Part shown: positions 1 through 64,000 of the stretch, one piece after another
Layout of the letters: each line of letters begins with the position of its first letter
How positions within the stretch are numbered: the first letter of the stretch is position 1
Assembly: GCF_003336245.1 (NCBI RefSeq)
Contig: NZ_QPHM01000001.1
Span: 186,001 to 250,000, forward strand
DNA length: 64,000 nucleotides
DNA from: Haloplanus salinus
GTDB lineage: Archaea; Halobacteriota; Halobacteria; Halobacteriales; Haloferacaceae
Direction of reading: 5' to 3'
Notes under the pieces: generated by a model
What the model saw: the letters and a program-made list of their open reading frames with translations, nothing else
The model's database searches: none
Told to the model about the DNA's origin: nothing
Made by a program: the position numbers and the translations under genes

Positions 1-73
1 GGTTCTCGGGCTGAGCTGTACCGCCGTCGGCTACAAGTTCGGACGGGCCGCCGACTCGCTCTCCGGCGGCTGA
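1..73 (+). CDS. C-terminal end of an unidentified protein (partial)
   Basis: An open frame starting at base 2 runs to a TGA at 71-73 and ends in residues CTAVGYKFGRAADSLSGG. The short hydrophobic, glycine-rich tail would suit the end of a membrane protein, but only 23 residues are visible. It converges on the toxin-like gene, whose stop lies 29 bases away, so it could be an unrelated neighbour or an oppositely oriented partner. No family can be assigned. Confidence 0.35.
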   Translation, partial: VLGLSCTAVGYKFGRAADSLSGG

Positions 74-101
74 GTCGTCGTCACGACGGGGAACCCCCCG
101 G

Positions 102-3100
102 CTACGGGGGAAGCGGTCGCGGATCCCGCAGCCACGCCGTTCCGTTCCACCGATACACGTCGGGGCCGGTCCGTGGGTAGCCGGTCAGCACGGCGTTGGT
201 GTTCGTGCTGACGATGATTCGGGTCGAGTCGACGCCGAAGCGATTGGTCGGATACGACCGCGGTCCCGACGACCGGCCGTCGATGGCGGCCGTCAACACG
301 AGTTCGAGCACCTGCGAGTCGGTCATCCGGTTCGGGAGCGGCTGTGCCGGGCGGAACCGGCCGGCTGGAACCGTGCGTCCGGTGGGATAGAACGGCGTCA
401 CGTCGTCCGGCGTCAGCTGCCCCGTGACGTGACGGCCGCGCAACTGTTGCCACCGGACTCGCGTGATGAAGACGACCTTGTCGGTGGCTCGGGGTCCGGG
501 TCGGGATTGGAACTTCGCCGCCCGAATCTCCTCGACTCGCACCTGCTCCGGGATCGACCGCATAATCTCGACGAACTCGGTGGGGCCACCGAGACGTTGC
601 ACCTGGTTCCGTCCGAAGCCGGCGGCCCTGATGATAGCCTCGTTGAGCCGTGGCGAGACCGACGGGCCGACCACCCCCAGTTCCGCGAGGAGTCTGATCG
701 TTCCCTCGCTGTAGCCGGTTTTGTCGGCGTATCTGGCCGCGAACGTCGAGATTTCGTCGGTCACTTTGAGCGCGTCGCCGACGGCGGGGACGAGCCCCGC
801 GGCGGAGGCCGCGGCGGCGGCCGGCCGTCCGCGTGCGACGTTGCCGGCGAGGTCCCGGACGTCGCCGATGACGCCGACGTACGGGGCGCTCGCGACGAGT
901 AACTGACCGAAGATGTAGTACGGCGACTGCCGCGGGGGGTCGCTGAGTACGTCCGCTGGGTCGGCGAGATCACCGATTACGGCGCCTTTGACGATGGATT
1001 TCGCCCGCTCTTGATCCGTGAGCCGGAGCACACGGCGCGGATCGGTCGGGTTGTAGTCACCGAGGTCGGCGAGCGCGTCGCCGTCCGTGTCGACTGCGAG
1101 CGGATTACTCCGAACCTGCCGCTCGTCGAAATCCGTCATGCCGTCCCCGTCGCTATCCGGTCGTGTCGGGAGGCTTTGGGAGACGTAGTACGCCTGGTTA
1201 CCCCGATCCAGGAACCGATTGACGCGGATTTCGGCGCCGTCTTCGAGGCCATCGCCGTCGGTGTCCGGGTCGTTCGGGTCCGTCGTGATCGTCCGGCCGT
1301 TGCCCAACGGGACCCCCTGCCGTTCGAGGCTGTCCGGCAGCTGGTCGCCGTCCGTATCCGTCGGGTTCTGTACGAAGATACTCGTCCCGATGTCGTCGAC
1401 GGTCAGCGTGGTCTCGCCCCGGGCGGTGAAGTCGCACTTGTCGTCGGTGTACGGTCGGTACACTTCGTCGGGTCGAACCTCGAACTGGAGGCTGACGTTC
1501 CCGTCGACGGTGGCCGAGGCGACGACGCTGCCGCTCGGCGGCCCGGTCGACTCCGGCACGTCCGTCCCCGATTCGAGCGTGTAGCCGACGGGGGTCCCGT
1601 CGACCAGAATCGAGAACGACGTGTCGTGAACCGCGTTCGGGAGGTTGCTCGGAGCGATGTCTCGCGTCCAGTTGAATCGGACCTGGAAGCTCCCGTCGTA
1701 CTCGCCGAGGTCCCTGGTCGCGGTGGTCCTGAAGCAGCCGAACGCCCCGACGTTCAGCCGTTGGTTGCCGGCGGAGATACCGCCGTTCTCGTCGATGGGA
1801 TCGAAACCGCCACCGAACCCGCCGCCACCGCCTGGATTGGGGTCCTTGTTCCGTCCTCGCACGTCCCAGTCGGCGACGTTCCGGTCCGAGAACGAGTCGA
1901 TGTACAGGGGGATGCGCCACCTGTCGTTGGACGCCGGTCGCGGTGGGTTCGACGAGACCTGGCGCTGCCAGGTCTGCCCGTTCATCACCGTGAACGTCGA
2001 GAAGTTCGACACCGTCGCCGTCACGGTGTTGCTGGCCGTCGAAACGGTCGAATTGACCGGAACGAACGTCTGAATCGACTCGTCGAACCGATAGACGGCG
2101 AGATCCGACTCGGCCCCGGTGACGGCCCCGTCCTGGTACGCGAACGAGAGGGTCGCCCGCTCGAACCGTCGCTCGCTCTCGATCCGAACGACCGGGGTCG
2201 CCGTAGCGTTGCTACTCGCGACGGGGTCGAGCAGACGCCGGTCGTTGCGGACGATTTCGGTTCCCGCGGCCACGTCGCCCGTTCCCGTCGTGGCGACCGA
2301 CACGTCGAGCGTCGCGTTCGTGGTCGTCGTGGTGTAGCGCTCGTCGCCGTCCGGCGTACCGTCCCCGTCCGTATCCGCGACGGTCGGATCGACGCCGATT
2401 CGTCGCTCCGCACCGTCACCGAGGCCGTCGTCGTCGGTGTCGTTGGCCACCGGATCCGTGCCCAGTCGACGCTCCTCGTCGTCGGGCACGCCGTCGTCGT
2501 CCGAGTCCGCCAGCCACGCGTAGCTCCCCAGCCGCTGCTCCACCGTGGCGTTCAATCCGTCGCCGTCGATGTCGGCCACCGCGTCACGAGTCCCTCTAGT
2601 GGTCCGACTCAGCGGGTCCGAGAGACCTTTCAGGAGTTCGTATCGGTCCGAAAGCCCGTCGGCGTCGCTGTCCGGTAGCTGCGGGTCGGTCCCGAACTGG
2701 AGCTCCCTCGAAATCCGGAGGTCGTCACCGTCGAAGTCCTCCCGACCGTCGACCACGCCGTCGTCCGACTCGTCCGCCGCTGTGAGGTTCGCGTCGCTGT
2801 CCGGATCGAGCGGGTCCATCCCGACCACGAGCTCCTGACTGTCGTTGAGCAGGTCGTCGTCGGTGTCGGGGTCACTCACGTTCGTGCCGAGTCGACGTTC
2901 GCGGGAATCGGTGAGGCCATCGCCGTCGGTATCGGTCCCGTTCGGTGTCGGTGTGGGCGTCGACGTTGGCGTCGACGTCGGTGTCGAGGTTGGCGTTGGC
3001 GTTGGTGTCGGTGTCGGTGTGGGCGTCGACGTTGGCGTCGACGTCGGCGTCGAGGTTGGCGTTGGCGTTGGCGCCGGTGTCGGCGTCGAGGTTGGCGTTG

Positions 3101-3707
3101 GCGCCGGTGTCGACCGGACGAGACCAGCCCCACCGCCGGGTTTTCCGGGTCTCGATCCGGCCTCCACGGGCACCGCCGAGACGGGTATCCGCGTCGGGAG
3201 CGGGTCTCCTCGATTGAGCGCGTCGGCTCGGACTATCGTTCCGAGAGTCATCGTCTGTCCGGGGGCGAGCGTTACGGAGTCGGCGGTCAGGAAACTCGTA
3301 ACCCGTCCGTCAGTTGTAGCCAGATATCTGACTGGCGGCTCGGAGGTACCGACGGACACGCCCACCGGTCGTGGCCCCCGATTCGTGATCCGGACCGCCC
3401 GCCGCGAAACACTCACTCCCGGTGGCTGGTCGGACGGCGTCGCCGCCGACTCGTCGAAGGCCAGTTCGAGTTCACCGTCGGCATCGGCGTCGGCGGCGGC
3501 CGCCGCGCCACTCGACCCCGGCCGGGAGAACGCGAGCGACGACGCCATCGCCCCGCTACGCTCGAGTTCGGCGTACTCGCCGCTGACTCCCGTATCGGTG
3601 CCAAGGAGCGTCGCAAAGCCGGTACTCGGAACGACCGGGACGACGGTGGCGGTCACGAGCATCGTCGCAATCACCACCACGACGGCCATCCGGCGGGACC
3701 GGGTCAT
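102..3707 (-). CDS. Secreted thrombospondin type 3 repeat protein with toxin-like C-terminus
   Basis: This 1201-residue protein starts with a basic stretch and hydrophobic signal segment (MTRSRRMAVVVVIATML), so it is probably exported. About residues 205-256 are a Thr-Pro-rich linker. Residues 258-460 and about 790-880 carry many calcium-binding thrombospondin type 3 repeats of the DTDGDGL kind. Between them lies a beta-rich region including a glycine-rich stretch. The last 300 residues differ: an alanine-rich segment with VPAVGDALKV resembles pre-toxin regions, and the final 130 residues contain GRHVTG, FYPTGRTV, MTDSQVLELV and VLTGYP. I infer a BECR-type (EndoU/colicin-like) RNase toxin fold from this pattern; that is not proven. 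The gene follows the FG-GAP gene by 90 bp on the same strand. No same-strand immunity gene is visible before the window edge. Confidence 0.75.
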   Translation of the reverse strand: MTRSRRMAVVVVIATMLVTATVVPVVPSTGFATLLGTDTGVSGEYAELERSGAMASSLAFSRPGSSGAAAAADADADGELELAFDESAATPSDQPPGVSVSRRAVRITNRGPRPVGVSVGTSEPPVRYLATTDGRVTSFLTADSVTLAPGQTMTLGTIVRADALNRGDPLPTRIPVSAVPVEAGSRPGKPGGGAGLVRSTPAPTPTSTPTPAPTPTPTSTPTSTPTSTPTPTPTPTPTPTSTPTSTPTSTPTPTPNGTDTDGDGLTDSRERRLGTNVSDPDTDDDLLNDSQELVVGMDPLDPDSDANLTAADESDDGVVDGREDFDGDDLRISRELQFGTDPQLPDSDADGLSDRYELLKGLSDPLSRTTRGTRDAVADIDGDGLNATVEQRLGSYAWLADSDDDGVPDDEERRLGTDPVANDTDDDGLGDGAERRIGVDPTVADTDGDGTPDGDERYTTTTTNATLDVSVATTGTGDVAAGTEIVRNDRRLLDPVASSNATATPVVRIESERRFERATLSFAYQDGAVTGAESDLAVYRFDESIQTFVPVNSTVSTASNTVTATVSNFSTFTVMNGQTWQRQVSSNPPRPASNDRWRIPLYIDSFSDRNVADWDVRGRNKDPNPGGGGGFGGGFDPIDENGGISAGNQRLNVGAFGCFRTTATRDLGEYDGSFQVRFNWTRDIAPSNLPNAVHDTSFSILVDGTPVGYTLESGTDVPESTGPPSGSVVASATVDGNVSLQFEVRPDEVYRPYTDDKCDFTARGETTLTVDDIGTSIFVQNPTDTDGDQLPDSLERQGVPLGNGRTITTDPNDPDTDGDGLEDGAEIRVNRFLDRGNQAYYVSQSLPTRPDSDGDGMTDFDERQVRSNPLAVDTDGDALADLGDYNPTDPRRVLRLTDQERAKSIVKGAVIGDLADPADVLSDPPRQSPYYIFGQLLVASAPYVGVIGDVRDLAGNVARGRPAAAAASAAGLVPAVGDALKVTDEISTFAARYADKTGYSEGTIRLLAELGVVGPSVSPRLNEAIIRAAGFGRNQVQRLGGPTEFVEIMRSIPEQVRVEEIRAAKFQSRPGPRATDKVVFITRVRWQQLRGRHVTGQLTPDDVTPFYPTGRTVPAGRFRPAQPLPNRMTDSQVLELVLTAAIDGRSSGPRSYPTNRFGVDSTRIIVSTNTNAVLTGYPRTGPDVYRWNGTAWLRDPRPLPP
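2944..3117 (-). repeat. Thr-Pro linker-encoding low-complexity repeat
   Basis: The plus strand here is a run of GTTGGCGTC, GTCGGTGTC and GTGGGCGTC units. On the coding (minus) strand it gives about 58 residues of alternating Thr-Pro with occasional Ser and Ala. Such linkers are common O-glycosylated stalks in surface proteins. Repeat number may vary between strains. Confidence 0.85.
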
Positions 3708-3797
3708 CCGTCTCGCACCCCCCGAACCGTCGCGGACGCGTGCCGGATGAACGGCCTCGTGGCGGTGCCCGAGACACCGTCGCGACCGTCGGCCGAT

Positions 3798-5945
3798 TCA
3801 CGCATCGACATCACCACCGTCGAACACGTACGCGGCGCCCGTGTTCGGCCCGGCCTCGTCGTCACCGTCGGCGGTGACGAGCGTCGCGTCCGTCCCGGCC
3901 GCGACCGAGACGCCGAACCGGTCCCCGGAGGCGACGCTTGCTGGCGTCAACCGCGCCCGAGCGGTCCACTCGCCGCCGTTGCGGTCGAAGACGTGCGCGA
4001 CGTCGGCTCCGTAGGCACCGACGACGGCCGAATCGTCGTCGACGTCGGCCGCCCAGCCGAAGAACGATCCGGGTGACAGTGTCGGTGGATCGAGTCGAAC
4101 TGGCGATCCGTAGCCGTCGCCGGAGCGGGTGAACGCGTACGCGGCGCCGGTGTCGCGGCTGCCCGCTGCGAACGCACCGACGACGACCGTGTCACCGTCG
4201 ATAGCGACCGACGAGCCGAAGAAGGCACCCTCGCTCGAGGTGGGAGACACGAGCTTCGCCGTCTGTGACCATCCACCGGCGACCCGGTCGAACACGTACG
4301 CTGCACCCGCGTTCGTGCCGCGTTCGTCGTCGCCGTACGCACCAACGACGAGCGTCTCGCCGTCGAGGGCGACGCGGGACCCGAAGTACTTCTCGGCCCG
4401 TCCGTCGGAGGGTGTGAGAACGGCACGCTCGGACCAGGTCCCGTCGGTTCGGGCGAACACGTAGACGGCACCCGCTGCGGAGCCGTCCGTCGAGTCGCCG
4501 TCGGCGCCGACGACGGCGCGACCGTCGCCGACCGCCACGTCCTGTCCGAAGGAGTCCCCCGCAGCGAGCGCCGGTGGCGCGAGCTTCGCCGCCTGCGTCC
4601 ACTTCCCACCATCCCGTTCGAACGCGTACGCCGCGCCCGCGTCCGTGCCGTGTTCGTCGTCACCTGTTGCCCCGCAGACGAGTGTCTCGCCGGTGAGATC
4701 GATGGCCTCGCCGAAGAGCTGCCCCGACCCGGCATCGGCGGGCACGAGTCGACCCGTCCGTTGCCAGCTGTCGGTTTCGCGGTCGAAGACGTACACCGCA
4801 CCGGAGTTCGATCCGTGGAGGTCGAGACCGTCGGCCGAGAGGGCGAGCGTCCCACCGTCGAGCGCCGCGTCCGCACCGAGATACGCGCCCTCGGTCGGAT
4901 CGGCGGCGGAGAGTTTCGCCGTCCGCACCGGGGCATCGGCGTCGACCGCGTTGTGGCGGCACTGCTCGGTTCGGAGTCCGATGTCGAAGGTCACCGAATC
5001 GGACTGAATCTCGTTCGCGTGGTCGACGGGGAGCCACCACGCGAGGACGACGCCGTGTGTCTCGCCGGCCGCGAAACAGTTCGGCCCCCGTCCACCACCT
5101 TGCTCCGCGGGGACGTTCCCCGGCAGGAGCAGGCCGTGTCGCGACCGTTCGACGTTACCGAACGCAGCGTCGTGGTCGAGCACACGCAACGTCTCCCGGA
5201 GCGTGCCGGTGAAAACTGGCGACTCTCCCCTGTTCTGGTAGGTGTTGCCGTCGTCGATCCAGATCGCAGTCTCGACTGCATCGAGGAGTTCGACGACGTC
5301 GGCGTCCTCGTCCGGATCGTCGGCTTCGGATTCGCTCGTCCCGTTCTCCGATGCGTCGGCCAGTCGTCCGACCGCCCAGACGAATCCGGGGTTGTTACAG
5401 AGCGCAAACGAGACGGTCACGTAGCCGAAATCGCCGGGTTTGACGTCCGAAAGGCGGATGCTCGGGCGTTCGATGTCGGAAACGAGGAGGTCGCTCTCAC
5501 ACGGGGAGTCCAGCCTCGCGGCGGTGGCCGCGTCGAACCCATCGGGTGCGGCGTCCCGTGTGTCGTCACCTGGATCCGGCGACTCGCCGGTCGTGTTGTT
5601 CAGGAATCGCTCGGCGTCGCTCGCGTTTCGCAGGGCGATGAGCGGGGAACCGTTGATCGGCGCTTGCGTCGGAAGCCCGACCGACGGCTCGCCGAGAGTC
5701 CGGTTCGTCGGCCGAGAGACGTTTCCGGCCAGCCCCGCGGCCTCGTCGGGCGACCAGTTCGAGTAGCGTTCCTCGAAGCCGACCCGCATATCGAGTTGGC
5801 CGGCGACCAGCCGGTCGTTCTGGAACGTCTCCCGGTCGGAGAAGTACGCCGACGTCGTCAACCCCAAACCGGTCGACGCCGCACCGACCGCACCGGTGGC
5901 GGCGAGAAGTTTCCGCCGGGAGAGGGTCAGCCGGTCGTCAGTCAT
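3798..5945 (-). CDS. SipW-type exported protein with seven FG-GAP propeller repeats
   Basis: The 715-residue product begins with a twin-arginine-like signal (LSRRKLLAATGAVGAAS) followed by AYFSDRETF. This arrangement is typical of haloarchaeal SipW/TasA-like exported proteins. Residues up to about 330 form the TasA-like part. The remaining about 350 residues are seven repeats of about 50 residues, each with a Phe-Gly followed by strands and AGAAYVF-type motifs, consistent with a seven-bladed beta-propeller of the FG-GAP/integrin-alpha kind. I chose the ATG at 5945 because it precedes MTDDRLTLSRRK directly; an in-frame start five codons upstream exists. The protein is probably extracellular and may act in adhesion or complex formation. 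It precedes the toxin-like gene by 90 bp and the two may be cotranscribed. Confidence 0.8.
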   Translation of the reverse strand: MTDDRLTLSRRKLLAATGAVGAASTGLGLTTSAYFSDRETFQNDRLVAGQLDMRVGFEERYSNWSPDEAAGLAGNVSRPTNRTLGEPSVGLPTQAPINGSPLIALRNASDAERFLNNTTGESPDPGDDTRDAAPDGFDAATAARLDSPCESDLLVSDIERPSIRLSDVKPGDFGYVTVSFALCNNPGFVWAVGRLADASENGTSESEADDPDEDADVVELLDAVETAIWIDDGNTYQNRGESPVFTGTLRETLRVLDHDAAFGNVERSRHGLLLPGNVPAEQGGGRGPNCFAAGETHGVVLAWWLPVDHANEIQSDSVTFDIGLRTEQCRHNAVDADAPVRTAKLSAADPTEGAYLGADAALDGGTLALSADGLDLHGSNSGAVYVFDRETDSWQRTGRLVPADAGSGQLFGEAIDLTGETLVCGATGDDEHGTDAGAAYAFERDGGKWTQAAKLAPPALAAGDSFGQDVAVGDGRAVVGADGDSTDGSAAGAVYVFARTDGTWSERAVLTPSDGRAEKYFGSRVALDGETLVVGAYGDDERGTNAGAAYVFDRVAGGWSQTAKLVSPTSSEGAFFGSSVAIDGDTVVVGAFAAGSRDTGAAYAFTRSGDGYGSPVRLDPPTLSPGSFFGWAADVDDDSAVVGAYGADVAHVFDRNGGEWTARARLTPASVASGDRFGVSVAAGTDATLVTADGDDEAGPNTGAAYVFDGGDVDA

Positions 5946-6279
5946 TGCCACTCGTCGCACGTTCGTGTCTGTTCGGCGTCACATCGTGGGGGAGGACCAG
6001 CAATTCTTAGTTAATTATCAATTAAGCGGCCGAAGCCCGCAACACTCTCACGAGGCCGACGACTCCGCCCCCACGAACGTTCCCACAAATAAACGCGAAT
6101 AAACTGGTGGACGTTGCACAAACGCTACGTTAAACTATCCACGCGCCGTAAGTTTGGATGCCCGCTGACGAATCGGATCGTCTCTCCCCCTCCTCCCTAT
6201 GTGGACTCCCGCAGCCGTCTGCCGGTGGTTCGCAGGCCCCGCCCGGTGCATCACCGGTCCCGGCCAACCGGGGATCGTC
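5946..6279. other. Intergenic region with AT-rich palindrome
   Basis: I see no convincing gene. The segment lies between the start of the FG-GAP gene and the stop of ychF. It holds a strikingly AT-rich patch for this genome: the 15-bp inverted repeat TTAATTATCAATTAA at 6011-6025 and a second AT-rich patch near 6087-6105 (AAATAAACGCGAATAAAC). These are probably promoter or operator elements for the minus-strand gene starting at 5945. Confidence 0.5.
6011..6025. promoter_or_regulatory. AT-rich 15-bp palindrome upstream of the FG-GAP gene
   Basis: TTAATT and AATTAA form perfect 6-bp arms around a 3-base centre. The site is about 66-80 bp upstream of the start codon at 5945. It could be a TATA-containing promoter or a repressor operator. 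The role is inferred from position and composition only. Confidence 0.4.
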
Positions 6280-7461
6280 TCACGTCGCCGTACTCACGAT
6301 TTTGATCACGTCGCCCGCCGACAGTTCGTGGTCCTCACCGATCCGACGGTCCGACCGCGCGTCGACGGCGTGGAGGTACCCCTCGCCGATGTCGGTGTGG
6401 ATGGCGTAGGCGAGGTCCGGCGGCGTCGACCCGCGGGGGAGGAGGACGGCGTCGGGGAGGACGGTTCCGGTGCCGTCGGTCCACTTCGTCTCGTTCTGGA
6501 CGGGGAAGACGGTGATCCGATCCAGCAGGTCGTAGACGGCGTGGTCGATGGCGGCCTGGACGCCGGTGCCGCCGTGTTCGGTCATGACCTCGCGGATGCG
6601 GTTCAGCCCCTCGCGCTGGGCGTCGGTCACGTCGCCCGTAATCTCGAAGTCGGGGTCGCCGGGGTCGTAGTCGACGACGCCCGCCTCCGCCGCGGTCCGT
6701 AAGGCGAGTTCGCCGTCCGCCGTCGCGGGGACGACGAGGTTGTCCGTCTCGCGCAAGCGGTCGAGGTTCCCCGGCGGCGCCACGTCGGCCTTGTTGGCGA
6801 CGACCACGAGCGGTTTCGTTCGCGCCCGAATCTCCTCGGCCAGGCCGGCGCGGTCCGCGTCGGTCCACTGGATGGGGTCCTCGGGGTAGTTCAGGTCCCG
6901 GAGGCTGGCGGCCACGTCCGCCACCGTCGCCCCGAACCCGGTGAGCAGGTCCGTCAGCGCCTCGTCGATGTCGAAGTCGGGCGAGCGGGACTTGCGTTCC
7001 ACACCCTCCCAGTTGCGGGAGACGATCCCCGCGAGCCACTGGTCCATCTCGCGTTCGACGAAGTCCACCTCCTCGACGGGATCGTACGTGCCGACTTCGA
7101 CCGGTTCGCCCTCGGCGTTGGTCCCGCCCGAGGCGTCGACGACGTTCAGGATGGCGTCGGCGTTCGTGAGTTCGTCGAGGAACTGGTTGCCGAGTCCCTT
7201 CCCTTCGTGGGCGCCCGGCACCAGCCCCGCCACGTCGAGCAGTTCGACGGGGACGTACCGCTTCCCGTCGTGACAGCGCTCGTTGCCACAGCGCGAGTCG
7301 AGCGCGAGGCAGGGACAGTCCGTGCGGGCGTGGGTGACGCCGCGGTTGGCGTCGATGGTCGTGAAGGGGTAGTTCGCCACGTCGACGTCGGCGCGTGTCG
7401 CGGCCTTGAAGAGCGTAGACTTGCCCGCGTTGGGCTTGCCCGCGAGCGCGAGAGAGAGCAT
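6280..7461 (-). CDS. ychF: Redox-regulated/ribosome-associated GTPase-like ATPase YchF (Obg family)
   Basis: The 393-residue protein has the canonical P-loop GKPNAGKST at residues 8-16, a G3-like DVAGLVPGAHEGKG and a G4-like VVANKADV motif. A C-terminal TGS-like region ends in LSAGDVIKIVS. These are hallmarks of the universal YchF/Obg family, in which the G4 motif NKxE/D often favours ATP. The haloarchaeal insertion with CPC...CGNERC near residues 50-62 is present. YchF binds ribosomes in bacteria and eukaryotes. Start at the ATG giving MLSLALAGKPN. It is encoded alone, downstream of the bactofilin-like gene on the same strand. Confidence 0.95.
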   Translation of the reverse strand: MLSLALAGKPNAGKSTLFKAATRADVDVANYPFTTIDANRGVTHARTDCPCLALDSRCGNERCHDGKRYVPVELLDVAGLVPGAHEGKGLGNQFLDELTNADAILNVVDASGGTNAEGEPVEVGTYDPVEEVDFVEREMDQWLAGIVSRNWEGVERKSRSPDFDIDEALTDLLTGFGATVADVAASLRDLNYPEDPIQWTDADRAGLAEEIRARTKPLVVVANKADVAPPGNLDRLRETDNLVVPATADGELALRTAAEAGVVDYDPGDPDFEITGDVTDAQREGLNRIREVMTEHGGTGVQAAIDHAVYDLLDRITVFPVQNETKWTDGTGTVLPDAVLLPRGSTPPDLAYAIHTDIGEGYLHAVDARSDRRIGEDHELSAGDVIKIVSTAT

Positions 7462-7502
7462 GGTTGGGAGTGGTCGGTCGCGGGGAACTTAGTTTCGGTC
7501 GC

Positions 7503-8360
7503 TCACTCGATTTCCCGTTTCGCCTCCGGCCGGACGATCCGCATCTCGCCGCGCGACCGGATCGACCCGTCGACCACCGCGTCCTCGTGGAGTTCGAGGT
7601 CGTTACAGGAGACGTCGCCGAGGACGCGCACGTCTTCGGCCACCTCGACGGTGCCGCCGCGGGTGGTCACGTCCCCGTGGATGCGGGTGCCGGAGCCGAC
7701 GACGACGTCGCCACGGGCGCGCAGGCTCCCGAAGACGTTGTTGTCGGCGCCCATCTCGATGGATTGGGCGCGGAGGTTACCGTGGAGGCGACAGCCGTCG
7801 CCGACGTGGGCCGGCGTGGACACCTGCCACGAGTCGTCGGAGACGTCGCCGCCGCGGGGGATCACCAGCGGGTCGGCCGCGGTTTCCTCCTCGCCGGACA
7901 GCGCCTCCGCGATTTCGTCGGCGGCGTCCGTCTCGCCCACCCGCAGAAGCTGCGAGAGGACGATGAAATAGAAGACGAGCGTCGGGACGGGGTTCCGGAT
8001 GACGATCCAGCCGTTGGCTTCGAACCCCTCCTCGATCTCAACGTCGTCGCCGATGTCGAGGTCGCCCGAGACCATCAGCTGGCCGCCGACGTGGACGCGT
8101 TCGCCGAGGTATGCGTCCTCGCCGACGAGGACGTTCCCGGCGACGTCCGACCACATGTCGAGCCGGCAGTCGCCGTCGGCTTCGATGTCGCCGCCGAAGC
8201 GGACGCGCTCGCCGGCGACGACGTTGCGACCGCGGACGCCGAACTCGACGGTGCTCTGCCCGCCGACGATCACGTCGCCGTCGGTGACGAGGTCGTGCTC
8301 CTCGACGGTCGTCCCGTCGGGGATCTCCAGCGCGTCGAGCGGGTCCCTCCCGAGTGCCAC
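7503..8360 (-). CDS. Bactofilin-like polymer-forming cytoskeletal protein
   Basis: The 285-residue product consists of short repeating beta-strand units with recurrent Gly-Asp-Val turns (for example VIVGGQSTVEF, VVAGERVRFGGD, VLVGEDAYLGERV), as in bactofilin right-handed beta-helices. A hydrophobic segment around residues 127-145 (LVFYFIVLSQLL) interrupts the helix and probably tethers it to the membrane. A second set of beta-helix repeats follows to the C-terminus. Bactofilin homologues polymerise and influence cell shape in bacteria and haloarchaea. An AT-rich promoter-like patch (ATTAAAAC) lies about 25 bp upstream of the start. Confidence 0.85.
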   Translation of the reverse strand: MALGRDPLDALEIPDGTTVEEHDLVTDGDVIVGGQSTVEFGVRGRNVVAGERVRFGGDIEADGDCRLDMWSDVAGNVLVGEDAYLGERVHVGGQLMVSGDLDIGDDVEIEEGFEANGWIVIRNPVPTLVFYFIVLSQLLRVGETDAADEIAEALSGEEETAADPLVIPRGGDVSDDSWQVSTPAHVGDGCRLHGNLRAQSIEMGADNNVFGSLRARGDVVVGSGTRIHGDVTTRGGTVEVAEDVRVLGDVSCNDLELHEDAVVDGSIRSRGEMRIVRPEAKREIE

Positions 8361-8489
8361 GCGGATGTGTTCACGCTTCTCGTATTAAAACGGCCGTCAG
8401 ACGCAGGGCTGACGGGGGCGAGGAGCCACGGTCCTCCGCGGCGCCGACGTGCCGGCAGGGTTTTTTCGGGTCGTCGACTACGGGCGGCC

Positions 8490-8687
8490 GTGACTGTCCT
8501 CTCTTTCGACGAGAACGGCGTCGACGTCGTCTACGAGGGAACCGAGTTCCGACTGGAGAAGGCGTTGATCGAGGAGGCGGTCGGGAAGTCCTACCCCGAC
8601 GTGACCGATCACGAGGTGTTGAAGATGGTCGAGAAGGACCCGTCGCTGGGCGGCGAGCCGCGCCGGATCGGCGATATCGTCCGTTAA
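8490..8687 (+). CDS. DUF5800 family small protein
   Basis: This 65-residue acidic protein starts at GTG 8490 (MTVLSFDENGVDVVYEG) and ends RIGDIVR. It matches what I recall of the haloarchaeal DUF5800 family: an N-terminal FDENGVDVVYEGTEF segment, then EEAVGKSYPDVTDHEVLKMVE. No function is known. An upstream extension of the frame overlaps the bactofilin gene antisense and is not credible. It is divergent from the bactofilin gene, and its stop overlaps the convergent glycosyltransferase stop by 4 bases. Confidence 0.8.
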   Translation: MTVLSFDENGVDVVYEGTEFRLEKALIEEAVGKSYPDVTDHEVLKMVEKDPSLGGEPRRIGDIVR

Positions 8688-9412
8688 GTCCGTTCCACGG
8701 TGTCGGTCGTCGCCACCGAGTCCAGCGACGTGTCGAACCGCTCCTCGATGCCGACCCGGAGGATGGACTTCGCGATGGCGGCGCCGCCCCGGAAGGGATC
8801 GAGTTTCGTCTCGCCCGCCCGCTCGTCGTAGTCGATTGGTACCTCCGTCACCCGGTGGTTGTGGGCGACGGGGCGCATCAGGAGTTCCGCGGAGAGACCC
8901 GTGTTTTCCGTCCAGTCGATGCGGTGGAGCAGGTCGCGTCGGTAGGCGCGCATCCCCGTCGTCACGTCGTGGAGCCGACGACCGAGAAGGAGGCTGGCGA
9001 GGGCGGCGAACGCACGGTTGCCCAGCCGATTGAGCGCGGGCATCGTCTCCGGACCGGGGCTAATCCGGTCGCCGCTCACCACGTCGTACCCCTCGTTGAT
9101 CAGGTCGAGGAAGTCGGGGAGGCGCTCCATCGGATAGGTGTCGTCGCAGTCGGTCGTGACGACCACCGGCCGGTCCGGGGTGAGCACCGCCTCGCGGACG
9201 GCGACGCCGTAGCCCTGCGGTTCCTGTTCGACGACGCGAGCGCCCATCCCGCGCGCGATTTCGGGGGTGCGGTCGCTCGACCCGTCGACGCAGACCACCT
9301 CGGCCCGTCCGCCAGTCACCCGGTCGACGTCCGCCAAGACGCTCCCGATGGCCTCCTCCTCGTTGTACGTGCCCATCACGACGGCCACGTCGTCGAAGGT
9401 GTACTCGCTCAT
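8684..9412 (-). CDS. Family 2 glycosyltransferase (dolichyl-phosphate sugar synthase-like)
   Basis: The 242-residue protein has a GT-A fold signature: VVMGTYNEEEAIGSVL at the N-terminus, a CVDGSSD nucleotide-binding turn and a TTDCDDTYP segment equivalent to the DXD metal motif, plus HDVTTGMRAYR and KLDPFRGG further on. It resembles haloarchaeal GT2 enzymes that load sugars on dolichyl phosphate for S-layer N-glycosylation (AglJ/AglD-type). The precise sugar and acceptor cannot be told. There are no C-terminal membrane helices. I chose the ATG at 9412 (MSEYTF) over an upstream in-frame ATG (9436) because family alignment begins there. Confidence 0.85.
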   Translation of the reverse strand: MSEYTFDDVAVVMGTYNEEEAIGSVLADVDRVTGGRAEVVCVDGSSDRTPEIARGMGARVVEQEPQGYGVAVREAVLTPDRPVVVTTDCDDTYPMERLPDFLDLINEGYDVVSGDRISPGPETMPALNRLGNRAFAALASLLLGRRLHDVTTGMRAYRRDLLHRIDWTENTGLSAELLMRPVAHNHRVTEVPIDYDERAGETKLDPFRGGAAIAKSILRVGIEERFDTSLDSVATTDTVERT

Positions 9413-9454
9413 ACTCCTACCTGTGAGTCGGCCCACTTGAGCGTTTAGGTTTGC

Positions 9455-10204
9455 CTAAAACGTCGCGTCGGCCGGGCAGCAGGTGTCGTGGAGGCGGCTC
9501 GTGACCAGGTCGGCGAGCCGTTCGAGGTTCCGCGTGTCCTCGCGGTTGTAGGAGACGAGCGTCTCGAGCGCGGCGTCGTCGCCGCGTTCGTACTCGCGCC
9601 AGAGGCGTACGGCGTCCCTCCCGGAGAGGTCGGGTCGGTCCCGGTCGATGCCCACGTCCCGTTCGATGCGCTTGAGGCCGCCGGTCAGGTCGAGGCGGCG
9701 GCACGGGTACATCAGGTCGAGATGTGGGGCGTCGATGGAGACGGGAAACGACTCCTCGAGGAAGGGGACGTCGAAGCGCGCGCCGTTGAACGAGACGATC
9801 AGCGGTGCGTCCGCGAACCGTTCGCGGAGGGCGTCGGCGGTGAGGTTGTCGCCGCGAACGAGGGTGTCGGTGTCGCCGTCGCGGTGGACGCTCACCGTCG
9901 TCACGTCGTTACGCGCGGCGTCGAGGCCGGTGGTCTCGATGTCGAAAAAGAGGGCATCGTCACGGAAGTTCTCGTAGAGCCGCCAGCGCTCCCCGGACGG
10001 GAAGGCGTCGTCGAAGAAGCGCGCGTTCCCCCGGCCGAGGTGGTCTGTGGCCACGTCGACGAACTCGTGGATGCGGTCGGCGGTGGTCGGGCCGACCACG
10101 GAGCCGTCGAACGCGTTCCAGTGGGTGATACCTGCCTCCCAGAGCCGGCGTTCGGTCGTCTCGCCCACGCCTCGAATGGGGATGAAACTGTTCTCGATGC
10201 GCAC
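9455..10204 (-). CDS. RNase H-like (YprB-type) 3'-5' exonuclease-fold protein
   Basis: The 249-residue product has an N-terminal helical segment with IRGVGETTERRLWEAGI (a helix-hairpin-helix-like element). It then has a DEDD-type exonuclease core: FFDIETTGLD, FNGARFDVPFL and a closing YNREDTRNL motif with the last acidic residue. This pattern fits the RNase_H_2/YprB family of predicted nucleases. Substrate is unknown; a role in DNA repair or RNA processing is plausible. It is transcribed with the glycosyltransferase and membrane-protein genes on the minus strand. Confidence 0.8.
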   Translation of the reverse strand: MRIENSFIPIRGVGETTERRLWEAGITHWNAFDGSVVGPTTADRIHEFVDVATDHLGRGNARFFDDAFPSGERWRLYENFRDDALFFDIETTGLDAARNDVTTVSVHRDGDTDTLVRGDNLTADALRERFADAPLIVSFNGARFDVPFLEESFPVSIDAPHLDLMYPCRRLDLTGGLKRIERDVGIDRDRPDLSGRDAVRLWREYERGDDAALETLVSYNREDTRNLERLADLVTSRLHDTCCPADATF

Positions 10205-10249
10205 ACCGATACTGGTGAGTCGGGGGTGAAAAACGTCGCGCTTGCTCGG

Positions 10250-11029
10250 TTACGCGAACGGCGAGGTGGTGCCGAACGACGGCGACCAGCCGTCGGGCTT
10301 CAGTTGCACGTACGCCCGGGCGCCGATGGCGACGGAGAGGAGACCCGCCACCGCGCCGACGAGGACGCTCACGGCGACGACGACGGGCGTCGGCGCGCCG
10401 ACGAACCCGAGCGCGACGCTGGGGACGGCACTCGCCAGCCCGAGCGCGAAGATGACGAGAAGCAGCAGGAACACGCGGAGTCGTTCCCCCTTCGTCAGTT
10501 CCCAGCCGGTTCGCAGGGCTTCGACGGCGTTGTGCTCCTCGATTGCTACTTCGAACTGGACGAAGTAGAGCGCGACGGCGAGGTAGATACCGGGGATGAC
10601 GAGCAGGATGGCACCGAGGCCGGTCAACACGTTGACGACGAAGCCGGCGACGAGGGCGTTCAGGACCACCCACGTCAGGTGACTGGTCACCCCCGACGGG
10701 AACGACGTCCGGGCGTCGCTGACGAACGTCCGAATCCCGACGACGCCGACGACCTGTGCGAGGACGACCTGTGTCAGAAAGAGGGCGGCGGCGACGGGCA
10801 GACCCACGTCGAGCGCGAGCGCGCCGCCGCCCATCCCGGGCGTCGTCGGGGCGGTGGCGTCGGCGGGTACCGTCGTCTGGAGCGCGTCGACGACGGCGAG
10901 GCTGAGCGTCTGTGCGGCGACGGTCGATATCGCACCGACGGCGAGATACGCCGCGAACAGGGTGGCGGCGACGCGCGTCGGGATGCGGGAGAGCCCGTCC
11001 GTTAGCGCGGCGGGGATGTCGAGTGACAT
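10250..11029 (-). CDS. Multi-pass membrane protein (DUF7847-like)
   Basis: The 259-residue protein has about six hydrophobic segments (for example VAATLFAAYLAVGAIST, AALFLTQVVLAQVVGVVGI, VLNALVAGFVVNVLTGLGAILLV). It carries a conserved HNAVEALRTGWELTKGERLRVF element before the last helices. This layout is seen in haloarchaeal membrane proteins annotated DUF7847, related to the glycerophosphodiesterase membrane domain. There is no catalytic motif. Function unknown. Confidence 0.75.
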   Translation of the reverse strand: MSLDIPAALTDGLSRIPTRVAATLFAAYLAVGAISTVAAQTLSLAVVDALQTTVPADATAPTTPGMGGGALALDVGLPVAAALFLTQVVLAQVVGVVGIRTFVSDARTSFPSGVTSHLTWVVLNALVAGFVVNVLTGLGAILLVIPGIYLAVALYFVQFEVAIEEHNAVEALRTGWELTKGERLRVFLLLLVIFALGLASAVPSVALGFVGAPTPVVVAVSVLVGAVAGLLSVAIGARAYVQLKPDGWSPSFGTTSPFA

Positions 11030-11079
11030 GAGGGCAGTAGGTACTTTCCGTCGACCGACAAATAGGTGCGGGACTGCGG

Positions 11080-12651
11080 TCAGCCACTCGCCGTCGCGTT
11101 GGTCGTTCCGCTCACCACCCGGACGGTCTCGTCGTCGTAGATTTCGAGCGTCTCGATCACGGTCCCGTTGGGGGCGACGCGTTCGACGACGATGGTCGGC
11201 GTTCGGTCCGCCGTCCCACCCGCCTCCGGCGACGACTCGACCGGTGTGCCGCCGAGGAACGCCCGCACTTCGGCGGTCGTGCTGACCTCTTGAACGTCGG
11301 TCGTACGGGCGTTCACGAAGGCCGTGTACGCGATGCCGCTACTATCGCTCGGGACGACCCTGACCTCCCAGTAGAGGTCGCCGTCGACGACGACGGGGAT
11401 GGGTTCGGACGGCCGGAACCGGTTCCAGTCGGTCGTGCGCGCGGCCTGTCTGACGTAGTCGGTGGCCTTGCGCGCGCCGAACAGCGACTCCGTCGGCGTG
11501 TAGATTTCGTACTCGCCGGTGCGGGCGTCGACCGTCCACACCTCCTTCAGTCCCTGTGCCTCGCCGTAGGGTTCGACGGCGACGACGTACTCCGGCCCGG
11601 ACTCGGTGAACACGAGGAACGGTTGGTCGTTCCCTTCGCCGGGCACCGGGGCGACCTCGATCTCGTCCTCGTGGGCGGTGAACGTGTTGACGATGCCGTT
11701 GCGGTACTTCGTCGCCGCGACCCGCTCCCGCGTCAGTCCGAAGGGGTAGAGCTTCTGTTCCTGCAGGGCGGGGTGAGCGCGAGCCTCGGCGGGCGAGAGA
11801 TCCTCGATGGTGCCCTGTCCGTCGACCAACACGACCCCACCCCACTCCGGGGTCGTGTAAGGCAGGGGGAGCCAGTGGAACTCCGGCTTCGTGTAGGGGA
11901 CGGCGACGTACTGGTCACCCTCGTGGACCACCATGAACGGATCGTCGTACTCGACCAGATAGTTCGCCCGCTTGAGGGTTGCGAACCGGTAGTTGTTGTA
12001 GAAGGCCGGGCCGACGCCCTTTTCCAGGTCGCCGACCACGGTGTCGACGTCTGCGTTCTGTCGGGTCATGTCGACCAGCACCGTGCCGTGCTGGCGCTTG
12101 GTGTAGTAGTTGAACGCGCCGTCGGGGGCGAGCGCGTACGACCAGTAAGGAGTCCCGTTCCGGACGGTGACGTCGCCCCCTTCGACCCGGTACTGCGGGA
12201 AGTTGAGCGTGTTCGAGGCGTAGCGGGACGCGACGGCTTTCGTCACCACGCGCGGTTTCGTCGGATCGGTCTCGCGCAGTTCCTCGGCGGCGCCCGCACG
12301 CTCCATCGTCGCTTTCCCGAGGTCTTCCCCGGCCAACAGCCCGGCGACGCTCGACCCGGCGACGAGGAGGACGAAGAAGGCGGCGAGGCCGACCCGGCCG
12401 CCGACGAAGGCGCCGAGACGTCGTCTGGCGAGGAGACCGACCCCGAGTCCGAGGACGGCCGCGAGCGGGAGGATCGGCGTCGCGTAGACGCCGTAGATCA
12501 GCGAGTGAAGCCACGGGCGGAAGTACCACGCGAGCGCAAGCCCGGCCGCGGCCGCGGCTGCGGCCAGACCGGCCGCCGTCCGCGGGTCGCGTTCGTACAG
12601 CCGGCGAAGTCCATCGCGGAGGGCGAGGAGGAGTTCGTCGAGGGAGGGCAT
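11080..12651 (-). CDS. Large membrane-anchored protein of unknown function
   Basis: The 523-residue product (start MPSLDELLLALRDGL) has three to four N-terminal membrane helices within residues 25-115. A soluble domain of about 400 residues follows, with many aromatic residues and motifs such as FPQYRVEGG, YYTKRQHGTVLVDM and TKYRNGIVNTF. The C-terminal 200 residues include a duplicated PepSY-like tone (WTVDARTGEYEIY, YWEVRVVPS). I do not recognise the family. A 48-codon upstream extension is arginine-rich and rejected. It lies divergent from the PAS kinase gene. Confidence 0.75.
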   Translation of the reverse strand: MPSLDELLLALRDGLRRLYERDPRTAAGLAAAAAAAGLALAWYFRPWLHSLIYGVYATPILPLAAVLGLGVGLLARRRLGAFVGGRVGLAAFFVLLVAGSSVAGLLAGEDLGKATMERAGAAEELRETDPTKPRVVTKAVASRYASNTLNFPQYRVEGGDVTVRNGTPYWSYALAPDGAFNYYTKRQHGTVLVDMTRQNADVDTVVGDLEKGVGPAFYNNYRFATLKRANYLVEYDDPFMVVHEGDQYVAVPYTKPEFHWLPLPYTTPEWGGVVLVDGQGTIEDLSPAEARAHPALQEQKLYPFGLTRERVAATKYRNGIVNTFTAHEDEIEVAPVPGEGNDQPFLVFTESGPEYVVAVEPYGEAQGLKEVWTVDARTGEYEIYTPTESLFGARKATDYVRQAARTTDWNRFRPSEPIPVVVDGDLYWEVRVVPSDSSGIAYTAFVNARTTDVQEVSTTAEVRAFLGGTPVESSPEAGGTADRTPTIVVERVAPNGTVIETLEIYDDETVRVVSGTTNATASG

Positions 12652-12860
12652 ACGCGAGGTTGGGTGTGGACGGTGATTACCGTTCCGACTCGGTCGACGC
12701 GGGGCGCGACGCCGACGGGGTGGGATCACTACGATCGATCCGGGTATCGCCTGCCGTGGGGTAGCCAGCGGGACGCGACGTCGGCCGTTGGCCATCCGCC
12801 GACCGGTGAGTCGGAACCATTTATGAGGGTTCGGGACGCGGTTCCGTGTACCGAGAATCG

Positions 12861-14297
12861 ATGGACGACGAAACGACGCCTCGAGAGCGGCGTGAACGCG
12901 AGTCCGAGTGGTATTCGACGCTCGTCGCGGAGGTAGACGACCTCGTAACGGTGGTCGATGCCGACGGGATCCTAACGTACGTCAGTCCGGCCGTCACGCG
13001 GGTTCTCGGCTACGAGCCCGACGACCTGGTCGGCCACGAGGGATACGAGTTCGTCCATCCCGAGGACCGGGAACGAAACGCCGACGCGCTGAACGCCGTT
13101 CTCTCGGACCCGTCCGAATCCGAGACCGTCGAGGTCCGATTCCGCCACGCCGACGGTTCGTGGCGCTGGATCGAGGCCACGATGCGGAACCGACTCGACG
13201 ACGACGTCATCGACGGGGTGCTTCTCAGCAGTCGCGACATCACCGAGCGAAAGGAGTACGAGCTCGAAGCCCGGGCACTCGCCGAGGAGTACGAAGCGCT
13301 TCTCAACAGCGTGGAGGACGCCATCTTTCTCCTCGATGTCGAGGACGGCGGTGACGGAGTCCGGTTCGAATTCGAACGTCTCAGTCCCTCCTACGAGCGC
13401 CAAACCGGCATCACGACCGAGGAAGTGCAAGGTCGGACGCCGCGGGACGTGTTCGGGGAGGAGCAGGGGTCCGAGTTGGAGGCGAACTACCACCGCTGTG
13501 TCAAGGCCGGCGAACCGATCTCGTATCAAGAGGAACTCCGGGTCGGTGACGGCGCACGCTTCTGGCAGACGAAGCTTGCACCGGTGGTCTCCGCCGGCGA
13601 CGTAACTCGCCTCGTTGGAGTCACGCGGAACGTCACCGAACGCGTCGAACGGGAGCGACAGTTGCGTCAGCAGAACGCACGCCTCGAAGAGTTCGCGAGC
13701 GTTATCTCCCACGATCTACGCAATCCGCTCAACGTCGCGCAGGGTCGTGCCACGCTCCTCGCCGAGCAAGCGGAGAGCGATCATCTCGGGCCACTCCTGC
13801 AGGCGCTCGACCGGATGGAGGCGATCGTCGAGGACACGTTGACCCTCGCCCGTCAGGGCGACATCATAAGCGAAACCGAGTCGGTCAGTTTGACCGACCT
13901 CGTCGGGAGGTGCTGGGCGGCAGTACACACGGACGACGCGACCGTCGAGGTCGTCGACGAGGTGACCCTCCAAGCCGACCCCGATCGGTTACGACACGTG
14001 TTCGAGAACCTGTTCCGGAACGCCGTCGAACACGGCGGGTCCGACGTGACCGTCCGTGTCGGGGCGCGCGACGAGGAGGCGATCTACGTCGAAGACGACG
14101 GACCGGGCATTCCGGTCGAGAAGCGTGAGAAAGTGCTCGAACCGGGACACTCGTCGGCACGCGATGGTACCGGGTTCGGGCTGACGATCGTAAAACGAAT
14201 CGTGGAGGCTCACGGGTGGGAGTTGTCCGTAACCGATGGCACTGATGGTGGCGCGCGCTTCGAGTTCGAGACGGCGAAGCAAGGAACGTTCGCGTGA
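12861..14297 (+). CDS. PAS domain sensor histidine kinase
   Basis: A protein of about 478 residues with two PAS domains (first with VVDADGILTYVSPAVTRVLGYE, second around NSVEDAIFLLDVED). A HisKA box with the phospho-accepting histidine in VISHDLRNPLN follows. A complete HATPase_c domain has N-box FENLFRNAVEHGG, G1 EDDGPGIP and G2 GTGFGLTIVKRI. No membrane segments are seen, so it is cytoplasmic and senses an internal cue. ATG 12861 is preferred to GTG 12846; a TATA-like TTTATG lies near 12820. No response regulator is adjacent. Unlike the kinase at the right edge of the window, its N-box has no repeat insertion. Confidence 0.9.
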   Translation: MDDETTPRERRERESEWYSTLVAEVDDLVTVVDADGILTYVSPAVTRVLGYEPDDLVGHEGYEFVHPEDRERNADALNAVLSDPSESETVEVRFRHADGSWRWIEATMRNRLDDDVIDGVLLSSRDITERKEYELEARALAEEYEALLNSVEDAIFLLDVEDGGDGVRFEFERLSPSYERQTGITTEEVQGRTPRDVFGEEQGSELEANYHRCVKAGEPISYQEELRVGDGARFWQTKLAPVVSAGDVTRLVGVTRNVTERVERERQLRQQNARLEEFASVISHDLRNPLNVAQGRATLLAEQAESDHLGPLLQALDRMEAIVEDTLTLARQGDIISETESVSLTDLVGRCWAAVHTDDATVEVVDEVTLQADPDRLRHVFENLFRNAVEHGGSDVTVRVGARDEEAIYVEDDGPGIPVEKREKVLEPGHSSARDGTGFGLTIVKRIVEAHGWELSVTDGTDGGARFEFETAKQGTFA

Positions 14298-14338
14298 GGG
14301 GACGGGACGGAGCATCTCACTCCCCGATTCCCGTCCCC
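14298..14338 (+). terminator. Inverted repeat immediately after the PAS kinase stop
   Basis: GGGGACGGGA (14298-14307) and TCCCGTCCCC (14329-14338) are perfect 10-bp complementary arms separated by 21 bases. They begin directly after the TGA of the kinase. They could form a strong hairpin at the transcript end. There is no U-tract, so termination is inferred from position only. Confidence 0.4.
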
Positions 14339-14544
14339 TGCTTGGCCGGCGCCAGCGTGTCGTTCGCTGTGCCCGGCGGCGAACGTTCTCACCGGTCAAC
14401 CCGACCTGTACCAGGGATCGACTGCTCGCCGGACCGAGTACGACAGACGGGCGAACGCGAAGTAGCAGGGCCGTAGCTCGAACTCCTCCGAGGTCGTCGT
14501 AGCCACGAACCGCTCGATCTTCGCAACCGTTGGCTCCGTAGAAC

Positions 14545-14958
14545 GTGTCCGTCGCCGAGGGCGCGTCTCAGGACAGCGTCGAAGTGCCACCCGTTGCCGT
14601 CGCCCTAGAGGTTCCGGTCGGACTGTCTGTACGTTACCAGTTCAGGGCGTGGACGATCCCCTACGAGGACGTGGCCGCGACCACCGTCACGGAAGTATCT
14701 CCGACGGCCGATTTCGGTGGCGTCGGCGTGTGACTCCGGCCCTCGTTCTACCGCTGGGGCAGCCGGTTCGACGGCCCTGTCGGCTACATCGTCGACGGAC
14801 GGCAGGCGATCCGGATCGAACGGGCCGATGGGAGGTCACTCGTCCCGACAGCCTCCCACGGCTAAAGCGTGGGCCTTCGCCTCGCTACCGCTGTACCCTC
14901 GGTGGATCCCCACACGCTCGTCCGAGCCGTCGAACGGGTCGGCAGAATCGGTGACTGA
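14545..14958 (+). pseudogene. Broken PH-like membrane-associated protein gene
   Basis: In one frame, residues TIPYEDVAATTVTEVSPTADFGGVGV are followed by an in-frame TGA at 14731-14733. Reading continues in the same frame with RPSFYRWGSRFDGPVGYIV and AIRIERADGRSLV, a layout typical of haloarchaeal PH-like small proteins. A short insertion with a hairpin and stop then interrupts it. The expected C-terminal tail VDPHTLVRAVERVGRIGD resumes in frame after the insertion and ends at TGA 14956-14958. So the gene has one nonsense mutation and one insertion. The 5' end is uncertain. Confidence 0.6.
14846..14905. mobile_element. Short IS200/IS605 (IS1341-type) end-like scar
   Basis: Inside the broken PH-like gene is a segment of about 55-60 bases containing CCCACG-GCTAAAG-CGTGGG (14855-14873), then CCTTCGCCTCGC. 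Hairpins of this form (CCCACGGCTAAAG...GTGGG) mark the subterminal end of haloarchaeal IS1341-type elements of the IS200/IS605 superfamily. Only the end remains and there is no transposase. The boundaries are inferred from where the host reading frame stops and resumes. Confidence 0.5.
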
Positions 14959-15054
14959 ACGCCGTGGGGAGTCTACGCCGGACCGCTACTGCCCACCGGG
15001 ATTCGTTTTGCCCCTCTACCCCGAGGACCTATCGTGAACTCCGAACCGGCGGTG

Positions 15055-15537
15055 TCAGGTCGGTAACGCGAAAAACAGCGCGGCAACGAAGAGGACGATC
15101 GCCGCTCCGATGAGCGTTACAATGTACATCCCAGTAGTGACTGCGAGGCCGGCGATAGTCCGAAGCGTCAGCCACTGCTCCATCGATCGTTGCCAACAGT
15201 ACAGACGAACACCGACCGTTCCAAGTCCCAACACCGCTATCGGGTAGGCGACGAGCAACGCGATGAGTCGTAACCCTCGAAACTGCGGATCGGCCTGCGT
15301 GGACCCGATCCGAAGCCCCTGCCAGCCAGCAACGACGGCGACCCCTTGGCCGAGTGCGACCACACCGACCAGTAATGAATAGTTCACCGGGAATCGGTCG
15401 GTCGGCCAGCTATCGAGTCGGGCACGAAAGTCCGACACCGTGAGTGACGGGAGACACCCGAGGGCAACGACGCCGATCACCGCCAGATACTGCAACAGCG
15501 TCGTCGCGATGTCTCCGATGGACGAATACGGAATCAC
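15055..15537 (-). CDS. Small multi-pass membrane protein of unknown function
   Basis: The 160-residue product has four predicted membrane helices (around LLQYLAVIGVVALGCLP, LLVGVVALGQGVAVVAG, LIALLVAYPIAVLGLGTVG and IVTLIGAAIVLFVAALFF). I recognise no motif. The start codon is preceded by a TATA-like GTATACC about 25 bp upstream, consistent with a leaderless transcript. It sits alone between degenerate stretches, so lateral acquisition is possible. Confidence 0.65.
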   Translation of the reverse strand: MIPYSSIGDIATTLLQYLAVIGVVALGCLPSLTVSDFRARLDSWPTDRFPVNYSLLVGVVALGQGVAVVAGWQGLRIGSTQADPQFRGLRLIALLVAYPIAVLGLGTVGVRLYCWQRSMEQWLTLRTIAGLAVTTGMYIVTLIGAAIVLFVAALFFALPT

Positions 15538-16405
15538 AGTGCTTGTGAGCGTTGGCTACCGTATACCGTTGTCTTTGACTTAACGAGCGATCGAACCCTC
15601 ACGAGCGCAGCGTCGGCCGTGATCGGCTCCACCTCCGCTTTTGAATTCGTCCACGGGTGCGTCGCGGGACGCGCCGCCGACGTTCCGTACCGGTTCTATG
15701 CAGCGGTCGTGAATGGAGGGCACGTCCTGACGGACGTGCGACCCGAAGTAAGTCCGGGATGGGCCACCTCCGGTGGCCTTCCGGATCCGTCCTGCCAAGC
15801 GGTCGGGACGGACGCCGCGTCCACCGTAGTGGGACCGGCGTTACGCCCCGTCGTACCCGACAGTGATAATTCGCGACGGGTGTGTGTACCGGGACCGCAA
15901 ACCCAGTCGACGCCCGGATCGGGGTGGCTCCGAGCGGTGGGGGGTGCCCTCGCTATCGGTACGCTCGCCCCGCTCCGCGTCGACGACTTCCCGGCCGAGT
16001 CCGGGCCGCAGGCAGTGGTGCTCCGCCCGTCGCGGTGTCGGTCACGCACGCACAGCGGGTCGTCCTCCGCATCGTCTCGCGTTTGCCACCGTCTCGGTTA
16101 TGGATATTTTTGGGGTTCGACCCGATACTGTACGGCAGTGCTATCGCACGTGCCCTCCGACGAATCCCGAGCGGACCGGGCGTCCTCGGATTACGTGGCG
16201 ACCGTGGTCGGGGCCCTCGCCGTCGGCGCACTCGCGTCCGTCGCTGCACTCTCCCCGTCCAGTCCGACGGTCGACGACGTGACGCTCGTGGCGTCGGTGA
16301 TCACCGTTCCGGTGACCGCCGCCCGCGAACCCGCTCGCCGCTGACGTTGCATAACGGATAGTCACGAAACTGCGCAGGCGTTCGCGTCCCCTGCCGGATC
16401 GAGAT
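15538..16405. other. Degenerate or non-coding stretch
   Basis: Long open frames here have no coherent protein character. Two fragments look like decayed membrane segments: LRAVGGALAIGTLAPL near 15930-15980, and a 68-codon frame from GTG 16138 to 16344 (VATVVGALAVGALASVAALS). The latter could be a small membrane protein but I cannot support it. Three perfect hairpins cluster at 15720-15822. The rest shows nothing recognisable. Confidence 0.5.
15720..15822. repeat. Cluster of three perfect hairpins
   Basis: Within about 100 bases lie GCACGTCC-TGAC-GGACGTGC (15720-15739), GGCCACC-TCC-GGTGGCC (15762-15778) and GGACG-CCG-CGTCC (15810-15822). All stems are perfect. They lie outside any credible gene. 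They could be a structured RNA, the end of a decayed transposable element, or chance in GC-rich DNA. Confidence 0.45.
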
Positions 16406-17794
16406 ATGGGTATCCATCCGCCGACGGATCGGAACAGGCGCCGCGTCGGCAGCGTCGCGGCCGTCGCCAACCTCGTTCCGCTGGTCGGCGTTCTGACCCT
16501 CGGCTGGGACGTCTACTCGCTTCTGGTGCTCTACTGGCTCGAGGGGCTGCTGACGGTGGTGTTGGCTGCAGCGAAAGCGCTGTTCGCCGAGCGCGGCTCC
16601 CCGGGGCTTCCGGGTATCGAACCGCTTCACGAGCTTCGTGAGAAACGTGGCGACTGGCGCCCAGTCCCCCAGCTACCCGCGGTCTACCCGCGGAACGTCC
16701 CGTTCGCGGCGTCGATACTCGGGTTCTGGACCGTCACCGTCCTGCCGGTGAGTGTCGTTTACTGGGCGACGACGGCGCCAGTGATCCGCCCATCGCTCTC
16801 GCTACTCGCCGGTGGCGTCGGACTGGTGATCACACAGACCCACGAGTTTTGGTCCGACTACCTCGCCGGGCGGGAGTACACCGAGACCTCCGCACAGGGG
16901 ATCCTGCGCGAACCCGTACAGCTCGGCCTCGTGATCCTCGTGTTGGGGTTGGTCACCAGCACCGGCGATCGACTCGGCGGAGTGCTGCTCCTCACCGGTG
17001 TCGTCGTCGTCAAGACCGCTGTCTCGGTCTCCCGAGTCGTCACCGACCATACGGAGCTCCCGGTGCCATCCGTCTTCGAAGGGGCGTTCGACGAGGATCA
17101 CGTCGAGCCGCTCCCGGATATCGACTCGCCGGACGGGCCCGTTCGCGGACGGGTGTCGGTCGACGCGGCACCGGTCCTCCTCGGTAGCCTCCCGATGGCC
17201 GCGTTCGGGTTTGCGCATCGATCCACGTTCGCCATGCTGGCTGGGGTGGCGTTCGCCGCACTCACCGGGGGGCCGGTCTGGCTCGTTTTCGCCATCGTGT
17301 TCGTCCTCACCGTCGTTGGCGCGCGCGTCGGCAGCTACTACCTTCGGTACGGAACGATCGAGTACCGTCGGTACGAGGAGCAACTCGTGGCCTACGATAC
17401 GACGCTCGGGGCCGTTCAGTGGACCGCGCCGGTGGAGTCGGCGACGTTCTCGATCCGCAACGCGATCCCGGACCGACTGCTCGGCACGGGCACCCTGGAG
17501 CTATCCGGGGCCGATCCCGGCAACCGTACCGTCCAGCTCGGCCCGGTTGCCGATCTCGACGCTACGATCGAGACGCTCGACATCCCTGTAACGGACCCCG
17601 TTCGTCCCGAACGTGATTCGGCCGTCATCGCCTCCGCCGCGGTGCTGGCACTCTTTTTTCTCGCCGTTCCGGTTGGTCTTGCGTTCAGCGCGAGGGTAAG
17701 CACCCCGCAACTGATCGGACTCGCCATCGGCATCGGACCGATTTTCCTGCTGCCGGTCGTGCTTATGATCTGGGCGGCACTCAGGCGGATTTAG
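16406..17794 (+). CDS. DUF6498 family multi-pass membrane protein
   Basis: The 462-residue product opens with a short basic stretch. A conserved membrane block follows (NLVPLVGVLTLGWDVYSLLVLYWLEGLL), which I associate with DUF6498. Six or more helices follow in residues 20-320, then a soluble loop, then two helices near the C-terminus (AVLALFFLAVPVGLAF and LAIGIGPIFLLPVVLMIW). The segment between residues 310 and 400 has a PH-like look (TLGAVQWTAPVESATFSIRN). Function unknown. Confidence 0.8.
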   Translation: MGIHPPTDRNRRRVGSVAAVANLVPLVGVLTLGWDVYSLLVLYWLEGLLTVVLAAAKALFAERGSPGLPGIEPLHELREKRGDWRPVPQLPAVYPRNVPFAASILGFWTVTVLPVSVVYWATTAPVIRPSLSLLAGGVGLVITQTHEFWSDYLAGREYTETSAQGILREPVQLGLVILVLGLVTSTGDRLGGVLLLTGVVVVKTAVSVSRVVTDHTELPVPSVFEGAFDEDHVEPLPDIDSPDGPVRGRVSVDAAPVLLGSLPMAAFGFAHRSTFAMLAGVAFAALTGGPVWLVFAIVFVLTVVGARVGSYYLRYGTIEYRRYEEQLVAYDTTLGAVQWTAPVESATFSIRNAIPDRLLGTGTLELSGADPGNRTVQLGPVADLDATIETLDIPVTDPVRPERDSAVIASAAVLALFFLAVPVGLAFSARVSTPQLIGLAIGIGPIFLLPVVLMIWAALRRI

Positions 17795-18366
17795 GGGTGC
17801 CCGTCGGTCGTACGTGCGAGCACCCGGTCCGGTTTCTCGGCGGCAAAGGAAACGTCGATTCGACGGGAATCCGCCCGTCGACCCGGAGTAGAACCGACCG
17901 GGCGGTGGGTCCGAACCGCTGGGCCGGCGTCACGATCCTCCGGGCAACGGCGCCCACGGATAGTGGCACTGGCGGTCAGGTCGTCACGCGGAGCGCTCCC
18001 GGACCGCGACGCCGTCCGAGTTCGGCTCGTCGTGTTGCCCCTCGCTGCCGGTATCCCCGTCGTCGTGGGACTCGCCGCGAAAAACGCCGGACTGACCGCC
18101 CTCGTCGTCCCCGGGAACATCGCCACCGAGGCTAAGACGGCTCGCGATACCGTGACCCGGACGACCGACTGGACTCCGGACGGAGGGTTGGACCGAGCGG
18201 TCCGACGGGAGGACCCGCTACCGTCGGGACGAGTCCTGTGCCGTACGGATCGAGGCGACCGGTCTCGACCGCTGGACGCCCGCGTTTGGTATAGCGGGAT
18301 ACGGTTTATCAACTGGCAGAACGAGGTCGCCGGGCGCTTTAACACCGTTCGGCCGAAAGGGCGCGT
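17795..18366. other. Intergenic region with possible gene remnant
   Basis: No convincing gene. A plus-strand frame from about 17960 encodes a hydrophobic patch (VVLPLAAGIPVVVGLAAKNAGLTALVV) followed by polar sequence that runs antisense-free into the start of the SRAP gene in another frame. This may be a decayed membrane protein. An AT-richer patch (GGTATAGCGGGATACGGTTTATC, split here by position 18288-18310) precedes the SRAP gene and probably holds its promoter. Confidence 0.4.
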
Positions 18367-19068
18367 ATGTGTGGGCGGTACACGTTGTTCACGCCGGCCG
18401 AGGAGTTGGCCGAGCGGTTTGGGGCGAAGCGACCGGATGTCGAGCCACGGTACAACTGCGCGCCGGGGCAGGCCCTCCCGGTGGTGACCGGCGCGGATCC
18501 GGATCGATTCGCGCGCCAGCAGTGGGGACTGATTCCGGAGTGGGCCGACGACGACTCGAACCCACCGATAAACGCCCGTGCGGAGACCATCACGGAAAAG
18601 CCGACGTTCGCCGACGCGGTGGCACATCGCCGGTGTCTCGTCCCCGCGGACGGCTTCTACGAATGGGTGAGCCGCGAGGGGGGAAAACGCCCCTACCGCG
18701 TCGCCTTCGAGGACGACCGGCCGTTCGCGATGGCGGGAATCTGGTCGCGGTGGGAGCCGCCGAGCCGACAGACCGGCCTCGGCGAGTTCGGGGACGACGG
18801 CGCGTCGAGCGACGCCGACCCGGTCCACTCCTTCGCCATCGTGACGACGGAGCCGAACGACTTGGTGAGCGACCTCCACCACCGGATGGCCGTCGTCCTC
18901 GGCCCGGATCAGGAGTCGACGTGGCTCCACGGCTCGGTCGAGGAAGCGCTCGGCTGCTGTGAGCCTGTCCCTGCCGACGACCTGACCGCCTACCCCGTCT
19001 CGACGCGGGTGAACGACCCCCGAAACGACGACCCGTCGCTGGTCGAGCGAGCGGACGGGTCAGCGTGA
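18367..19068 (+). CDS. SOS response-associated peptidase / abasic-site DNA-protein crosslinker (SRAP, YedK/HMCES family)
   Basis: The 233-residue product begins MCGRYTLF, placing the catalytic cysteine at position 2 after methionine removal. Cys2 forms a thiazolidine link to abasic sites in single-stranded DNA. Other family motifs are present: NARAETITEKPTFADAV, RCLVPADGFYEW (conserved glutamate) and HHRMAVVL (conserved histidine). Length fits the family. It shields abasic DNA at forks. It sits just upstream of the integrase module but in its own transcription unit. Confidence 0.95.
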   Translation: MCGRYTLFTPAEELAERFGAKRPDVEPRYNCAPGQALPVVTGADPDRFARQQWGLIPEWADDDSNPPINARAETITEKPTFADAVAHRRCLVPADGFYEWVSREGGKRPYRVAFEDDRPFAMAGIWSRWEPPSRQTGLGEFGDDGASSDADPVHSFAIVTTEPNDLVSDLHHRMAVVLGPDQESTWLHGSVEEALGCCEPVPADDLTAYPVSTRVNDPRNDDPSLVERADGSA

Positions 19069-19237
19069 GCAGGAAAACTGTATTTGTGAGAATGACACTA
19101 TAGTGGCCGCCAAAGCAGTACCACAGGAACAAATATAACGCTAGTACGGGGGAATCTTTGGCACTACAGCCACAGATAAGGGCCTTTATTCCCCTGAGTG
19201 GGACTACTTTGAAGTACCCGGCAATCGAGGGACCAGT

Positions 19238-19612
19238 ATGGCGGAGGACTCCGTTCCGGTGAAGACCTACGTCCCGTCGTACCAGAAGGAGCGCTGGCGC
19301 GAACACGCCGACCGGCTCGGCATGAGTCAAAGCGAGTTCGTGCGGACGATGGTGCAGGCCGGTCGCCGCGATTTCGAGGTGCCCGAGCGACCCCCGTCCG
19401 AAGAACCCGCCGAAGACACGTCTTCGGGGCTCGAACCCCGGGTGAAAGACGCCCTCGACGGGGAAGGCCACCGATCCTGGGACGACCTGCTCGACGCCGT
19501 GACGGACGGCGTGGAGGATCGACTCGAGGAGGCCCTGGAGTCGCTTCAGGAGGCAAACGCCGTCCAGTACAGCGGCCGCCACGGCGGCTACCGGCTGGTG
19601 GAGGAGTCGTGA
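19238..19612 (+). CDS. DUF5805 family protein, partner of the recombinase
   Basis: The 124-residue protein has an N-terminal ribbon-helix-helix-like region (PVKTYVPSYQKERWREHAD, then MSQSEFVRTMVQAGRR) and a C-terminal helical part ending in QYSGRHGGYRLVEES. This is the haloarchaeal DUF5805 architecture, usually encoded next to a tyrosine recombinase. It probably binds DNA and helps or controls the recombinase. Its stop overlaps the recombinase start (GTGA), so the two are translationally coupled. The 169 bp upstream hold AT-rich promoter-like DNA (AAATATAACG near 19131; ATAAGGGCCTTTAT near 19177). Confidence 0.8.
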   Translation: MAEDSVPVKTYVPSYQKERWREHADRLGMSQSEFVRTMVQAGRRDFEVPERPPSEEPAEDTSSGLEPRVKDALDGEGHRSWDDLLDAVTDGVEDRLEEALESLQEANAVQYSGRHGGYRLVEES

Positions 19613-20625
19613 GCGACGCCGTCGACGACCCCGTAGGCTACTTCCTACAGGACATGACTTACCACGGGAAGACCGACCGGACGCGTGCCGCCTACGAGCG
19701 TGTCCTCCGAACCTTCGAGTCCTTTCTCGCCGACGAGCGGGGGGCGACCCCGGCGACGGCCGAACACCGGGACTGTATGGCGTGGGTCCACCGCCTCCGC
19801 GGCACCGTCGCCGAGAGCACCGTCGCTACGTACGCCGCCTACCTCCACCGGTTCTACGCGTACATGACGCAGGTGGGGGCGTTCGACTCGAACCCGATGA
19901 CGCTCGTCGCCGAGGAGATGGACGAACGCATCAACAGCGATCCTACCCGCCGGGAGATTGCGGTCCCGGAGATGCGTGATTTCCTCGCCGGCGTCTCCCA
20001 TCCGCTCGACCACGCGCTCATCGTGACGATGCTCAAGACGGGTATCCGGGTGGGTGAGCTCTGCAATCTCGACTTGCGCGACGTCGCCGTCCCGATCACC
20101 CGCGGGACGCTCGACGTGTCGGTCCGCCCGCAACTCGACGGCCGCGGAAACGCCCTCTTCGTCGCGGCCGACCGTGCCGTCGGCGACGAAATCGACGGGG
20201 AGCGCCGGACGGCGGCCAACAAGCGCAAGCGCGCGACGGTCGTCCCCGTCGACGACGAACTGCGGATCGCCCTGCGTCGCTGGCTTGCCATCCGGCCGGA
20301 CGCCGTCTCCCGGGCCGAGCCGCTGTTCGTGAGCACACGCGACGACTGGGGTGAACGCGTTACCCCACACATCGTCCACCACACCGTCGAATCGCACGCC
20401 CGCGAGCACGGCTGGCACAGGGACGGCGGTGGCGCCGAGGAGAACGTCACTCCACACTACTTCCGCCACTTCTTCACGACCCACCTCCGGGACCGCACTG
20501 GCGACCGGGGCATCGTCAAGTATCTTCGCGGCGACGTGGCCAGCGACATCATCGACACCTACACCCACGACTGGGGGGACCGCGTGCGCCGGACGTACGA
20601 GAAGAACATCTACCGGCTCAGCTGA
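19609..20625 (+). CDS. Tyrosine recombinase / integrase (Xer-like)
   Basis: The 338-residue product has an N-terminal SAM-like core-binding domain (residues about 10-100) and a C-terminal catalytic domain. The catalytic set is visible: arginine in TGIRVGELCNLDL, HYFRHFFTTHLRD carrying the H-x-x-R, and the nucleophilic tyrosine in DIIDTYTHDW. Initiation is at GTG 19609 overlapping the DUF5805 stop. It may be a chromosomal Xer-type enzyme or a domesticated integrase; tRNA or clear prophage genes are not adjacent. A near-repeat pair at 20657 and 22361 may be its target. Confidence 0.92.
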   Translation: MSDAVDDPVGYFLQDMTYHGKTDRTRAAYERVLRTFESFLADERGATPATAEHRDCMAWVHRLRGTVAESTVATYAAYLHRFYAYMTQVGAFDSNPMTLVAEEMDERINSDPTRREIAVPEMRDFLAGVSHPLDHALIVTMLKTGIRVGELCNLDLRDVAVPITRGTLDVSVRPQLDGRGNALFVAADRAVGDEIDGERRTAANKRKRATVVPVDDELRIALRRWLAIRPDAVSRAEPLFVSTRDDWGERVTPHIVHHTVESHAREHGWHRDGGGAEENVTPHYFRHFFTTHLRDRTGDRGIVKYLRGDVASDIIDTYTHDWGDRVRRTYEKNIYRLS

Positions 20626-20965
20626 GTGGACGCCGGTCCGGAGCGTATAAATTGTATATCGCTATATCGAATTCCTATGTGGCGCTGATCCGTCGGCGTG
20701 CGCACGGACTGCTCGCTCACGGCCGACGGGTATGCCGTCCGCCCCGTCGTCGCCGGTGTCACGTGGGGTAGATTTATCGACACCGCTGGAGGGGGTATGG
20801 ACTCGGTTCAGGAGGGGGGTGGCGCGAGCACCGTCGCCGACACCTGTGCGCGCGTCGACATCGTTCGGACGCTCGTCGACAACGTGTTCGGTATGCTCGA
20901 CGGCTCGGGGGCCCCGAGCGCTACACGGCGACGCCGGCCGAGCGATAGCGGCGCCGTGCCACGGC
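20626..20965. other. Intergenic region downstream of the recombinase
   Basis: No supportable gene. It contains the AT-rich near-palindrome at 20651-20674. A plus-strand frame from about 20698 is low-complexity and arginine-rich, and I regard it as non-coding. Confidence 0.45.
20657..20672. repeat. att-like or palindromic repeat, left copy
   Basis: TATCGCTATATCGAAT lies 32 bases after the recombinase stop. It matches 15 of 16 bases with the copy at 22361-22376 in the same orientation. It sits in a 24-bp imperfect palindrome (AATTGTATATCGC and its partner arm). Candidate recombination or regulatory site. Confidence 0.4.
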
Positions 20966-21310
20966 CTACTCCCGGTCAGTCCAGAACTCGAAGGAGCGCC
21001 CCGGCGCGAACGCGTCGAGGCCGACGGCGCGTTCGTCGCCCGTGTTCTCGACGCGGTGGGACTCCCACGCATCGAGGTGGACGGAGTCGTAGCGGCCGAG
21101 AGTCACCTCGTCGTCCTCGGTGTAGACGGTCATCTCGCCCTCTAGGACGAGACAGACCTGTTCGTTCTCGTGGTCGTGCATCGGCGAGGAGTGGCCCGGC
21201 GGTTTCTCGAACCACTCGAAGCTGAAGCGGTCGCTGTCGGCCAGCGAGACCCGGCGCCAGCCCTCGTCGGGTTCGTACGTCTCGGCCGTATCGAAGGGAA
21301 CGGGTCGCAT
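20966..21310 (-). CDS. Small cupin-domain protein
   Basis: The 114-residue product has a single cupin barrel: HSSPMHDHENEQVCLVLEGEM supplies the metal-binding histidines and glutamate (quoted in part as MHDHENEQ), and HLDAWESHRVEN carries the second motif. Such proteins bind a metal and a small ligand or act as simple isomerases or dioxygenases. The specific activity cannot be assigned. It is divergent from the ThiR-like gene with about 70 bp between them. Confidence 0.85.
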   Translation of the reverse strand: MRPVPFDTAETYEPDEGWRRVSLADSDRFSFEWFEKPPGHSSPMHDHENEQVCLVLEGEMTVYTEDDEVTLGRYDSVHLDAWESHRVENTGDERAVGLDAFAPGRSFEFWTDRE

Positions 21311-21382
21311 GCGCCGAGCGTCGGACGGCGGTGTCTAAAGTGCACCGCCACCGGCCGACAGTTAAGACCCGGCGCGACGAGT

Positions 21383-22354
21383 ATGAAGTATGGACCACGG
21401 GCCGCAGGTGGGACCGTGACGGTGCAGTTACCGAGCGAAATCGTCGTGGAGCGCTTCCTGCCGACGATCCGGGCGATGCTCGCGGCCGAGCTATCGGAAC
21501 GCGGGTTCGCACAGCGGGATATCGCCAGCCGCCTCGGCGTCTCACAGGCGGCGGTGAGTCAGTACCTCGCGGGCGAGCGCCGGGGTGAGGATCGGTTCCT
21601 CGACCACCCACGGACGCAGGCGACGGTCGAGCGCATCGCCGAAGGGTTCGACGCGGGCACGATGGACGACTACGAGGCGCTGGCCGAACTGCTGGAACTC
21701 GTCCGCGCGTTCGAGGACCGGGGGCCAATCTGTGCGATCCACGAGGAGGAGATGCCGGCGCTCGCGGGACTGGGATGTGATCTCTGCGTGCGCGGGCGCG
21801 ACACCGCGGTGCAGACCGAACGCGAGGTGCTCTCGAACGTCCGCCGGGCCGTCCGGCGGTTCTCGAACGCGACGGGTGTGCTCGAACACGTCCCGAACGT
21901 CGGGACGAACGTGGCGATGGCGCTACCCGACGCCGACGACGAGACGGACGTAGCCGCCGTCCCGGGGCGCATCCACGCGATGCGGGGGCGGGTCAACGTG
22001 CCCGCGAACCCCGAGTTCGGGGCGTCACACCACGTGGCCACGACGGTGCTGGCCGCGGCGAGTGCCGATCCGACCGTTCGGGGGGCGGTCAACCTCGCGA
22101 CCAGCGACGAGCTGCTCGCGGCCGTCCCGGACGAACTGGACGCCGTCGCGTTCGACGCCGGGTACGAGGACCGGCGCCGTCGCCTCGACACCCTGTTTGC
22201 CGACGGCGTCCCCGGCGTCCTCTACCACGAGGGGGCGTTCGGCGTCGAGCCGATCACCTACGTCCTCGGCACTGGCGCCGTCGACGCAGTCGAGCGAGCG
22301 GTGCGGCTCGTCGGCCGGACAGGCGGCGATGGCCCGGCGCCGAGCGAACGGTAA
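21383..22354 (+). CDS. ThiR-like HTH-ThiN transcription regulator
   Basis: The product (323 residues from ATG 21383) has an N-terminal helix-turn-helix (AQRDIASRLGVSQAAVSQY) and a cysteine pair in a CAIHEE...LGCDLCVRG segment. The C-terminal ThiN domain (VPNVGTNVAMALP, FGASHHVATTVLAA, GVLYHEGAFGVEPITYVLG) binds thiamine phosphate in related proteins. HTH-ThiN fusions in halophiles are thiamine-responsive repressors (ThiR) of thiamine genes. Family members often begin at about the GTG at 21416 (VTVQLPSEIVVERFLP), so the true start may be there. No thiamine biosynthesis genes are adjacent. Confidence 0.85.
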   Translation: MKYGPRAAGGTVTVQLPSEIVVERFLPTIRAMLAAELSERGFAQRDIASRLGVSQAAVSQYLAGERRGEDRFLDHPRTQATVERIAEGFDAGTMDDYEALAELLELVRAFEDRGPICAIHEEEMPALAGLGCDLCVRGRDTAVQTEREVLSNVRRAVRRFSNATGVLEHVPNVGTNVAMALPDADDETDVAAVPGRIHAMRGRVNVPANPEFGASHHVATTVLAAASADPTVRGAVNLATSDELLAAVPDELDAVAFDAGYEDRRRRLDTLFADGVPGVLYHEGAFGVEPITYVLGTGAVDAVERAVRLVGRTGGDGPAPSER

Positions 22355-22809
22355 ATCGAATATCGCGATATCGAATCGCGTGGACCGGGGGTCGTGGCCG
22401 CTTGGTTCGGTGCATGCGTCGCCCCGTCGCCAGACCAAGTCGTTCGAACACCGGATCCGGGCCGCTGTTTGGGGGTCCGGGCCAAAGAAACGGCGTCGTG
22501 CTCGGCCCGTGAAGCCTCCACTCCACGTTCGTGCGAGCTGTCGGCCCGACGGAACACGACACTTCGCTACGTCCATCTGCCGACGTTACAGGATGCGGAC
22601 GTGACCTCCGACGACGCTGCGAGCGGGAGCGTCGAACGCGGAGAACACTTCCCGGCGGTCCGGGCGTTGCTCGAGTCGATCGACGGTCACCGGGACGACT
22701 CGGCGACGGACCTCGCCCGAGGCCGCTACATCTCGGCCGGGTTCGACGCGGCGTCGACGGGCACGGCCGCACCGACGAGGAGGCAGTTCCCACCTTCGAA
22801 CAGTACGTG
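22355..22809. other. Non-coding or degenerate stretch
   Basis: I see no credible gene. Right after the ThiR-like stop lies the palindrome AATATCGCGATATCG. A plus-strand frame near 22600-22760 (SVERGEHFPAVRALLESID, ATDLARGRYISAGFD) has a weak protein-like composition and could be a remnant, but no family is recognisable. Confidence 0.4.
22361..22376. repeat. att-like or palindromic repeat, right copy
   Basis: TATCGCGATATCGAAT begins seven bases after the ThiR-like stop. It matches the left copy at 20657-20672 at 15 of 16 positions, and includes the perfect palindrome ATATCGCGATAT (22360-22371). Its role may be recombination site, operator or terminator. Confidence 0.4.
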
Positions 22810-23157
22810 TCACTCGACTCGTTCCTCCGTGGACCCTTCGTCGAGTCGGATTTCGATGGTGCCGTTTCCGGTCACTGAGACGGCCACATCGGCATACTGG
22901 AAGGCTACCGTGACCGCCGGCGGACCGGCGGTGACCAGCGCATCCAGCGCGTCCGGGTCGATGCTTCGATACAGTGACGGAAGGTCGGTCGTCGTCCGGT
23001 CGGTGGCAGCAGCTACCGCCTCGACGAGCGTGACGGTCGGGTGGCCCGACTCGGTCCAGTCGTGCCGCACGACGCTCGCGTTCGATGTGGGTCCCTGCTC
23101 ATCGGCATCCGAGTCAGCTACTCTGTCCATATCATCGGTCATGGTATCACTCGCCAC
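22810..23157 (-). CDS. HalOD1 domain protein
   Basis: The 115-residue acidic protein carries a HalOD1 output domain: TVTLVEAVAAATDRTTTDLPSLYRSIDPDALDALV, here split as VTLVEAVAAATDR and LPSLYRSIDPDALDAL. The domain ends in a short strand region with VAVSVTGNGTIEI. HalOD1 is a haloarchaeal signalling output domain of unknown mechanism, often a stand-alone protein. The start may be the ATG at 23142 (MTDDMDRV) rather than 23157. No partner is adjacent. Confidence 0.85.
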   Translation of the reverse strand: MASDTMTDDMDRVADSDADEQGPTSNASVVRHDWTESGHPTVTLVEAVAAATDRTTTDLPSLYRSIDPDALDALVTAGPPAVTVAFQYADVAVSVTGNGTIEIRLDEGSTEERVE

Positions 23158-23241
23158 GCCGTCTGGGCGGACGATATCTGGAATCGTTGGCCGCGCACCA
23201 TCATATACCCATTGTGAGAATCCGGGTGAATAAGTGCGTAG

Positions 23242-23860
23242 TCACCCACGGTCGCCCCCTAGCTGCCAGGTGAACGTCGCCTTCAGGATGACCACCAGGC
23301 TATTCCTCGGACCTGTACCACGGACGGCGGTTTCGTCACGCGGGTTAGGCGGATGGCCACCGCTGCCGTCGACGAGCACGCTCACGAGCTTTTTGTGATC
23401 CACCACGAGCAGGCGGCCGGCGGGCGTGTCCGACCAGTCCCACGGTGATTCGAACGGTTCTGCCTCGGGAACTTCCTCGTCGGCCGTTTCGGCGAAATCC
23501 ACCACGCGTTCCGCCACGGTATCTCGGCCGGCCACCGTCCGGACACCCCGTTGCTCGGTGGTAGTGGGTGCAGTTTCGAGCATCGCTAACGCGTCCGTCG
23601 ACGCCGACACGCGGTGGTCGAATTCCCGTTCGAAGTGGCGGCCGGCCGTCCCCGTCGAGACGGCCCAGTATCGCCCGGAACTCGACCGTTTCACGTCGAC
23701 GGGACCGCGGTCACCGAGTTCGTCGGCCGCATCGTAGACGCGGGTTCGAGGAACGTCGGCAACGTCGCTACGTCCCGGGCGGTCCCCTCGCCGAGGCTAA
23801 CGAGCGCGACGAACGTCCGAGCGGCGTCGGTACCGAGACTGAGATGAACTGTCTGACGGC
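23242..23860 (-). pseudogene. Frameshifted and internally deleted TrmB-type regulator
   Basis: The intact 3' frame (23242-23694) encodes a TrmB C-terminus: RYWAVSTGTAGRHFEREFD, then TPAGRLLVVDHKK, VLVDGSGGHPPNPRDETA and LVVILKATFTWQL. Further upstream, DVPRTRVYDAADELGDRGP continues this frame. The preceding AARTFVALVSLGEGTARDVA lies in a different frame, so a single-base shift occurs near 23790. Compared with full-length family members, the middle effector-binding part between FAETADEEV and PFESPWDW is missing. It is a decayed sugar- or metabolite-type regulator. The 5' end is approximate. Confidence 0.7.
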
Positions 23861-24082
23861 CGCGGATCGTGCTTGGTCCGAGGGGTCGTCACCGGTGTCG
23901 TGAAAACCACCGGGAACGGTGGTGTCCGGCGCGCAGCGACAGAGAGGTTGGGACCAGTTCTGCGGCTACGCGCCACGTCGGTATGCGTGCTACCCGTATA
24001 TACGAGTGTCGTGATTAAGTGAGTAAACGGCTGACAAGAGCAGGTTCTGTCGGCTCGAAACCTCCCGGGTTCGACAGGAGAA

Positions 24083-24101
24083 TGTAACTACGTGAGTTAC
24101 A
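24083..24101. promoter_or_regulatory. 19-bp palindromic operator-like site
   Basis: TGTAACT-ACGTG-AGTTACA has perfect 7-bp arms around a 5-base centre (itself nearly CACGTG-like). It lies about 62 bp upstream of the start of the second broken TrmB gene. It has the form of a dimeric regulator's binding site. The regulator is unknown. Confidence 0.5.
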
Positions 24102-24162
24102 CTGCATTCCCCCGTCCGACGTACTAAACGCCCGGGGGGCGAACAGAGCCGTAGCAGTCGGG

Positions 24163-24995
24163 GTGGGACCAACGGACGGCGTTTCAGCCCAACAACGGTC
24201 GATCGAACTGCTCAAAGAACTCGGACTCAAAGAGTAGGAGGCCAAATCGTTCGTAGCGCTCACGCGTCGAGAGAAGGGAACGGCCGAGGACATCAGTGAA
24301 ACCTCCGAGGTGCCCCGGACGCGCGTCTACGACGCGATCCGGGTGCTGGAAACGAAGGGACTGGTCGAGACGCAGCACTCGAATCCACAGGTGTTTCGCG
24401 CCGTCTCGGTCGACGAGGCCGTCAGGACACTCCAATCGGAGTACGTCGGGCGGACGAAGTCACTCCGGAGTGCCCTGAGCGGGCTGGACCCGACCGACGA
24501 CGGACGGACGGCGGACGCGACCCACGAAGTGTGGTCGCTCTCGGGCGATCAAGGGATCACGAGTCGAACGCACGGCTGATCGACGGGGCGACGGGGGACC
24601 TCGTTCTCCCACGAGAGCGTCTTCACTAGCCAGTTGGCCGAGCAGCTACGGGCGGCTCAGGAACGGGGCGTGAACGTCGTCGTCGGGACTGTCGACGAAG
24701 CCCTTCGGGCCCGAGTTCGGGACTCCCTCCCCGACGTCGAGGCGTTCGTGTCGGAGCTAGGGTGGTTGAGCCGATCACCGACCCCGTCCGACGACACGGA
24801 GATCAGCCGGCTGTTGCTGGCCGACCGCGAGGCGATTCTGGTGAGTTCGTTCACCGGGACCCGAGGGGATGGCCGCGAACACGAACAGGGCGCGTGTTCG
24901 GACGCGGGTTCGGCAACGACCTCGTCACGGTCGTTCGCCGGCTGATGGCTATGGGGTTGCTGGGTAAGGAGGACCCGGGAGATGGCGATGCCTGA
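24163..24995 (+). pseudogene. TrmB-family regulator with nonsense and frameshift mutations
   Basis: From GTG 24163 the frame gives RSIELLKELGLKE, then TAG at 24235-24237, then EAKSFVALTRREKGTAEDI, VPRTRVYDAIRVLETKGL and the rest of a TrmB winged helix. The frame shifts after 24570 (SRTHG then stop). The expected sequence resumes in another frame with QLAEQLRAAQERGVNVVVGT and DDTEISRLLLADREAILVSS. A second shift near 24890 leads to FGRGFGNDLVTVVRRLMAMG and the final TGA. At least one stop and two frameshifts make it non-functional. It is a close relative of intact haloarchaeal TrmB proteins. Confidence 0.8.
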
Positions 24996-25281
24996 CTCGC
25001 TCCCGGGACACCACCGCGTTGACCGAGAGCCTCCGGCCCGTCGGTCGTGGGAGCGACCGCCGTGTCCCGCCGCGCTGTCTTCCGGCTGGTCGCGAACTCG
25101 GTCGAAAACACACATTACAGCCCCGCTATCACCGGTGTAGCCTCGTCCGTTCGAGCGGGGCACTCGACGGCGGCGGACGAAACATCTCCCGACGGAATCG
25201 ACGCCCGCGGCTGGTCGGTTCGGATCGGGGAGCGCGACGTGGCGTCGAGCCGGGAGTCGTCCCGCCGGTGGGACCGGCGGC
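24996..25281. other. Intergenic region, nothing recognisable
   Basis: This stretch lies between the broken TrmB gene and the halocyanin stop. Plus-strand frames are short and arginine-rich and do not resemble a haloarchaeal protein. No promoter or repeat stands out. Confidence 0.4.
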
Positions 25282-25911
25282 TCAGGCGCCTTCGAACTCT
25301 TCGCCGTAGTCGCCGCCGTAGCGGATGAAGAAGTACGCTAGGCCGAGCACCGACACTAGCATCGTCGTCAGGCCGACGGCGAGCGACTTGGCGCTGTCCG
25401 GGACGGCCGGGGCGCTGGAGCCACCGCCGCCACCGCCGCCACCGCCGCCGCCGCCGGAGTCGGGCATCGATCCGACGACGACGACGCCTTTCATCCCGAG
25501 CGCGCGGTGGGGCTGGCAGAAGTACTTGATCACACCCTCGGACTCGGGGGTCTGTTCGAAGGTGAAGCCGGCTTCGGCGACGAGTTCGCTCTCGAACTCG
25601 CCGCCTTCCTCGGCGACGACGTTGTGCTGGCCGCCCTTACCGTTCCACTCCCAGATAATCGTCGTGCCCGGATCGACTTGGACGGCGGCCGGGCCGAACG
25701 CGAAGTTGCCACCGTTGCCCTCGGCGCCGACGGTGATCGACACCTCGTCCTGCCCGGTCGCGTCGGTGACTTCGCTGTAGTTGCCCACGTCGCTCATCCA
25801 CCCGTCGAACGACGCCTGCGCCGTGGCGGTGCCGGCGGCGGCCGCAGTCGCCGCGGTGCCCGCGACGGTCGTCAGAAATCCACGTCGCGAGACGGAACGA
25901 TCGCTTCCCAT
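25282..25911 (-). CDS. Tat-exported, membrane-anchored halocyanin (blue copper protein)
   Basis: The 209-residue product starts with a Tat signal (SVSRRGFLTTVAGTAATAA). A cupredoxin domain of about 110 residues follows, with the type 1 copper ligands visible: histidine in GGQHNVVAE, then FCQPHRALGM supplying Cys, His and Met. A glycine-only run of about 12 residues links it to a C-terminal membrane helix (LTTMLVSVLGLAYFFI). It is an extracytoplasmic electron carrier fixed to the membrane by its C-terminus. No oxidase or cytochrome bc genes are adjacent, so its redox partner is not indicated. Confidence 0.92.
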   Translation of the reverse strand: MGSDRSVSRRGFLTTVAGTAATAAAAGTATAQASFDGWMSDVGNYSEVTDATGQDEVSITVGAEGNGGNFAFGPAAVQVDPGTTIIWEWNGKGGQHNVVAEEGGEFESELVAEAGFTFEQTPESEGVIKYFCQPHRALGMKGVVVVGSMPDSGGGGGGGGGGGGSSAPAVPDSAKSLAVGLTTMLVSVLGLAYFFIRYGGDYGEEFEGA

Positions 25912-26038
25912 ACCCGGAGATGTGGGCCATCCTACGAAAACCTGACTATCCCGTCCGGAGGGCGGGCGTCACCGGCACGCTTCCCACGGGCGGGGAGCGA
26001 TCCCCCACGCTTAGGAGGGTGTCGGACGGAATAGGTGT

Positions 26039-26467
26039 ATGACGAAACGACTGCTCGTCCCGGTAGACGGATCGGACCCCGCAGACGCCGCCCTCGAGTT
26101 CGCTCTCGGGGAGTATCCGGCGGCCGACATCACGGTCCTCTCGGTCATCGATCCGACGGACGTTGGCTACGGCTCCATCGAGGCAGCCCCGAGCACGTTC
26201 GAACACCTCCAGCGGAGCGCCGAGGATCGGACCGAGAAGGTGCTCGACGAGGCCGAATCCCGGGCCGCGGACCACGACATGACGGTGGCGACGGAGACGG
26301 TGATCGGGATGCCCTCCCGAGCCATCGTCGAGTGGGCGGAGAACAACGATGTCGACGGCATCGTCATCGGCAGCCACGGCCGGGAAGGGGTCACGCGCGT
26401 CCTCCTCGGGAGCGTCGCGGAGTCGGTCGTCCGGCGGTCGCCGGTGCCGGTGACGGTCGTCAGATAG
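26039..26467 (+). CDS. Universal stress protein, UspA family
   Basis: The 142-residue product has the Usp start LLVPVDGSDPADAALEFAL and the ATP-binding signature GSHGREGVTRVLLGSVAESV near the C-terminus (G-x2-G-x9-G-S). It ends PVPVTVVR as is usual. ATP-binding Usp proteins act in stress tolerance and signalling. The gene stands alone with a short upstream spacer, and converges with the HalX regulator (stops 6 bases apart). Confidence 0.93.
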   Translation: MTKRLLVPVDGSDPADAALEFALGEYPAADITVLSVIDPTDVGYGSIEAAPSTFEHLQRSAEDRTEKVLDEAESRAADHDMTVATETVIGMPSRAIVEWAENNDVDGIVIGSHGREGVTRVLLGSVAESVVRRSPVPVTVVR

Positions 26468-26473
26468 CTCGAA

Positions 26474-27073
26474 TCAGCTCTCGGTCGAATCGACCGGGCC
26501 GCCATCCGGCAGTTCTCGGAACGCGACGGTGAAGTCCGCGTCGTCGAACTCCTCGACGGCGGAGTCGAGTTCGCGCTCGATGGCGTCCAAGCGCCGGGTG
26601 AGTTCGGCGTATTCCTCGCTTTCCTCCAGTTCGTGCGGCGTCTTCGCCGCTTCGAGGGTGACTTTCTTTTCGACGAGCTGGAACTTCTCCTGAAGTTGAT
26701 CGTCGTACGAACTCCGGACGACCATTCGTTCGACGGTGTCGACGAGTTCCGGCTGGTCGACCGGTTTGATGAGGTAGTCGTCGATGCCCATGTCCACGAT
26801 GTCGAACCCGGGGTCGACGGCCGTCACCATGACGACACGCACGTCGAGGCCGCGCTCCTCGACGGCGTCGACGACTTCGTCGCCGGAGAGGCCGGGCATC
26901 CGTCTGTCGAGTAACATCACGTCGATGTCGTCGCCGAGTTCCTCGAGCGCTTCAGTGCCGTCGTACGCCGTGTGGGCTTCGGCGAACTCGTCGATCCAGT
27001 AGGCGTACAGGTCCGCGAGCGATTGCTCGTCGTCGACGATGAGTACCGTCGCGTCTGAGAGCGTGGTCGTCAT
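26474..27073 (-). CDS. HalX-domain response regulator
   Basis: The 199-residue protein has an N-terminal receiver domain with acidic pair VDDEQ and the phospho-acceptor at D56 (DVMLLDRRMPG). The switch threonine is in VTAVD and the lysine in YLIKPVDQPEL. A HalX domain follows (VERMVVRSSYDDQLQEKF) with a helical tail (LTRRLDAIERELDSAV). HalX is a haloarchaeal output domain of unknown target. No kinase is adjacent. A TATCG-ATGC-TGATA element 154-167 bp upstream may place it in the motility regulon. Confidence 0.9.
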   Translation of the reverse strand: MTTTLSDATVLIVDDEQSLADLYAYWIDEFAEAHTAYDGTEALEELGDDIDVMLLDRRMPGLSGDEVVDAVEERGLDVRVVMVTAVDPGFDIVDMGIDDYLIKPVDQPELVDTVERMVVRSSYDDQLQEKFQLVEKKVTLEAAKTPHELEESEEYAELTRRLDAIERELDSAVEEFDDADFTVAFRELPDGGPVDSTES

Positions 27074-27226
27074 ATTCGGTTATCCTTGGTCGAGTGTGGC
27101 GCGCCGACGGGCACGGGTCGCCTCGGTCGGTGAGCCGCGGGGCCGGGAAGCGCCGGAGTCGGCGCTTCGACGGGCGGTCGTTGACTGTTCGGTCCGGCTC
27201 GCGACATATGAACCTGTTGGCCGAGT

Positions 27227-27240
27227 TATCGATGCTGATA
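27227..27240. promoter_or_regulatory. Motility-type palindrome TATCG-ATGC-TGATA (outlying copy)
   Basis: The site fits the TATCA-N4-TGATA pattern with one mismatch. It shares flanks (GTTATC...GATACG) with the copy upstream of arlCE. A TATA-like ACATATGAA at 27204-27212 lies about 25 bp away on the side of the HalX regulator gene. The implied leader would be about 110 bases, so its function is less certain than the others. Confidence 0.4.
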
Positions 27241-27272
27241 CGAGATCGAACACCACGGCGGGAAGCTGCGTG

Positions 27273-27710
27273 TTACGCATCGAGAACCGTCGGGCGGACC
27301 CAGATGACGAAGTCGTCCTCGCGTTTGATGACCCCACGGACCGCGTCGTCGCCGTCGTCGACCGGCGACGACTCGACGTCGTCACGGGCGACCTCGACGA
27401 CCTGTTCGACCTCGTCGACGATCCAACCGACGGACTTGCCGTCGGCAGTTCGCTCGCGGTCGAACACCACGATCCGTTTTCGTGCGCCCTCGCCGTCGAT
27501 ACCGAACACGACCGTCGGATCGACGATGGTCGTCGTCTTGCCCCGCAGATCCATCACCCCCTCGACGTGTGGGGGCGAGTTGGGGACGACCGTGAGCTCG
27601 TTCACGTCGACGATTTCGGCGACGTGTGCGATGTCGACCGCGTACGTCCCGTCACCCAGCTCGAACTCGAGGAGTTGGACGGTTCGGCTGCGCGCCGCCG
27701 TCTCGCTCAT
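27273..27710 (-). CDS. cheW: Chemotaxis coupling protein CheW
   Basis: The 145-residue product (start MSETAARSRTVQLLEFELG) is a single CheW SH3-like fold: GTYAVDIAHVAEIVDV, VVPNSPPHVEGVMDLRGK and TTIVDPTVVFGID are diagnostic. It couples transducers to CheA. It is divergent from cheB, and the shared intergenic region contains one palindromic element and TATA-like boxes for both directions. A longer frame beginning 12 codons upstream is less likely. Confidence 0.93.
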   Translation of the reverse strand: MSETAARSRTVQLLEFELGDGTYAVDIAHVAEIVDVNELTVVPNSPPHVEGVMDLRGKTTTIVDPTVVFGIDGEGARKRIVVFDRERTADGKSVGWIVDEVEQVVEVARDDVESSPVDDGDDAVRGVIKREDDFVIWVRPTVLDA

Positions 27711-27807
27711 CGGTTCACACCCCGTTCGACGTCGCATCGGTCCCACGCCCCGTATGACTCCATGTGCGACACGTCGGTCAAATCGGAGTTAAGGGTATTG
27801 GTTGGAT

Positions 27808-27821
27808 TATCCGATCTGATA
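27808..27821. promoter_or_regulatory. Shared cheW/cheB promoter palindrome TATCC-GATC-TGATA
   Basis: The 14-bp element is centred at 27814.5. A TATA-like TATTTATT for cheB is centred near 27838 (about 23 bp to the right). A TTAAGG-type box for cheW is centred near 27791 (about 23 bp to the left). One symmetric site could therefore serve both divergent promoters. The same geometry recurs across the motility island. Confidence 0.65.
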
Positions 27822-27953
27822 ACCATGCCGGTGTATTTATTTCACTTCTGTCGGAACGAAGTGCTAACCAATGATCGGAGGAACCCCCCCGGAAACCGAC
27901 GGGCGGCGACCGGCCGTCTCGACCCACCGGTCGTACAGCGGGGCGACCCGTCG

Positions 27954-29033
27954 ATGAGTCGATCGACCCCGCGAGCGGTCGTCGTCGACGACTCACATTT
28001 CATGCGCACGATGCTCTCGGACATGCTCGAAGACGGGGGTGTGACCGTCGTCGACACCGCCACCGACGGCGCCGACGGGGTCACGACCGTGCTCGAGCAC
28101 GAACCGGACGTCGTGACGATGGATCTGCAGATGCCCGACGTCGACGGGTTAGCGGCGGTCGAACGGATCATGGCAGAGCGGCCGACGCCGATCCTCATGC
28201 TGAGTGCCCACACCGCGGACGGTGCCGACGTGACGTTCGAGGCGCTGGAGAAGGGCGCGGTCGATTTCTTCACCAAACCCGGCGGCGAGGTCAGCACCCG
28301 GATGTCGAGCATGGAAGACCAGCTCGTGCGCAAGGTGAAAGCCGTCGCCGGCGCCGACGTGAGCCGCGGTCGGCAGCGGCGGTCGGCGGGGCGCAGATCC
28401 CGATCCCCACCCACGCCCAGTTCGACGGCCAGCGGTGACTATCGGGACGGGGGGACGGTGCTGATCGCCTCCTCGACGGGTGGGCCGACGGTCGTCGAGC
28501 GCGTCGTCGCGGGGCTGCCGCGCGACGCCGACCTCCGGATCATCGTCGTCCAGCACATGCCCGACGCGTTCACCGGGCGGTTCGCCGACCGCCTCGACGC
28601 CGCGAGCGAGTACGACGTGCGGGAGGCGAAAGACGGCGACCGCATCGGCGGCGGCGAGGCGCTCGTCGCCCCGGGCGGCAAACACCTCGTCGTCGCCGGT
28701 GCCGGCGGGGGGCGGCTCCGGACCAAACTGACCGACGACCCGCCGGAACACGGCGTCCGTCCCGCCGCGGACGTGACGATGCGTTCGGCGGCCGAGACGG
28801 TGGACGGCCCGCTCGTCGGCGTCGTCCTCACCGGCATGGGCGCGGACGGTGCCGACGGCGTCCGAGCCATCGACGCCGCCGGCGGCCACGTCATCGCCCA
28901 GGACGAGGCGTCCTCGGCGGTGTTCGGGATGCCCAAACGAGCGATCGAGCGCGGCTGCGTCGACGACGTGCTCGCGGGTGCCGACGTGCCCGACGGGATT
29001 CTCGACGCGATCAGCATGGAGGTCAACGCATGA
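27954..29033 (+). CDS. cheB: Chemotaxis response regulator / protein-glutamate methylesterase CheB
   Basis: The 359-residue protein has a receiver domain (phospho-acceptor D57 in VTMDLQMPDVDG; lysine in FFTKPGG), a basic linker and a C-terminal methylesterase. The esterase triad is visible as Ser in IASSTGGPTV, His in VVQHMPDAFTGRF and Asp in VVLTGMGADGADGV. It removes methyl groups from, and deamidates, transducers to adapt the response. I chose ATG 27954 because homologues start just before AVVVDDSHFMR. The leader is then about 90 bases. Its stop overlaps the cheA start. Confidence 0.96.
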   Translation: MSRSTPRAVVVDDSHFMRTMLSDMLEDGGVTVVDTATDGADGVTTVLEHEPDVVTMDLQMPDVDGLAAVERIMAERPTPILMLSAHTADGADVTFEALEKGAVDFFTKPGGEVSTRMSSMEDQLVRKVKAVAGADVSRGRQRRSAGRRSRSPPTPSSTASGDYRDGGTVLIASSTGGPTVVERVVAGLPRDADLRIIVVQHMPDAFTGRFADRLDAASEYDVREAKDGDRIGGGEALVAPGGKHLVVAGAGGGRLRTKLTDDPPEHGVRPAADVTMRSAAETVDGPLVGVVLTGMGADGADGVRAIDAAGGHVIAQDEASSAVFGMPKRAIERGCVDDVLAGADVPDGILDAISMEVNA

Positions 29034-30985
29034 GCGAAGAGTACGTCCAAGCGTTCGTCCACGAGAGCGAAGAACAGCTGACCGATCTCAACAACTCGCT
29101 GCTGGCGCTGGAGTCCGACCCCGACGACCAGGAGGCGATGGACGACATCTTCCGGACCGCCCACACCCTGAAAGGCAACTTCGGGGCAATGGGCTACGAC
29201 GAGGCCAGCGACCTCGCCCACGCCATCGAGGACCTCCTCGACGAACTCCGCGAGGGGGAGATGGCCGTCACGCCGGAGGTGATGGATCTCGTGTTCGCCG
29301 GCGTCGACCGCCTCGAACTCGCCGTCGAGTCCATCGACGAGGCCGGCACCGTCGACGTGGAGACGGCCGACCTCAAGGACGACATCCGGACGGTCATCGA
29401 GGCGGGCGGGGCGACGGAGGGAGACGCCGGCGCCGGGACGGAGCCGGACACGACCGACGACGCCGACCAGGTAGACACGTTCGAGGTGACCGTCGAGATC
29501 GGCGACTCGGAGATGCGGGGCGTCGACGGGATGCTCGTCCTCGAAGCCATCCGCGAGGAGTGCGACCTCGTCGATTCGACGCCCGCCCCCGACGCCATCG
29601 AGGACGGCGACTACGAAGCGGCGTTCGACCTCGTCGTCGCCTCGACGACCGCGGACGAACTCCGGGCCACGCTCGACCGCGTCTCGGCCATCGAGGACGC
29701 GACGCTGTCACAGGCCGGGACGGCGGAGTCGGCGGACGCGGACGACCGGGACCCGGACCCCGCCCCGGCCCACGACACGGAGGAGGACACGACGGACGAC
29801 GGCGGGAGCACCGGGGACCGCACGAACGCCGACGCCAACGGGTCCTCCCGGGAGATCAGCTCCGTCCGCGTCGACGTGGATCAGCTCGACGACCTGCACG
29901 GGCTGGTCGAACAGCTCGTCACCAGCCGGATCAAACTCCGCCGGGCCGTCGACGACGGCGACATCGGGAGCACGACGGACACGCTCAGCGAACTCGACAA
30001 GATCACCGGCAACCTCCAGAACACGGTGATGGACATGCGGTTGATCCCGATGCGGAAGGTGATCAGCAAGTTCCCGCGGTTGGTCCGGGACCTCGCACGC
30101 GAGCAGGAGAAGGAGGTCGACTTCCGGATGGAGGGACAGGATATCGAACTCGACCGCACCATCCTCACCGAAATCAGCGATCCGCTGATGCACATCCTCC
30201 GCAACGCCGTGGATCACGGCATCGAGCCGCCGAGCGAGCGGGAGGCCGCGGGCAAGGATCCCGAGGGAACCATCGAACTCCGCGCGAGCCGCGAGCGCGA
30301 CCACGTCACCGTCACCGTCGAGGACGACGGCCGGGGGCTCGACGTGGACGAACTTCGGCGGAAGGCCCTCGAAAAGGGCGTCCGAAACGAGGCCGAACTC
30401 GACTCGATGGAGGACTCGGAGGTGTACGACCTCGTGTTCCACCCCGGCTTCTCCACTGCCGACGAGGTGACGGACGTGAGCGGGCGCGGCGTCGGCATGG
30501 ACGTGGTTCACAGCACGGTCAAACAGCTGGACGGGTCGGTGAACGTCGAGAGCGAGCAAGGCGAAGGAACGACCGTCACCCTCAGACTCCCGGTGACCGT
30601 CGCCATCGTCAAGGTGCTGTTCGTCGAGGTCGGGGAGGAGGAGTACGGCGTTCCGATCAAGAACATCGACGAGGTGAGCCGCATCCCGGAGGTCGAGACG
30701 ATCAACGAGCAGCCGATGATCGAGCACGACGAGGACATCTATCCGGTAGTCGACCTCGCGAACGAACTCGACGTGCCCGGCGAGACGGCGAACGGGGACG
30801 GGATGCTCCTCCGCATCAGGAAGTCCGAACGGCGGGCCGCGCTCCGCTGTGACGCCGTGAACAAACAGGAGGAAGTCGTCGTCAAGCCGCTCGAGGGGGT
30901 GTTGAGCGGTATTCCGGGACTCAGCGGGACGGCCGTCCTCGGCGACGGTAACATCGTGCCGATCCTCGACGTGGTGACCCTATGA
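29030..30985 (+). CDS. cheA: Chemotaxis histidine kinase CheA
   Basis: The 651-residue kinase has an Hpt domain with phospho-histidine H45 (RTAHTLKGNFGAMG). A CheY-binding-like region (about 160-230) and a long acidic linker follow. The dimerisation domain contains VRVDVDQLDDLHGLVEQL. The HATPase has N-box HILRNAVDHGIEPPSER, G1 VEDDGRGL and G2 SGRGVGMDVV. A C-terminal CheW-like regulatory domain ends ILDVVTL. It phosphorylates CheY and CheB. ATGA overlap with cheB and 4 bases to cheR show an operon. Confidence 0.97.
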   Translation: MSEEYVQAFVHESEEQLTDLNNSLLALESDPDDQEAMDDIFRTAHTLKGNFGAMGYDEASDLAHAIEDLLDELREGEMAVTPEVMDLVFAGVDRLELAVESIDEAGTVDVETADLKDDIRTVIEAGGATEGDAGAGTEPDTTDDADQVDTFEVTVEIGDSEMRGVDGMLVLEAIREECDLVDSTPAPDAIEDGDYEAAFDLVVASTTADELRATLDRVSAIEDATLSQAGTAESADADDRDPDPAPAHDTEEDTTDDGGSTGDRTNADANGSSREISSVRVDVDQLDDLHGLVEQLVTSRIKLRRAVDDGDIGSTTDTLSELDKITGNLQNTVMDMRLIPMRKVISKFPRLVRDLAREQEKEVDFRMEGQDIELDRTILTEISDPLMHILRNAVDHGIEPPSEREAAGKDPEGTIELRASRERDHVTVTVEDDGRGLDVDELRRKALEKGVRNEAELDSMEDSEVYDLVFHPGFSTADEVTDVSGRGVGMDVVHSTVKQLDGSVNVESEQGEGTTVTLRLPVTVAIVKVLFVEVGEEEYGVPIKNIDEVSRIPEVETINEQPMIEHDEDIYPVVDLANELDVPGETANGDGMLLRIRKSERRAALRCDAVNKQEEVVVKPLEGVLSGIPGLSGTAVLGDGNIVPILDVVTL

Positions 30986-30989
30986 GCCG

Positions 30990-31808
30990 ATGAGCCCGAA
31001 CCCCACAGCCGAGGACGAGGCGTTCGAGTCGTTGCTCGATCACCTCTCGGCGGCCCTCGATTTCGAGTCGTCGTACTACAACGAGTCGTATCTGGACCGT
31101 CGGATCTCGGCCCGGATGCGGCGTCGGGACGTGGACACCTACGACGACTACCTCGACCTGGTGCGCTCGGACCCGGAGGAGCCGACGGCGCTGCTCGACT
31201 CGCTGTCGATCAACGTCACCAGCTTCTACCGCAACCCCGAGGCCTGGGAACCGATCCGGGAAGCCCTACGCGACGTGACGGCCCGTTCCGGCCGGACGAC
31301 GGTCTGGAGCGCGCCCTGTTCGGACGGTCGGGAGCCCTACTCGCTGGCGATGCTCGCCCTCGACGACGACGAGATCAGCACCCGCCGACTCGACATCGTG
31401 GGGACGGACATCAACGAGGACGTCCTCGAACGCGCACGGAAGGGCGTCTATCGGACGACCAAGACCCGCGACGTGGCGGCCGAACTCGACCCGCTCGACG
31501 ACGCCGAGCGGTACGTGGACCGCGACGGCGACGCGTTCGCCGTCCGCGACGCGGTGAAAGAACTCGTCACCTTCGAACAACACGACCTGATCGCGGACGA
31601 CCCGAAGCGGGACGTGAACCTCGCGCTCTGTCGGAACCTCCTCATCTACATCAACACGGAGTCCAAACGGGCGGTCGTCGACACCGTCCTCTCCTCGCTC
31701 CGCGCTGGCGGGTATCTCGTGATCGGCATGACGGAGACGCTACCGCGGGAGAGCCGCGAGGCGGTCGAAACGGTCGACAAACGGCGGCGGGTTTATCGGC
31801 GAGTCTGA
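30990..31808 (+). CDS. cheR: Chemotaxis protein methyltransferase CheR
   Basis: The 272-residue enzyme has an N-terminal helical domain (YYNESYLDRRISARMRRR) and a SAM-dependent methyltransferase domain: VWSAPCSDGREPYSLAML, DIVGTDINEDVLERARKGVY and CRNLLIYI are CheR motifs. It methylates glutamates on transducers, the counterpart of CheB. It lies between cheA and the HEAT-repeat gene with gaps of one to four bases, hence the same operon. Confidence 0.96.
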   Translation: MSPNPTAEDEAFESLLDHLSAALDFESSYYNESYLDRRISARMRRRDVDTYDDYLDLVRSDPEEPTALLDSLSINVTSFYRNPEAWEPIREALRDVTARSGRTTVWSAPCSDGREPYSLAMLALDDDEISTRRLDIVGTDINEDVLERARKGVYRTTKTRDVAAELDPLDDAERYVDRDGDAFAVRDAVKELVTFEQHDLIADDPKRDVNLALCRNLLIYINTESKRAVVDTVLSSLRAGGYLVIGMTETLPRESREAVETVDKRRRVYRRV

Positions 31809-31809
31809 C

Positions 31810-33024
31810 ATGTCGCTCTACCAGCTCGAAAGGGACGGCGACGTGGACGCCCTGCTGGATCATCTGAAACTCAGCGACTCGGCGACGATCCGGAAGCGGG
31901 CGGCCGAAATTCTGGGTGACGTGGTCGACGACGAGCCACAGGCGATCGACGCGCTCGTCCGGACGGCCAAGGCGGACGACGACGAGGCGGTGCGCGGGGC
32001 GGCCATCGACGCCCTCGACGCGGTCGGGGGCGACGCCATCGAGCGGCTGATCGGCGAGATGGCCGGCGTCGACGCCGAAGGCGCCGACTGGGTGCGCGCC
32101 GAGGCGTTCGTCGAGACGCTCTCGGCCGAGCGTCCGGAGCTTCGGATGGCGGCCGCGAACGCGCTTCGCCGCCTCGGCGACGGCGGGGCGCTCCCGGCGC
32201 TGATCGGGGCGCTCGACGACCCGAACCCACGGGTTCGCGCCCGCGTCGCGCGGGCTTGCGGCGCCATCGGCGACGAACGGGCGACGGACGCGCTCGGGAG
32301 CCGGCTCGACGACCCGGTCGGCCGGGTGCGTCGCGAGGCCGCCGACGCCCTCGCCGCCATCGGCACGGACCGGGCGCTCTCGCCCCTGCTCGACGCCGTC
32401 GCCGACGAGAACGACGAGGTTCGCTACGCCGCCGTCATGGCCCTCGGTGGCTACCAGGGCGCGGCGGCCATCGACCCCCTGATCGGGGCGCTCGACGACG
32501 ACCGCGACGTGGTACGACGTGCGGCCGTCTTCTCCATCGTGGAGTTGCTCGCGGCCGCGCCGACGGAACAGAGTCACCGTATCCGCGAGACGGTCGTGGA
32601 TCGGCTGGGATCGGCCGACCGCAGCGTCGTCGACCCGCTCGTCGAGCTGCTGACGGAGAGCGACCAACCCCGCGAGCGGCGCAACGTAGCGTGGCTCCTC
32701 GGCCGCGTCACCGGCGACGAGGGTATCGACGACGCCGTCGGGGCGCTGGTCGACGCTCTCGACGCCGACGACGGCACGACCGCACAGTTCGCGGCGACGA
32801 GTCTGGTCGAACTCGACGGGGCGCAGGTGGAAGGCGAACTCCTCGACTCGCTAGAGGACCCCGACTGCACGGAGGCGGCCCGGTCGAAGGCGGTGTTCGT
32901 CCTCGGGAAGGTCGGCGGGGAGCGCGCCCGCAAGCGACTGGAGGAACTGCTAGACCGGACCGGTGACGAGGAGGTTCGCAAACAGGCCTTCGCCGCGCTG
33001 TCGAAACTCGGAGGACGCCGATGA
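31810..33024 (+). CDS. HEAT-repeat protein of the haloarchaeal chemotaxis cluster
   Basis: The 404-residue protein is built almost entirely of HEAT/PBS-lyase type repeats of about 30 residues (for example PLIGALDDDRDVVRRAAVFS, ALPALIGALDDPNPRVRARV, here each shortened). It has a short N-terminal segment. A HEAT_PBS protein in this position in Halobacterium salinarum was reported to interact with Che proteins together with the CheF proteins. It may be a scaffold. It starts two bases after cheR and overlaps cheF1 by 4 bases. Confidence 0.88.
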   Translation: MSLYQLERDGDVDALLDHLKLSDSATIRKRAAEILGDVVDDEPQAIDALVRTAKADDDEAVRGAAIDALDAVGGDAIERLIGEMAGVDAEGADWVRAEAFVETLSAERPELRMAAANALRRLGDGGALPALIGALDDPNPRVRARVARACGAIGDERATDALGSRLDDPVGRVRREAADALAAIGTDRALSPLLDAVADENDEVRYAAVMALGGYQGAAAIDPLIGALDDDRDVVRRAAVFSIVELLAAAPTEQSHRIRETVVDRLGSADRSVVDPLVELLTESDQPRERRNVAWLLGRVTGDEGIDDAVGALVDALDADDGTTAQFAATSLVELDGAQVEGELLDSLEDPDCTEAARSKAVFVLGKVGGERARKRLEELLDRTGDEEVRKQAFAALSKLGGRR

Positions 33025-33887
33025 GCGAGGGCGAACGCAAGATAGTCGACACCCGCGGGAAGTTTACGCAGGTGGTCAAGGACGGCCGCGAACTCAACGA
33101 CGCGGAGTGGACCGGCGGCCGCATTCTGCTGTCGAACAAGCGCCTGATACTCGCGGGCAACGGCGGAAAGCGGACGGTCCCGCTCTCGAAGATCCGGGGC
33201 CTCGACGGCCGGACGGACGTGAATCAACTGGTGGCGAAGGTGTCGGGCTACGTGAGCCTCCAGTTGACGACCGGGGACGTGGTGCTCGTCTCGGCGGAGG
33301 ACCCCGACTCCTTCGAGCGGATGCTCTACCGGGCGCTGCTCGACCGGACGGTCGTCCTCGCTCGTCACCCGGCGGTCGAGGGAGGCGTCGTCACCGAGGC
33401 CGACTGGGAGAAGGCGCGGCTGAAAATCGAGGAAGGGGCCGTCGCCCTCGCCGTCGCCGACGGCTCGTTCGTGGAGATCGACCTCGACGACATCGGCTCG
33501 ATGGAGACGAACGAGCGGTCGGTCAGAGGGGAGAAGCGACGGGCGCTAGAGGTCGAACACAGCGAGGAGGGCACGAGCGTCCAGACGTACATCTCGGGGT
33601 CAGAGCGGCGGTGTTCGATCCTCGAAACGCTGCTCCGGAAAGGCGAGAGCCGGAGCGAAATCGGCGTCGACCTCTCCGAACGGGAGAACGAGGTGTTGAT
33701 GGCCCTGTACTCCGGCGTCTCTCCGTTCGAGGTGCCGGACTTCCTCGGGATGGACGTCGACGAGGTGGAGTCGGTGTTCGACCGCCTCCTCGAACTCGAA
33801 GTGGTCGAGGAGATCAGGGTTCGACGCGAAGTCGCCCTCAACGCTCGCGGACGAAACATCGCCAGCGAGGCGATGAACGACCAGTGA
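33021..33887 (+). CDS. cheF1: CheF-type chemotaxis protein (DUF439), first copy
   Basis: The 288-residue protein belongs to the archaea-specific CheF family (DUF439): an N-terminal RGKFTQVVKDGRELNDAEW segment, a PH-like strand region with GGRILLSNKRLILAGN, and a C-terminal winged-helix part (SERENEVLMALYSGVSPFEV). CheF binds phospho-CheY and the archaellum motor, transmitting the switch signal. It ends the cheB-A-R-HEAT-cheF1 operon. Confidence 0.92.
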   Translation: MSEGERKIVDTRGKFTQVVKDGRELNDAEWTGGRILLSNKRLILAGNGGKRTVPLSKIRGLDGRTDVNQLVAKVSGYVSLQLTTGDVVLVSAEDPDSFERMLYRALLDRTVVLARHPAVEGGVVTEADWEKARLKIEEGAVALAVADGSFVEIDLDDIGSMETNERSVRGEKRRALEVEHSEEGTSVQTYISGSERRCSILETLLRKGESRSEIGVDLSERENEVLMALYSGVSPFEVPDFLGMDVDEVESVFDRLLELEVVEEIRVRREVALNARGRNIASEAMNDQ

Positions 33888-33948
33888 GGCGGGGCCGCGG
33901 TTCGGGACCGTCTCGGTGCCGACGGGCGATAGGCGAACGGCCGACCCG

Positions 33949-34779
33949 TCACCGCACCGACTCCGCGGCGAAGACCGCGCCGTCCGCCCTGATCGCGAGG
34001 TCGAACACGCCTTCGAGGACGTTGCTACTCGCTCGCTGGGTCCGTCGCGGATCGAGGTAGTAGTGTGCGAGCGCCCGCTCCCGGTCGAGCCGGGAGGACA
34101 GGAGATGGAGAAACCGGAACACGGTTCGCAGTTCGAACCGCGACAGGAGTGCCGGAAGGATGTCGAACTCGACTGACAGCGTCCCGGTCGCCTGCCGCGA
34201 CTCGATCGCTCGCGAGAGCGTCTCGCCCACGCCGCTCAGATCGGGGCGACCGTCGAGCGACACTACCTCGATCGACTTGGCCTCGGGATCGATATCGACC
34301 CCCGACAGCGGCTCCGCAGCCGTCGTGACGAGGGTCGTCGCCGCCGGCCAAGACGGAAGCGTGCGGTCGATGAGTCGGAGGCGGGCGGCGGGCGCAGCCG
34401 TCACGATCATCGCGTCGTCGCCGTGTGCGAGGAAGTGCGTGCGGGCGTTGGCCGCCGCGTCGCCGTCGGCCGGGGCGGTCACCAGAACGTTGCCGGTGCC
34501 GCCGACCGCGTCCGCGATGTGAGCGCCGGCTTCGAGTTGCGACTCCGCGTGACCGAACAGGTGGGTTTCGAACGACTCGACCGCGTCGTCGTGGTCGCCG
34601 GCGTAGGTCTCGCCCCGCGTCCCGCAGTGGGGGCACTGCCACACGACCCCCACGTCGTCGCGGCGGAGGCTCGACTCGGCGTGACCACGCAGATGGGTGC
34701 CGATGGCCCCGGCGGCGGCATCGACGCTCGCCGCCCAGCAACCGAACGCGCACTGTCGACACCGCCATCGATAGACCAT
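33949..34779 (-). CDS. Zinc-finger plus degenerate KaiC/RecA-like protein
   Basis: The 276-residue protein begins with two C2H2-like fingers: C7-x2-C10 with H28 and H32, then C50-x2-C53 with H73 and H77. The rest resembles the haloarchaeal DUF7504/'HTR-like' family, a RecA/KaiC-like fold without a P-loop (VLVTAPADGDAAANARTHF, DAMIVTAAPAARLRLIDRT, then a C-terminal LSVEFDILPALLSRFELRT). It lies between the two cheF genes, 62 bp downstream of cheF2, and probably belongs to the arl transcript. Function is unknown; position suggests a motility role. Confidence 0.75.
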   Translation of the reverse strand: MVYRWRCRQCAFGCWAASVDAAAGAIGTHLRGHAESSLRRDDVGVVWQCPHCGTRGETYAGDHDDAVESFETHLFGHAESQLEAGAHIADAVGGTGNVLVTAPADGDAAANARTHFLAHGDDAMIVTAAPAARLRLIDRTLPSWPAATTLVTTAAEPLSGVDIDPEAKSIEVVSLDGRPDLSGVGETLSRAIESRQATGTLSVEFDILPALLSRFELRTVFRFLHLLSSRLDRERALAHYYLDPRRTQRASSNVLEGVFDLAIRADGAVFAAESVR

Positions 34780-34841
34780 CGGCGGTCAGTTCATCACTGG
34801 ATACCGGTCCCGTCGTCGCCGTCGACGGCCGGACCGACCCG

Positions 34842-35711
34842 TCACGTGTTGACCTCTTCCAGCCGGCTGTTGACCACGACCCGACCTTTCGGCGTCAGCA
34901 TCGTGCCGTCGTCGCCGTCGACGACGAGCCCCTTCTCGCGGAGGCGGTTGAGCACCATCGTCGTCTGGCTGGCGTCGGCGGCGACCACCTCTAGCGGGTC
35001 GACGCCCTCGCCGGCGGAGTAGACGGCGACGAGTACCTGGACTTCCTCGTCGGAGAGCGACACGTCCTGCAGGTCCTCGACGATGTCGCTGTACTCCAGA
35101 CGGAAGTAACGGCCGAGCAGGTTCATCACGCGCTCGGACGGCAGGGCGACGACCGAGAGGAGGGCGGTCGTCCGGGGGACGTGCCGGACCGAGAGCGCGG
35201 GCCTGGGTTCGCCCCCGAGCGTCCGCGTCTCCTTCTCGAAGTCGGTCACCGTCGCTAGATCGATAGAGAACCCCACGTCGGGACCGTCGAACGCGAGGGT
35301 GCCGTCGTCGACGGTGAGTTTCGCCTTCCGGATCGGCGAGTCGACGACCCGTCCCCCGCGCTCGGCGGGGTGTTCGACCGTCACCGTCCGGCCGTTCAGG
35401 TGGGCTTTGAACAGGACCGTGGCGAACTTCTCGACCGTCCCGCTCTCGGCCTCGACGACGACCATGCGACGCCCCTCGTCGGTCCGGTAGGCGACCGTGA
35501 CGGAGTCGCTGAAAAACGAGCGCATCTCGGGCGGGACGTGGCCGACGGCAACGTCGAACATCGCGGCGGTGGGCACCGTCACCTTGCGGTCGTCGCCGAC
35601 GAGCACGAGGCGTTTCTGGCTCATGACGATCCGACCGCGGACGGGGTCATCGCGATCCATGTCGGTGACGAAGAACTGTCCCACGAAGTCCGCGACGACG
35701 CGTTCAGACAC
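34842..35711 (-). CDS. cheF2: CheF-type chemotaxis protein (DUF439), second copy
   Basis: The 289-residue protein is a paralogue of cheF1 (VVADFVGQFFVTDMDRDDPV, RGRIVMSQKRLVLVGDDRK and a C-terminal winged helix with SLSDEEVQVLVAVYSAGEG). The pair CheF1 and CheF2 is known from Halobacterium salinarum, where both contact CheY and archaellum proteins. It overlaps the end of arlJ by 8 bases, which ties it to the motor operon. Confidence 0.92.
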   Translation of the reverse strand: MSERVVADFVGQFFVTDMDRDDPVRGRIVMSQKRLVLVGDDRKVTVPTAAMFDVAVGHVPPEMRSFFSDSVTVAYRTDEGRRMVVVEAESGTVEKFATVLFKAHLNGRTVTVEHPAERGGRVVDSPIRKAKLTVDDGTLAFDGPDVGFSIDLATVTDFEKETRTLGGEPRPALSVRHVPRTTALLSVVALPSERVMNLLGRYFRLEYSDIVEDLQDVSLSDEEVQVLVAVYSAGEGVDPLEVVAADASQTTMVLNRLREKGLVVDGDDGTMLTPKGRVVVNSRLEEVNT

Positions 35712-37449
35712 TCAACAACCCCCCGACGACCGACATGGTGAGGACGGCGACGGCGCAGCCGATCCACGTTAGCGCGACGAAATGCAGGAGGGCGTTTGCC
35801 TTGTGCCCGCCGTCGACCGTCCGGATGATGAGCGCGGAGAGGACGGCGTTGATCATCACCACGCCGAGGAGGAGAAACTGGATGAGCGGGAGGTCGTACA
35901 CTTGGGTGTGGATGAGCCGTCCCACGTCGAGCTGGGCACTCGTCGTGAGGTCGAGCGACATCCCCGCGAGGATGTCGACGATTTTGAACCCGATAAAGAA
36001 GGCGAAGGAGGACGCCGCGGTGATGCCGTAGAGGAGGCCGATCATCGTCACCGTCGCCTGCTGGCGCTGCTGTCTGAGCTGATTGACGTGGTTCATGTTC
36101 TCGCTAATGAGTTCACCCAGTTGTTTCGGCTCGCCACCCATCTGTCTGCCGACCAAGTACATCTCGCTAAACTTCTGGATGAGGTAGGAGCGCGTGTTGG
36201 CGGTGAAGTAGTCCCACGCGCGGATGGGTTCGAGCCGCATGTTCAACCGCTTGAACAGGTCGTCGATGTCCCCGGTCAGGGGGCCGAAGTCCTTCTTGCG
36301 CAGGGTCTTGAGCACCGCCGTCGTGGTGGACTGCTTCGCCGTCTCGCTCGCGCCGAGCGCCCGGATGAAACTCGGGAACTCGTCGTCGCGGGATTTGATG
36401 CGCTCCTCGTGGACGCGGAAGACGATGCCCGGAATCGCGAGCGGCGTGACGGGGATGGCCATGTAGAGCGGGCGGGGAATCGACGACACGGGGAGCAGAT
36501 CGGTCAACCCGGGGACGCCGCCGAACAGGTCGCCCGCGACGAGGACGACGAGCAGAACGGAGAGCACACTGCCGACGGCCAGGCTGGCGATCATCGACCA
36601 CTCCCCCTCGGGACGGACGTCGTCGGGGTAGTACCAGGTGGGGTCGTACGGCGACATCGTCCGAATGACGAGGAAGAAGCCGGTCTGGACGAACCCGTAG
36701 AGGACGATGACCGCCCCGACGGTCATCGTGGGATTCGTCCCCGTCAGGATGGGGAGGACGATGGCAAAAACCAGCGCGAACGTCATCGAGAGCACCATCG
36801 ACAGGTAGAGATCCTTCATGACCTCGAGGTTGTCGAGCGTGCTCTCGTACATCGTCACGTAGTTTTGTATCATCACCTGTTGCTCGCTGAGCAGGAACTC
36901 GCTGAGTTCCTGGCCGGCGTTGACGGTGTAGGCGAGGCGGTCGAAGAAGTCCGCGAGGGGTTCGCTCGGAATGCTCCGGGCGCGGCGGCGACAGGCGTCG
37001 TCGAGGCTCTGGTTCCAGGTGTCGACGAGTTGGACGACGCGGTTGATCTCGTCCGCGAGCGCGCCGTACTCCTCCTCCTCGCCGAGTTTGCGGAACACTT
37101 CCATGCGGTCGATGTTCGTCGTCGACAGCACCGTCATATGCGTCATCAGGAGGTGGTACTGGTTCTCCATCTCGACCCGTTCCTGGCTGACCAGGAGCTT
37201 GGGGTACGCGACGGCCGCGAAGAGAACCAAGCCACCGAGGAGGGGCACCGGCAGCCGAACCGAGAGCGGAAGGTCGACGAAAACGGCGACGGCGACGGTC
37301 CCGAGCAAAAAGAGCAGGGAGGGGACGACGATGAGGAGGAGATACCGCGACATCTCCATGTCCATGCGCTCGTACGCCTCGACGATGGACGCGAGCGTCT
37401 CCGAGGCGGTGATGTCGTTCCCGCCCTCCGCAGCTGGTTCGGACGCCAT
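35704..37449 (-). CDS. arlJ: Archaellum membrane platform protein ArlJ (FlaJ)
   Basis: The 581-residue protein has about nine membrane helices in clusters at the N-terminus (YLLLIVVPSLLFLLGTVAVAVF), middle and C-terminus. Two cytoplasmic T2SF-type domains lie between them (FFDRLAYTVNAGQELSEFLL; QMGGEPKQLGELISENMNHV). It anchors the ArlI motor in the membrane. Its start overlaps the end of arlI by one base. A C-terminal helix ends in MSVVGGLLSV. Confidence 0.95.
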   Translation of the reverse strand: MASEPAAEGGNDITASETLASIVEAYERMDMEMSRYLLLIVVPSLLFLLGTVAVAVFVDLPLSVRLPVPLLGGLVLFAAVAYPKLLVSQERVEMENQYHLLMTHMTVLSTTNIDRMEVFRKLGEEEEYGALADEINRVVQLVDTWNQSLDDACRRRARSIPSEPLADFFDRLAYTVNAGQELSEFLLSEQQVMIQNYVTMYESTLDNLEVMKDLYLSMVLSMTFALVFAIVLPILTGTNPTMTVGAVIVLYGFVQTGFFLVIRTMSPYDPTWYYPDDVRPEGEWSMIASLAVGSVLSVLLVVLVAGDLFGGVPGLTDLLPVSSIPRPLYMAIPVTPLAIPGIVFRVHEERIKSRDDEFPSFIRALGASETAKQSTTTAVLKTLRKKDFGPLTGDIDDLFKRLNMRLEPIRAWDYFTANTRSYLIQKFSEMYLVGRQMGGEPKQLGELISENMNHVNQLRQQRQQATVTMIGLLYGITAASSFAFFIGFKIVDILAGMSLDLTTSAQLDVGRLIHTQVYDLPLIQFLLLGVVMINAVLSALIIRTVDGGHKANALLHFVALTWIGCAVAVLTMSVVGGLLSV

Positions 37450-39122
37450 TATCTGTGCATATCGAAGGGGAGGCCCTCGACGCCGTCGCGCTGGAACGAC
37501 TTGATGGCCTCGTTGACTTCGTGGTAGCCGAGGATGTTCTCCTCGATCATGCGCTCGACGAGCCGTGCCCGGAAATCCAAATCGTCGTAGATGTCACGCG
37601 TGTCGGCGTAGCCGAGGAGCGTGGCGATCTGTTCCTCGAGGACGTAGGAGTTGTTCATGCCTTGGAAGACGATTTCGTCCTCGACGGGGTCCCAGCTGAA
37701 CACCTGCCGGGTGACGACGCCGTCCATCTCCTTCGAGTAGCCCTCGATCTCTTGGACGCTCGTGACCCGGCGGAGCACGTCGTCGCCCTGCTTCACCCGG
37801 TTCTGGAACAGCGCCACGTCGGCGTTGTCCATGAACGTCTCGGGGACGTTGATCGGGTCGCCGGTGAACCGCTGGATCATCGAGACGATGTCGCTGGCGT
37901 GGAACGTCAGCATGACCGGGTGGCCGGTCTGGGCGGCCTGGAAGGCCATCCGTCCCTCCTCGCCACGAACCTCGCCCACGATGATGTAGTCGGGGCGGGA
38001 ACGGAGGGCGGCGGCGACCAGATCGAACATATCCACGTCGGAGTTGTCCTCGCTACCGCCTTCGCGGGTGAGCAACTGCTGCCAAGTGTCGTGGGGCGGG
38101 AGCACCTCGGCGGTGTCCTCGGCGGTGTAGATCTTCGAGTCCCGGGGGATGAACGACATGATCGAGTTGAGCGTCGTGGTCTTTCCCGAAGCCGTCTCGC
38201 CGACGACGAAGACGGTCTGTTCGTTCTCCAGACAGAGCCAGAGGTAGGCGACGAGTTCGGGTGAGAGCGTCCCCCACTTGGTGATCTGGTTGATCGAGAG
38301 CGGCGTCTCGTCGCCCTGACGGATGGTGAGGCTCGGCCCCTGCACGCTCACGTCGTCGGAGTAGATGACGTTGAGACGGGAGCCGTCGGGGAGCGTGGAG
38401 TCGACGATGGGGTTGGAGTCGGAGACGGGGTCGCCGATGCGTTCGCCCATGCTCCGGATCCAGGAGTCGAACTGTTCCGGCGTCCCGAAGTCGACGGTGG
38501 TCTCGATCAGCCCGTAGGTGCCGTGATCGACGTAGCACTGGTGCGGGCCGATGACGTGAACGTCCTCGTTGGCCGGGTCGCGCATGACCGGTTCGAGCGG
38601 GCCGAGCCCTACGATGTCGCGGTTGAGCCGGTAGCGGATGTTCTCGTAGGTCTGCTCGCTGACCCGGTAGTTGCCGAGCCCGAGGAAATCCAGCAGCTTG
38701 TCGATCCAGTAGCGCAGGCCGCTCCGGTCGCGGTCGATGGTCGTCGTCTCCTGGAGGAGTTCCTCGATCCGGTCGTCGTACTCCGACTCCTCTTCCGGGA
38801 CGGCCTTGCTGACGCTACGGTCGAGGAGTTCGTCCCGAATCTTCGAGAACAGGCTCTGTTCGTCGCCGGAGAGGGAGGGCTCGATGGCGTAATACTTCAT
38901 GTCCTGCCCCAGGTCACCGTAGATGTGACAGTAGATGGGGCCGCCGATGGGGTAGAGGACGTTCGGGCGGTTCGTCTCGTAGTCGCCGGTCGGTTCGTCG
39001 ATGAGCAGGGGGAACTCGCCGGTGATCTGTTTGAACTTCTTGAGGTGATCGCGCAGGTGGGGCCTGCTGGCTGCGATCTGTTTCAGTTCGTCCGAGGGGG
39101 TGGCGGTTCCGAGTTCCGTCAT
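37449..39122 (-). CDS. arlI: Archaellum motor ATPase ArlI (FlaI)
   Basis: The 557-residue secretion ATPase has Walker A GETASGKTTTLN (about residue 310), an Asp box and Walker B-type RSRPDYIIVGEVRGEEG, and a His box. The N-terminal 200 residues form the archaellum-specific domain. It powers both assembly and rotation of the archaellum. One-base junctions with arlH and arlJ show tight coupling. Confidence 0.96.
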   Translation of the reverse strand: MTELGTATPSDELKQIAASRPHLRDHLKKFKQITGEFPLLIDEPTGDYETNRPNVLYPIGGPIYCHIYGDLGQDMKYYAIEPSLSGDEQSLFSKIRDELLDRSVSKAVPEEESEYDDRIEELLQETTTIDRDRSGLRYWIDKLLDFLGLGNYRVSEQTYENIRYRLNRDIVGLGPLEPVMRDPANEDVHVIGPHQCYVDHGTYGLIETTVDFGTPEQFDSWIRSMGERIGDPVSDSNPIVDSTLPDGSRLNVIYSDDVSVQGPSLTIRQGDETPLSINQITKWGTLSPELVAYLWLCLENEQTVFVVGETASGKTTTLNSIMSFIPRDSKIYTAEDTAEVLPPHDTWQQLLTREGGSEDNSDVDMFDLVAAALRSRPDYIIVGEVRGEEGRMAFQAAQTGHPVMLTFHASDIVSMIQRFTGDPINVPETFMDNADVALFQNRVKQGDDVLRRVTSVQEIEGYSKEMDGVVTRQVFSWDPVEDEIVFQGMNNSYVLEEQIATLLGYADTRDIYDDLDFRARLVERMIEENILGYHEVNEAIKSFQRDGVEGLPFDMHR

Positions 39123-39880
39123 TATGCGACGCTACGACTCTCGATGACGATCCCCGTCCCCGACCGGACGGAGTAGCCGATGGTGTCTCCGACCTGCTGT
39201 CCCATGCCCGCGAACCGCTTGACCGAAATCTGCCGGCGCACGTCGTTGCCGACTTCGACCATTTCGAGTTCGAGGAACACGTCGGCGATGGAGCGGAAGG
39301 GGCCGATGGCCTCCTCGTCGACGGTGGAGGGGTCGACCGTCAGAACGATCACCTTCCCCTGTGAGATGATGTCGCGAAAGAAGCCGATGATCTCGAGGGC
39401 GGCCTGGCGCTCCTCGTTCTGTCGAACCAGCGCCTCGAACTTCGGGTCGTTGCGGAGGATGGCGTCGAACGTGTCGATCACGATGACTTCGGAGTTCCAC
39501 ATCACCTCCGCGTTCATCAGCCGCTTGAGGAGTTCCTTGCGCTCGCCCTCCCCCTCGTCGGAGAGGGTTCCGCCGGTGTCGAAGTCGGCGTGGAGAAAGA
39601 GGACGTTCTCGTCCAGCAGGTGATCGACCATGTCGTACGACAGCGAGTGCATCTGGTCGATGAACCCGCGGGTGGTCAACTCCGTCGAGAGGTAGGTCAC
39701 GGTGTGTCCCTCCTCACAGAAGCCGTAGGTGACTCGCTGGGACATGGCGCTCTTGCCGGCCCCGTAGTCGCCCTCGGCGAGGACGATGCTCCCGCGGGGA
39801 ACGCCGCCGCCGAGTTCCTTGTTGAGGCGGTCGTGACCCTCCAGACCGAGCGACAGCAGGTTGGAACCAGTCCCACTCAT
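39122..39880 (-). CDS. arlH: Archaellum accessory ATPase-like protein ArlH (FlaH)
   Basis: The 252-residue RecA/KaiC-fold protein has P-loop GDYGAGKS at residues 37-44 and Walker [10 protein letters not shown]. The family binds ATP but barely hydrolyses it, and regulates ArlI. I chose ATG 39880 ([19 protein letters not shown]); the longer frame reaching 40429 overlaps arlG and arlF out of frame and is a shadow. Confidence 0.94.
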
Positions 39881-40323
39881 GTGCGGAACCTGAACACCTC
39901 CTCGTCGCCGTTGACGATCAGTTTCACCCGGTGGTCGCCGGGCGAGAGGTCCGCCCCGCCGATTTCGAGGCGGATCACGTTGTTCGGCCGCCACCGCTCG
40001 CCGTCGACGACGGTGATCGTGACGTTCGTCCGGTACCGGCCGTCGACCAGTATCTCGATGAATCGGGAGTCGGCGGGAATATCGGCAGTCCCCGTGTTCT
40101 TCACGAGGAGCGTCACGGTGTTCGTCGAGTTGTTGTGGACCGGACTGCCCGCGTCGCTGATCACCTCGATATCGGTGCGCACCTCCTCGGAGACTTCGAG
40201 GCTCTGGTCGTCGATACCCTGACTGAGCCGCGAGATGCCCTGCGTGAACGTGCCGGCGACGCCCGCCGCGATGACCAGACTCGCGATGAAGAGGATCAGG
40301 TGGGAAGCGGAGACGCTGGCCAC
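39877..40323 (-). CDS. arlG: Archaellum stator-type protein ArlG (FlaG)
   Basis: The 148-residue protein has one N-terminal membrane helix ([20 protein letters not shown]) and a beta-sandwich outside the cell ([20 protein letters not shown]). With ArlF it forms a pseudoperiplasmic complex that binds the S-layer and acts as stator. It overlaps arlH by 4 bases and abuts arlF without a gap. Confidence 0.93.
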
Positions 40324-40773
40324 TCAGATCACCTCCACGTCGGCCACGCCGGGGCCGGAGACGAGTTTCACACGGGTCGGCCGGCTCGTGGCGTTCACTT
40401 CGAGACGCAGACGCTCGCCGGGGAGCCACAGCGCCGTCGAGTCGTCGCCGGCGACGGTCAGTGCGGTGAAGTTGTCGCGGTAGGCGTTGTCCACCAAGAG
40501 GTCGACGGCGCCGATTTCGAGGGTGGTCGTCCCCTCGTTGACCGCCTCGACGGTCAGGGTGTCGGTGCCGGCGTCGTACGTGACGTTCGTGACCGCGAGA
40601 GCGGTGTTCTGTCGCTCGAGCGCCTCGTCGTCCACCGCGGATCGGGCGTCGTTCACCCGCTCGAACCCGTTGGCCGAGGCGGTGTACGCCGTCGAGAACG
40701 CGAGGAAGATGCCGACGAAGACGATGGCCGCCGACCCGCTGACGCTAAAGCCCAAAGGGAACACCTCCGCCAC
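40324..40773 (-). CDS. arlF: Archaellum S-layer-binding protein ArlF (FlaF)
   Basis: The 149-residue protein has one N-terminal membrane helix ([21 protein letters not shown]) and an extracellular beta-sandwich ([20 protein letters not shown]). It anchors the motor to the S-layer. Translation appears to begin at GTG 40773, overlapping the end of arlCE by 29 bases. Confidence 0.92.
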
Positions 40774-42178
40774 CGCTCCAGCAGTCGAAGACGACCGAGT
40801 CGGCGGTCGAGCCGGTCAGTCGGCTGATGTAGCGCAGGCTGGCGACGTGGTGGTCGATGGCGAGCGTCGACGGGGCGCCGGTCACCTCCCGGTCCGCGTC
40901 GAGGTCACCGAAGCCGACGAGGAAATCGCGTAGTTCGTCCGCGGCGTCCTCGCCGACCCACTGGATGCGTCGGTAGTACTCCACCGCACGGGCCGCGTCC
41001 TCCACGTCGCCTTCCTCGACGAGGTACTCGAGCCACTCCATCACGAGGAGGTCGCCGACGTAGCCGGACGGAACCGTCTCCAGATACGGTTTCGACGTCC
41101 CCGACCCCTGCATCACCGTGTTGGCGGCGAACTGCATGTCGCCCGCATCGGTCGGCGCGTCGGCTGGCACGTCCGCCGGGTCGTTCGACGCCGCCCCGTC
41201 GGCCGCCGTCTCGGCCGGTGCCGGATCGGCGCCGCCGTCGGCGTCGGAATCACCGACGGCGTCGCCAGTGTCGAGGTCCCCGAAGCCGTCGCCTTCGTCG
41301 GCGTCGCCGGTGTCGAGGCCCTCGAAGCCGTCGTCGTCCGTGTCGAGGTCCCCGAAGCCGTCGCCTTCGTCGGCATCGCCGGTGTCGAGGCCCTCGAAGC
41401 CGTCGTCGTCCGTGTCGAGGTCCCCGAAGCCGTCGCCTTCGTCGGCGTCGCCGGTGTCGAGCCCCTCGAAGCCGTCGTCACCCCCCTCGTCGAACTCGTC
41501 GGCGTCGCCGTTGGTCGCGTCGCCGCCGTCGGCCCAGTCTGCGTCCCCGCTCTCGTACTCGTCTTTCAGTTCCTCGAACGATTTGCCGGAGTCGTCCCCG
41601 TCGTCGGAATCGTCGGACATGGTGTCGGTTGTCGCGTCGTCGAAGTCGCCGAAATCGTCGTCCCCGTGGTCGTCGAGAAAGTCGTCGTCGAAGAAGTCCT
41701 CGGCGTCGGCGCCGGCGATGTCGTCGTCTAGGTCCTCCTCCTGTTCGTCGCCGTCGTCGTCGAACAAACCGAGCGACCCGCCACCGCCGTCGAACCCACC
41801 GCCGGCCTGGACGTCGTCGACGAAGGGGTTGACGCCGCGGGTAACCATCTCGTAGATGTCGAGCAGTTTGCGGACGTTCTCCTCGACGTCCTCGACGGTG
41901 TTGCTGATCTCCTCGTTCTCGCTGCGGATGGTGCTCACCGTAGAGGAGAGGCTAGCCACTTCGTTCTCTATCTCGTCGATCCGCCCTTCGAGTTCGGCCG
42001 TCGCGGCGCCGCCGTCGTCGCCGTCGTCGAACCCGAGTCCGTCGTCGCCGCCGAAGTCGTCGCCGCCGAAGTCGTCCAGGTCGTCGTCCTCCTCGAAGAA
42101 CATGTCGTCGTCGCCGTCGGCGTCGCTCCCGCCGTCGTCGTCGTCGTCGCCGCCGAGGAAGCGCTCTAGGAGTTCCAT
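40745..42178 (-). CDS. arlCE: Archaellum cytosolic ring protein ArlCE (fused FlaC/FlaD-E)
   Basis: The 477-residue, extremely acidic protein has an N-terminal Asp-rich stretch (MELLERFLGGDDDDDGG) and a coiled-coil FlaC segment (LEGRIDEIENEVASLSSTV). A long Asp-Gly linker with a 24-residue tandem repeat precedes a C-terminal FlaD/E domain (YVGDLLVMEWLEYLVEEGD). In haloarchaea this fused protein forms part of the cytosolic ring that receives the CheF signal. ATG 42178 is preferred over an 8-codon upstream start. First gene of the arl operon. Confidence 0.93.
   Translation of the reverse strand: MELLERFLGGDDDDDGGSDADGDDDMFFEEDDDLDDFGGDDFGGDDGLGFDDGDDGGAATAELEGRIDEIENEVASLSSTVSTIRSENEEISNTVEDVEENVRKLLDIYEMVTRGVNPFVDDVQAGGGFDGGGGSLGLFDDDGDEQEEDLDDDIAGADAEDFFDDDFLDDHGDDDFGDFDDATTDTMSDDSDDGDDSGKSFEELKDEYESGDADWADGGDATNGDADEFDEGGDDGFEGLDTGDADEGDGFGDLDTDDDGFEGLDTGDADEGDGFGDLDTDDDGFEGLDTGDADEGDGFGDLDTGDAVGDSDADGGADPAPAETAADGAASNDPADVPADAPTDAGDMQFAANTVMQGSGTSKPYLETVPSGYVGDLLVMEWLEYLVEEGDVEDAARAVEYYRRIQWVGEDAADELRDFLVGFGDLDADREVTGAPSTLAIDHHVASLRYISRLTGSTADSVVFDCWSGGGGVPFGL
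41282..41480 (-). repeat. 72-bp tandem repeat inside arlCE
   Basis: A 72-bp unit is repeated almost exactly at 41282, 41354 and 41426 (the last copy incomplete). It encodes GFEGLDTGDADEGDGFGDLDTD-type linker units, here described as a 24-residue Asp-Gly-rich repeat. It only lengthens the linker between the FlaC and FlaD/E parts. Copy number is likely to vary by slippage or recombination. Confidence 0.9.
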
Positions 42179-42245
42179 CCGGTCCCTCCCGTCGCCCGAC
42201 AACCCGTCGAACCCATTCTATCGTGTTTCCTATGTCCGTGGCGTA

Positions 42246-42280
42246 CTTTAATCGTTGTCCTCCAGTTATCAGTTTTGATA
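42246..42280 (-). promoter_or_regulatory. arlCE promoter: palindrome TATCA-GTTT-TGATA plus TATA box
   Basis: The palindrome (42267-42280) has perfect 5-bp arms. A TATA-like GATTAAAG (minus strand, 42246-42253) is centred 24 bp downstream of the palindrome centre in the direction of arlCE. Transcription would begin near 42224, 46 bases before the ATG. The element matches the other motility promoters. Confidence 0.7.
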
Positions 42281-42368
42281 CGTGTATGACGGACGTCTGT
42301 CAGCCGCCATCACGTTCGAACCCCTCCGCGCCCGGGCGGTTCGCCCCGCCGCACGTCGTCGGTTAGTT

Positions 42369-42866
42369 TCAAATCCGGCGTTCGGTTCCGGCGGACTTGA
42401 TACGGAGGTCGCCGGTGTCGGCGTGAAACCGGATCGAACGCCCCGAGTCGCCGCCCACGTCCTCGGCGTCGACGGGGATACCGAGTCGGTCGAGGGTCGC
42501 GCGGGTGACTGCGACGTTTCGCTCGCCGATGGGCTCGTCCTGACTGTCGAACTCGAACATGGCGCTTCCGCCGACGAGTTTCGCTCGCACCCGGCCCGAA
42601 GACGCCCCCTCGGCATACATCGCGTTCAACACCGCGCCGATGCCGGTATCGGCGTACTTGGCGGCGTTCGGCGGGTCCTCCGGCGCCGTCGGAAGCATGA
42701 CGTGGACGAGGCCCGCGACGCCCGCCGAGCCGTCACGGAGGCCGATCCCGAGACAGGAGCCGAGACCGCTGGTGGTCAACACGGCGCCGTCCGCGGTGAC
42801 CGCGAAATCCGCGATGCCGACCCGCTCGCGGGTCCGCGACGACGACGTCCCGCCGTACGTCTTCAT
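42369..42866 (-). CDS. cheD: Chemoreceptor glutamine deamidase CheD
   Basis: The 165-residue enzyme has GLGSCLGIGLRD containing the catalytic cysteine and VHVMLPTAP containing the catalytic histidine. A conserved KLVGGSAMF follows. It deamidates glutamines of transducers and interacts with CheC. I chose ATG 42866 (MKTYGG), one base after the cheC stop, giving an operon cheY-cheC-cheD. Confidence 0.94.
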   Translation of the reverse strand: MKTYGGTSSSRTRERVGIADFAVTADGAVLTTSGLGSCLGIGLRDGSAGVAGLVHVMLPTAPEDPPNAAKYADTGIGAVLNAMYAEGASSGRVRAKLVGGSAMFEFDSQDEPIGERNVAVTRATLDRLGIPVDAEDVGGDSGRSIRFHADTGDLRIKSAGTERRI

Positions 42867-42867
42867 G

Positions 42868-44094
42868 TTAGAAGAGCGATTCTCGGTTGGCTTCGAGTTG
42901 GTCACTCCGTTCGACGAGGAGGGCGTCGAGGGCCTCCTTGAGCTTCTGTTCGTCGGGGATGGCGTATATCTCGCAGTTGAACTCGCCCTCCGGCGTGACG
43001 ACCGTCGAGTCCATGAGGAACGCGTACTCCTGTGACTGGCCGAGGCGGCCGGCGATGGGGCTGAGGATCGCAGTTCCGAGGTCGTGGACCAGTTCGGGTG
43101 GCGTGTGGTCGATACTCGTCTGCAGGACGTTCGCCCACCCGTCGATGAACCCGCTGGTCATGATGTTCCCCATCTCCTGGATCGCGCTCTCACCCATGTC
43201 GCCGAGCGGCTCGTCCAGCTCCATGGGCACCGTGGCGTCGACGATGGTCCGCGCCGACGGCTCGTCGAAGAGGATGGCCAGGTAGCCGCCGGGCGTCCCT
43301 TTGAACTCCATGACCGTCCCGAGATACACCTCGTCGCGTGTCGTGTTCGGAACGTCTTCGATGGGGACGAAACTGAGCCGACTTACGTCCACGTCGGTCT
43401 CGATGCCCGTCATCGACGAGACGTTCTCGGCGGCTCGTTCGGCGCCCTGCCGGGTCATCTCGTCGAAGACCGTCAGCTTGTCCATCGGGATGGCGTCGTC
43501 GTGGTCGTCGCTGGCCTCCAACATCTCCGCGAAGGTCCCGTACTCCGGCAGCATGTAGATGTACGCGTCGATCTCCTCGTCGACGGCCGTCATCTGACTC
43601 TCGAAGACGAAGACGTGTTCCTCCTTGGCGCGGGCGAGCGCACCCTCGGGGAGCACGTCGGTGCCGTCGCGTTCGACGTAGGTCGGCGGCGTCATGTCGA
43701 CGTTCGTCGACAGGTAATCCGCCCACCCGTCGACGAAGCCACCCATCATGATGTTGCCGATCTCGCTGATCCCGCTCCGGGCCATGTCGTCGAACTCGTC
43801 GTCGTCGCCGGCGGTCGCGCCCGGCACGAGCACGTCGACGATGCTCGCAGCGCTTTCGCGGTCGAACGCCAGCGCCGTCTCGCCCGAGAGCCCACCGCCG
43901 ACCCCGATTTGGACGCCGACGAACGCCGTCCCGCCGAAGACGTCCTCGACGTCGCGTTTCGACATCAGCGTGACGTTGGTCACGTCGACGTACGTCTCGA
44001 TCCCCGTCATCTCCGTCAGTGACGCTGCGGCGTGTTCCGCCCCTTCCTGTGCGAGGCGGTTGTAGGTGCCGAGCGACTGGATGTCGACACGCAT
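42868..44094 (-). CDS. cheC: Double-domain CheY-P phosphatase CheC
   Basis: The 408-residue protein has two CheC domains, each with two-part phosphatase signatures: EIGNIMMGGFVDGWADYL in the first half and EMGNIMTSGFIDGWANVL in the second, plus matching N-terminal halves (EHAAASLTEMTGIET; ERAAENVSSMTGIET). CheC removes phosphate from CheY and adjusts adaptation. Standard CheC is about 200 residues, so this is an internal duplication. Starts at ATG 44094, two bases after the cheY stop. Confidence 0.92.
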   Translation of the reverse strand: MRVDIQSLGTYNRLAQEGAEHAAASLTEMTGIETYVDVTNVTLMSKRDVEDVFGGTAFVGVQIGVGGGLSGETALAFDRESAASIVDVLVPGATAGDDDEFDDMARSGISEIGNIMMGGFVDGWADYLSTNVDMTPPTYVERDGTDVLPEGALARAKEEHVFVFESQMTAVDEEIDAYIYMLPEYGTFAEMLEASDDHDDAIPMDKLTVFDEMTRQGAERAAENVSSMTGIETDVDVSRLSFVPIEDVPNTTRDEVYLGTVMEFKGTPGGYLAILFDEPSARTIVDATVPMELDEPLGDMGESAIQEMGNIMTSGFIDGWANVLQTSIDHTPPELVHDLGTAILSPIAGRLGQSQEYAFLMDSTVVTPEGEFNCEIYAIPDEQKLKEALDALLVERSDQLEANRESLF

Positions 44095-44096
44095 CG

Positions 44097-44456
44097 TCAG
44101 GCCACGACGTCGTCGATTGCTTCCAGCACGTTCGGCTTCTGGAACGGTTTCGTGATGTAGCCGTCGGCTCCGGCCTTCACGGCGTTTTTCATCTTCTCCT
44201 CCTGGCCGACGCTGGTACACATGATGACGTTCGCGTCGGGGTCGCCCCCCGTGATCTCGCTCGTCGCTTCGATTCCGTCACGGATCGGCATCACGATGTC
44301 CATCATCACCAGGTCGGGATCGTGCTCCCGGTAGAGTTCGACGGCCTCGACGCCGTTCTCGGCTTCACCGACGATCTCGAAGTTCTCTTCGAGGATTTCG
44401 CGCAGAAGGTTGCGCATGAAATCCGAGTCGTCGACGAGTAGCACTTGCGGTGGCAT
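44097..44456 (-). CDS. cheY: Chemotaxis response regulator CheY
   Basis: The 119-residue single receiver domain has VDDSD at the N-terminus, phospho-acceptor D53 (VMMDIVMPIRDG), the switch threonine in IMCTSVGQ and the lysine in YITKPFQK. CheY-P acts on the motor via CheF and reverses archaellum rotation. Its promoter has a palindrome and a TATA-like box. The predicted start lies within a few bases of the ATG, hence nearly leaderless. Confidence 0.96.
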   Translation of the reverse strand: MPPQVLLVDDSDFMRNLLREILEENFEIVGEAENGVEAVELYREHDPDLVMMDIVMPIRDGIEATSEITGGDPDANVIMCTSVGQEEKMKNAVKAGADGYITKPFQKPNVLEAIDDVVA

Positions 44457-44482
44457 CTGTCCCGAAGATTTACGAGTCGGCA

Positions 44483-44516
44483 GATAAAGACTCGGGCGCG
44501 ATTCTCAGTACTGATA
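44483..44516 (-). promoter_or_regulatory. cheY promoter: palindrome TCTCA-GTAC-TGATA plus TATA box
   Basis: ATTCTCAGTACTGATA at 44501-44516 is identical over 16 bases to the copy upstream of the DUF7521 gene at 47322-47337. The palindrome centre (44509.5) is about 24 bp from the TATA-like CTTTATC (minus strand, 44483-44489). The predicted start is about 44460, just before the cheY ATG. Confidence 0.75.
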
Positions 44517-44564
44517 CGGGTGCGGGCGGCGGATTGGCGGGGTGGTCGGAGCCGGCAGTTGCGA

Positions 44565-45152
44565 TCAGTCCTTCGACAGTGCGACGGCCTCCTCGTCCGA
44601 GACGGCCTCGATGAGGTCGCCGATGGAGTCGTCGCGGTCGATGTCGTACCGTTTGAGCAGTCCCGTAAGCGTACGGACGGGGTACCGGACCGAGACGCTC
44701 GACTCGGCGAGCAGGATGCCGAGGACGTCCTCGACGGGCGTCCCCCCGCCGACGTGCTGTGCGTACCAGATCAACAGCGACTCGAAGCTGGTGACCACGT
44801 CGTTCGAGACGACCTGGTGGCGGCTGACGCCGTCGTCGAACTTGGCCGTGGCGTGGAACCCGTACTGCGCGTCGACTTCGCGGAAGTGGTCTTCGAGCCA
44901 CGCGTTCACCTCCATCTCGGTTATCTCCGTCCCGCCGTCGTCGGGGTCGCCGGCGGACGAATCGAGGGACTTGCGAGCCTCGCGGACCTGTTCCCGTGCC
45001 TCGGTGGCCTCGTCGCTCGTGGACCCGCCAGTGGAGACGACGTACCGGCCGTCGTCGAGTTCGTCCACGTTGTCGTGTCTGGTGAGATCAAGCTCCTCCT
45101 CGGTGAGTACCTTGCCGCGCTCCGAGATGGAGTCGTCTGAGTCGGATGGCAT
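44565..45152 (-). CDS. Conserved haloarchaeal protein (DUF7500-like), function unknown
   Basis: The 195-residue acidic protein has an N-terminal disordered part with GKVLTEEELDLTRHDNVDELDDGRYVVST (opening abbreviated: LTEEELDLTRHDNV). A helical domain follows (EITEMEVNAWLEDHF, DVVTSFESLLIWYAQHV, TLTGLLKRYDIDRDDSIG). It resembles what is called DUF7500. Position between cheY and the archaellins suggests a motility-associated role. A TATA-like AATCTTTATG is present about 38 bp upstream without the palindrome, so it may be transcribed mostly by readthrough. Confidence 0.75.
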   Translation of the reverse strand: MPSDSDDSISERGKVLTEEELDLTRHDNVDELDDGRYVVSTGGSTSDEATEAREQVREARKSLDSSAGDPDDGGTEITEMEVNAWLEDHFREVDAQYGFHATAKFDDGVSRHQVVSNDVVTSFESLLIWYAQHVGGGTPVEDVLGILLAESSVSVRYPVRTLTGLLKRYDIDRDDSIGDLIEAVSDEEAVALSKD

Positions 45153-45224
45153 GCCCTGAGTTGTGTTACCACTTTCGGGAGTGAAAACATAAAGATTCGG
45201 TGGTGGGACGGTGTGTCGGCTGAG

Positions 45225-45974
45225 TTACAGCTCGACGGATTCCTCGCCGGACAGTGACTGGGGCACCTGGATGCGGATGATGCTCGTCGCGCCGGATTCG
45301 GTGTTGACGCGGATGGTCGCGGTGTCGCCGGGTTCTAGCGGCCCGTTGACGAACCCACTGTTGACGGCTTTGACGAGGTCGAGCGATACGACCAACCGGT
45401 CGGTTCGGCTGTTCAGGATCAGGCCGTTGCCCCGACTCTCGTTGAGCGAGTCGTCGTCGTCCTGGAGCGTCCGGGTCCGGTCGTCCGGGCCGGTCGAGTC
45501 GGTCTTGTTGACGACCGTCTCGTTGGTGAACGCGTAACGGTCGGTGCCGTCCGGCCCGACGAACTCGAACGTGGTGGCGCTCATGTTGATGTCGCTCGCC
45601 CCCGGTGACTTCTGGACCACCATCGATATCTCGTTCACCGCGAGCGACTGGTTGGTCGCCGAGAGGTTTTCGCCGCTGCCGGACTCAACCCCGACTATCG
45701 TGGCGTTATCGTCATCGGGGCTCACGACATTACCATTGGAGCTGTTGATATACGTGCTGTTGTACACCGAGACGTTCCCGGTCTTCGAGACGGGTTCGAG
45801 CCGATCCGTCACTTGCGAACTACTCTGTTGACCGGTCTGTTCTGACTGCGTCTGAAGGAAGCCGGCGGTATTGATGAGGACGCCGGCCGCGATCGCCGCG
45901 ACCAGGACCATCGCGATGAACACGATGAGCGTCCCAATACCGACCTGTCCCCTGTCCGTTCGTTCTTCGAGCAT
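45225..45974 (-). CDS. arlA2: Archaellin (second copy)
   Basis: The 249-residue filament protein has a class III signal peptide ([14 protein letters not shown], cleaved after the glycine-containing RGQVG segment) followed by the hydrophobic polymerisation helix ([20 protein letters not shown]). Several N-glycosylation sequons are visible ([24 protein letters not shown]). It is nearly identical to the upstream archaellin at both ends and differs in the central outward-facing part. I set the start at ATG 45974. Confidence 0.95.
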
Positions 45975-46033
45975 ATGTTGTGAATCCCGCGGCCGCATCC
46001 GTCGGGAGCTACGCCGACCTAATCAGAAGCGAG

Positions 46034-46068
46034 TATTAAAGTTATACCTGAAAATATCATCGATGAAA
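46034..46068 (-). promoter_or_regulatory. arlA2 promoter: palindrome TATCA-TCGA-TGAAA plus TATA box
   Basis: The palindrome (46055-46068) has one arm mismatch. A TATA-like CTTTAATA (minus strand, 46034-46041) is centred 24 bp from it. The predicted start is near 46012, giving a leader of about 38 bases, close to that of arlA1. So the two archaellins have separate but equivalent promoters. Confidence 0.65.
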
Positions 46069-46127
46069 TCGGCAGGCGGCGAGGCTATCGCTAGCCGGTG
46101 ATGGAAAAACGGAGAAGGTGCCGCAAA

Positions 46128-46844
46128 TTACAGCTCGACGGATTCCTCGCCGGACAGTGACTGGGGCACTTGGATGCGGATGATGCTCGTCGCGCCGGAT
46201 TCGGTGTTGACGCGGATGGTCGCGGTGTCGCCGGGTTCTAGCGGCCCGTTGACGAACCCACTGTTGACGGCTTTGACGAGGTCGAGCGACACGACCAGCC
46301 GGTCGGACCGGCTGTTCAGGATCAGGCCGCTGCCTTGGCTCTCGTTGAGCGAGTCGTCGTCGTCCTGGAGCGTCCGGGTCCGGTCGTCCGGTCCGGTCGA
46401 GTCGGTCTTGTTGACGACTGTCTCGTTGGTGAACGCGTAACGGTCGGTGCCGTCCGGCCCGACGAACTCGAACGTGGTGGCGCTCACGTTGATGTCGCTC
46501 GCACCCGGTGACTTCTGGACCACCATCGATATCTCGTTCACCGCGAGCGACTGGTTCTCCTTCGAGAGGTTCGCTGAAGACTCGGGCACGATCGTCGTGC
46601 TACTCCCCGACACCGACTCGTTGGTGCTGTTGTACACGGAGACGTTCCCGGTCTTCGAGACGGGTTCGAGCCGATCCGTCACCTGTGCACTGCTCTGTTG
46701 ACCGGTCTGTTCTGACTGCGTCTGGAGGAAGCCGGCGGTATTGATGAGGACGCCAGCCGCGATCGCCGCGACCAGGACCATCGCGATGAACACGATGAGC
46801 GTCCCAATACCGACCTGCCCCCTGTCCGTTCGTTCTTCGAACAT
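46128..46844 (-). CDS. arlA1: Archaellin (first copy)
   Basis: The 238-residue protein begins [14 protein letters not shown], the class III signal peptide, and continues with the same polymerisation helix as arlA2. Its central part ([18 protein letters not shown]) differs and is shorter. Sequons for N-glycosylation are present ([17 protein letters not shown]). It is the first filament gene from the promoter side. I set the start at ATG 46844, rejecting a longer frame to 46931. Confidence 0.95.
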
Positions 46845-46905
46845 CGTTGGTTGTGTCCCCGGGTCTCGTGCCCGTGGGCTCTGTGCTACCGTTCTCGGAA
46901 TCACC

Positions 46906-46939
46906 AATAAAAGTACCTTCTTAGATATCACCGATGATA
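46906..46939 (-). promoter_or_regulatory. arlA1 promoter: palindrome TATCA-CCGA-TGATA plus TATA box
   Basis: The palindrome (46926-46939) has perfect 5-bp arms. A TATA-like CTTTTATT (minus strand, 46906-46913) is centred 23 bp from it. The predicted start is near 46884, leader about 40 bases. Geometry equals that of arlA2, arlCE and cheY. Confidence 0.72.
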
Positions 46940-46989
46940 ACTGGGGTTTCGGTGGGTTCTCCCGCGAAAATCCTGGAGGGGGACGGGCG

Positions 46990-47271
46990 TCAGTTGTAGA
47001 TGATGAGGCTGTAGACGACGAGGATGAATCCCAGCGACGAGAGGCCGTTATTGACCAGTAGGAGCGACCGGACGCCCTCGAAGTTCGTGACGAACGCGCT
47101 GATTGCCGTCGCGATGGCGGCGGCGGCGATGAGGCCGAATCCGAGCGAGACGTGGATCATCGCCCGGCGGGAAGTTTGGAGGTACGCCCTGATCGCCATA
47201 CCGACCATCGTCAGCCCGGAGACGACTAGCACGGCCGTGGCGGCTACATACAGATATTCGACGACGAGCAT
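46990..47271 (-). CDS. Small membrane protein (DUF7521-like)
   Basis: The 93-residue protein has three membrane helices ([52 protein letters not shown]). It resembles the haloarchaeal DUF7521 family, which is often encoded beside small ArsR-type regulators. Here the divergent neighbour is such a winged-helix gene. Function unknown; the palindrome upstream places it in the motility regulon. Confidence 0.75.
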
Positions 47272-47300
47272 CGTAGTTCGCTCGTCACCTTGCCACAGCG

Positions 47301-47337
47301 AAATATAAACCTGGGCACGATATTCTCAGTACTGATA
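47301..47337 (-). promoter_or_regulatory. DUF7521 promoter: palindrome TCTCA-GTAC-TGATA plus TATA box
   Basis: The palindrome (47324-47337) lies in a 16-base sequence identical to that upstream of cheY. A TATA-like GTTTATATT (minus strand, about 47301-47310) is centred 25 bp away. The predicted start is about 47280, near the ATG at 47271. Confidence 0.7.
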
Positions 47338-47397
47338 TTCCACTGTCGACCCCTCGTCTTGCACGCGTCCGACGGTACATTTTATTGTGCTCCCCCG

Positions 47398-47411
47398 TAT
47401 CTGAACTGATA
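47398..47411. promoter_or_regulatory. Palindrome TATCT-GAAC-TGATA on the winged-helix gene's start site
   Basis: This copy is downstream, not upstream, of the TATA-like TTTTATT at about 47380-47386. It covers the predicted transcription start (about 47408) and ends 5 bases before the ATG at 47416. That is repressor geometry, in contrast to the activator-like positions elsewhere. It suggests feedback control of the winged-helix gene. Confidence 0.65.
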
Positions 47412-47415
47412 ACGA

Positions 47416-47754
47416 ATGGATGGGATCGAGATGCTTCGGGTTCTGGGCAACGAGTACAACCCGCAGATACTGAGCTTCGCCCACGAACCACGGTCGGCCC
47501 AGGAACTCAGCGACGAACTCGACGTACCGATCGCCACCTGCTACCGTCGGATCGAGGAACTGCAGGATGCGGACCTGCTCGAACACCACGACCGGGTGTT
47601 GTCCGACGAGCGGCGGCGGGTCAACGTCTACCGTCGAAACATCGAGGAGGTCGTCGTGCGCTTCAGCGAGGGGGGCGTCTCCGTCGAGGTGGAGGAGCGC
47701 CGACAGGTCAAAAACCAGATCGACGAGGTCTGGCGAACGCTCTCCTCGGAGTGA
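47416..47754 (+). CDS. Small winged-helix (ArsR-like) transcription regulator
   Basis: The 112-residue protein has a clear winged helix: LRVLGNEYNPQILSFAHEPR, SAQELSDELDVPIATCYRRI (recognition helix in VPIATCYRRIEEL) and a wing with LLEHHDRVLSDERRRVNVYRR. The C-terminal part is short and helical (VEERRQVKNQIDEVWRTL), suited to dimerisation. It is the only classical DNA-binding regulator encoded in the motility island. Its own start site is overlapped by the shared palindrome, so it is the best candidate for the protein binding that element. This is an inference. It abuts the convergent KaiC-like gene with no spacer. Confidence 0.85.
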   Translation: MDGIEMLRVLGNEYNPQILSFAHEPRSAQELSDELDVPIATCYRRIEELQDADLLEHHDRVLSDERRRVNVYRRNIEEVVVRFSEGGVSVEVEERRQVKNQIDEVWRTLSSE

Positions 47755-48489
47755 TCACTCGCCGGGGAACGGGCCGTCGCGCTGGCCCATCATCGAGAAG
47801 CCGGCGGCGCGTTCGTGGACGGTGATCCCCCCGTCGGTGATGTCCATGGGGAAGATGTCCGTCTCGATGTCCTGTTTTCGCATCTTCGCGACCCAAATGT
47901 ACCGGTTGACACCGGATTCGGTCGGCGTCTGGATCACATAGATGTTTCCGTCGGTGAGGAAGTTTTCGAGGCCGATGTCCTGCTCCGGGAAGACGGCCGA
48001 CTGCTCCGCGATGAGCAGCGAAGTCAGTCCGTTGGCCTTCAGAATGTCCGAGAATTTGAGCAGATACGTCCGTTTCTCCTGTTCGTCCTCAAAGAACAGT
48101 TCGAACATCGTCAGCGAGTCGAGGACGAGCCGTTCGTACTCCATCTCCTCGAACTCCTCCAACAACAGTTCCAGCGTGTCGTTGAAATCGTTGTGGCGGA
48201 GCAGTTCCTGCTTGTCGTAGATGAGTATCTCGTCTTCTTCGACCAGTTCGCGCCAGTCGTCGAAGCCGATGGATTCGGCTGCCTGGGCGATGTCCTCTCG
48301 ATTCTCCTCGAAGGAGAGGTAGATTCCCTTCTCGTCGAACTCCCGAACGCCGTTGTAAATATACTGCAACCCGAGAATGCTCTTCCCGGTACCGGGGTTT
48401 CCGCTGATCAAGACGGTCGCGTTGTCGACGATACCCCCACCGAGGATCGAATCGAGTCCCTCGATGCCGGTGCGTGTGAGCTCAGTCAT
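47755..48489 (-). CDS. Single-domain KaiC-like ATPase
   Basis: The 244-residue RecA-superfamily protein has Walker A GNPGTGKS at residues 30-37, a KaiC-like acidic pair in SFEENREDI, and a Walker B-like YERLVLDSLTMFELFF. Single-domain KaiC-like proteins (Cir family in haloarchaea) have been linked to light/clock gene expression and to motility control. It is divergent from the second KaiC-like gene and convergent with the winged-helix gene. A TATA-like box (AATTTATT, about 48518-48525) lies upstream but the palindrome is absent. Confidence 0.9.
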   Translation of the reverse strand: MTELTRTGIEGLDSILGGGIVDNATVLISGNPGTGKSILGLQYIYNGVREFDEKGIYLSFEENREDIAQAAESIGFDDWRELVEEDEILIYDKQELLRHNDFNDTLELLLEEFEEMEYERLVLDSLTMFELFFEDEQEKRTYLLKFSDILKANGLTSLLIAEQSAVFPEQDIGLENFLTDGNIYVIQTPTESGVNRYIWVAKMRKQDIETDIFPMDITDGGITVHERAAGFSMMGQRDGPFPGE

Positions 48490-48587
48490 TACGATACACC
48501 GTTACGTGGACTGACTGAAATAAATTCGCAACGCCGAGGACGGTCCGGCGACTAGACGGCGCGTCCGTCCGCGGCGACGAGGGCGAT

Positions 48588-48623
48588 TTTCACGCGTGAG
48601 AACCCGGGCGCAACCTATTTCAT
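48588..48623 (+). promoter_or_regulatory. Second KaiC-like operon promoter: palindrome TTTCA-CGCG-TGAGA plus TATA box
   Basis: The element (48588-48601) fits the TNTCA-N4-TGANA form and contains the perfect 10-bp palindrome TCACGCGTGA. A TATA-like TATTTCAT (48616-48623) is centred 24-25 bp downstream. The start is predicted at about 48645, so the mRNA would be leaderless. Confidence 0.6.
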
Positions 48624-48645
48624 TCTGAGCAGCGATGTCCGCTCA

Positions 48646-49350
48646 ATGAGGCTTTCCACCGGGGTGGACGGTTTCGACGAACTCGTCGACGGGGGACTCC
48701 TCCGGAATCGGCTGTACATTCTCAGTGGCCCTCCGGGCAGCGGGAAGACGACCTTCTCCTCGCAGTTCGTCACGGAAGGGGCGCGGGTGGGCGAAAAATG
48801 CCTCTTTCTGAGCATGCACGAGACGGAAGCCGAGTTGACCCACGACATGGGCGCTTACGACTTCGGCTTCGAGAAGGCTGCGCAGTCGGGGAACTTCCAG
48901 TTCAGGAACGTCTTCGACTCGAACGCCAAGCGACTGTTGAAAGGCCCCGGCGGCAACGACTTCTCCACCGGCGTCAAGAACATGACAAACCGGCTAGTGG
49001 GGTTTATCAACTCCCGGGAGATCGACCGTTTAGTCATCGACTCCACGATGATCCTGCAGTACTTTTACCCCGACAATCACGAGGCGTTCGTCCAGTTTCT
49101 CACCTCGCTCAAACGCGTCGACGCGACGACCATCCTGATCTCGGAGATGACCGATCCGACGTCATACGCGGACGAACACTACCTCGCCCACGGCGTCGTC
49201 TTCATGCACAACTACATGGAGGGCGACGGGATGCGGCGCGGCGTCCAGATCATCAAGATGCGCGGAACGGACATCGACAGCGACATCTACCCCGTCGACT
49301 TCGACGACGACGGCCTGCACGTCCGCCCCAAGCGCAAAGTCGAGGCCTGA
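48646..49350 (+). CDS. RecA/KaiC-like ATPase (Rad55-type)
   Basis: The 234-residue protein has Walker A GPPGSGKT at residues 28-35 in LYILSGPPGSGKTTFSSQ, a conserved SMHETEAEL, and a Walker B-like IDRLVIDSTMILQYF. It resembles KaiC-like/'HTR-like' regulators found near archaellum genes. Paired with the gene two bases downstream. Its promoter carries the shared palindrome. It may modulate motility gene expression or ArlH-like complexes. Confidence 0.87.
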   Translation: MRLSTGVDGFDELVDGGLLRNRLYILSGPPGSGKTTFSSQFVTEGARVGEKCLFLSMHETEAELTHDMGAYDFGFEKAAQSGNFQFRNVFDSNAKRLLKGPGGNDFSTGVKNMTNRLVGFINSREIDRLVIDSTMILQYFYPDNHEAFVQFLTSLKRVDATTILISEMTDPTSYADEHYLAHGVVFMHNYMEGDGMRRGVQIIKMRGTDIDSDIYPVDFDDDGLHVRPKRKVEA

Positions 49351-49351
49351 G

Positions 49352-49759
49352 ATGTACGACACCGAGTTCGACACCGACTGGGACGACCTGAACAAGAAAG
49401 GCGCCCTCGAACGGGCGTTCGCCCTCGGCGTCGCCCGGGGCCTCGGGGCGCCGAACTTCGAGGAGTACGAACGGGTTCGCGACGCCGCCGACACGACGTA
49501 CGAACGGAGTCTGATCGAACTCTCCTACGAAGAGGGACGGCGAAAAGCGTCCGACCGGACGGCGGAGAAGGAGACGGTGTGGGAGGAACTCGTCGTCGAG
49601 ACGGCGGTGGAGGCGACAGACATCGTGGAGCGACCGGCCGACCCCCAGGACCGAACGCGGGACGGGCCGCCGAGTATGACTGCCCGTCCGGAACCGACGG
49701 TCGTTCCCGAGGACGGACTGGATCGGGTTCGTCTCCCCGAGTTCCTGCGTCGGCGGTAA
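49352..49759 (+). CDS. Conserved hypothetical protein linked to the KaiC-like gene
   Basis: The 135-residue protein starts MYDTEFDTDWDDLNKKGALE. A helical core follows (RAFALGVARGLGAPNFEEYE, YERSLIELSYEEGRRKA) and a disordered tail rich in Pro, Arg and Thr. I recognise no family. It begins one base after the KaiC-like stop, so both are cotranscribed, and converges on cheW2. Confidence 0.75.
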   Translation: MYDTEFDTDWDDLNKKGALERAFALGVARGLGAPNFEEYERVRDAADTTYERSLIELSYEEGRRKASDRTAEKETVWEELVVETAVEATDIVERPADPQDRTRDGPPSMTARPEPTVVPEDGLDRVRLPEFLRRR

Positions 49760-49766
49760 CGACCTG

Positions 49767-50393
49767 TTACGCCGCCTCGTCGCCGTCCGCTCGCATCAAC
49801 TCCCCGGGTTCCGTCCAGATGACGAACTCGCCGTCGTCCTCGCGTTTGACCACACCGTTGATCCACGGTTCGTCGACCGGGGACTCCTTGACCGCCGAGA
49901 GCGAGACGGTCGAGACGCGCCGGACGCCGTCGACGGCCCACCCGACGCTCCACTCGTCGTCCATCCGCGCCGAGTCGAAGACGACGATCAGTTCGCCCGC
50001 GCCCTCGCTGTCGGTCGCCAGCGTCTCCATCGGGTCGATGACCGTCGTGATGTCGCCCCGGAGGTCGATGACGCCCTCGACGAACGCCGGGGCGTTGGGG
50101 ATTCGCGTGACTGCCCCCCGTTCGACGATCTGTTCGATGAAGGTGATATCGAGGCAGTACCGCTCGTCACCGAGGACGAACTCCAGGACCGAGACGGTCT
50201 CGTCGTCGTCGCCGGTGCCGGCCGACGGGTCGTCGGGGGTCGCTCTCTCTCCCTCCTCTGCGACGTCGTCGATGGCGGCCGCGACGGACGCCGCGGCGTC
50301 GGACGTGTCGATGCCCTCGACGGCTGCGATCATCTCCTCGTCCAGCTCCGGCGCGTCGGCGCTAGCGTCCGACTGCGCGGTCGGATCGGTCAT
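49767..50393 (-). CDS. cheW2: Chemotaxis coupling protein CheW, second copy
   Basis: The 208-residue protein has an acidic 65-residue N-terminal extension rich in Asp/Ala, then a CheW domain: VLEFVLGDERYCLDITFIEQI, RIPNAPAFVEGVIDLRGDIT and a closing EFVIWTEPGELMRA (each abbreviated from the family motif). It may couple a different transducer set from cheW1 or compete with it. Its promoter carries the palindrome 24 bp from a TATA box, and the mRNA is predicted to be leaderless. Confidence 0.92.
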   Translation of the reverse strand: MTDPTAQSDASADAPELDEEMIAAVEGIDTSDAAASVAAAIDDVAEEGERATPDDPSAGTGDDDETVSVLEFVLGDERYCLDITFIEQIVERGAVTRIPNAPAFVEGVIDLRGDITTVIDPMETLATDSEGAGELIVVFDSARMDDEWSVGWAVDGVRRVSTVSLSAVKESPVDEPWINGVVKREDDGEFVIWTEPGELMRADGDEAA

Positions 50394-50416
50394 TACGCCT
50401 GGATTTACGCTACCCC

Positions 50417-50452
50417 GTAATAAACCCGACCGCCGGGTTCTCAGGCGTGATA
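50417..50452 (-). promoter_or_regulatory. cheW2 promoter: palindrome TCTCA-GGCG-TGATA plus TATA box
   Basis: The palindrome (50439-50452) lies 24-25 bp from a TATA-like GTTTATTAC (minus strand, 50417-50425). The predicted start is near 50396, three bases before the ATG. It has one arm mismatch like the cheY copy. Confidence 0.65.
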
Positions 50453-50457
50453 CTCGA

Positions 50458-53010
50458 TCAGTCGAGCGGTGCCGCCTCGGGACGCGACCGACCGGCCCCC
50501 GAAGCGACGTAGCGATCCCAGAGAACGAGCGTCGTAGGGAGAACCAGGATCGAGGCGAGATACGAGTAGAGCACGCTCAAGGCGATGAGGAGGCCGAACT
50601 GGCCGAGTATGGGCGAGATGGCCAACCAGAGTACGCCGAGGCCGGAGACGGTGGTCAGCATGCTCCCGGTGAGCGCCCCGCCGGTGCCGCGGACCGTCGA
50701 GAGCAAGGCGGCGTCTACGTCCGTCGCGCCGTCGTACTCCTCGACGAACCGGTGGAGGAGGTGCGCCGAATAGTCGATTCCGAGGCCGATGGCGATGGAG
50801 AGACTCGTCCCTGTCAGGACGTTGAACGGGATGTCGAGAAAGCGCATCGTCGACGCCAGCGCCGCGACGGTGAGCGCGATGGGCAGGACGTTGACGAGGC
50901 CGAGCGACGGCCGCCCCTCCAGTAAGCCGTAGATGAGGACGAGAAAGCCCGCGGCGGCGACGAGGGCGATGACGAGGCTCCGGAACGCCGACGCGCCGAT
51001 CACGTCGGAGACGGCCTTCAGGACGATGACGCCGCCGGTCGCCGTCGCCTCGAAGCGCATCCGGTCGGCGACGACGCGGGTGTCGTCGGTGACGGCCGCC
51101 TGGGACGCGTCCGCCTCCACGGCGTATTCGATCCGGGCGCTGGTGTAGTCGTCGGTGATGTAGTCGAGCGCCCGGTCCCGGGCCGGGGAGTCGAGGAGGG
51201 CGGCGTAAATGGTACGAAGGTCGTCGTCGGGGATGCCGTTGTCGTTCCGGTCGTTGCGTGCGACCAGCGCCGCGAACGCGGGGTCCCGTGCGGCGTGGGC
51301 GCGAATGACGGTGACGATGCTCGTCTCACGGGCGTGGCCGCCGTCGGCGACGAAACTCGGTGGGGGGTCCGCGCCCGCCTGCCACATGGATTCGAGGGCG
51401 TCGTCACGGTGTAACGGTCCCTCGACGTACACCGTGGTCGTATCCTCCTCGCCCGTCTGGAAGTTGCGTTCGAGGAAATTCGTCGTCTGCGTGACCGTAT
51501 ACTCCCCGGGACGGAACGGCTCCGGCACGTAGTCGAGGTAGGCTGGCGGCTCCTCGGGCGGGAGGAAGTCGTCCTGCGTGAAGCGGCTGTCGACGCCGGC
51601 GCCGTACTGGCCAAGGACGGCCGTGGAGACGAGGACGACGACGAGAAACGCCCGAGGAGCGACGCGAGCGACGTGGACGCCGATCGGCAGGATTCGACCG
51701 AGCAGCGAGCGCTCGGCCCCGAGCGCCGCCGAGCCGAACTCCGGCGCACCGAGGCGCTCGCGCCAGCGGTCGATGAGCACCTTCGTCGCAGGCAGGAAGA
51801 TGCCGAAGACGAGGGCGGTGAAGACGATGCCCACCGCGGCGACGATGCCGAGTTCGCGGATCGAGCTCAGGCCGCTGCTCAGGTTGGCCGCAAAGCCGAG
51901 CACCGTCGTCCCGGTGACGATGAAGAAGGCGATCAGCAGTTGGTCGGTGGTGACACGCATCGCGTCGCCGACGCTCGCGTCGCCGACGTGCTCCTCACGA
52001 TAGCGGTTGATCGCGTGGATACCGAAGTCGATGCCGACCGCAAGCAGGAGCGGCGGGATGGCGACGAGCAGTTGGGAGAAGGCGATACCCGCCAACCCCA
52101 TGAACCCGAACGTCCAGAGCATCGTCATCGCGAGCGCGACGAGGCCGAGCAACAGATCGAGGGGGTCGCGGTACGCGACGATCAGAAAGAGCAGAATGAG
52201 CGCGACGGCGGCCGGAACCACCAGTCCGAGCGAGTCGTTGATCACGTTGCCGAGTTCCTCGCTCGTGATGCCGCTCCCGAAGACGGTAATGTCGCCGCCG
52301 ACGGAGTCGACGACGTACTCGGCTTGGAGCTGGATAGCCGTGAGCGGGCTCTCGCCGCTGGTCCCCGGGCCGTCGCTCCCGCCGCCGGGGAGGCGATGGG
52401 TGACCGTGCCGATGGTGGCCGACGCCGACGCCGACCGGGCGTTGTAGTCCTCGCTGAGCAAGGCACGGAGCCCGGGGTTCCGCGCGACGGTCGTCCGCAC
52501 CGCGCGATCGATTTCGCCGGGGGTGGACCGCTCGACGGCGCGGATTTCGTCGTCGATGGAGTCGGCCGACGGGTCGAGGGTTCGCGCGACCGACCGCGCG
52601 ACGCTCGACGTCGCCGACACGTGGAGCGCCGGATCGTCGGTGAGCCGCGACTGGGCCTCGAGCATCCGCACCAGGGCGGGCTTGGCGAGGACGTTCGTGG
52701 CCTCCTGGATCAGCTGTGTCGACCCGCTGTCGGCGCCGAACGTGATCCGCTCGAAGTTGTCGGTGACGTCCTGGAGCGCCTGCTCCGCGGGCACGTCCTC
52801 GGTAAACTGGTCGGTTCCGGAGTCGGTTCCGCCGCCACCGAGGCCGACGACGAAGAGTCCCGACACGACGAGGAACGCGAGCACCACCCGCGCGGGGCGG
52901 TCGACGATCCACGCGTCGAGGACGTCGACGATGCGCTGTGCGTCGACGGAGGGCACCGGCACGGATCGATCAGTCGGATCCGTGCTCGCCGTTCCGGCGG
53001 TACCAGACAC
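50458..53010 (-). CDS. RND superfamily (MMPL-type) exporter
   Basis: The 850-residue protein has the RND layout: a first membrane helix (VVLAFLVVSGLFVVGLGG), a large extracellular domain, five helices (residues about 260-420) and a repeat of this pattern in the second half. Conserved GIDFGIHAINRYREE and GLGIDYSAHLLHRF carry the MMPL-type acidic residues. Function in haloarchaea is unclear; lipid, carotenoid or protein export is possible. It overlaps the COG1361 gene by 40 bases if it starts at 53010. GTG 52962 would give no overlap and may be the true start. Confidence 0.9.
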   Translation of the reverse strand: MSGTAGTASTDPTDRSVPVPSVDAQRIVDVLDAWIVDRPARVVLAFLVVSGLFVVGLGGGGTDSGTDQFTEDVPAEQALQDVTDNFERITFGADSGSTQLIQEATNVLAKPALVRMLEAQSRLTDDPALHVSATSSVARSVARTLDPSADSIDDEIRAVERSTPGEIDRAVRTTVARNPGLRALLSEDYNARSASASATIGTVTHRLPGGGSDGPGTSGESPLTAIQLQAEYVVDSVGGDITVFGSGITSEELGNVINDSLGLVVPAAVALILLFLIVAYRDPLDLLLGLVALAMTMLWTFGFMGLAGIAFSQLLVAIPPLLLAVGIDFGIHAINRYREEHVGDASVGDAMRVTTDQLLIAFFIVTGTTVLGFAANLSSGLSSIRELGIVAAVGIVFTALVFGIFLPATKVLIDRWRERLGAPEFGSAALGAERSLLGRILPIGVHVARVAPRAFLVVVLVSTAVLGQYGAGVDSRFTQDDFLPPEEPPAYLDYVPEPFRPGEYTVTQTTNFLERNFQTGEEDTTTVYVEGPLHRDDALESMWQAGADPPPSFVADGGHARETSIVTVIRAHAARDPAFAALVARNDRNDNGIPDDDLRTIYAALLDSPARDRALDYITDDYTSARIEYAVEADASQAAVTDDTRVVADRMRFEATATGGVIVLKAVSDVIGASAFRSLVIALVAAAGFLVLIYGLLEGRPSLGLVNVLPIALTVAALASTMRFLDIPFNVLTGTSLSIAIGLGIDYSAHLLHRFVEEYDGATDVDAALLSTVRGTGGALTGSMLTTVSGLGVLWLAISPILGQFGLLIALSVLYSYLASILVLPTTLVLWDRYVASGAGRSRPEAAPLD

Positions 53011-54607
53011 CCACCCCGACCCCCGTCACGGCGAGGGCGCCGACGGTGAGCGGCAGGAAGGGCAGGCCGCCGCCCTCACGCTGCTCGACCGAGACGGGGA
53101 CGCGGTACGTCTTCGACACCTCCGTATCGCCGTCCGGGAGTTCGTACTGGAAGTCGATCGAAACGGGGTAGGTCTTCTCCAGCGCCGAACCGCTCGCGCT
53201 CAGGCCGACGACGAACGTCGCGGACTCGCCCGGAGCGAGCGCGGAGACGAGGCCTTCGTCGTCGTCGCTACTGAGCGGCGACTGGACGAAGGCCTTGGCC
53301 TCCACGTCGCGGAGTGGCTCGTCGCCCTCGTTGGTCACGCGGAGTTCGAGCGCCGTCGTCTCGCCGGCGACGACGGTTCGGTTGACCGCCTCGACGCTGA
53401 ACCGGTTGCGCTGGGGCTGGACGGTCACTCGCTCGTTGAGTGGGTCACTCAGGCGCACGTCGCCGCGCGCGTTCCGATAGCGGACGGAGACGTTGAACTG
53501 CTGGGTGGTGGCGCTCGCGGCGTCGCTGATCGTCACGTCGAACGCGAACGCCCCCGTTTCGTCCGGTTCGAGGGTTTCGAGGGCGTATTCGGTGGATTCG
53601 ACGTTGACGTTCGGGTTCGAAGAGCTGAAGACGACCACGGGCTGGCGGGCGGTGTCGGGACCACGGTTGACGACGGTGCCGGTGAAGCGACCGTCCTCGC
53701 CGACCCGGAGGGTCGCCCCGGTGTCACGGAGCGCGAAAGCCTGCTCGCGGTCGGGGCGGACGCCGACCGCGAGCGGTTCGGAGGTGCGCGCGATGCCGTC
53801 GGTGTCCTCGTACTCCACGGTCGCCGAGAGGCTGTAGTTGCGTAGCGCCGCGTCGTCGTCGAAGGTGACGGTGTACGCCACCGTCGCGTTCGTGCCCGGT
53901 TCCCAAGCGCCGACGTAGCCGGTCGACCTCGTCGATTCGCTCCCGAAGGTGAGCTCGTCGGTCGACGAGGAGAGGGCGACACTGGCGTCGCGGGCCGTCC
54001 GCGTCCCGTCGTTCGCGAGCGTCACGGTGACCGTACCGGTGTCGCCGATCTGTGTCGTCGACGTCGACTCGACCACGTCGAACTGGGGCTGATCGCGGAC
54101 CCGGAGGGTGATGTAGCGCCGCTCCTCGCTCGTGAGGTCGTTGTAGTCGGGGGCGCCGACGGCGCTGTACTCGACGCTGACGGTGTAGCTGTACGAGACG
54201 GTGACGGGAATCCGGTAGCGGCCGGGGTCGACGTCCTCCGGAACGGTGATCGAGATGGGGTCGACGGCAGTCGTCCCGCGGGGCGCTTCGCCGACGGCGA
54301 CGGTCCCGGTGTTGACCTCGAACGGCGTATCGCCGGCGTCGACGTCGACGGTCAGGCCGCGGGCGGTGGTGACGCGCTGTTCGTACTCGGCGGGACCGCC
54401 GCGATTCAGTCGCCCGTCGTTCGAGACGACGAGGTCGAGGTCGGTCCGAGTGCCGGGTTCGACTTCGGTCGTCGAGGTGAACACGTCGACGGTCGGACGA
54501 CCGATGACGGTGCCCGAAGAGGACTGGCCGGCAGCGACGCCGGTCGCCGCGACGGTTGCGAAGACGACGAGGACGACGAGGAGTATCGAGCGATGTGTAG
54601 AGTGCAT
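52970..54607 (-). CDS. Exported COG1361-type S-layer-like protein with C-terminal anchor
   Basis: The 545-residue protein has a signal peptide (SILLVVLVVFATVAATGVAAG) and repeated NEW3/CARDB-like beta domains (YRIPVTVSYSYTV, GTVTVTLANDGTRTARDA, TALELRVTNEGDEPLRD). A C-terminal membrane helix (FLPLTVGALAVTGVGVGV) is followed by a basic tail. Such COG1361 proteins are commonly encoded before an RND gene and a TetR regulator in haloarchaea. It probably works with the exporter at the cell surface. I set the start at ATG 54607. Confidence 0.87.
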   Translation of the reverse strand: MHSTHRSILLVVLVVFATVAATGVAAGQSSSGTVIGRPTVDVFTSTTEVEPGTRTDLDLVVSNDGRLNRGGPAEYEQRVTTARGLTVDVDAGDTPFEVNTGTVAVGEAPRGTTAVDPISITVPEDVDPGRYRIPVTVSYSYTVSVEYSAVGAPDYNDLTSEERRYITLRVRDQPQFDVVESTSTTQIGDTGTVTVTLANDGTRTARDASVALSSSTDELTFGSESTRSTGYVGAWEPGTNATVAYTVTFDDDAALRNYSLSATVEYEDTDGIARTSEPLAVGVRPDREQAFALRDTGATLRVGEDGRFTGTVVNRGPDTARQPVVVFSSSNPNVNVESTEYALETLEPDETGAFAFDVTISDAASATTQQFNVSVRYRNARGDVRLSDPLNERVTVQPQRNRFSVEAVNRTVVAGETTALELRVTNEGDEPLRDVEAKAFVQSPLSSDDDEGLVSALAPGESATFVVGLSASGSALEKTYPVSIDFQYELPDGDTEVSKTYRVPVSVEQREGGGLPFLPLTVGALAVTGVGVGVWYRRNGEHGSD

Positions 54608-54711
54608 GGATGGGGCGTGGCGGACGCGCCGGGAGTCAGGTGCGAGCGGCGGGGACCGACCGACGCCCGGGCGGGTGTATGAACGGTGGACAGAACGAAG
54701 TAAATAAGTTG

Positions 54712-54729
54712 TGAATGAACGTTCAGTCA
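54712..54729. promoter_or_regulatory. TetR-type operator TGAATGAACGTTCAGTCA
   Basis: The 18-bp sequence is a near-perfect palindrome around TGAACGTTCA. It lies between a TATA-like TAAATAA (54701-54707) and the GTG at 54732. Binding there would block the predicted start of the TetR gene and, through the short intergenic region, possibly the divergent COG1361/RND operon. A related half-site (TATGAACGG) lies at about 54678. Confidence 0.6.
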
Positions 54730-54731
54730 CT

Positions 54732-55349
54732 GTGGCCTTCGACGACCCCTTCGGGAACGACACCGCCGAGACGCGAACCGCGATCATGCGGGCGACGTAC
54801 GAGGCGCTCATCGAGCACGGGTACGAGAACCTCACCATCCAGCGGATCGGCGATGAGTTTCCGAAGAGCAAGTCCCTCATCTACCAGCACTACGACGGCA
54901 AAGACGAGGTGCTGGTGGAGCTACTGGAGTTCCTGCTCGATCACTTCGAGACCCAGATGCCGAAACCGGACGACGGGAGCGCCCACGCCCGTCTGCTGGC
55001 GATGATCGAGTACGTCCTCGCGCCGGAGCCGGACGCCGAGCGGGTGGCGTTGACGGAGGTGATGGTCGAACTCCGGGGCCAGGCGCCACACAACGAGACG
55101 TTCGAGGCGTACTTCACGGCCAACGACGGGCGGTTCCGACGGGAACTCACCGACATCGTGGAGCGCGGGGTCGAAGAGGGCGTCTACCGATCCGTCGACG
55201 CCGACGCAGTCGCCGAGTTCCTCTTGACGAGTATCAGCGGCGGCACCGTCAGGCGAGCGACGGCCGGCGACGCCGTGGACCTCGCCGCCGTCCGACGCGA
55301 GATCGAGACCTACCTCGACGCGCGACTGCTTCGCGACGGCGCAGCGTAA
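54732..55349 (+). CDS. TetR/AcrR family transcription regulator
   Basis: The 205-residue regulator has the TetR helix-turn-helix (AIMRATYEALIEHGYENLTI, GDEFPKSKSLIYQHYDGKDE) and an all-helical ligand-binding domain (VMVELRGQAPHNETFEAYF). I chose GTG 54732 because the TATA box 28 bp upstream then gives a leaderless mRNA and the operator falls just before the start; an in-frame GTG at 54711 would place the operator inside the gene. It most likely controls the divergent exporter operon. Confidence 0.9.
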   Translation: MAFDDPFGNDTAETRTAIMRATYEALIEHGYENLTIQRIGDEFPKSKSLIYQHYDGKDEVLVELLEFLLDHFETQMPKPDDGSAHARLLAMIEYVLAPEPDAERVALTEVMVELRGQAPHNETFEAYFTANDGRFRRELTDIVERGVEEGVYRSVDADAVAEFLLTSISGGTVRRATAGDAVDLAAVRREIETYLDARLLRDGAA

Positions 55350-55378
55350 CGGCCGGGAAAACTGGAACGAGGACGGCG

Positions 55379-55666
55379 TCAGTTGATGCGGACGTGGCCG
55401 GTACCGTCGACGGTGACGGTGTAGTCGGCGTACTCGAACGTGAGGCTGCGGGTCGCCATCTCGGCGCGCGGACCGCCGAAGAGGGCTTCGAGCGCGTCGG
55501 GGTCCACGTAGTCCGCGAGGGGGTCGAGATCGACCGGCGCACAGCCCTCGACGTCGCCGAGGGCCGTCTGTACCGCGAAGCTGACCGGCTCGCGCCGATC
55601 CCAGTCGATTTCGAGTCGGTGGGGGGTCGTCGCCGCCGTCGTGTGCTCGTCTCCAGTTACGGACAT
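55379..55666 (-). CDS. HalOD1 domain protein
   Basis: The 95-residue protein carries a HalOD1 domain: PVSFAVQTALGDVEGCAPV, LADYVDPDALEALFG and the closing FEYADYTVTVDGTGHV. It stands alone, like the protein at 22810-23157, and may be an output module used by several sensors. Its promoter overlaps a TACCG-TATAA-CGGTA palindrome, so it may be tightly repressed. Confidence 0.87.
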   Translation of the reverse strand: MSVTGDEHTTAATTPHRLEIDWDRREPVSFAVQTALGDVEGCAPVDLDPLADYVDPDALEALFGGPRAEMATRSLTFEYADYTVTVDGTGHVRIN

Positions 55667-55685
55667 ACCCGTAGGGATTTCTTCT

Positions 55686-55700
55686 TACCGTATAACGGTA
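55686..55700. promoter_or_regulatory. Palindrome TACCG-TATAA-CGGTA over the HalOD1 TATA box
   Basis: Perfect 5-bp arms flank TATAA, which is centred about 27 bp upstream of the HalOD1 ATG (55666), the expected TATA position for a leaderless gene. A protein bound here would exclude TBP. A related TACCGTATA occurs at 15558-15566 upstream of the small membrane-protein gene. Confidence 0.5.
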
Positions 55701-55933
55701 GTGGCCAAATTACTTAATTTGATATTCGGCTGCTACCCCCGACCAACATCGATTTTACCGCGTGGGTGGAACGGCGAGACGGGTCGTTCCGCGGCCCGAT
55801 CACGCATGACACGCGACGTCCTCGCCGCCGAGAACGCACCGGCCGATGGTAGCGGCGGCTCCGACGAGGGTCGGACGGGCCCCGTCGTCGATTGCGAGGG
55901 TCGGTTCGCGGCCGGGCCGTCCGGGAGGCGATG

Positions 55934-56851
55934 ATGGAGGTACTCGTCTTCGGCGCCGGGAGCCTCGGTAGCCTTCTGGGCGGACTCCTCGCACGCGCTC
56001 ACGACGTGACCCTCGTGGGGCGCGAGCCACACGTTTCGGCGGTGCAGGCCGACGGCCTGCGGATCACGGGCGCCGAGACGCTCGAGACCCGGCCGGCAGC
56101 GACGACGGACGCGACCGGCGCGAGCGCCGACCTCGCGCTCGTGACGGTGAAAGCCTACGACACCGAGGCGGCGGGGCGGGCGCTCGCGACCGGCGACTAC
56201 GGCGCCGTCTGCTCCCTCCAGAACGGGATGGGTAACGAGGACGTACTCGCCGACGCCGTCCGCGCTCCCGTTCTCGCCGGGACGGTGACCTACGGGGCGG
56301 GACTGGTCGATCCGGGGCACGTCGAGTGGCGGGGGCGGGGAACGATCACGCTCGGGGCGTGGCGGCCGGCCGACGACGTGGCGGCCGCCGAGCGGGTCGC
56401 CGCGGCGTTGCGTGCGGCCGACCTCAACGTGACGACGACGGTGGACGTGCGGCGACGGCTCTGGGAGAAGCTGGCGGTCAACGCCGCGATCAACCCCGTA
56501 ACGGCGCTGGCGCGCGTGGGGAACGGTGCGCTGACCGAGGAACCGCTCGCGGGGCTCGCACGGACGGCGGCGGTCGAGACGGCGGGGGTCGCTCGTGCGA
56601 CCGGCGTCGCCATATCGGACGAGACGGCCGCCGACGCGGCTGCGACGGTCGTCCGCGAGACGGCGCGGAACCGGTCGTCGATGTTACAGGACGTGACCCG
56701 TGGCCGCCGGACCGAAATCGACGCGATCAACGGCTACGTGGTCGACCGGGCGGCGGCGACCGATCGAGCGGCGCCGGTAAATCGGACGCTCGCCGCGCTG
56801 ATCGGGGGCTGGGAGCGGGGTGCCGGCGTCGGTCCGTCGGGAGACGAGTAG
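55934..56851 (+). CDS. 2-dehydropantoate 2-reductase (ketopantoate reductase)
   Basis: The 305-residue enzyme has an N-terminal Rossmann motif GAGSLGSLLGG at residues 7-17, VKAYDTEAAG (catalytic lysine region) and SLQNGMGNEDVLADAV. The C-terminal signature RLWEKLAVNAAINPVTAL is followed by RGRRTEIDAINGYVV. It reduces ketopantoate to pantoate in coenzyme A synthesis. PanB lies 96 bp downstream on the same strand, making the first two steps an operon-like pair. I chose ATG 55934; ATG 55931 is directly adjacent. Confidence 0.92.
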   Translation: MEVLVFGAGSLGSLLGGLLARAHDVTLVGREPHVSAVQADGLRITGAETLETRPAATTDATGASADLALVTVKAYDTEAAGRALATGDYGAVCSLQNGMGNEDVLADAVRAPVLAGTVTYGAGLVDPGHVEWRGRGTITLGAWRPADDVAAAERVAAALRAADLNVTTTVDVRRRLWEKLAVNAAINPVTALARVGNGALTEEPLAGLARTAAVETAGVARATGVAISDETAADAAATVVRETARNRSSMLQDVTRGRRTEIDAINGYVVDRAAATDRAAPVNRTLAALIGGWERGAGVGPSGDE

Positions 56852-56947
56852 GACACGGCCCGAACGCGACGGGCTCCGGTCGCCCGAGGGGCAGTCGAAG
56901 GGACGTGAGGGAGTAGCGTTAATTCCCTCGCGACCGATCCACGGATC

Positions 56948-57715
56948 ATGCCAACGGTACAGGAGCTTCAGCGAGCGTCGCCGGCGGAGCCGTTGACGAT
57001 GCTGACGGCGTACGACGCGCCGACGGCGGCTATCGTCGACGCGGCCGGGATCGACGTGATCCTCGTCGGCGACAGTATGGGCAACGCGGTCCTCGGCTAC
57101 GACTCGACGCTCCCGGTGACGATGGACGAGGTGGTCAGTCACACCAGCGCGGTGGCGCGGGCGGCGGACGACGCCCTCGTCGTCGGCGACATGCCGTTCC
57201 TGAGCTACGGCACGAGCGCGGAGACGGGCATCGAGAACGCGGGGCGGCTGCTCAAGGAGGCGGGCGCCAACGCGGTCAAAATCGAATCCGGCCCGCACAC
57301 GGTCGAGTTGACCGACCGGCTCGTCGACCTCGGCATCCCGGTGATGGCGCATCTCGGCCTGACGCCACAGCGGCGTAACCAGATCGGCGGCTACGCGCGC
57401 CAAGGGACGACCGAGGAGGCAGCCGCGGAGATCCGTGACCTCGCCGCGAAGCACGAGGCTGCGGGCGCGTTCTCGCTCGTATTGGAACACGTCCCCGACG
57501 AGTTGGCCACGGACGTGACCGCGGCACTCGACATCCCGGTCGTCGGCATCGGCGCTGGTTCCGAGACGGACGGGCAGGTCCTAGTGTTGACGGACGTGAT
57601 CGGTCTCTCCGAGTCGGTGCCGCCCTTCGCCGAGGAGTTCGGGGACGTTCGGACGGAGATGGAAGACGCCGTCGCGGCCTACCGCGACGCGGTCGAGGAC
57701 GGCTCGTTCCCCTAG
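56948..57715 (+). CDS. panB: 3-methyl-2-oxobutanoate hydroxymethyltransferase
   Basis: The 255-residue enzyme has the PanB motifs LTAYDAPTAAIVDAAG, VGDSMGNAVLGYDSTLPV (metal-binding Asp), GDMPFLSYG, AHLGLTPQR and GIGAGSETDGQVLV. It makes ketopantoate from 2-oxoisovalerate and methylene-tetrahydrofolate (or pterin), the first committed step to pantothenate. It follows the ketopantoate reductase gene and converges on the trmB-like gene with a 4-base overlap. Confidence 0.96.
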   Translation: MPTVQELQRASPAEPLTMLTAYDAPTAAIVDAAGIDVILVGDSMGNAVLGYDSTLPVTMDEVVSHTSAVARAADDALVVGDMPFLSYGTSAETGIENAGRLLKEAGANAVKIESGPHTVELTDRLVDLGIPVMAHLGLTPQRRNQIGGYARQGTTEEAAAEIRDLAAKHEAAGAFSLVLEHVPDELATDVTAALDIPVVGIGAGSETDGQVLVLTDVIGLSESVPPFAEEFGDVRTEMEDAVAAYRDAVEDGSFP

Positions 57716-58518
57716 CCGCTGATCGCGGTGGCCAGGAGGGGCCGCATCAGGCCCACGACCGGTGCCTCGGCGCTGTCGGTCCAGATCGCGCGGTGTTTGC
57801 GCACGCCGGGGAGGTCGGTCGCCGCGTCGGCGCTGACGAGGAGGGCGCTGCCGTCGACCATACAGACGCTAGTGACGGCGCCGGCCTCGATGGGATGAGC
57901 GTCCCACCAGGTCCACGTTTCGACCACGTCGGCGCCGGGTACCGCTTCACGCATACGCTCGCGGACCGACTCCCCAGGCGAACCGACTACCACGTCGACG
58001 CCACGGTCGGCCGCGTCGGCTACGGCGTCGACCAAGTCGTCGTTCAGAAGCGCGTCGACGGCGATTGCGAGCAACACCTCGTCGTCGGCGTCGGCGACCA
58101 GCGACACGAGGCGTTCCGAGACGGCTGCCTCTCCCTCCATGGTCCAGACTTCGCCGGCGCCCGTCGTTCGGTTCGGCGAGCCGAGCTGGGGAAGGGCGGT
58201 CCCGAGGCGATCCAGTCGGCTCTGGCACTCCCGCTCCAACAGGTCGACGGCTTCGCGCGGGGAGACGGCCCGAAACCGCCGTGGTTTCGACTCCTGCACG
58301 CTGACCAGCCCCCGGTCTTGGAGCCCGTCCATGCTGTCGTAGATGCGCGCGCGCGGCACGTCAGCGACGTCGCTTACTTCTTTTGCCGTGCCCTCACGCA
58401 ACCGCGTCAGGGCCACGAAACATTTCGCCTCGTACTCGGTGAGTTCGAAGGTCCGGAGCGTTCCGACGACCTCCTCCACGAGCGTGTCCGTTTCTGCCTT
58501 TGTTGTGTTGTCCGTCAC
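57712..58518 (-). CDS. TrmB-family transcription regulator
   Basis: The 268-residue regulator has an N-terminal TrmB winged helix (TLRTFELTEYEAKCFVALTR, VADVPRARIYDSMDGLQDRG) and a C-terminal effector domain (SERLVSLVADADDEVLLAIA, GVDVVVGSPGES, VCMVDGSALLVSADA). TrmB proteins control sugar and other metabolic genes in archaea. It is an intact counterpart of the two decayed TrmB genes at 23-25 kb. It is convergent with panB and divergent from tfb. Confidence 0.9.
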   Translation of the reverse strand: MTDNTTKAETDTLVEEVVGTLRTFELTEYEAKCFVALTRLREGTAKEVSDVADVPRARIYDSMDGLQDRGLVSVQESKPRRFRAVSPREAVDLLERECQSRLDRLGTALPQLGSPNRTTGAGEVWTMEGEAAVSERLVSLVADADDEVLLAIAVDALLNDDLVDAVADAADRGVDVVVGSPGESVRERMREAVPGADVVETWTWWDAHPIEAGAVTSVCMVDGSALLVSADAATDLPGVRKHRAIWTDSAEAPVVGLMRPLLATAISG

Positions 58519-58707
58519 GACGGCTCTCCCAGTTCGCTCCCCGTAAGGATGACATCACTAAAAAGAGTCGGGTCGCCAAGCAGGTGTGTGACCCCGACGC
58601 GCAGTCTGTTTCGATTGGAGTAAAAACACAGTAGAAACTATTAAGATACTACCAGTCGTAGGCGTGATCGTGAAGCAAACTGCGGCCACGCGCCGCCTCC
58701 ACCAATC

Positions 58708-59688
58708 ATGAGCCAGCAGCCCGAGACCGTCCGAGAGACCGGCGGGGAACAGCGTTCGACGACTACCGAGACGGGCGAGCGTGTCTGCCCGGAGTGCGAC
58801 GCATCGCTCGTCGTGGACGAATCCCACGGCGAGACGGTGTGTGAGGCGTGTGGCCTCGTCGTTGAAGAAGACGGCATCGACCACGGCCCCGAGTGGCGCG
58901 CCTTCGACTCCAGCGAACGCGCGGAGAAAAGTCGGGTCGGGGCGCCGACGACCAAACTCCTCCACGACGATGGCCTCTCTTCGGTCATCGACTGGCAGGA
59001 CCGCGACGCCAAGGGTCGAACCATCGACGGGAGCAAGCGCCGGAAGCTCCAGCGCCTGCGCACGTGGGACGAACGCTTCCGCTCGAAGAGCGCCCAGGAG
59101 CGCAACCTGAAGCAGGCCCTCGGCGAGATCGATCGGATGTCGTCGGCGCTCGGCCTCCCCGAAACCGTCCGCGAGACGGCGAGTGTCGTCTACCGCCGGG
59201 CGCTCGAGGACGACCTCCTGCGCGGCCGCTCCATCGAGGCGATGGCGACCGCGTCGCTGTACGCCGCCGCCCGACAGGCCTCCGTGCCCCGCAGCCTCGA
59301 CGAGTTCGAACCCGTCAGCCGCGTCGACCGGAAGGAGTTCTCGCGGGCGTACCGCTACATCGTCCGCGAACTCGAACTGGCGATCGAACCCGCCAACCCC
59401 CTCGAGTACCTGCCCCGGTTCGCCTCCGACCTCGACCTCGACGGCGACACGACGACCCGGGCCCGCAACCTCCTCGAGGAAGGGATGGAGAGCGGCGTCC
59501 ACAGCGGGAAGAGCCCGGTCGGCCTCGCGGCCGCGGCGCTCTACGCCGCCTCGATCCTCGAGGGCGAGAAGGTAACCCAGAAGGAGGTCTGCTCGGTCAG
59601 CGACGTGTCGGAAGTAACCGTCCGCAACCGCTACACCGAACTCCTCGAAGCCGGCACCGACCCCGACGCGGCGCGCGGCGCCGCCTAA
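58708..59688 (+). CDS. tfb: Transcription initiation factor IIB (TFB)
   Basis: The 326-residue protein has an N-terminal zinc ribbon with C27, C30, C45 and C48, and a B-finger/reader region (WRAFDSSERAEKSRVGAP). Two cyclin repeats follow (first with RSIEAMATASLYAAARQ, second with VGLAAAALYAASIL). It recruits RNA polymerase to TBP-bound promoters. Haloarchaea have several TFBs; this one cannot be numbered. A TATA-like ACTATTAAG lies about 70 bp upstream. Confidence 0.96.
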   Translation: MSQQPETVRETGGEQRSTTTETGERVCPECDASLVVDESHGETVCEACGLVVEEDGIDHGPEWRAFDSSERAEKSRVGAPTTKLLHDDGLSSVIDWQDRDAKGRTIDGSKRRKLQRLRTWDERFRSKSAQERNLKQALGEIDRMSSALGLPETVRETASVVYRRALEDDLLRGRSIEAMATASLYAAARQASVPRSLDEFEPVSRVDRKEFSRAYRYIVRELELAIEPANPLEYLPRFASDLDLDGDTTTRARNLLEEGMESGVHSGKSPVGLAAAALYAASILEGEKVTQKEVCSVSDVSEVTVRNRYTELLEAGTDPDAARGAA

Positions 59689-60623
59689 GGTCGGATCGCC
59701 GTCTCCAAACCGGCGCCGGTCAGCGCCGTCTGCAATCGTTCCGCGGCCGTCCCCGACTCCGCGACGTTTTCCATCACCACCGTCTCGCTCGGAAAGAGGT
59801 CGTCACCGACGACGAGACCGTGTTCCCGCGCCGTCGACCCCGTCATGGTCAGGTAGACGCCCAGCCCCGCGTCGGCGATGGCGGCTTCCTCCTCCGCCGC
59901 GGGATCGGGGTATACGAACTCGACGTCGTCGAGAACGTTCGTCCCGAGGACGGCCCTGACGAGCCGTTCGTACCGCGGCGAGATGCAGAGCGGCCCCTGG
60001 TAGTCGGCGACGAACGAGCGGTCGAGGTCGGCGCCCGGCGGCAGGATCTCCGGCGTCGCTAGCAGGGTGTGATAGACGGTGTCGCCGAGGCCACTCACTA
60101 CCCGCACGTCCGTCTCCCGCGGATCGATCCGGGCGTTCACGTCGGCGATGGACTCGACGCCCGTCCCCCCCAGTGTGACGACCTCCTCGAGGACGAGGTC
60201 GGCGCTGTCGAAACCGAGGCCGAACTCGTGGGTGCGGAGCGCGCGAAACGGCTCCTCGCGACCGATCAGTTCGACGGTGACGCCGTCGGTCGCCGGTCGG
60301 CCGTCCGCGGAACGCGGTTCCGCGTCGTCGACGTGGACGGTCACGCTGTCGAAGACGATCCGTCGCGGTTTCCCCTCACGGTCGTCACGCAACACCGTAT
60401 ACTCCGGTTGGGTCGGGTCCGTGAGGTCGCTGTACGCCGCCAGCCGCTCGTACACGTCCCGCTCGGGGTCCGTCTTACCCTTGGTGATCGCCTTCTCGTA
60501 CCGGAGCGTCGAGGAGACGTCGTCGGCCAGGTCGTCGACGCCGGCAACGTCCGCGAAGCGTTCGAAAACCGCCTCCAGCGGTCGTCCCTTCCGTGGTACG
60601 GCGACCCGGACCGTCTCGGTCAT
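59685..60623 (-). CDS. Conserved protein resembling a duplicated HisG/periplasmic-binding fold
   Basis: The 312-residue protein starts MTETVRVAVPRKGRPLEAVF, reminiscent of ATP phosphoribosyltransferase (HisG) N-termini. It continues with YEKAITKGKTDPERDVYERL, LVLEEVVTLGGTGVESIADV and FVYPDPAAEEEAAIADAGLG, as in HisG-like substrate-binding lobes. The HisG catalytic pattern is not fully visible, and a canonical histidine operon is absent. I would call it HisG-like, function unknown. A longer frame to 60656 is less likely. Its stop overlaps that of tfb by 4 bases. Confidence 0.65.
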   Translation of the reverse strand: MTETVRVAVPRKGRPLEAVFERFADVAGVDDLADDVSSTLRYEKAITKGKTDPERDVYERLAAYSDLTDPTQPEYTVLRDDREGKPRRIVFDSVTVHVDDAEPRSADGRPATDGVTVELIGREEPFRALRTHEFGLGFDSADLVLEEVVTLGGTGVESIADVNARIDPRETDVRVVSGLGDTVYHTLLATPEILPPGADLDRSFVADYQGPLCISPRYERLVRAVLGTNVLDDVEFVYPDPAAEEEAAIADAGLGVYLTMTGSTAREHGLVVGDDLFPSETVVMENVAESGTAAERLQTALTGAGLETAIRP

Positions 60624-60683
60624 TGTCGGATCGACGAGAGCGCGGGCTTTACCCATTGCGCTTTCCGGGCGGCGTCGACCCGG

Positions 60684-61991
60684 CTACTCGTCGGTTCCGA
60701 AGGCGCTGCTCAGGCGGTCGCGGAAGTCCCGCAAGTCGTCCAGTTCCGCCTCGATGTCCTCGACGTCCGATTCGACGTCGTCGATCGCCTCGAGACGTTC
60801 CTCGATCCGCTCGGCGGTCGCCGACAGGTCGTCGAGGTCGGCCGCGACCGTGTCGAGTCGGTCGGCCACGTCGTCGACGCGGTCGGTCGCCGCCGCCACG
60901 TCGTCCGCGAGTGCCGCCCGCTCGTCGTCGGCGTCGGCCACCGCGTCGTCGAGAGCCTCGACCCGTTCGGTCAGGTCGGCCAGCTCCGCGTTCACCTCGC
61001 CCACCACCTCCTCGGCAGTCCCGTTCTCGTCGAGGAAATCCGCGAGGGCGTCGCGGTAGGCGAGTGTGTCCTCGATCTGCGACTGGAGTCGCCCGATGCG
61101 CACGTCGACGCTCGTCGGCACCCCGCCCCCGGCGTCCGCCTCGAACGCCTTCCGCAGGACGGTCAGGTCGTCGTCGTCGACCGTACCGGCGCGAATCTCG
61201 GCGGCGAGGGCGGCGGCGACGGACGTGCCGGCCGCGGCGGTCGGAGCGGCGTCCGCCGCCACCGCGTCGTCGGCCTCCACGTCGACCGTCGACTCCGGTT
61301 CCGCCGCCGATCCTTCGCCATCGCGCGGATCCAGCGCCTCGACCGGCGGGACGGCGTCGTCTTCGTCCGTCTCCGCCTCGTCGGAATCGGCGTCGGAATC
61401 GGCGTCGGCAGCCACCTCTGCATCGACGGCGGTGACGCTCCCGTCCCGGTCGTCGGTTACGACGGTCGGGTCGGCGGCGCGTTCGCGAGGCGCAGGCGTC
61501 TCGTCGTCGAGCAGCGGGTCGGGCTCCAGCCCCGACAGGTCGTCCGAGTCGTCGCCCGAGAGCGCGTCGCGGACGACTTGCGTCGTCTCCCGGCCCAACA
61601 CGTCGCCGGTGGCCGCGGCGCCGCCGTGCTCGATCAGTTCGATCTCGGGATCGCCGAGGAAGTCGTCCGCTTCCCCGGGGTCGTCGATCCGGATACCGTA
61701 CACCGTGAGCACGGACTCGCCGGGTTCGAGCGTCCGCTCGTAAGCGACCCGGTTGTCGCGGTACGCGGTCCAGTTGTCGCCCTCGTAGTCGGGGTGAAAG
61801 CCCACGCCCTCCATCGGGAACGACTCGGGGATGTCGTCGACGAGCCGAACCCGGATCGGCTCGTCGGCCAGCGATTCGATCTCGAAGGCGACGGCCGGCA
61901 CCGGGAAGCGGTCGGCCTCGAACGCCTTCCCCACGCGTACCTCCCCCGTCGAGACGGTCACTGGGATGTCGGGGCCTGGGTCGTTCGCCAT
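60684..61991 (-). CDS. Acidic coiled-coil protein of unknown function
   Basis: The 435-residue protein starts MANDPGPDIPVTVSTGEVRV. An N-terminal beta domain of about 150 residues contains VPAVAFEIESLADEPIRVRL and YRDNRVAYERTLEPGESVLT. A long acidic, low-complexity middle follows. The C-terminal region of about 130 residues is strongly coiled-coil (LADLTERVEALDDAVADADD, DRVDDVADRLDTVAADLDDL). I do not recognise the family. It may be structural or a scaffold. Confidence 0.75.
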   Translation of the reverse strand: MANDPGPDIPVTVSTGEVRVGKAFEADRFPVPAVAFEIESLADEPIRVRLVDDIPESFPMEGVGFHPDYEGDNWTAYRDNRVAYERTLEPGESVLTVYGIRIDDPGEADDFLGDPEIELIEHGGAAATGDVLGRETTQVVRDALSGDDSDDLSGLEPDPLLDDETPAPRERAADPTVVTDDRDGSVTAVDAEVAADADSDADSDEAETDEDDAVPPVEALDPRDGEGSAAEPESTVDVEADDAVAADAAPTAAAGTSVAAALAAEIRAGTVDDDDLTVLRKAFEADAGGGVPTSVDVRIGRLQSQIEDTLAYRDALADFLDENGTAEEVVGEVNAELADLTERVEALDDAVADADDERAALADDVAAATDRVDDVADRLDTVAADLDDLSATAERIEERLEAIDDVESDVEDIEAELDDLRDFRDRLSSAFGTDE

Positions 61992-62055
61992 GCGCCTTAC
62001 TGTTTCCAGTGGGAGCATAAAACAACCGGCAGGGAGGGGTGTGGGACGCCGCCGA

Positions 62056-62898
62056 CTACAGGTCGAGCCGATCCCCGATTTCGACGGTATCCAGTCGCAC
62101 CGGGTAGTCGAAGCTCCGCGCGTGGTGATGTAGGACGGTCGGATCGGCGGTCAACCCCTTCCACATGTCCCAGTGACTCGGAACCAGACGATCCAGTTCG
62201 AGCGCGTTGGCCGCGCGGATCACCCCGTTCTCGTCGGCGTACCACTGCGTCCGTTCGGGGTCCCGCGTGTCCTTGTCGGGGAGCATCCCAGCCGATCCGA
62301 ACGCGAGGACGCCGAGGTCGATGTCGAACCGATCGGCGAGGGCGGAAAAGGAGTCGGCGGGACGGGTGTCGCCGCCGTGGAAGACGGTTCCGGCGTCGTG
62401 TTCGATCACGTAGCCCACCGGGTGGTCGGCGTCGGGGTCGTTCACGGCGACGACGGTGATCGTGAACTCGCCCACCTCGAAGGTCTCGTCCTCGGTGACC
62501 GTGACGAGTTGCTCGGCGGCGACGCTCCAGTCGTCGAGCCAGCCCCGTCGGTCGACGACGGCCATACTGGCGTCGGGGGCGTAGTAGTCGGCGCCGGTCG
62601 ACGCGAGGATCGGCGCCTGCGTCGGCCCGTGGACGTGATCCGAGTGTTCGTGCGTCGCGAGGACCGCGTCCGCCTCGGACACGTCCGTGGGGTCGAATGG
62701 CACGGGGATCATCCGTACCGTCCGCGGCGGGTCGCCGAGGCCACAGTAGGGGTCGATGAAGAGGGTCGTCCCCCCGCCGCCTTTCAACACGAAGCCGTTA
62801 CAGCCCAGATACCAGAGCGCAACGCCGTCGGGGTCGGCGTCGGCGACGGTCGTCAGGAGCCAGTCCCCCCAGTCGCTCTCGCCGAGTTCGTGTGCCAT
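62056..62898 (-). CDS. UlaG-like metallo-beta-lactamase fold hydrolase
   Basis: The 280-residue protein has the metal-binding HxHxDH motif in ATHEHSDHVHGPTQAPIL, a downstream histidine in VFHGGDTRPADSF and a late PSHWDMWKGLTADP. An unusual N-terminal segment carries YLGCNGFVLKGGGGTTLFID. The fold matches UlaG-type lactonases, but the true substrate is unknown. It is encoded alone. Confidence 0.85.
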   Translation of the reverse strand: MAHELGESDWGDWLLTTVADADPDGVALWYLGCNGFVLKGGGGTTLFIDPYCGLGDPPRTVRMIPVPFDPTDVSEADAVLATHEHSDHVHGPTQAPILASTGADYYAPDASMAVVDRRGWLDDWSVAAEQLVTVTEDETFEVGEFTITVVAVNDPDADHPVGYVIEHDAGTVFHGGDTRPADSFSALADRFDIDLGVLAFGSAGMLPDKDTRDPERTQWYADENGVIRAANALELDRLVPSHWDMWKGLTADPTVLHHHARSFDYPVRLDTVEIGDRLDL

Positions 62899-62999
62899 AT
62901 GATCCCGTGTGACCGGTCGGGTGCTAAGGGTTGCGCTCCGGCCGCCCGGAGTGTGTGTCGTCGGTCGTTCCCGTAGCCGGGCGACCCACCGCTACCCAG

Positions 63000-64000
63000 T
63001 TACTGGGGATCCGATCGCTCGACGGTCACGTCGAAGCGTGCGCCGCCCGTGGCGGATTCCTCGACCGCGATCTCCCAGCCGTGTGCCCGCACGATCCGTT
63101 CGACGACCGCCAGTCCGATGCCGGTGCCGTCGGCGGTCGAGGAGTGTCCGTACTCGAAGATGCGGTCCCGCCTGTCCGGCGGAATCCCGGGACCGTCGTC
63201 GGCGACGTAGAACCCGGTCGCCGCGTCGAGGGGGCCGACCCGGACGGTGACGACTGGATCGGACTCGGCGTCAGTGCGTTCGCGACGTTCGTCCGTGGAG
63301 CCGTGTTCCACGCTGTCGTCGGCGTCGGGCCGACTGCAAGTGGAGCCGTGTTCCACGCTGTCGTCGGCGTCGGGCCGACTGCAAGTGGAGCCGTGTTCCA
63401 CGCTGTCGTCGGCGTCGGGCCGACTGCAAGTGGAGCCGTGTTCCACGCTGTCGTCGGCGTCGGGCCGACTGCAAGTGGAGCCGTGCTCCACGCTGTTCCG
63501 AAACAGGTTCTCGAAGAGTTCCTGCAGTCGACCGCGGTCCGCCCGAACGGTGCCGAGGGCGTCGGAACGGCACAGTCGTGCCGCGTCGGTGTCGACGCTC
63601 CGCCACGCGTCGTCGGCGCAGGCGGCGACGTCGACCGGCGATACCTCCCCGATGGCGTCACCCCGGCGAGCAAGCTGGAGGATGTCGGTGATGATCGCCT
63701 CCATCCGGTCGAGAGCGGATCCGAGGGGCGCGACGTGTTCGTCCGGCGCCCCCTCGGCGTCCGCGAGCAGTTCGAGCCGCCCGGCGGCGATGGTCAGCGG
63801 GTTCCGCAGGTCGTGGGCGACGACGCTCGCGAACTCCTCGAGTCGGTCACGTTCGTTCCGAAGCTCCGCCTCCGCCTCGGCGCGGTCGACGGCCGTCTCG
63901 ACGTGCGAGGCGAAGAGGGCGACCGTCTCGCGGTCGTCCTCGTCGAACGCGCCCGCGTCCGTCGACAGCAGTTGCACGACGCCGTGCCCCCCGATCGGGA
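63000..64000 (-). CDS. Sensor histidine kinase, 3' part, with expanded ATPase domain
   Basis: The visible C-terminal 333 residues start inside a GAF domain (PIGGHGVVQLLSTDAGAFDE at the edge). They continue with HisKA (phospho-histidine in VVAHDLRNPLTIAAG) and HATPase_c. The N-box is ELFENLFRNSVEHGS. It is followed by four extra copies of a 15-residue unit (TCSRPDADDSVEHGS) before the next strand (VTVRVGPLDAATGFYV). G1 is ADDGPGIP and G2 GTGIGLAVVERI. The N-terminal sensor lies outside the window. Confidence 0.92.
   Translation of the reverse strand, partial: PIGGHGVVQLLSTDAGAFDEDDRETVALFASHVETAVDRAEAEAELRNERDRLEEFASVVAHDLRNPLTIAAGRLELLADAEGAPDEHVAPLGSALDRMEAIITDILQLARRGDAIGEVSPVDVAACADDAWRSVDTDAARLCRSDALGTVRADRGRLQELFENLFRNSVEHGSTCSRPDADDSVEHGSTCSRPDADDSVEHGSTCSRPDADDSVEHGSTCSRPDADDSVEHGSTDERRERTDAESDPVVTVRVGPLDAATGFYVADDGPGIPPDRRDRIFEYGHSSTADGTGIGLAVVERIVRAHGWEIAVEESATGGARFDVTVERSDPQ
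63295..63494 (-). repeat. 45-bp tandem repeat in a histidine kinase N-box
   Basis: Four essentially exact 45-bp units start at 63295, 63340, 63385 and 63430, and a diverged partial copy ends near 63494. Each unit contains the inverted repeat GTGGA...TCCAC. It re-encodes the end of the N-box (SVEHGS) plus a spacer. The array is in frame, so the kinase gains 60 residues. Exact identity points to recent expansion. Confidence 0.95.

Follow-up and report, generated by a model that had tools for sequence, protein, structure and literature searches.

The closest described system is CsmR (HVO_1209) of Haloferax volcanii, a switch for swimming and cell shape whose ChIP-seq motif, TATCA(N4)TGATA, lies near arl and che promoters (PLoS Genet 2026, PMC13286277). 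Deletion of csmR renders H. volcanii non-motile and overexpression makes it hypermotile; in the deletion strain, transcripts from the bound arl/che promoters go up, not down, and the csmR transcript itself is described as stable (PMC13286277). The main text of that paper makes no mention of autoregulation, of feedback or of the csmR promoter itself (PMC13286277). For haloarchaeal archaella the known regulator is now CsmR; what has been published on its deletion, loss of motility with arl transcripts raised, amounts to a paradox.

Phr, the heat-shock regulator of Pyrococcus furiosus, is an autorepressor. TrmBL1 of P. furiosus and Thermococcus kodakarensis recognises TATCAC-N5-GTGATA, activates from upstream of TATA and represses from downstream of it; its own promoter carries the motif in T. 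kodakarensis and lacks it in P. furiosus (PMC4706686). This palindrome is similar to that of CsmR, and the patchy self-site across species makes TrmBL1 a close parallel to what is described below. EarA of Methanococcus is likewise a winged-helix archaellum regulator, acting beside the BRE. According to the CsmR authors, it shares no sequence or structural similarity with CsmR (PMC13286277).

We analysed a window of 64,000 nucleotides of Haloplanus salinus DNA, the relevant features of which are collected in Table 1. The product of the gene at 47416-47754 matched Pfam HTH_20 (E 3e-10) and is 91% identical to the CsmR ortholog of Haloplanus ruber. In a reciprocal test, the homolog from Haloferax sulfurifontis retrieved it as the clear top match (63% identity, 1e-40; runner-up 1e-10). 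As at Haloferax csmR, archaellin genes and a cirA ortholog adjoin it, and the window has TATCA(N4)TGATA sites near the TATA of arl/che genes. We conclude from these comparisons of sequence and gene order that it is the ortholog of H. volcanii CsmR. The earlier note, which had picked this gene as the leading candidate for the regulator of the regulon, was therefore right, and its choice has experimental support in the ortholog: the motif is the same, the deletion is non-motile and arl/che transcripts are changed.

Table 1. Coordinates of csmR, its neighbours and the palindromes in the window.
Feature	Position	Strand	Basis
csmR ortholog, 112-aa winged-helix regulator	47416-47754	+	ORF, Pfam HTH_20, reciprocal best match, synteny, AlphaFold model
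Palindrome TATCTGAACTGATA, proposed auto-operator over predicted csmR transcription start	47398-47411	+	Sequence, shuffling, ortholog conservation
TATA-like box TTTTATT of csmR	47380-47386	+	Sequence; spacing to palindrome in orthologs
KaiC-like gene, cirA ortholog, convergent with csmR	47755-48489	-	67% identity to KaiC-like gene after Haloferax arlA2, cirA position (PMC13286277)
DUF7521 membrane protein gene, divergent from csmR	46990-47271	-	ORF, Pfam
Palindrome of divergent DUF7521 gene	47324-47337	-	14 bp upstream of TTTATA
Palindrome TATCATCGGTGATA of archaellin gene 46128-46844	46926-46939	-	14 bp upstream of TTTATT
Palindrome TTTCATCGATGATA of archaellin gene 45225-45974	46055-46068	-	14 bp upstream of TTTAAT
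Palindrome TATCAGTACTGAGA of cheY (44097-44456)	44503-44516	-	14 bp upstream of TTTATC
Palindrome TATCAAAACTGATA of 485-aa arlC/E-like ORF (upstream end 42202)	42267-42280	-	14 bp upstream of ATTAAA
Palindrome TATCACGCCTGAGA of cheW (49767-50393)	50439-50452	-	14 bp upstream of TTTATT
Palindrome TATCCGATCTGATA between divergent cheW-like (27273-27746, -) and cheB-like (27954-29033, +) genes	27808-27821	+	14 bp upstream of TTTATT, + side
Palindrome TATCAGCATCGATA upstream of HalX response regulator gene (26474-27073, -)	27227-27240	-	14 bp upstream of TTCATA

The CsmR authors filed the protein under Lrp/AsnC, an assignment that our tests do not support. All 18 of the CsmR orthologs searched against Pfam carry HTH_20 (ArsR-like), with an AsnC-type HTH weakly present in one and a RAM (AsnC_trans_reg) domain in none of them, and there were no Lrp proteins among the best 50 fold matches of the model. 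Membership of the TrmB family was also rejected: the TrmB HTH scored 22.1 bits, against a Pfam curated cut-off of 25.6, in a protein of only 112 residues, and TrmBL1 differs further in being sugar-responsive. The AlphaFold model (pLDDT 91) had Phr (PDB 2P4W) as its top fold match (Foldseek E 2e-5), which makes Phr the closest solved structure, although it is a protein of about 200 residues with 24% identity over the aligned part and other targets. Phr was found as a structural relative by the CsmR authors as well (PMC13286277).

Some observations concern the neighbouring genes. The DUF7521 gene adjoins csmR in most families, f7b included; it has a target-type palindrome and may be part of the motility system. 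On the other side, csmR and the cirA ortholog converge at 47754/47755 with zero bases between their stop codons, so that a read-through transcript of csmR would be antisense to the 3' end of cirA and would resemble hvo_1211s of H. volcanii.

We found that, as the earlier note had stated, the other copies of the palindrome all lie upstream of TATA: each of the eight sits exactly 14 bp from a TATA-like box. Occurrences of the 14-mer with at most three mismatches numbered 9 in the window against 0.49 expected, a count over both strands in which palindromic sites enter twice, and none of 100 shuffles reached 9. When sites with at least 9/10 arm matches were gathered from 80 related loci and the window, TTTA[TA] stood at exactly +14 in 172 of 309; a minor class had it at +2 (n=9) and the remaining offsets were near background. 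The palindrome, the 14-bp gap and the TATA together sum to the motif length of about 34 bp published for CsmR (PMC13286277). A pattern search of the rest of the genome located distal target-type sites before two globin-coupled transducer genes and a type IV pilin gene, and also before genes for a T2SSF protein, a DUF7344 protein and a histidine kinase. TATCCGATCTGATA is flanked on both sides by a TATA-like box at 14 bp (TTTATT on the + strand, CTTAAC on the - strand), so this single site may serve two promoters. A weaker candidate, TTTCACGCGTGAGA at 48588-48601, precedes a second KaiC-like gene (48646-49350, +) and has an AT-rich box some 14-15 bp beyond it.

The +14 spacing, strict at the targets, does not hold at csmR. 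Here the palindrome, which agrees with TATCA-N4-TGATA at 9 of 10 arm positions, spans -18 to -5 relative to the ATG and lies downstream of the TATA-like box, separated from it by 11 bp; in orthologs having such a site the distance is mostly 12-17 bp. Placed by the usual haloarchaeal TATA-to-start spacing, the csmR transcription start is predicted to lie in the right arm or immediately beyond it. The earlier claim that the palindrome covers the gene's own start thus holds for the TATA-inferred transcription start and fails for the start codon, as the site ends 5 nt before the ATG. A site matching at 9/10 or better in the final 24 bp of the csmR intergenic region arose in 0.08% of 20,000 dinucleotide shuffles. 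We also considered the palindrome at 47324-47337 as an activator site for csmR, and dropped it because the TATA at its +14 serves the divergent gene and that of csmR is more than 40 bp off.

To score ortholog promoters we used a weight matrix built solely from target-type sites (a palindrome with a +14 TATA), excluding any site 25 bp or less from a csmR start, and a set of 71 promoters made non-redundant with a 75% identity filter. A match of at least 8 bits at -21 to -16 was present in 48% of the csmR promoters compared with 0.54% of 1306 control starts and none of the 128 control starts having a nearby TATA; scores near 8 bits in the AT-rich promoters of family f14 are not trusted, and the orthologs are not independent samples, a problem that the identity filter and the presence of the site in families f1, f4 and f17 lessen without abolishing. 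With a 12-bit threshold the figures were 17% and 0.08%. The only control start reaching 10 bits, from Haloferax gibbonsii, was rejected as an antisense ORF over a genuine target-type site facing the opposite way. Among the same csmR promoters, the fraction with a match was 0.479 in the -21 to -16 window and at most 0.127 in any other 7-bp offset window, the 0.127 peak lying near -87, where the target-type sites of divergent genes are found. We conclude that, as judged from these matrix scores, the start-site palindrome of csmR is conserved, an observation that is new here, and the comparative genomics of the ortholog promoters lends support to the autoregulation proposed in the earlier note.

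The conserved bases might instead be a promoter or leader element, an initiator-like GATAAC before the ATG, that merely resembles an operator. Such a reading is helped by the Haloarculaceae, which mainly keep the ATG-proximal half TTTGATAAC and have a degenerate distal arm. However, the half-site [TC]GATAA within -14 to -1, present in 63% of csmR promoters, is rare before other genes (0.46% of controls, and 0/128 of the control starts with TATA), and in families f1 and f17 full dyads stand at this very place, with conserved arms and a variable spacer. We consider this explanation very improbable.

Full palindromes at -17 to -20 were found in Haloplanus, Halolamina, Halegenticoccus, Halobium, Halorubrum-type genomes (g2; genus name assumed), g6, g10 and g51, and the separate family f17 has a full palindrome at exactly -18 (TATCAAAGTCGATA, TATCAAACCCGATA). 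Start-site placement recurs in three haloarchaeal families (f1, f4 and f17). The start-site copy is absent from the csmR promoters of Haloferax, Halogeometricum, Halobellus and families f7b, f10 and f12, and this, together with the retention of mainly one half in the Haloarculaceae, counts against the explanation that we favour below. In Halobellus a palindrome-like site lies further upstream instead, at about -64 to -71. The CsmR protein tree, of 112 columns, is too weak to tell gain of the site from loss. Several Haloarculaceae have an extra palindrome at about -49, over the BRE and with its end 2 bp from TATA. Such a copy, seen at loci L096, L107, L109, L110, L111 and L195, offers a second possible autorepressor position. 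A sister winged-helix clade without archaellin neighbours (families f7, f6 and f3) has a conserved element of its own, ATTCA-N4-TGATAA, some 32-37 bp before the annotated ATG (loci L177-L180, L183, L185-L189, L199 and L200).

It could be asked whether another winged-helix protein of the same DNA preference, for example the 36%-identical paralog encoded on contig C3, controls csmR through its start. There are related small winged-helix genes elsewhere in the genome, and the sister clade's element is similar, but CsmR is the one protein shown to bind the motif and the contig C3 paralog is far more diverged, so that we give this possibility very little weight.

The explanation that we regard as probable, if not strongly so, is that the CsmR ortholog negatively autoregulates at its start-site palindrome while its sites upstream of TATA at arl, che, pilus and transducer promoters help to recruit TFB. 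CsmR, probably as a dimer, would bind TATCA-N4-TGATA; at the archaellum, chemotaxis, pilus and transducer promoters it would sit 14 bp upstream of TATA and beside the BRE, where recruitment of TFB is possible. At its own promoter the bound protein would cover the transcription start, downstream of TATA, and block loading of RNA polymerase, so that rising CsmR would shut off csmR and the level of CsmR would be held steady. We infer binding of CsmR at the csmR promoter and repression of csmR from where the site lies, past TATA and across the start, together with the position-dependent precedent of TrmBL1.

We likewise infer the sign of regulation at the arl/che promoters. The earlier note had the same protein activating the other promoters, as do the CsmR authors, who too infer activation at the targets (PMC13286277), and the fixed site 14 bp upstream of TATA fits this; the rise of arl/che transcripts in the H. 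volcanii deletion does not, and places simple activation in doubt, so that activation of the other promoters by CsmR is unproven. That rise would be expected if CsmR represses everywhere, acting on arl/che from a BRE/TATA-adjacent site and on itself from the start-site palindrome, with the motility loss of the deletion being post-transcriptional. We think this unlikely, since overexpression is hypermotile and deletion non-motile, and since the 14-bp spacing leaves the BRE and TATA free, the usual position for an activator as in TrmBL1.

Returning to negative autoregulation with TFB recruitment at the targets, a fuller version, which we hold only tentatively, is that CsmR is a position-coded dual regulator whose conserved negative-feedback operator is absent from the Haloferax/Halobellus lineage, CsmR being clamped in other haloarchaea, and that some Haloarculaceae add a BRE-overlapping copy to the start-site half. 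Placement of the palindrome at the start site in three families and its absence from Haloferax suggest a self-limiting feedback loop that has not been described. The published work on CsmR was thus done in a genus without the feature seen at this locus. As the conserved self-operator is missing in Haloferax, the circuit is predicted to behave differently in most other haloarchaea and, if this is true, the laboratory model Haloferax would run its motility switch without CsmR feedback. The exact 14-bp rule between palindrome and TATA tells targets from the self-site, and the regulon should be readable from any haloarchaeal genome.
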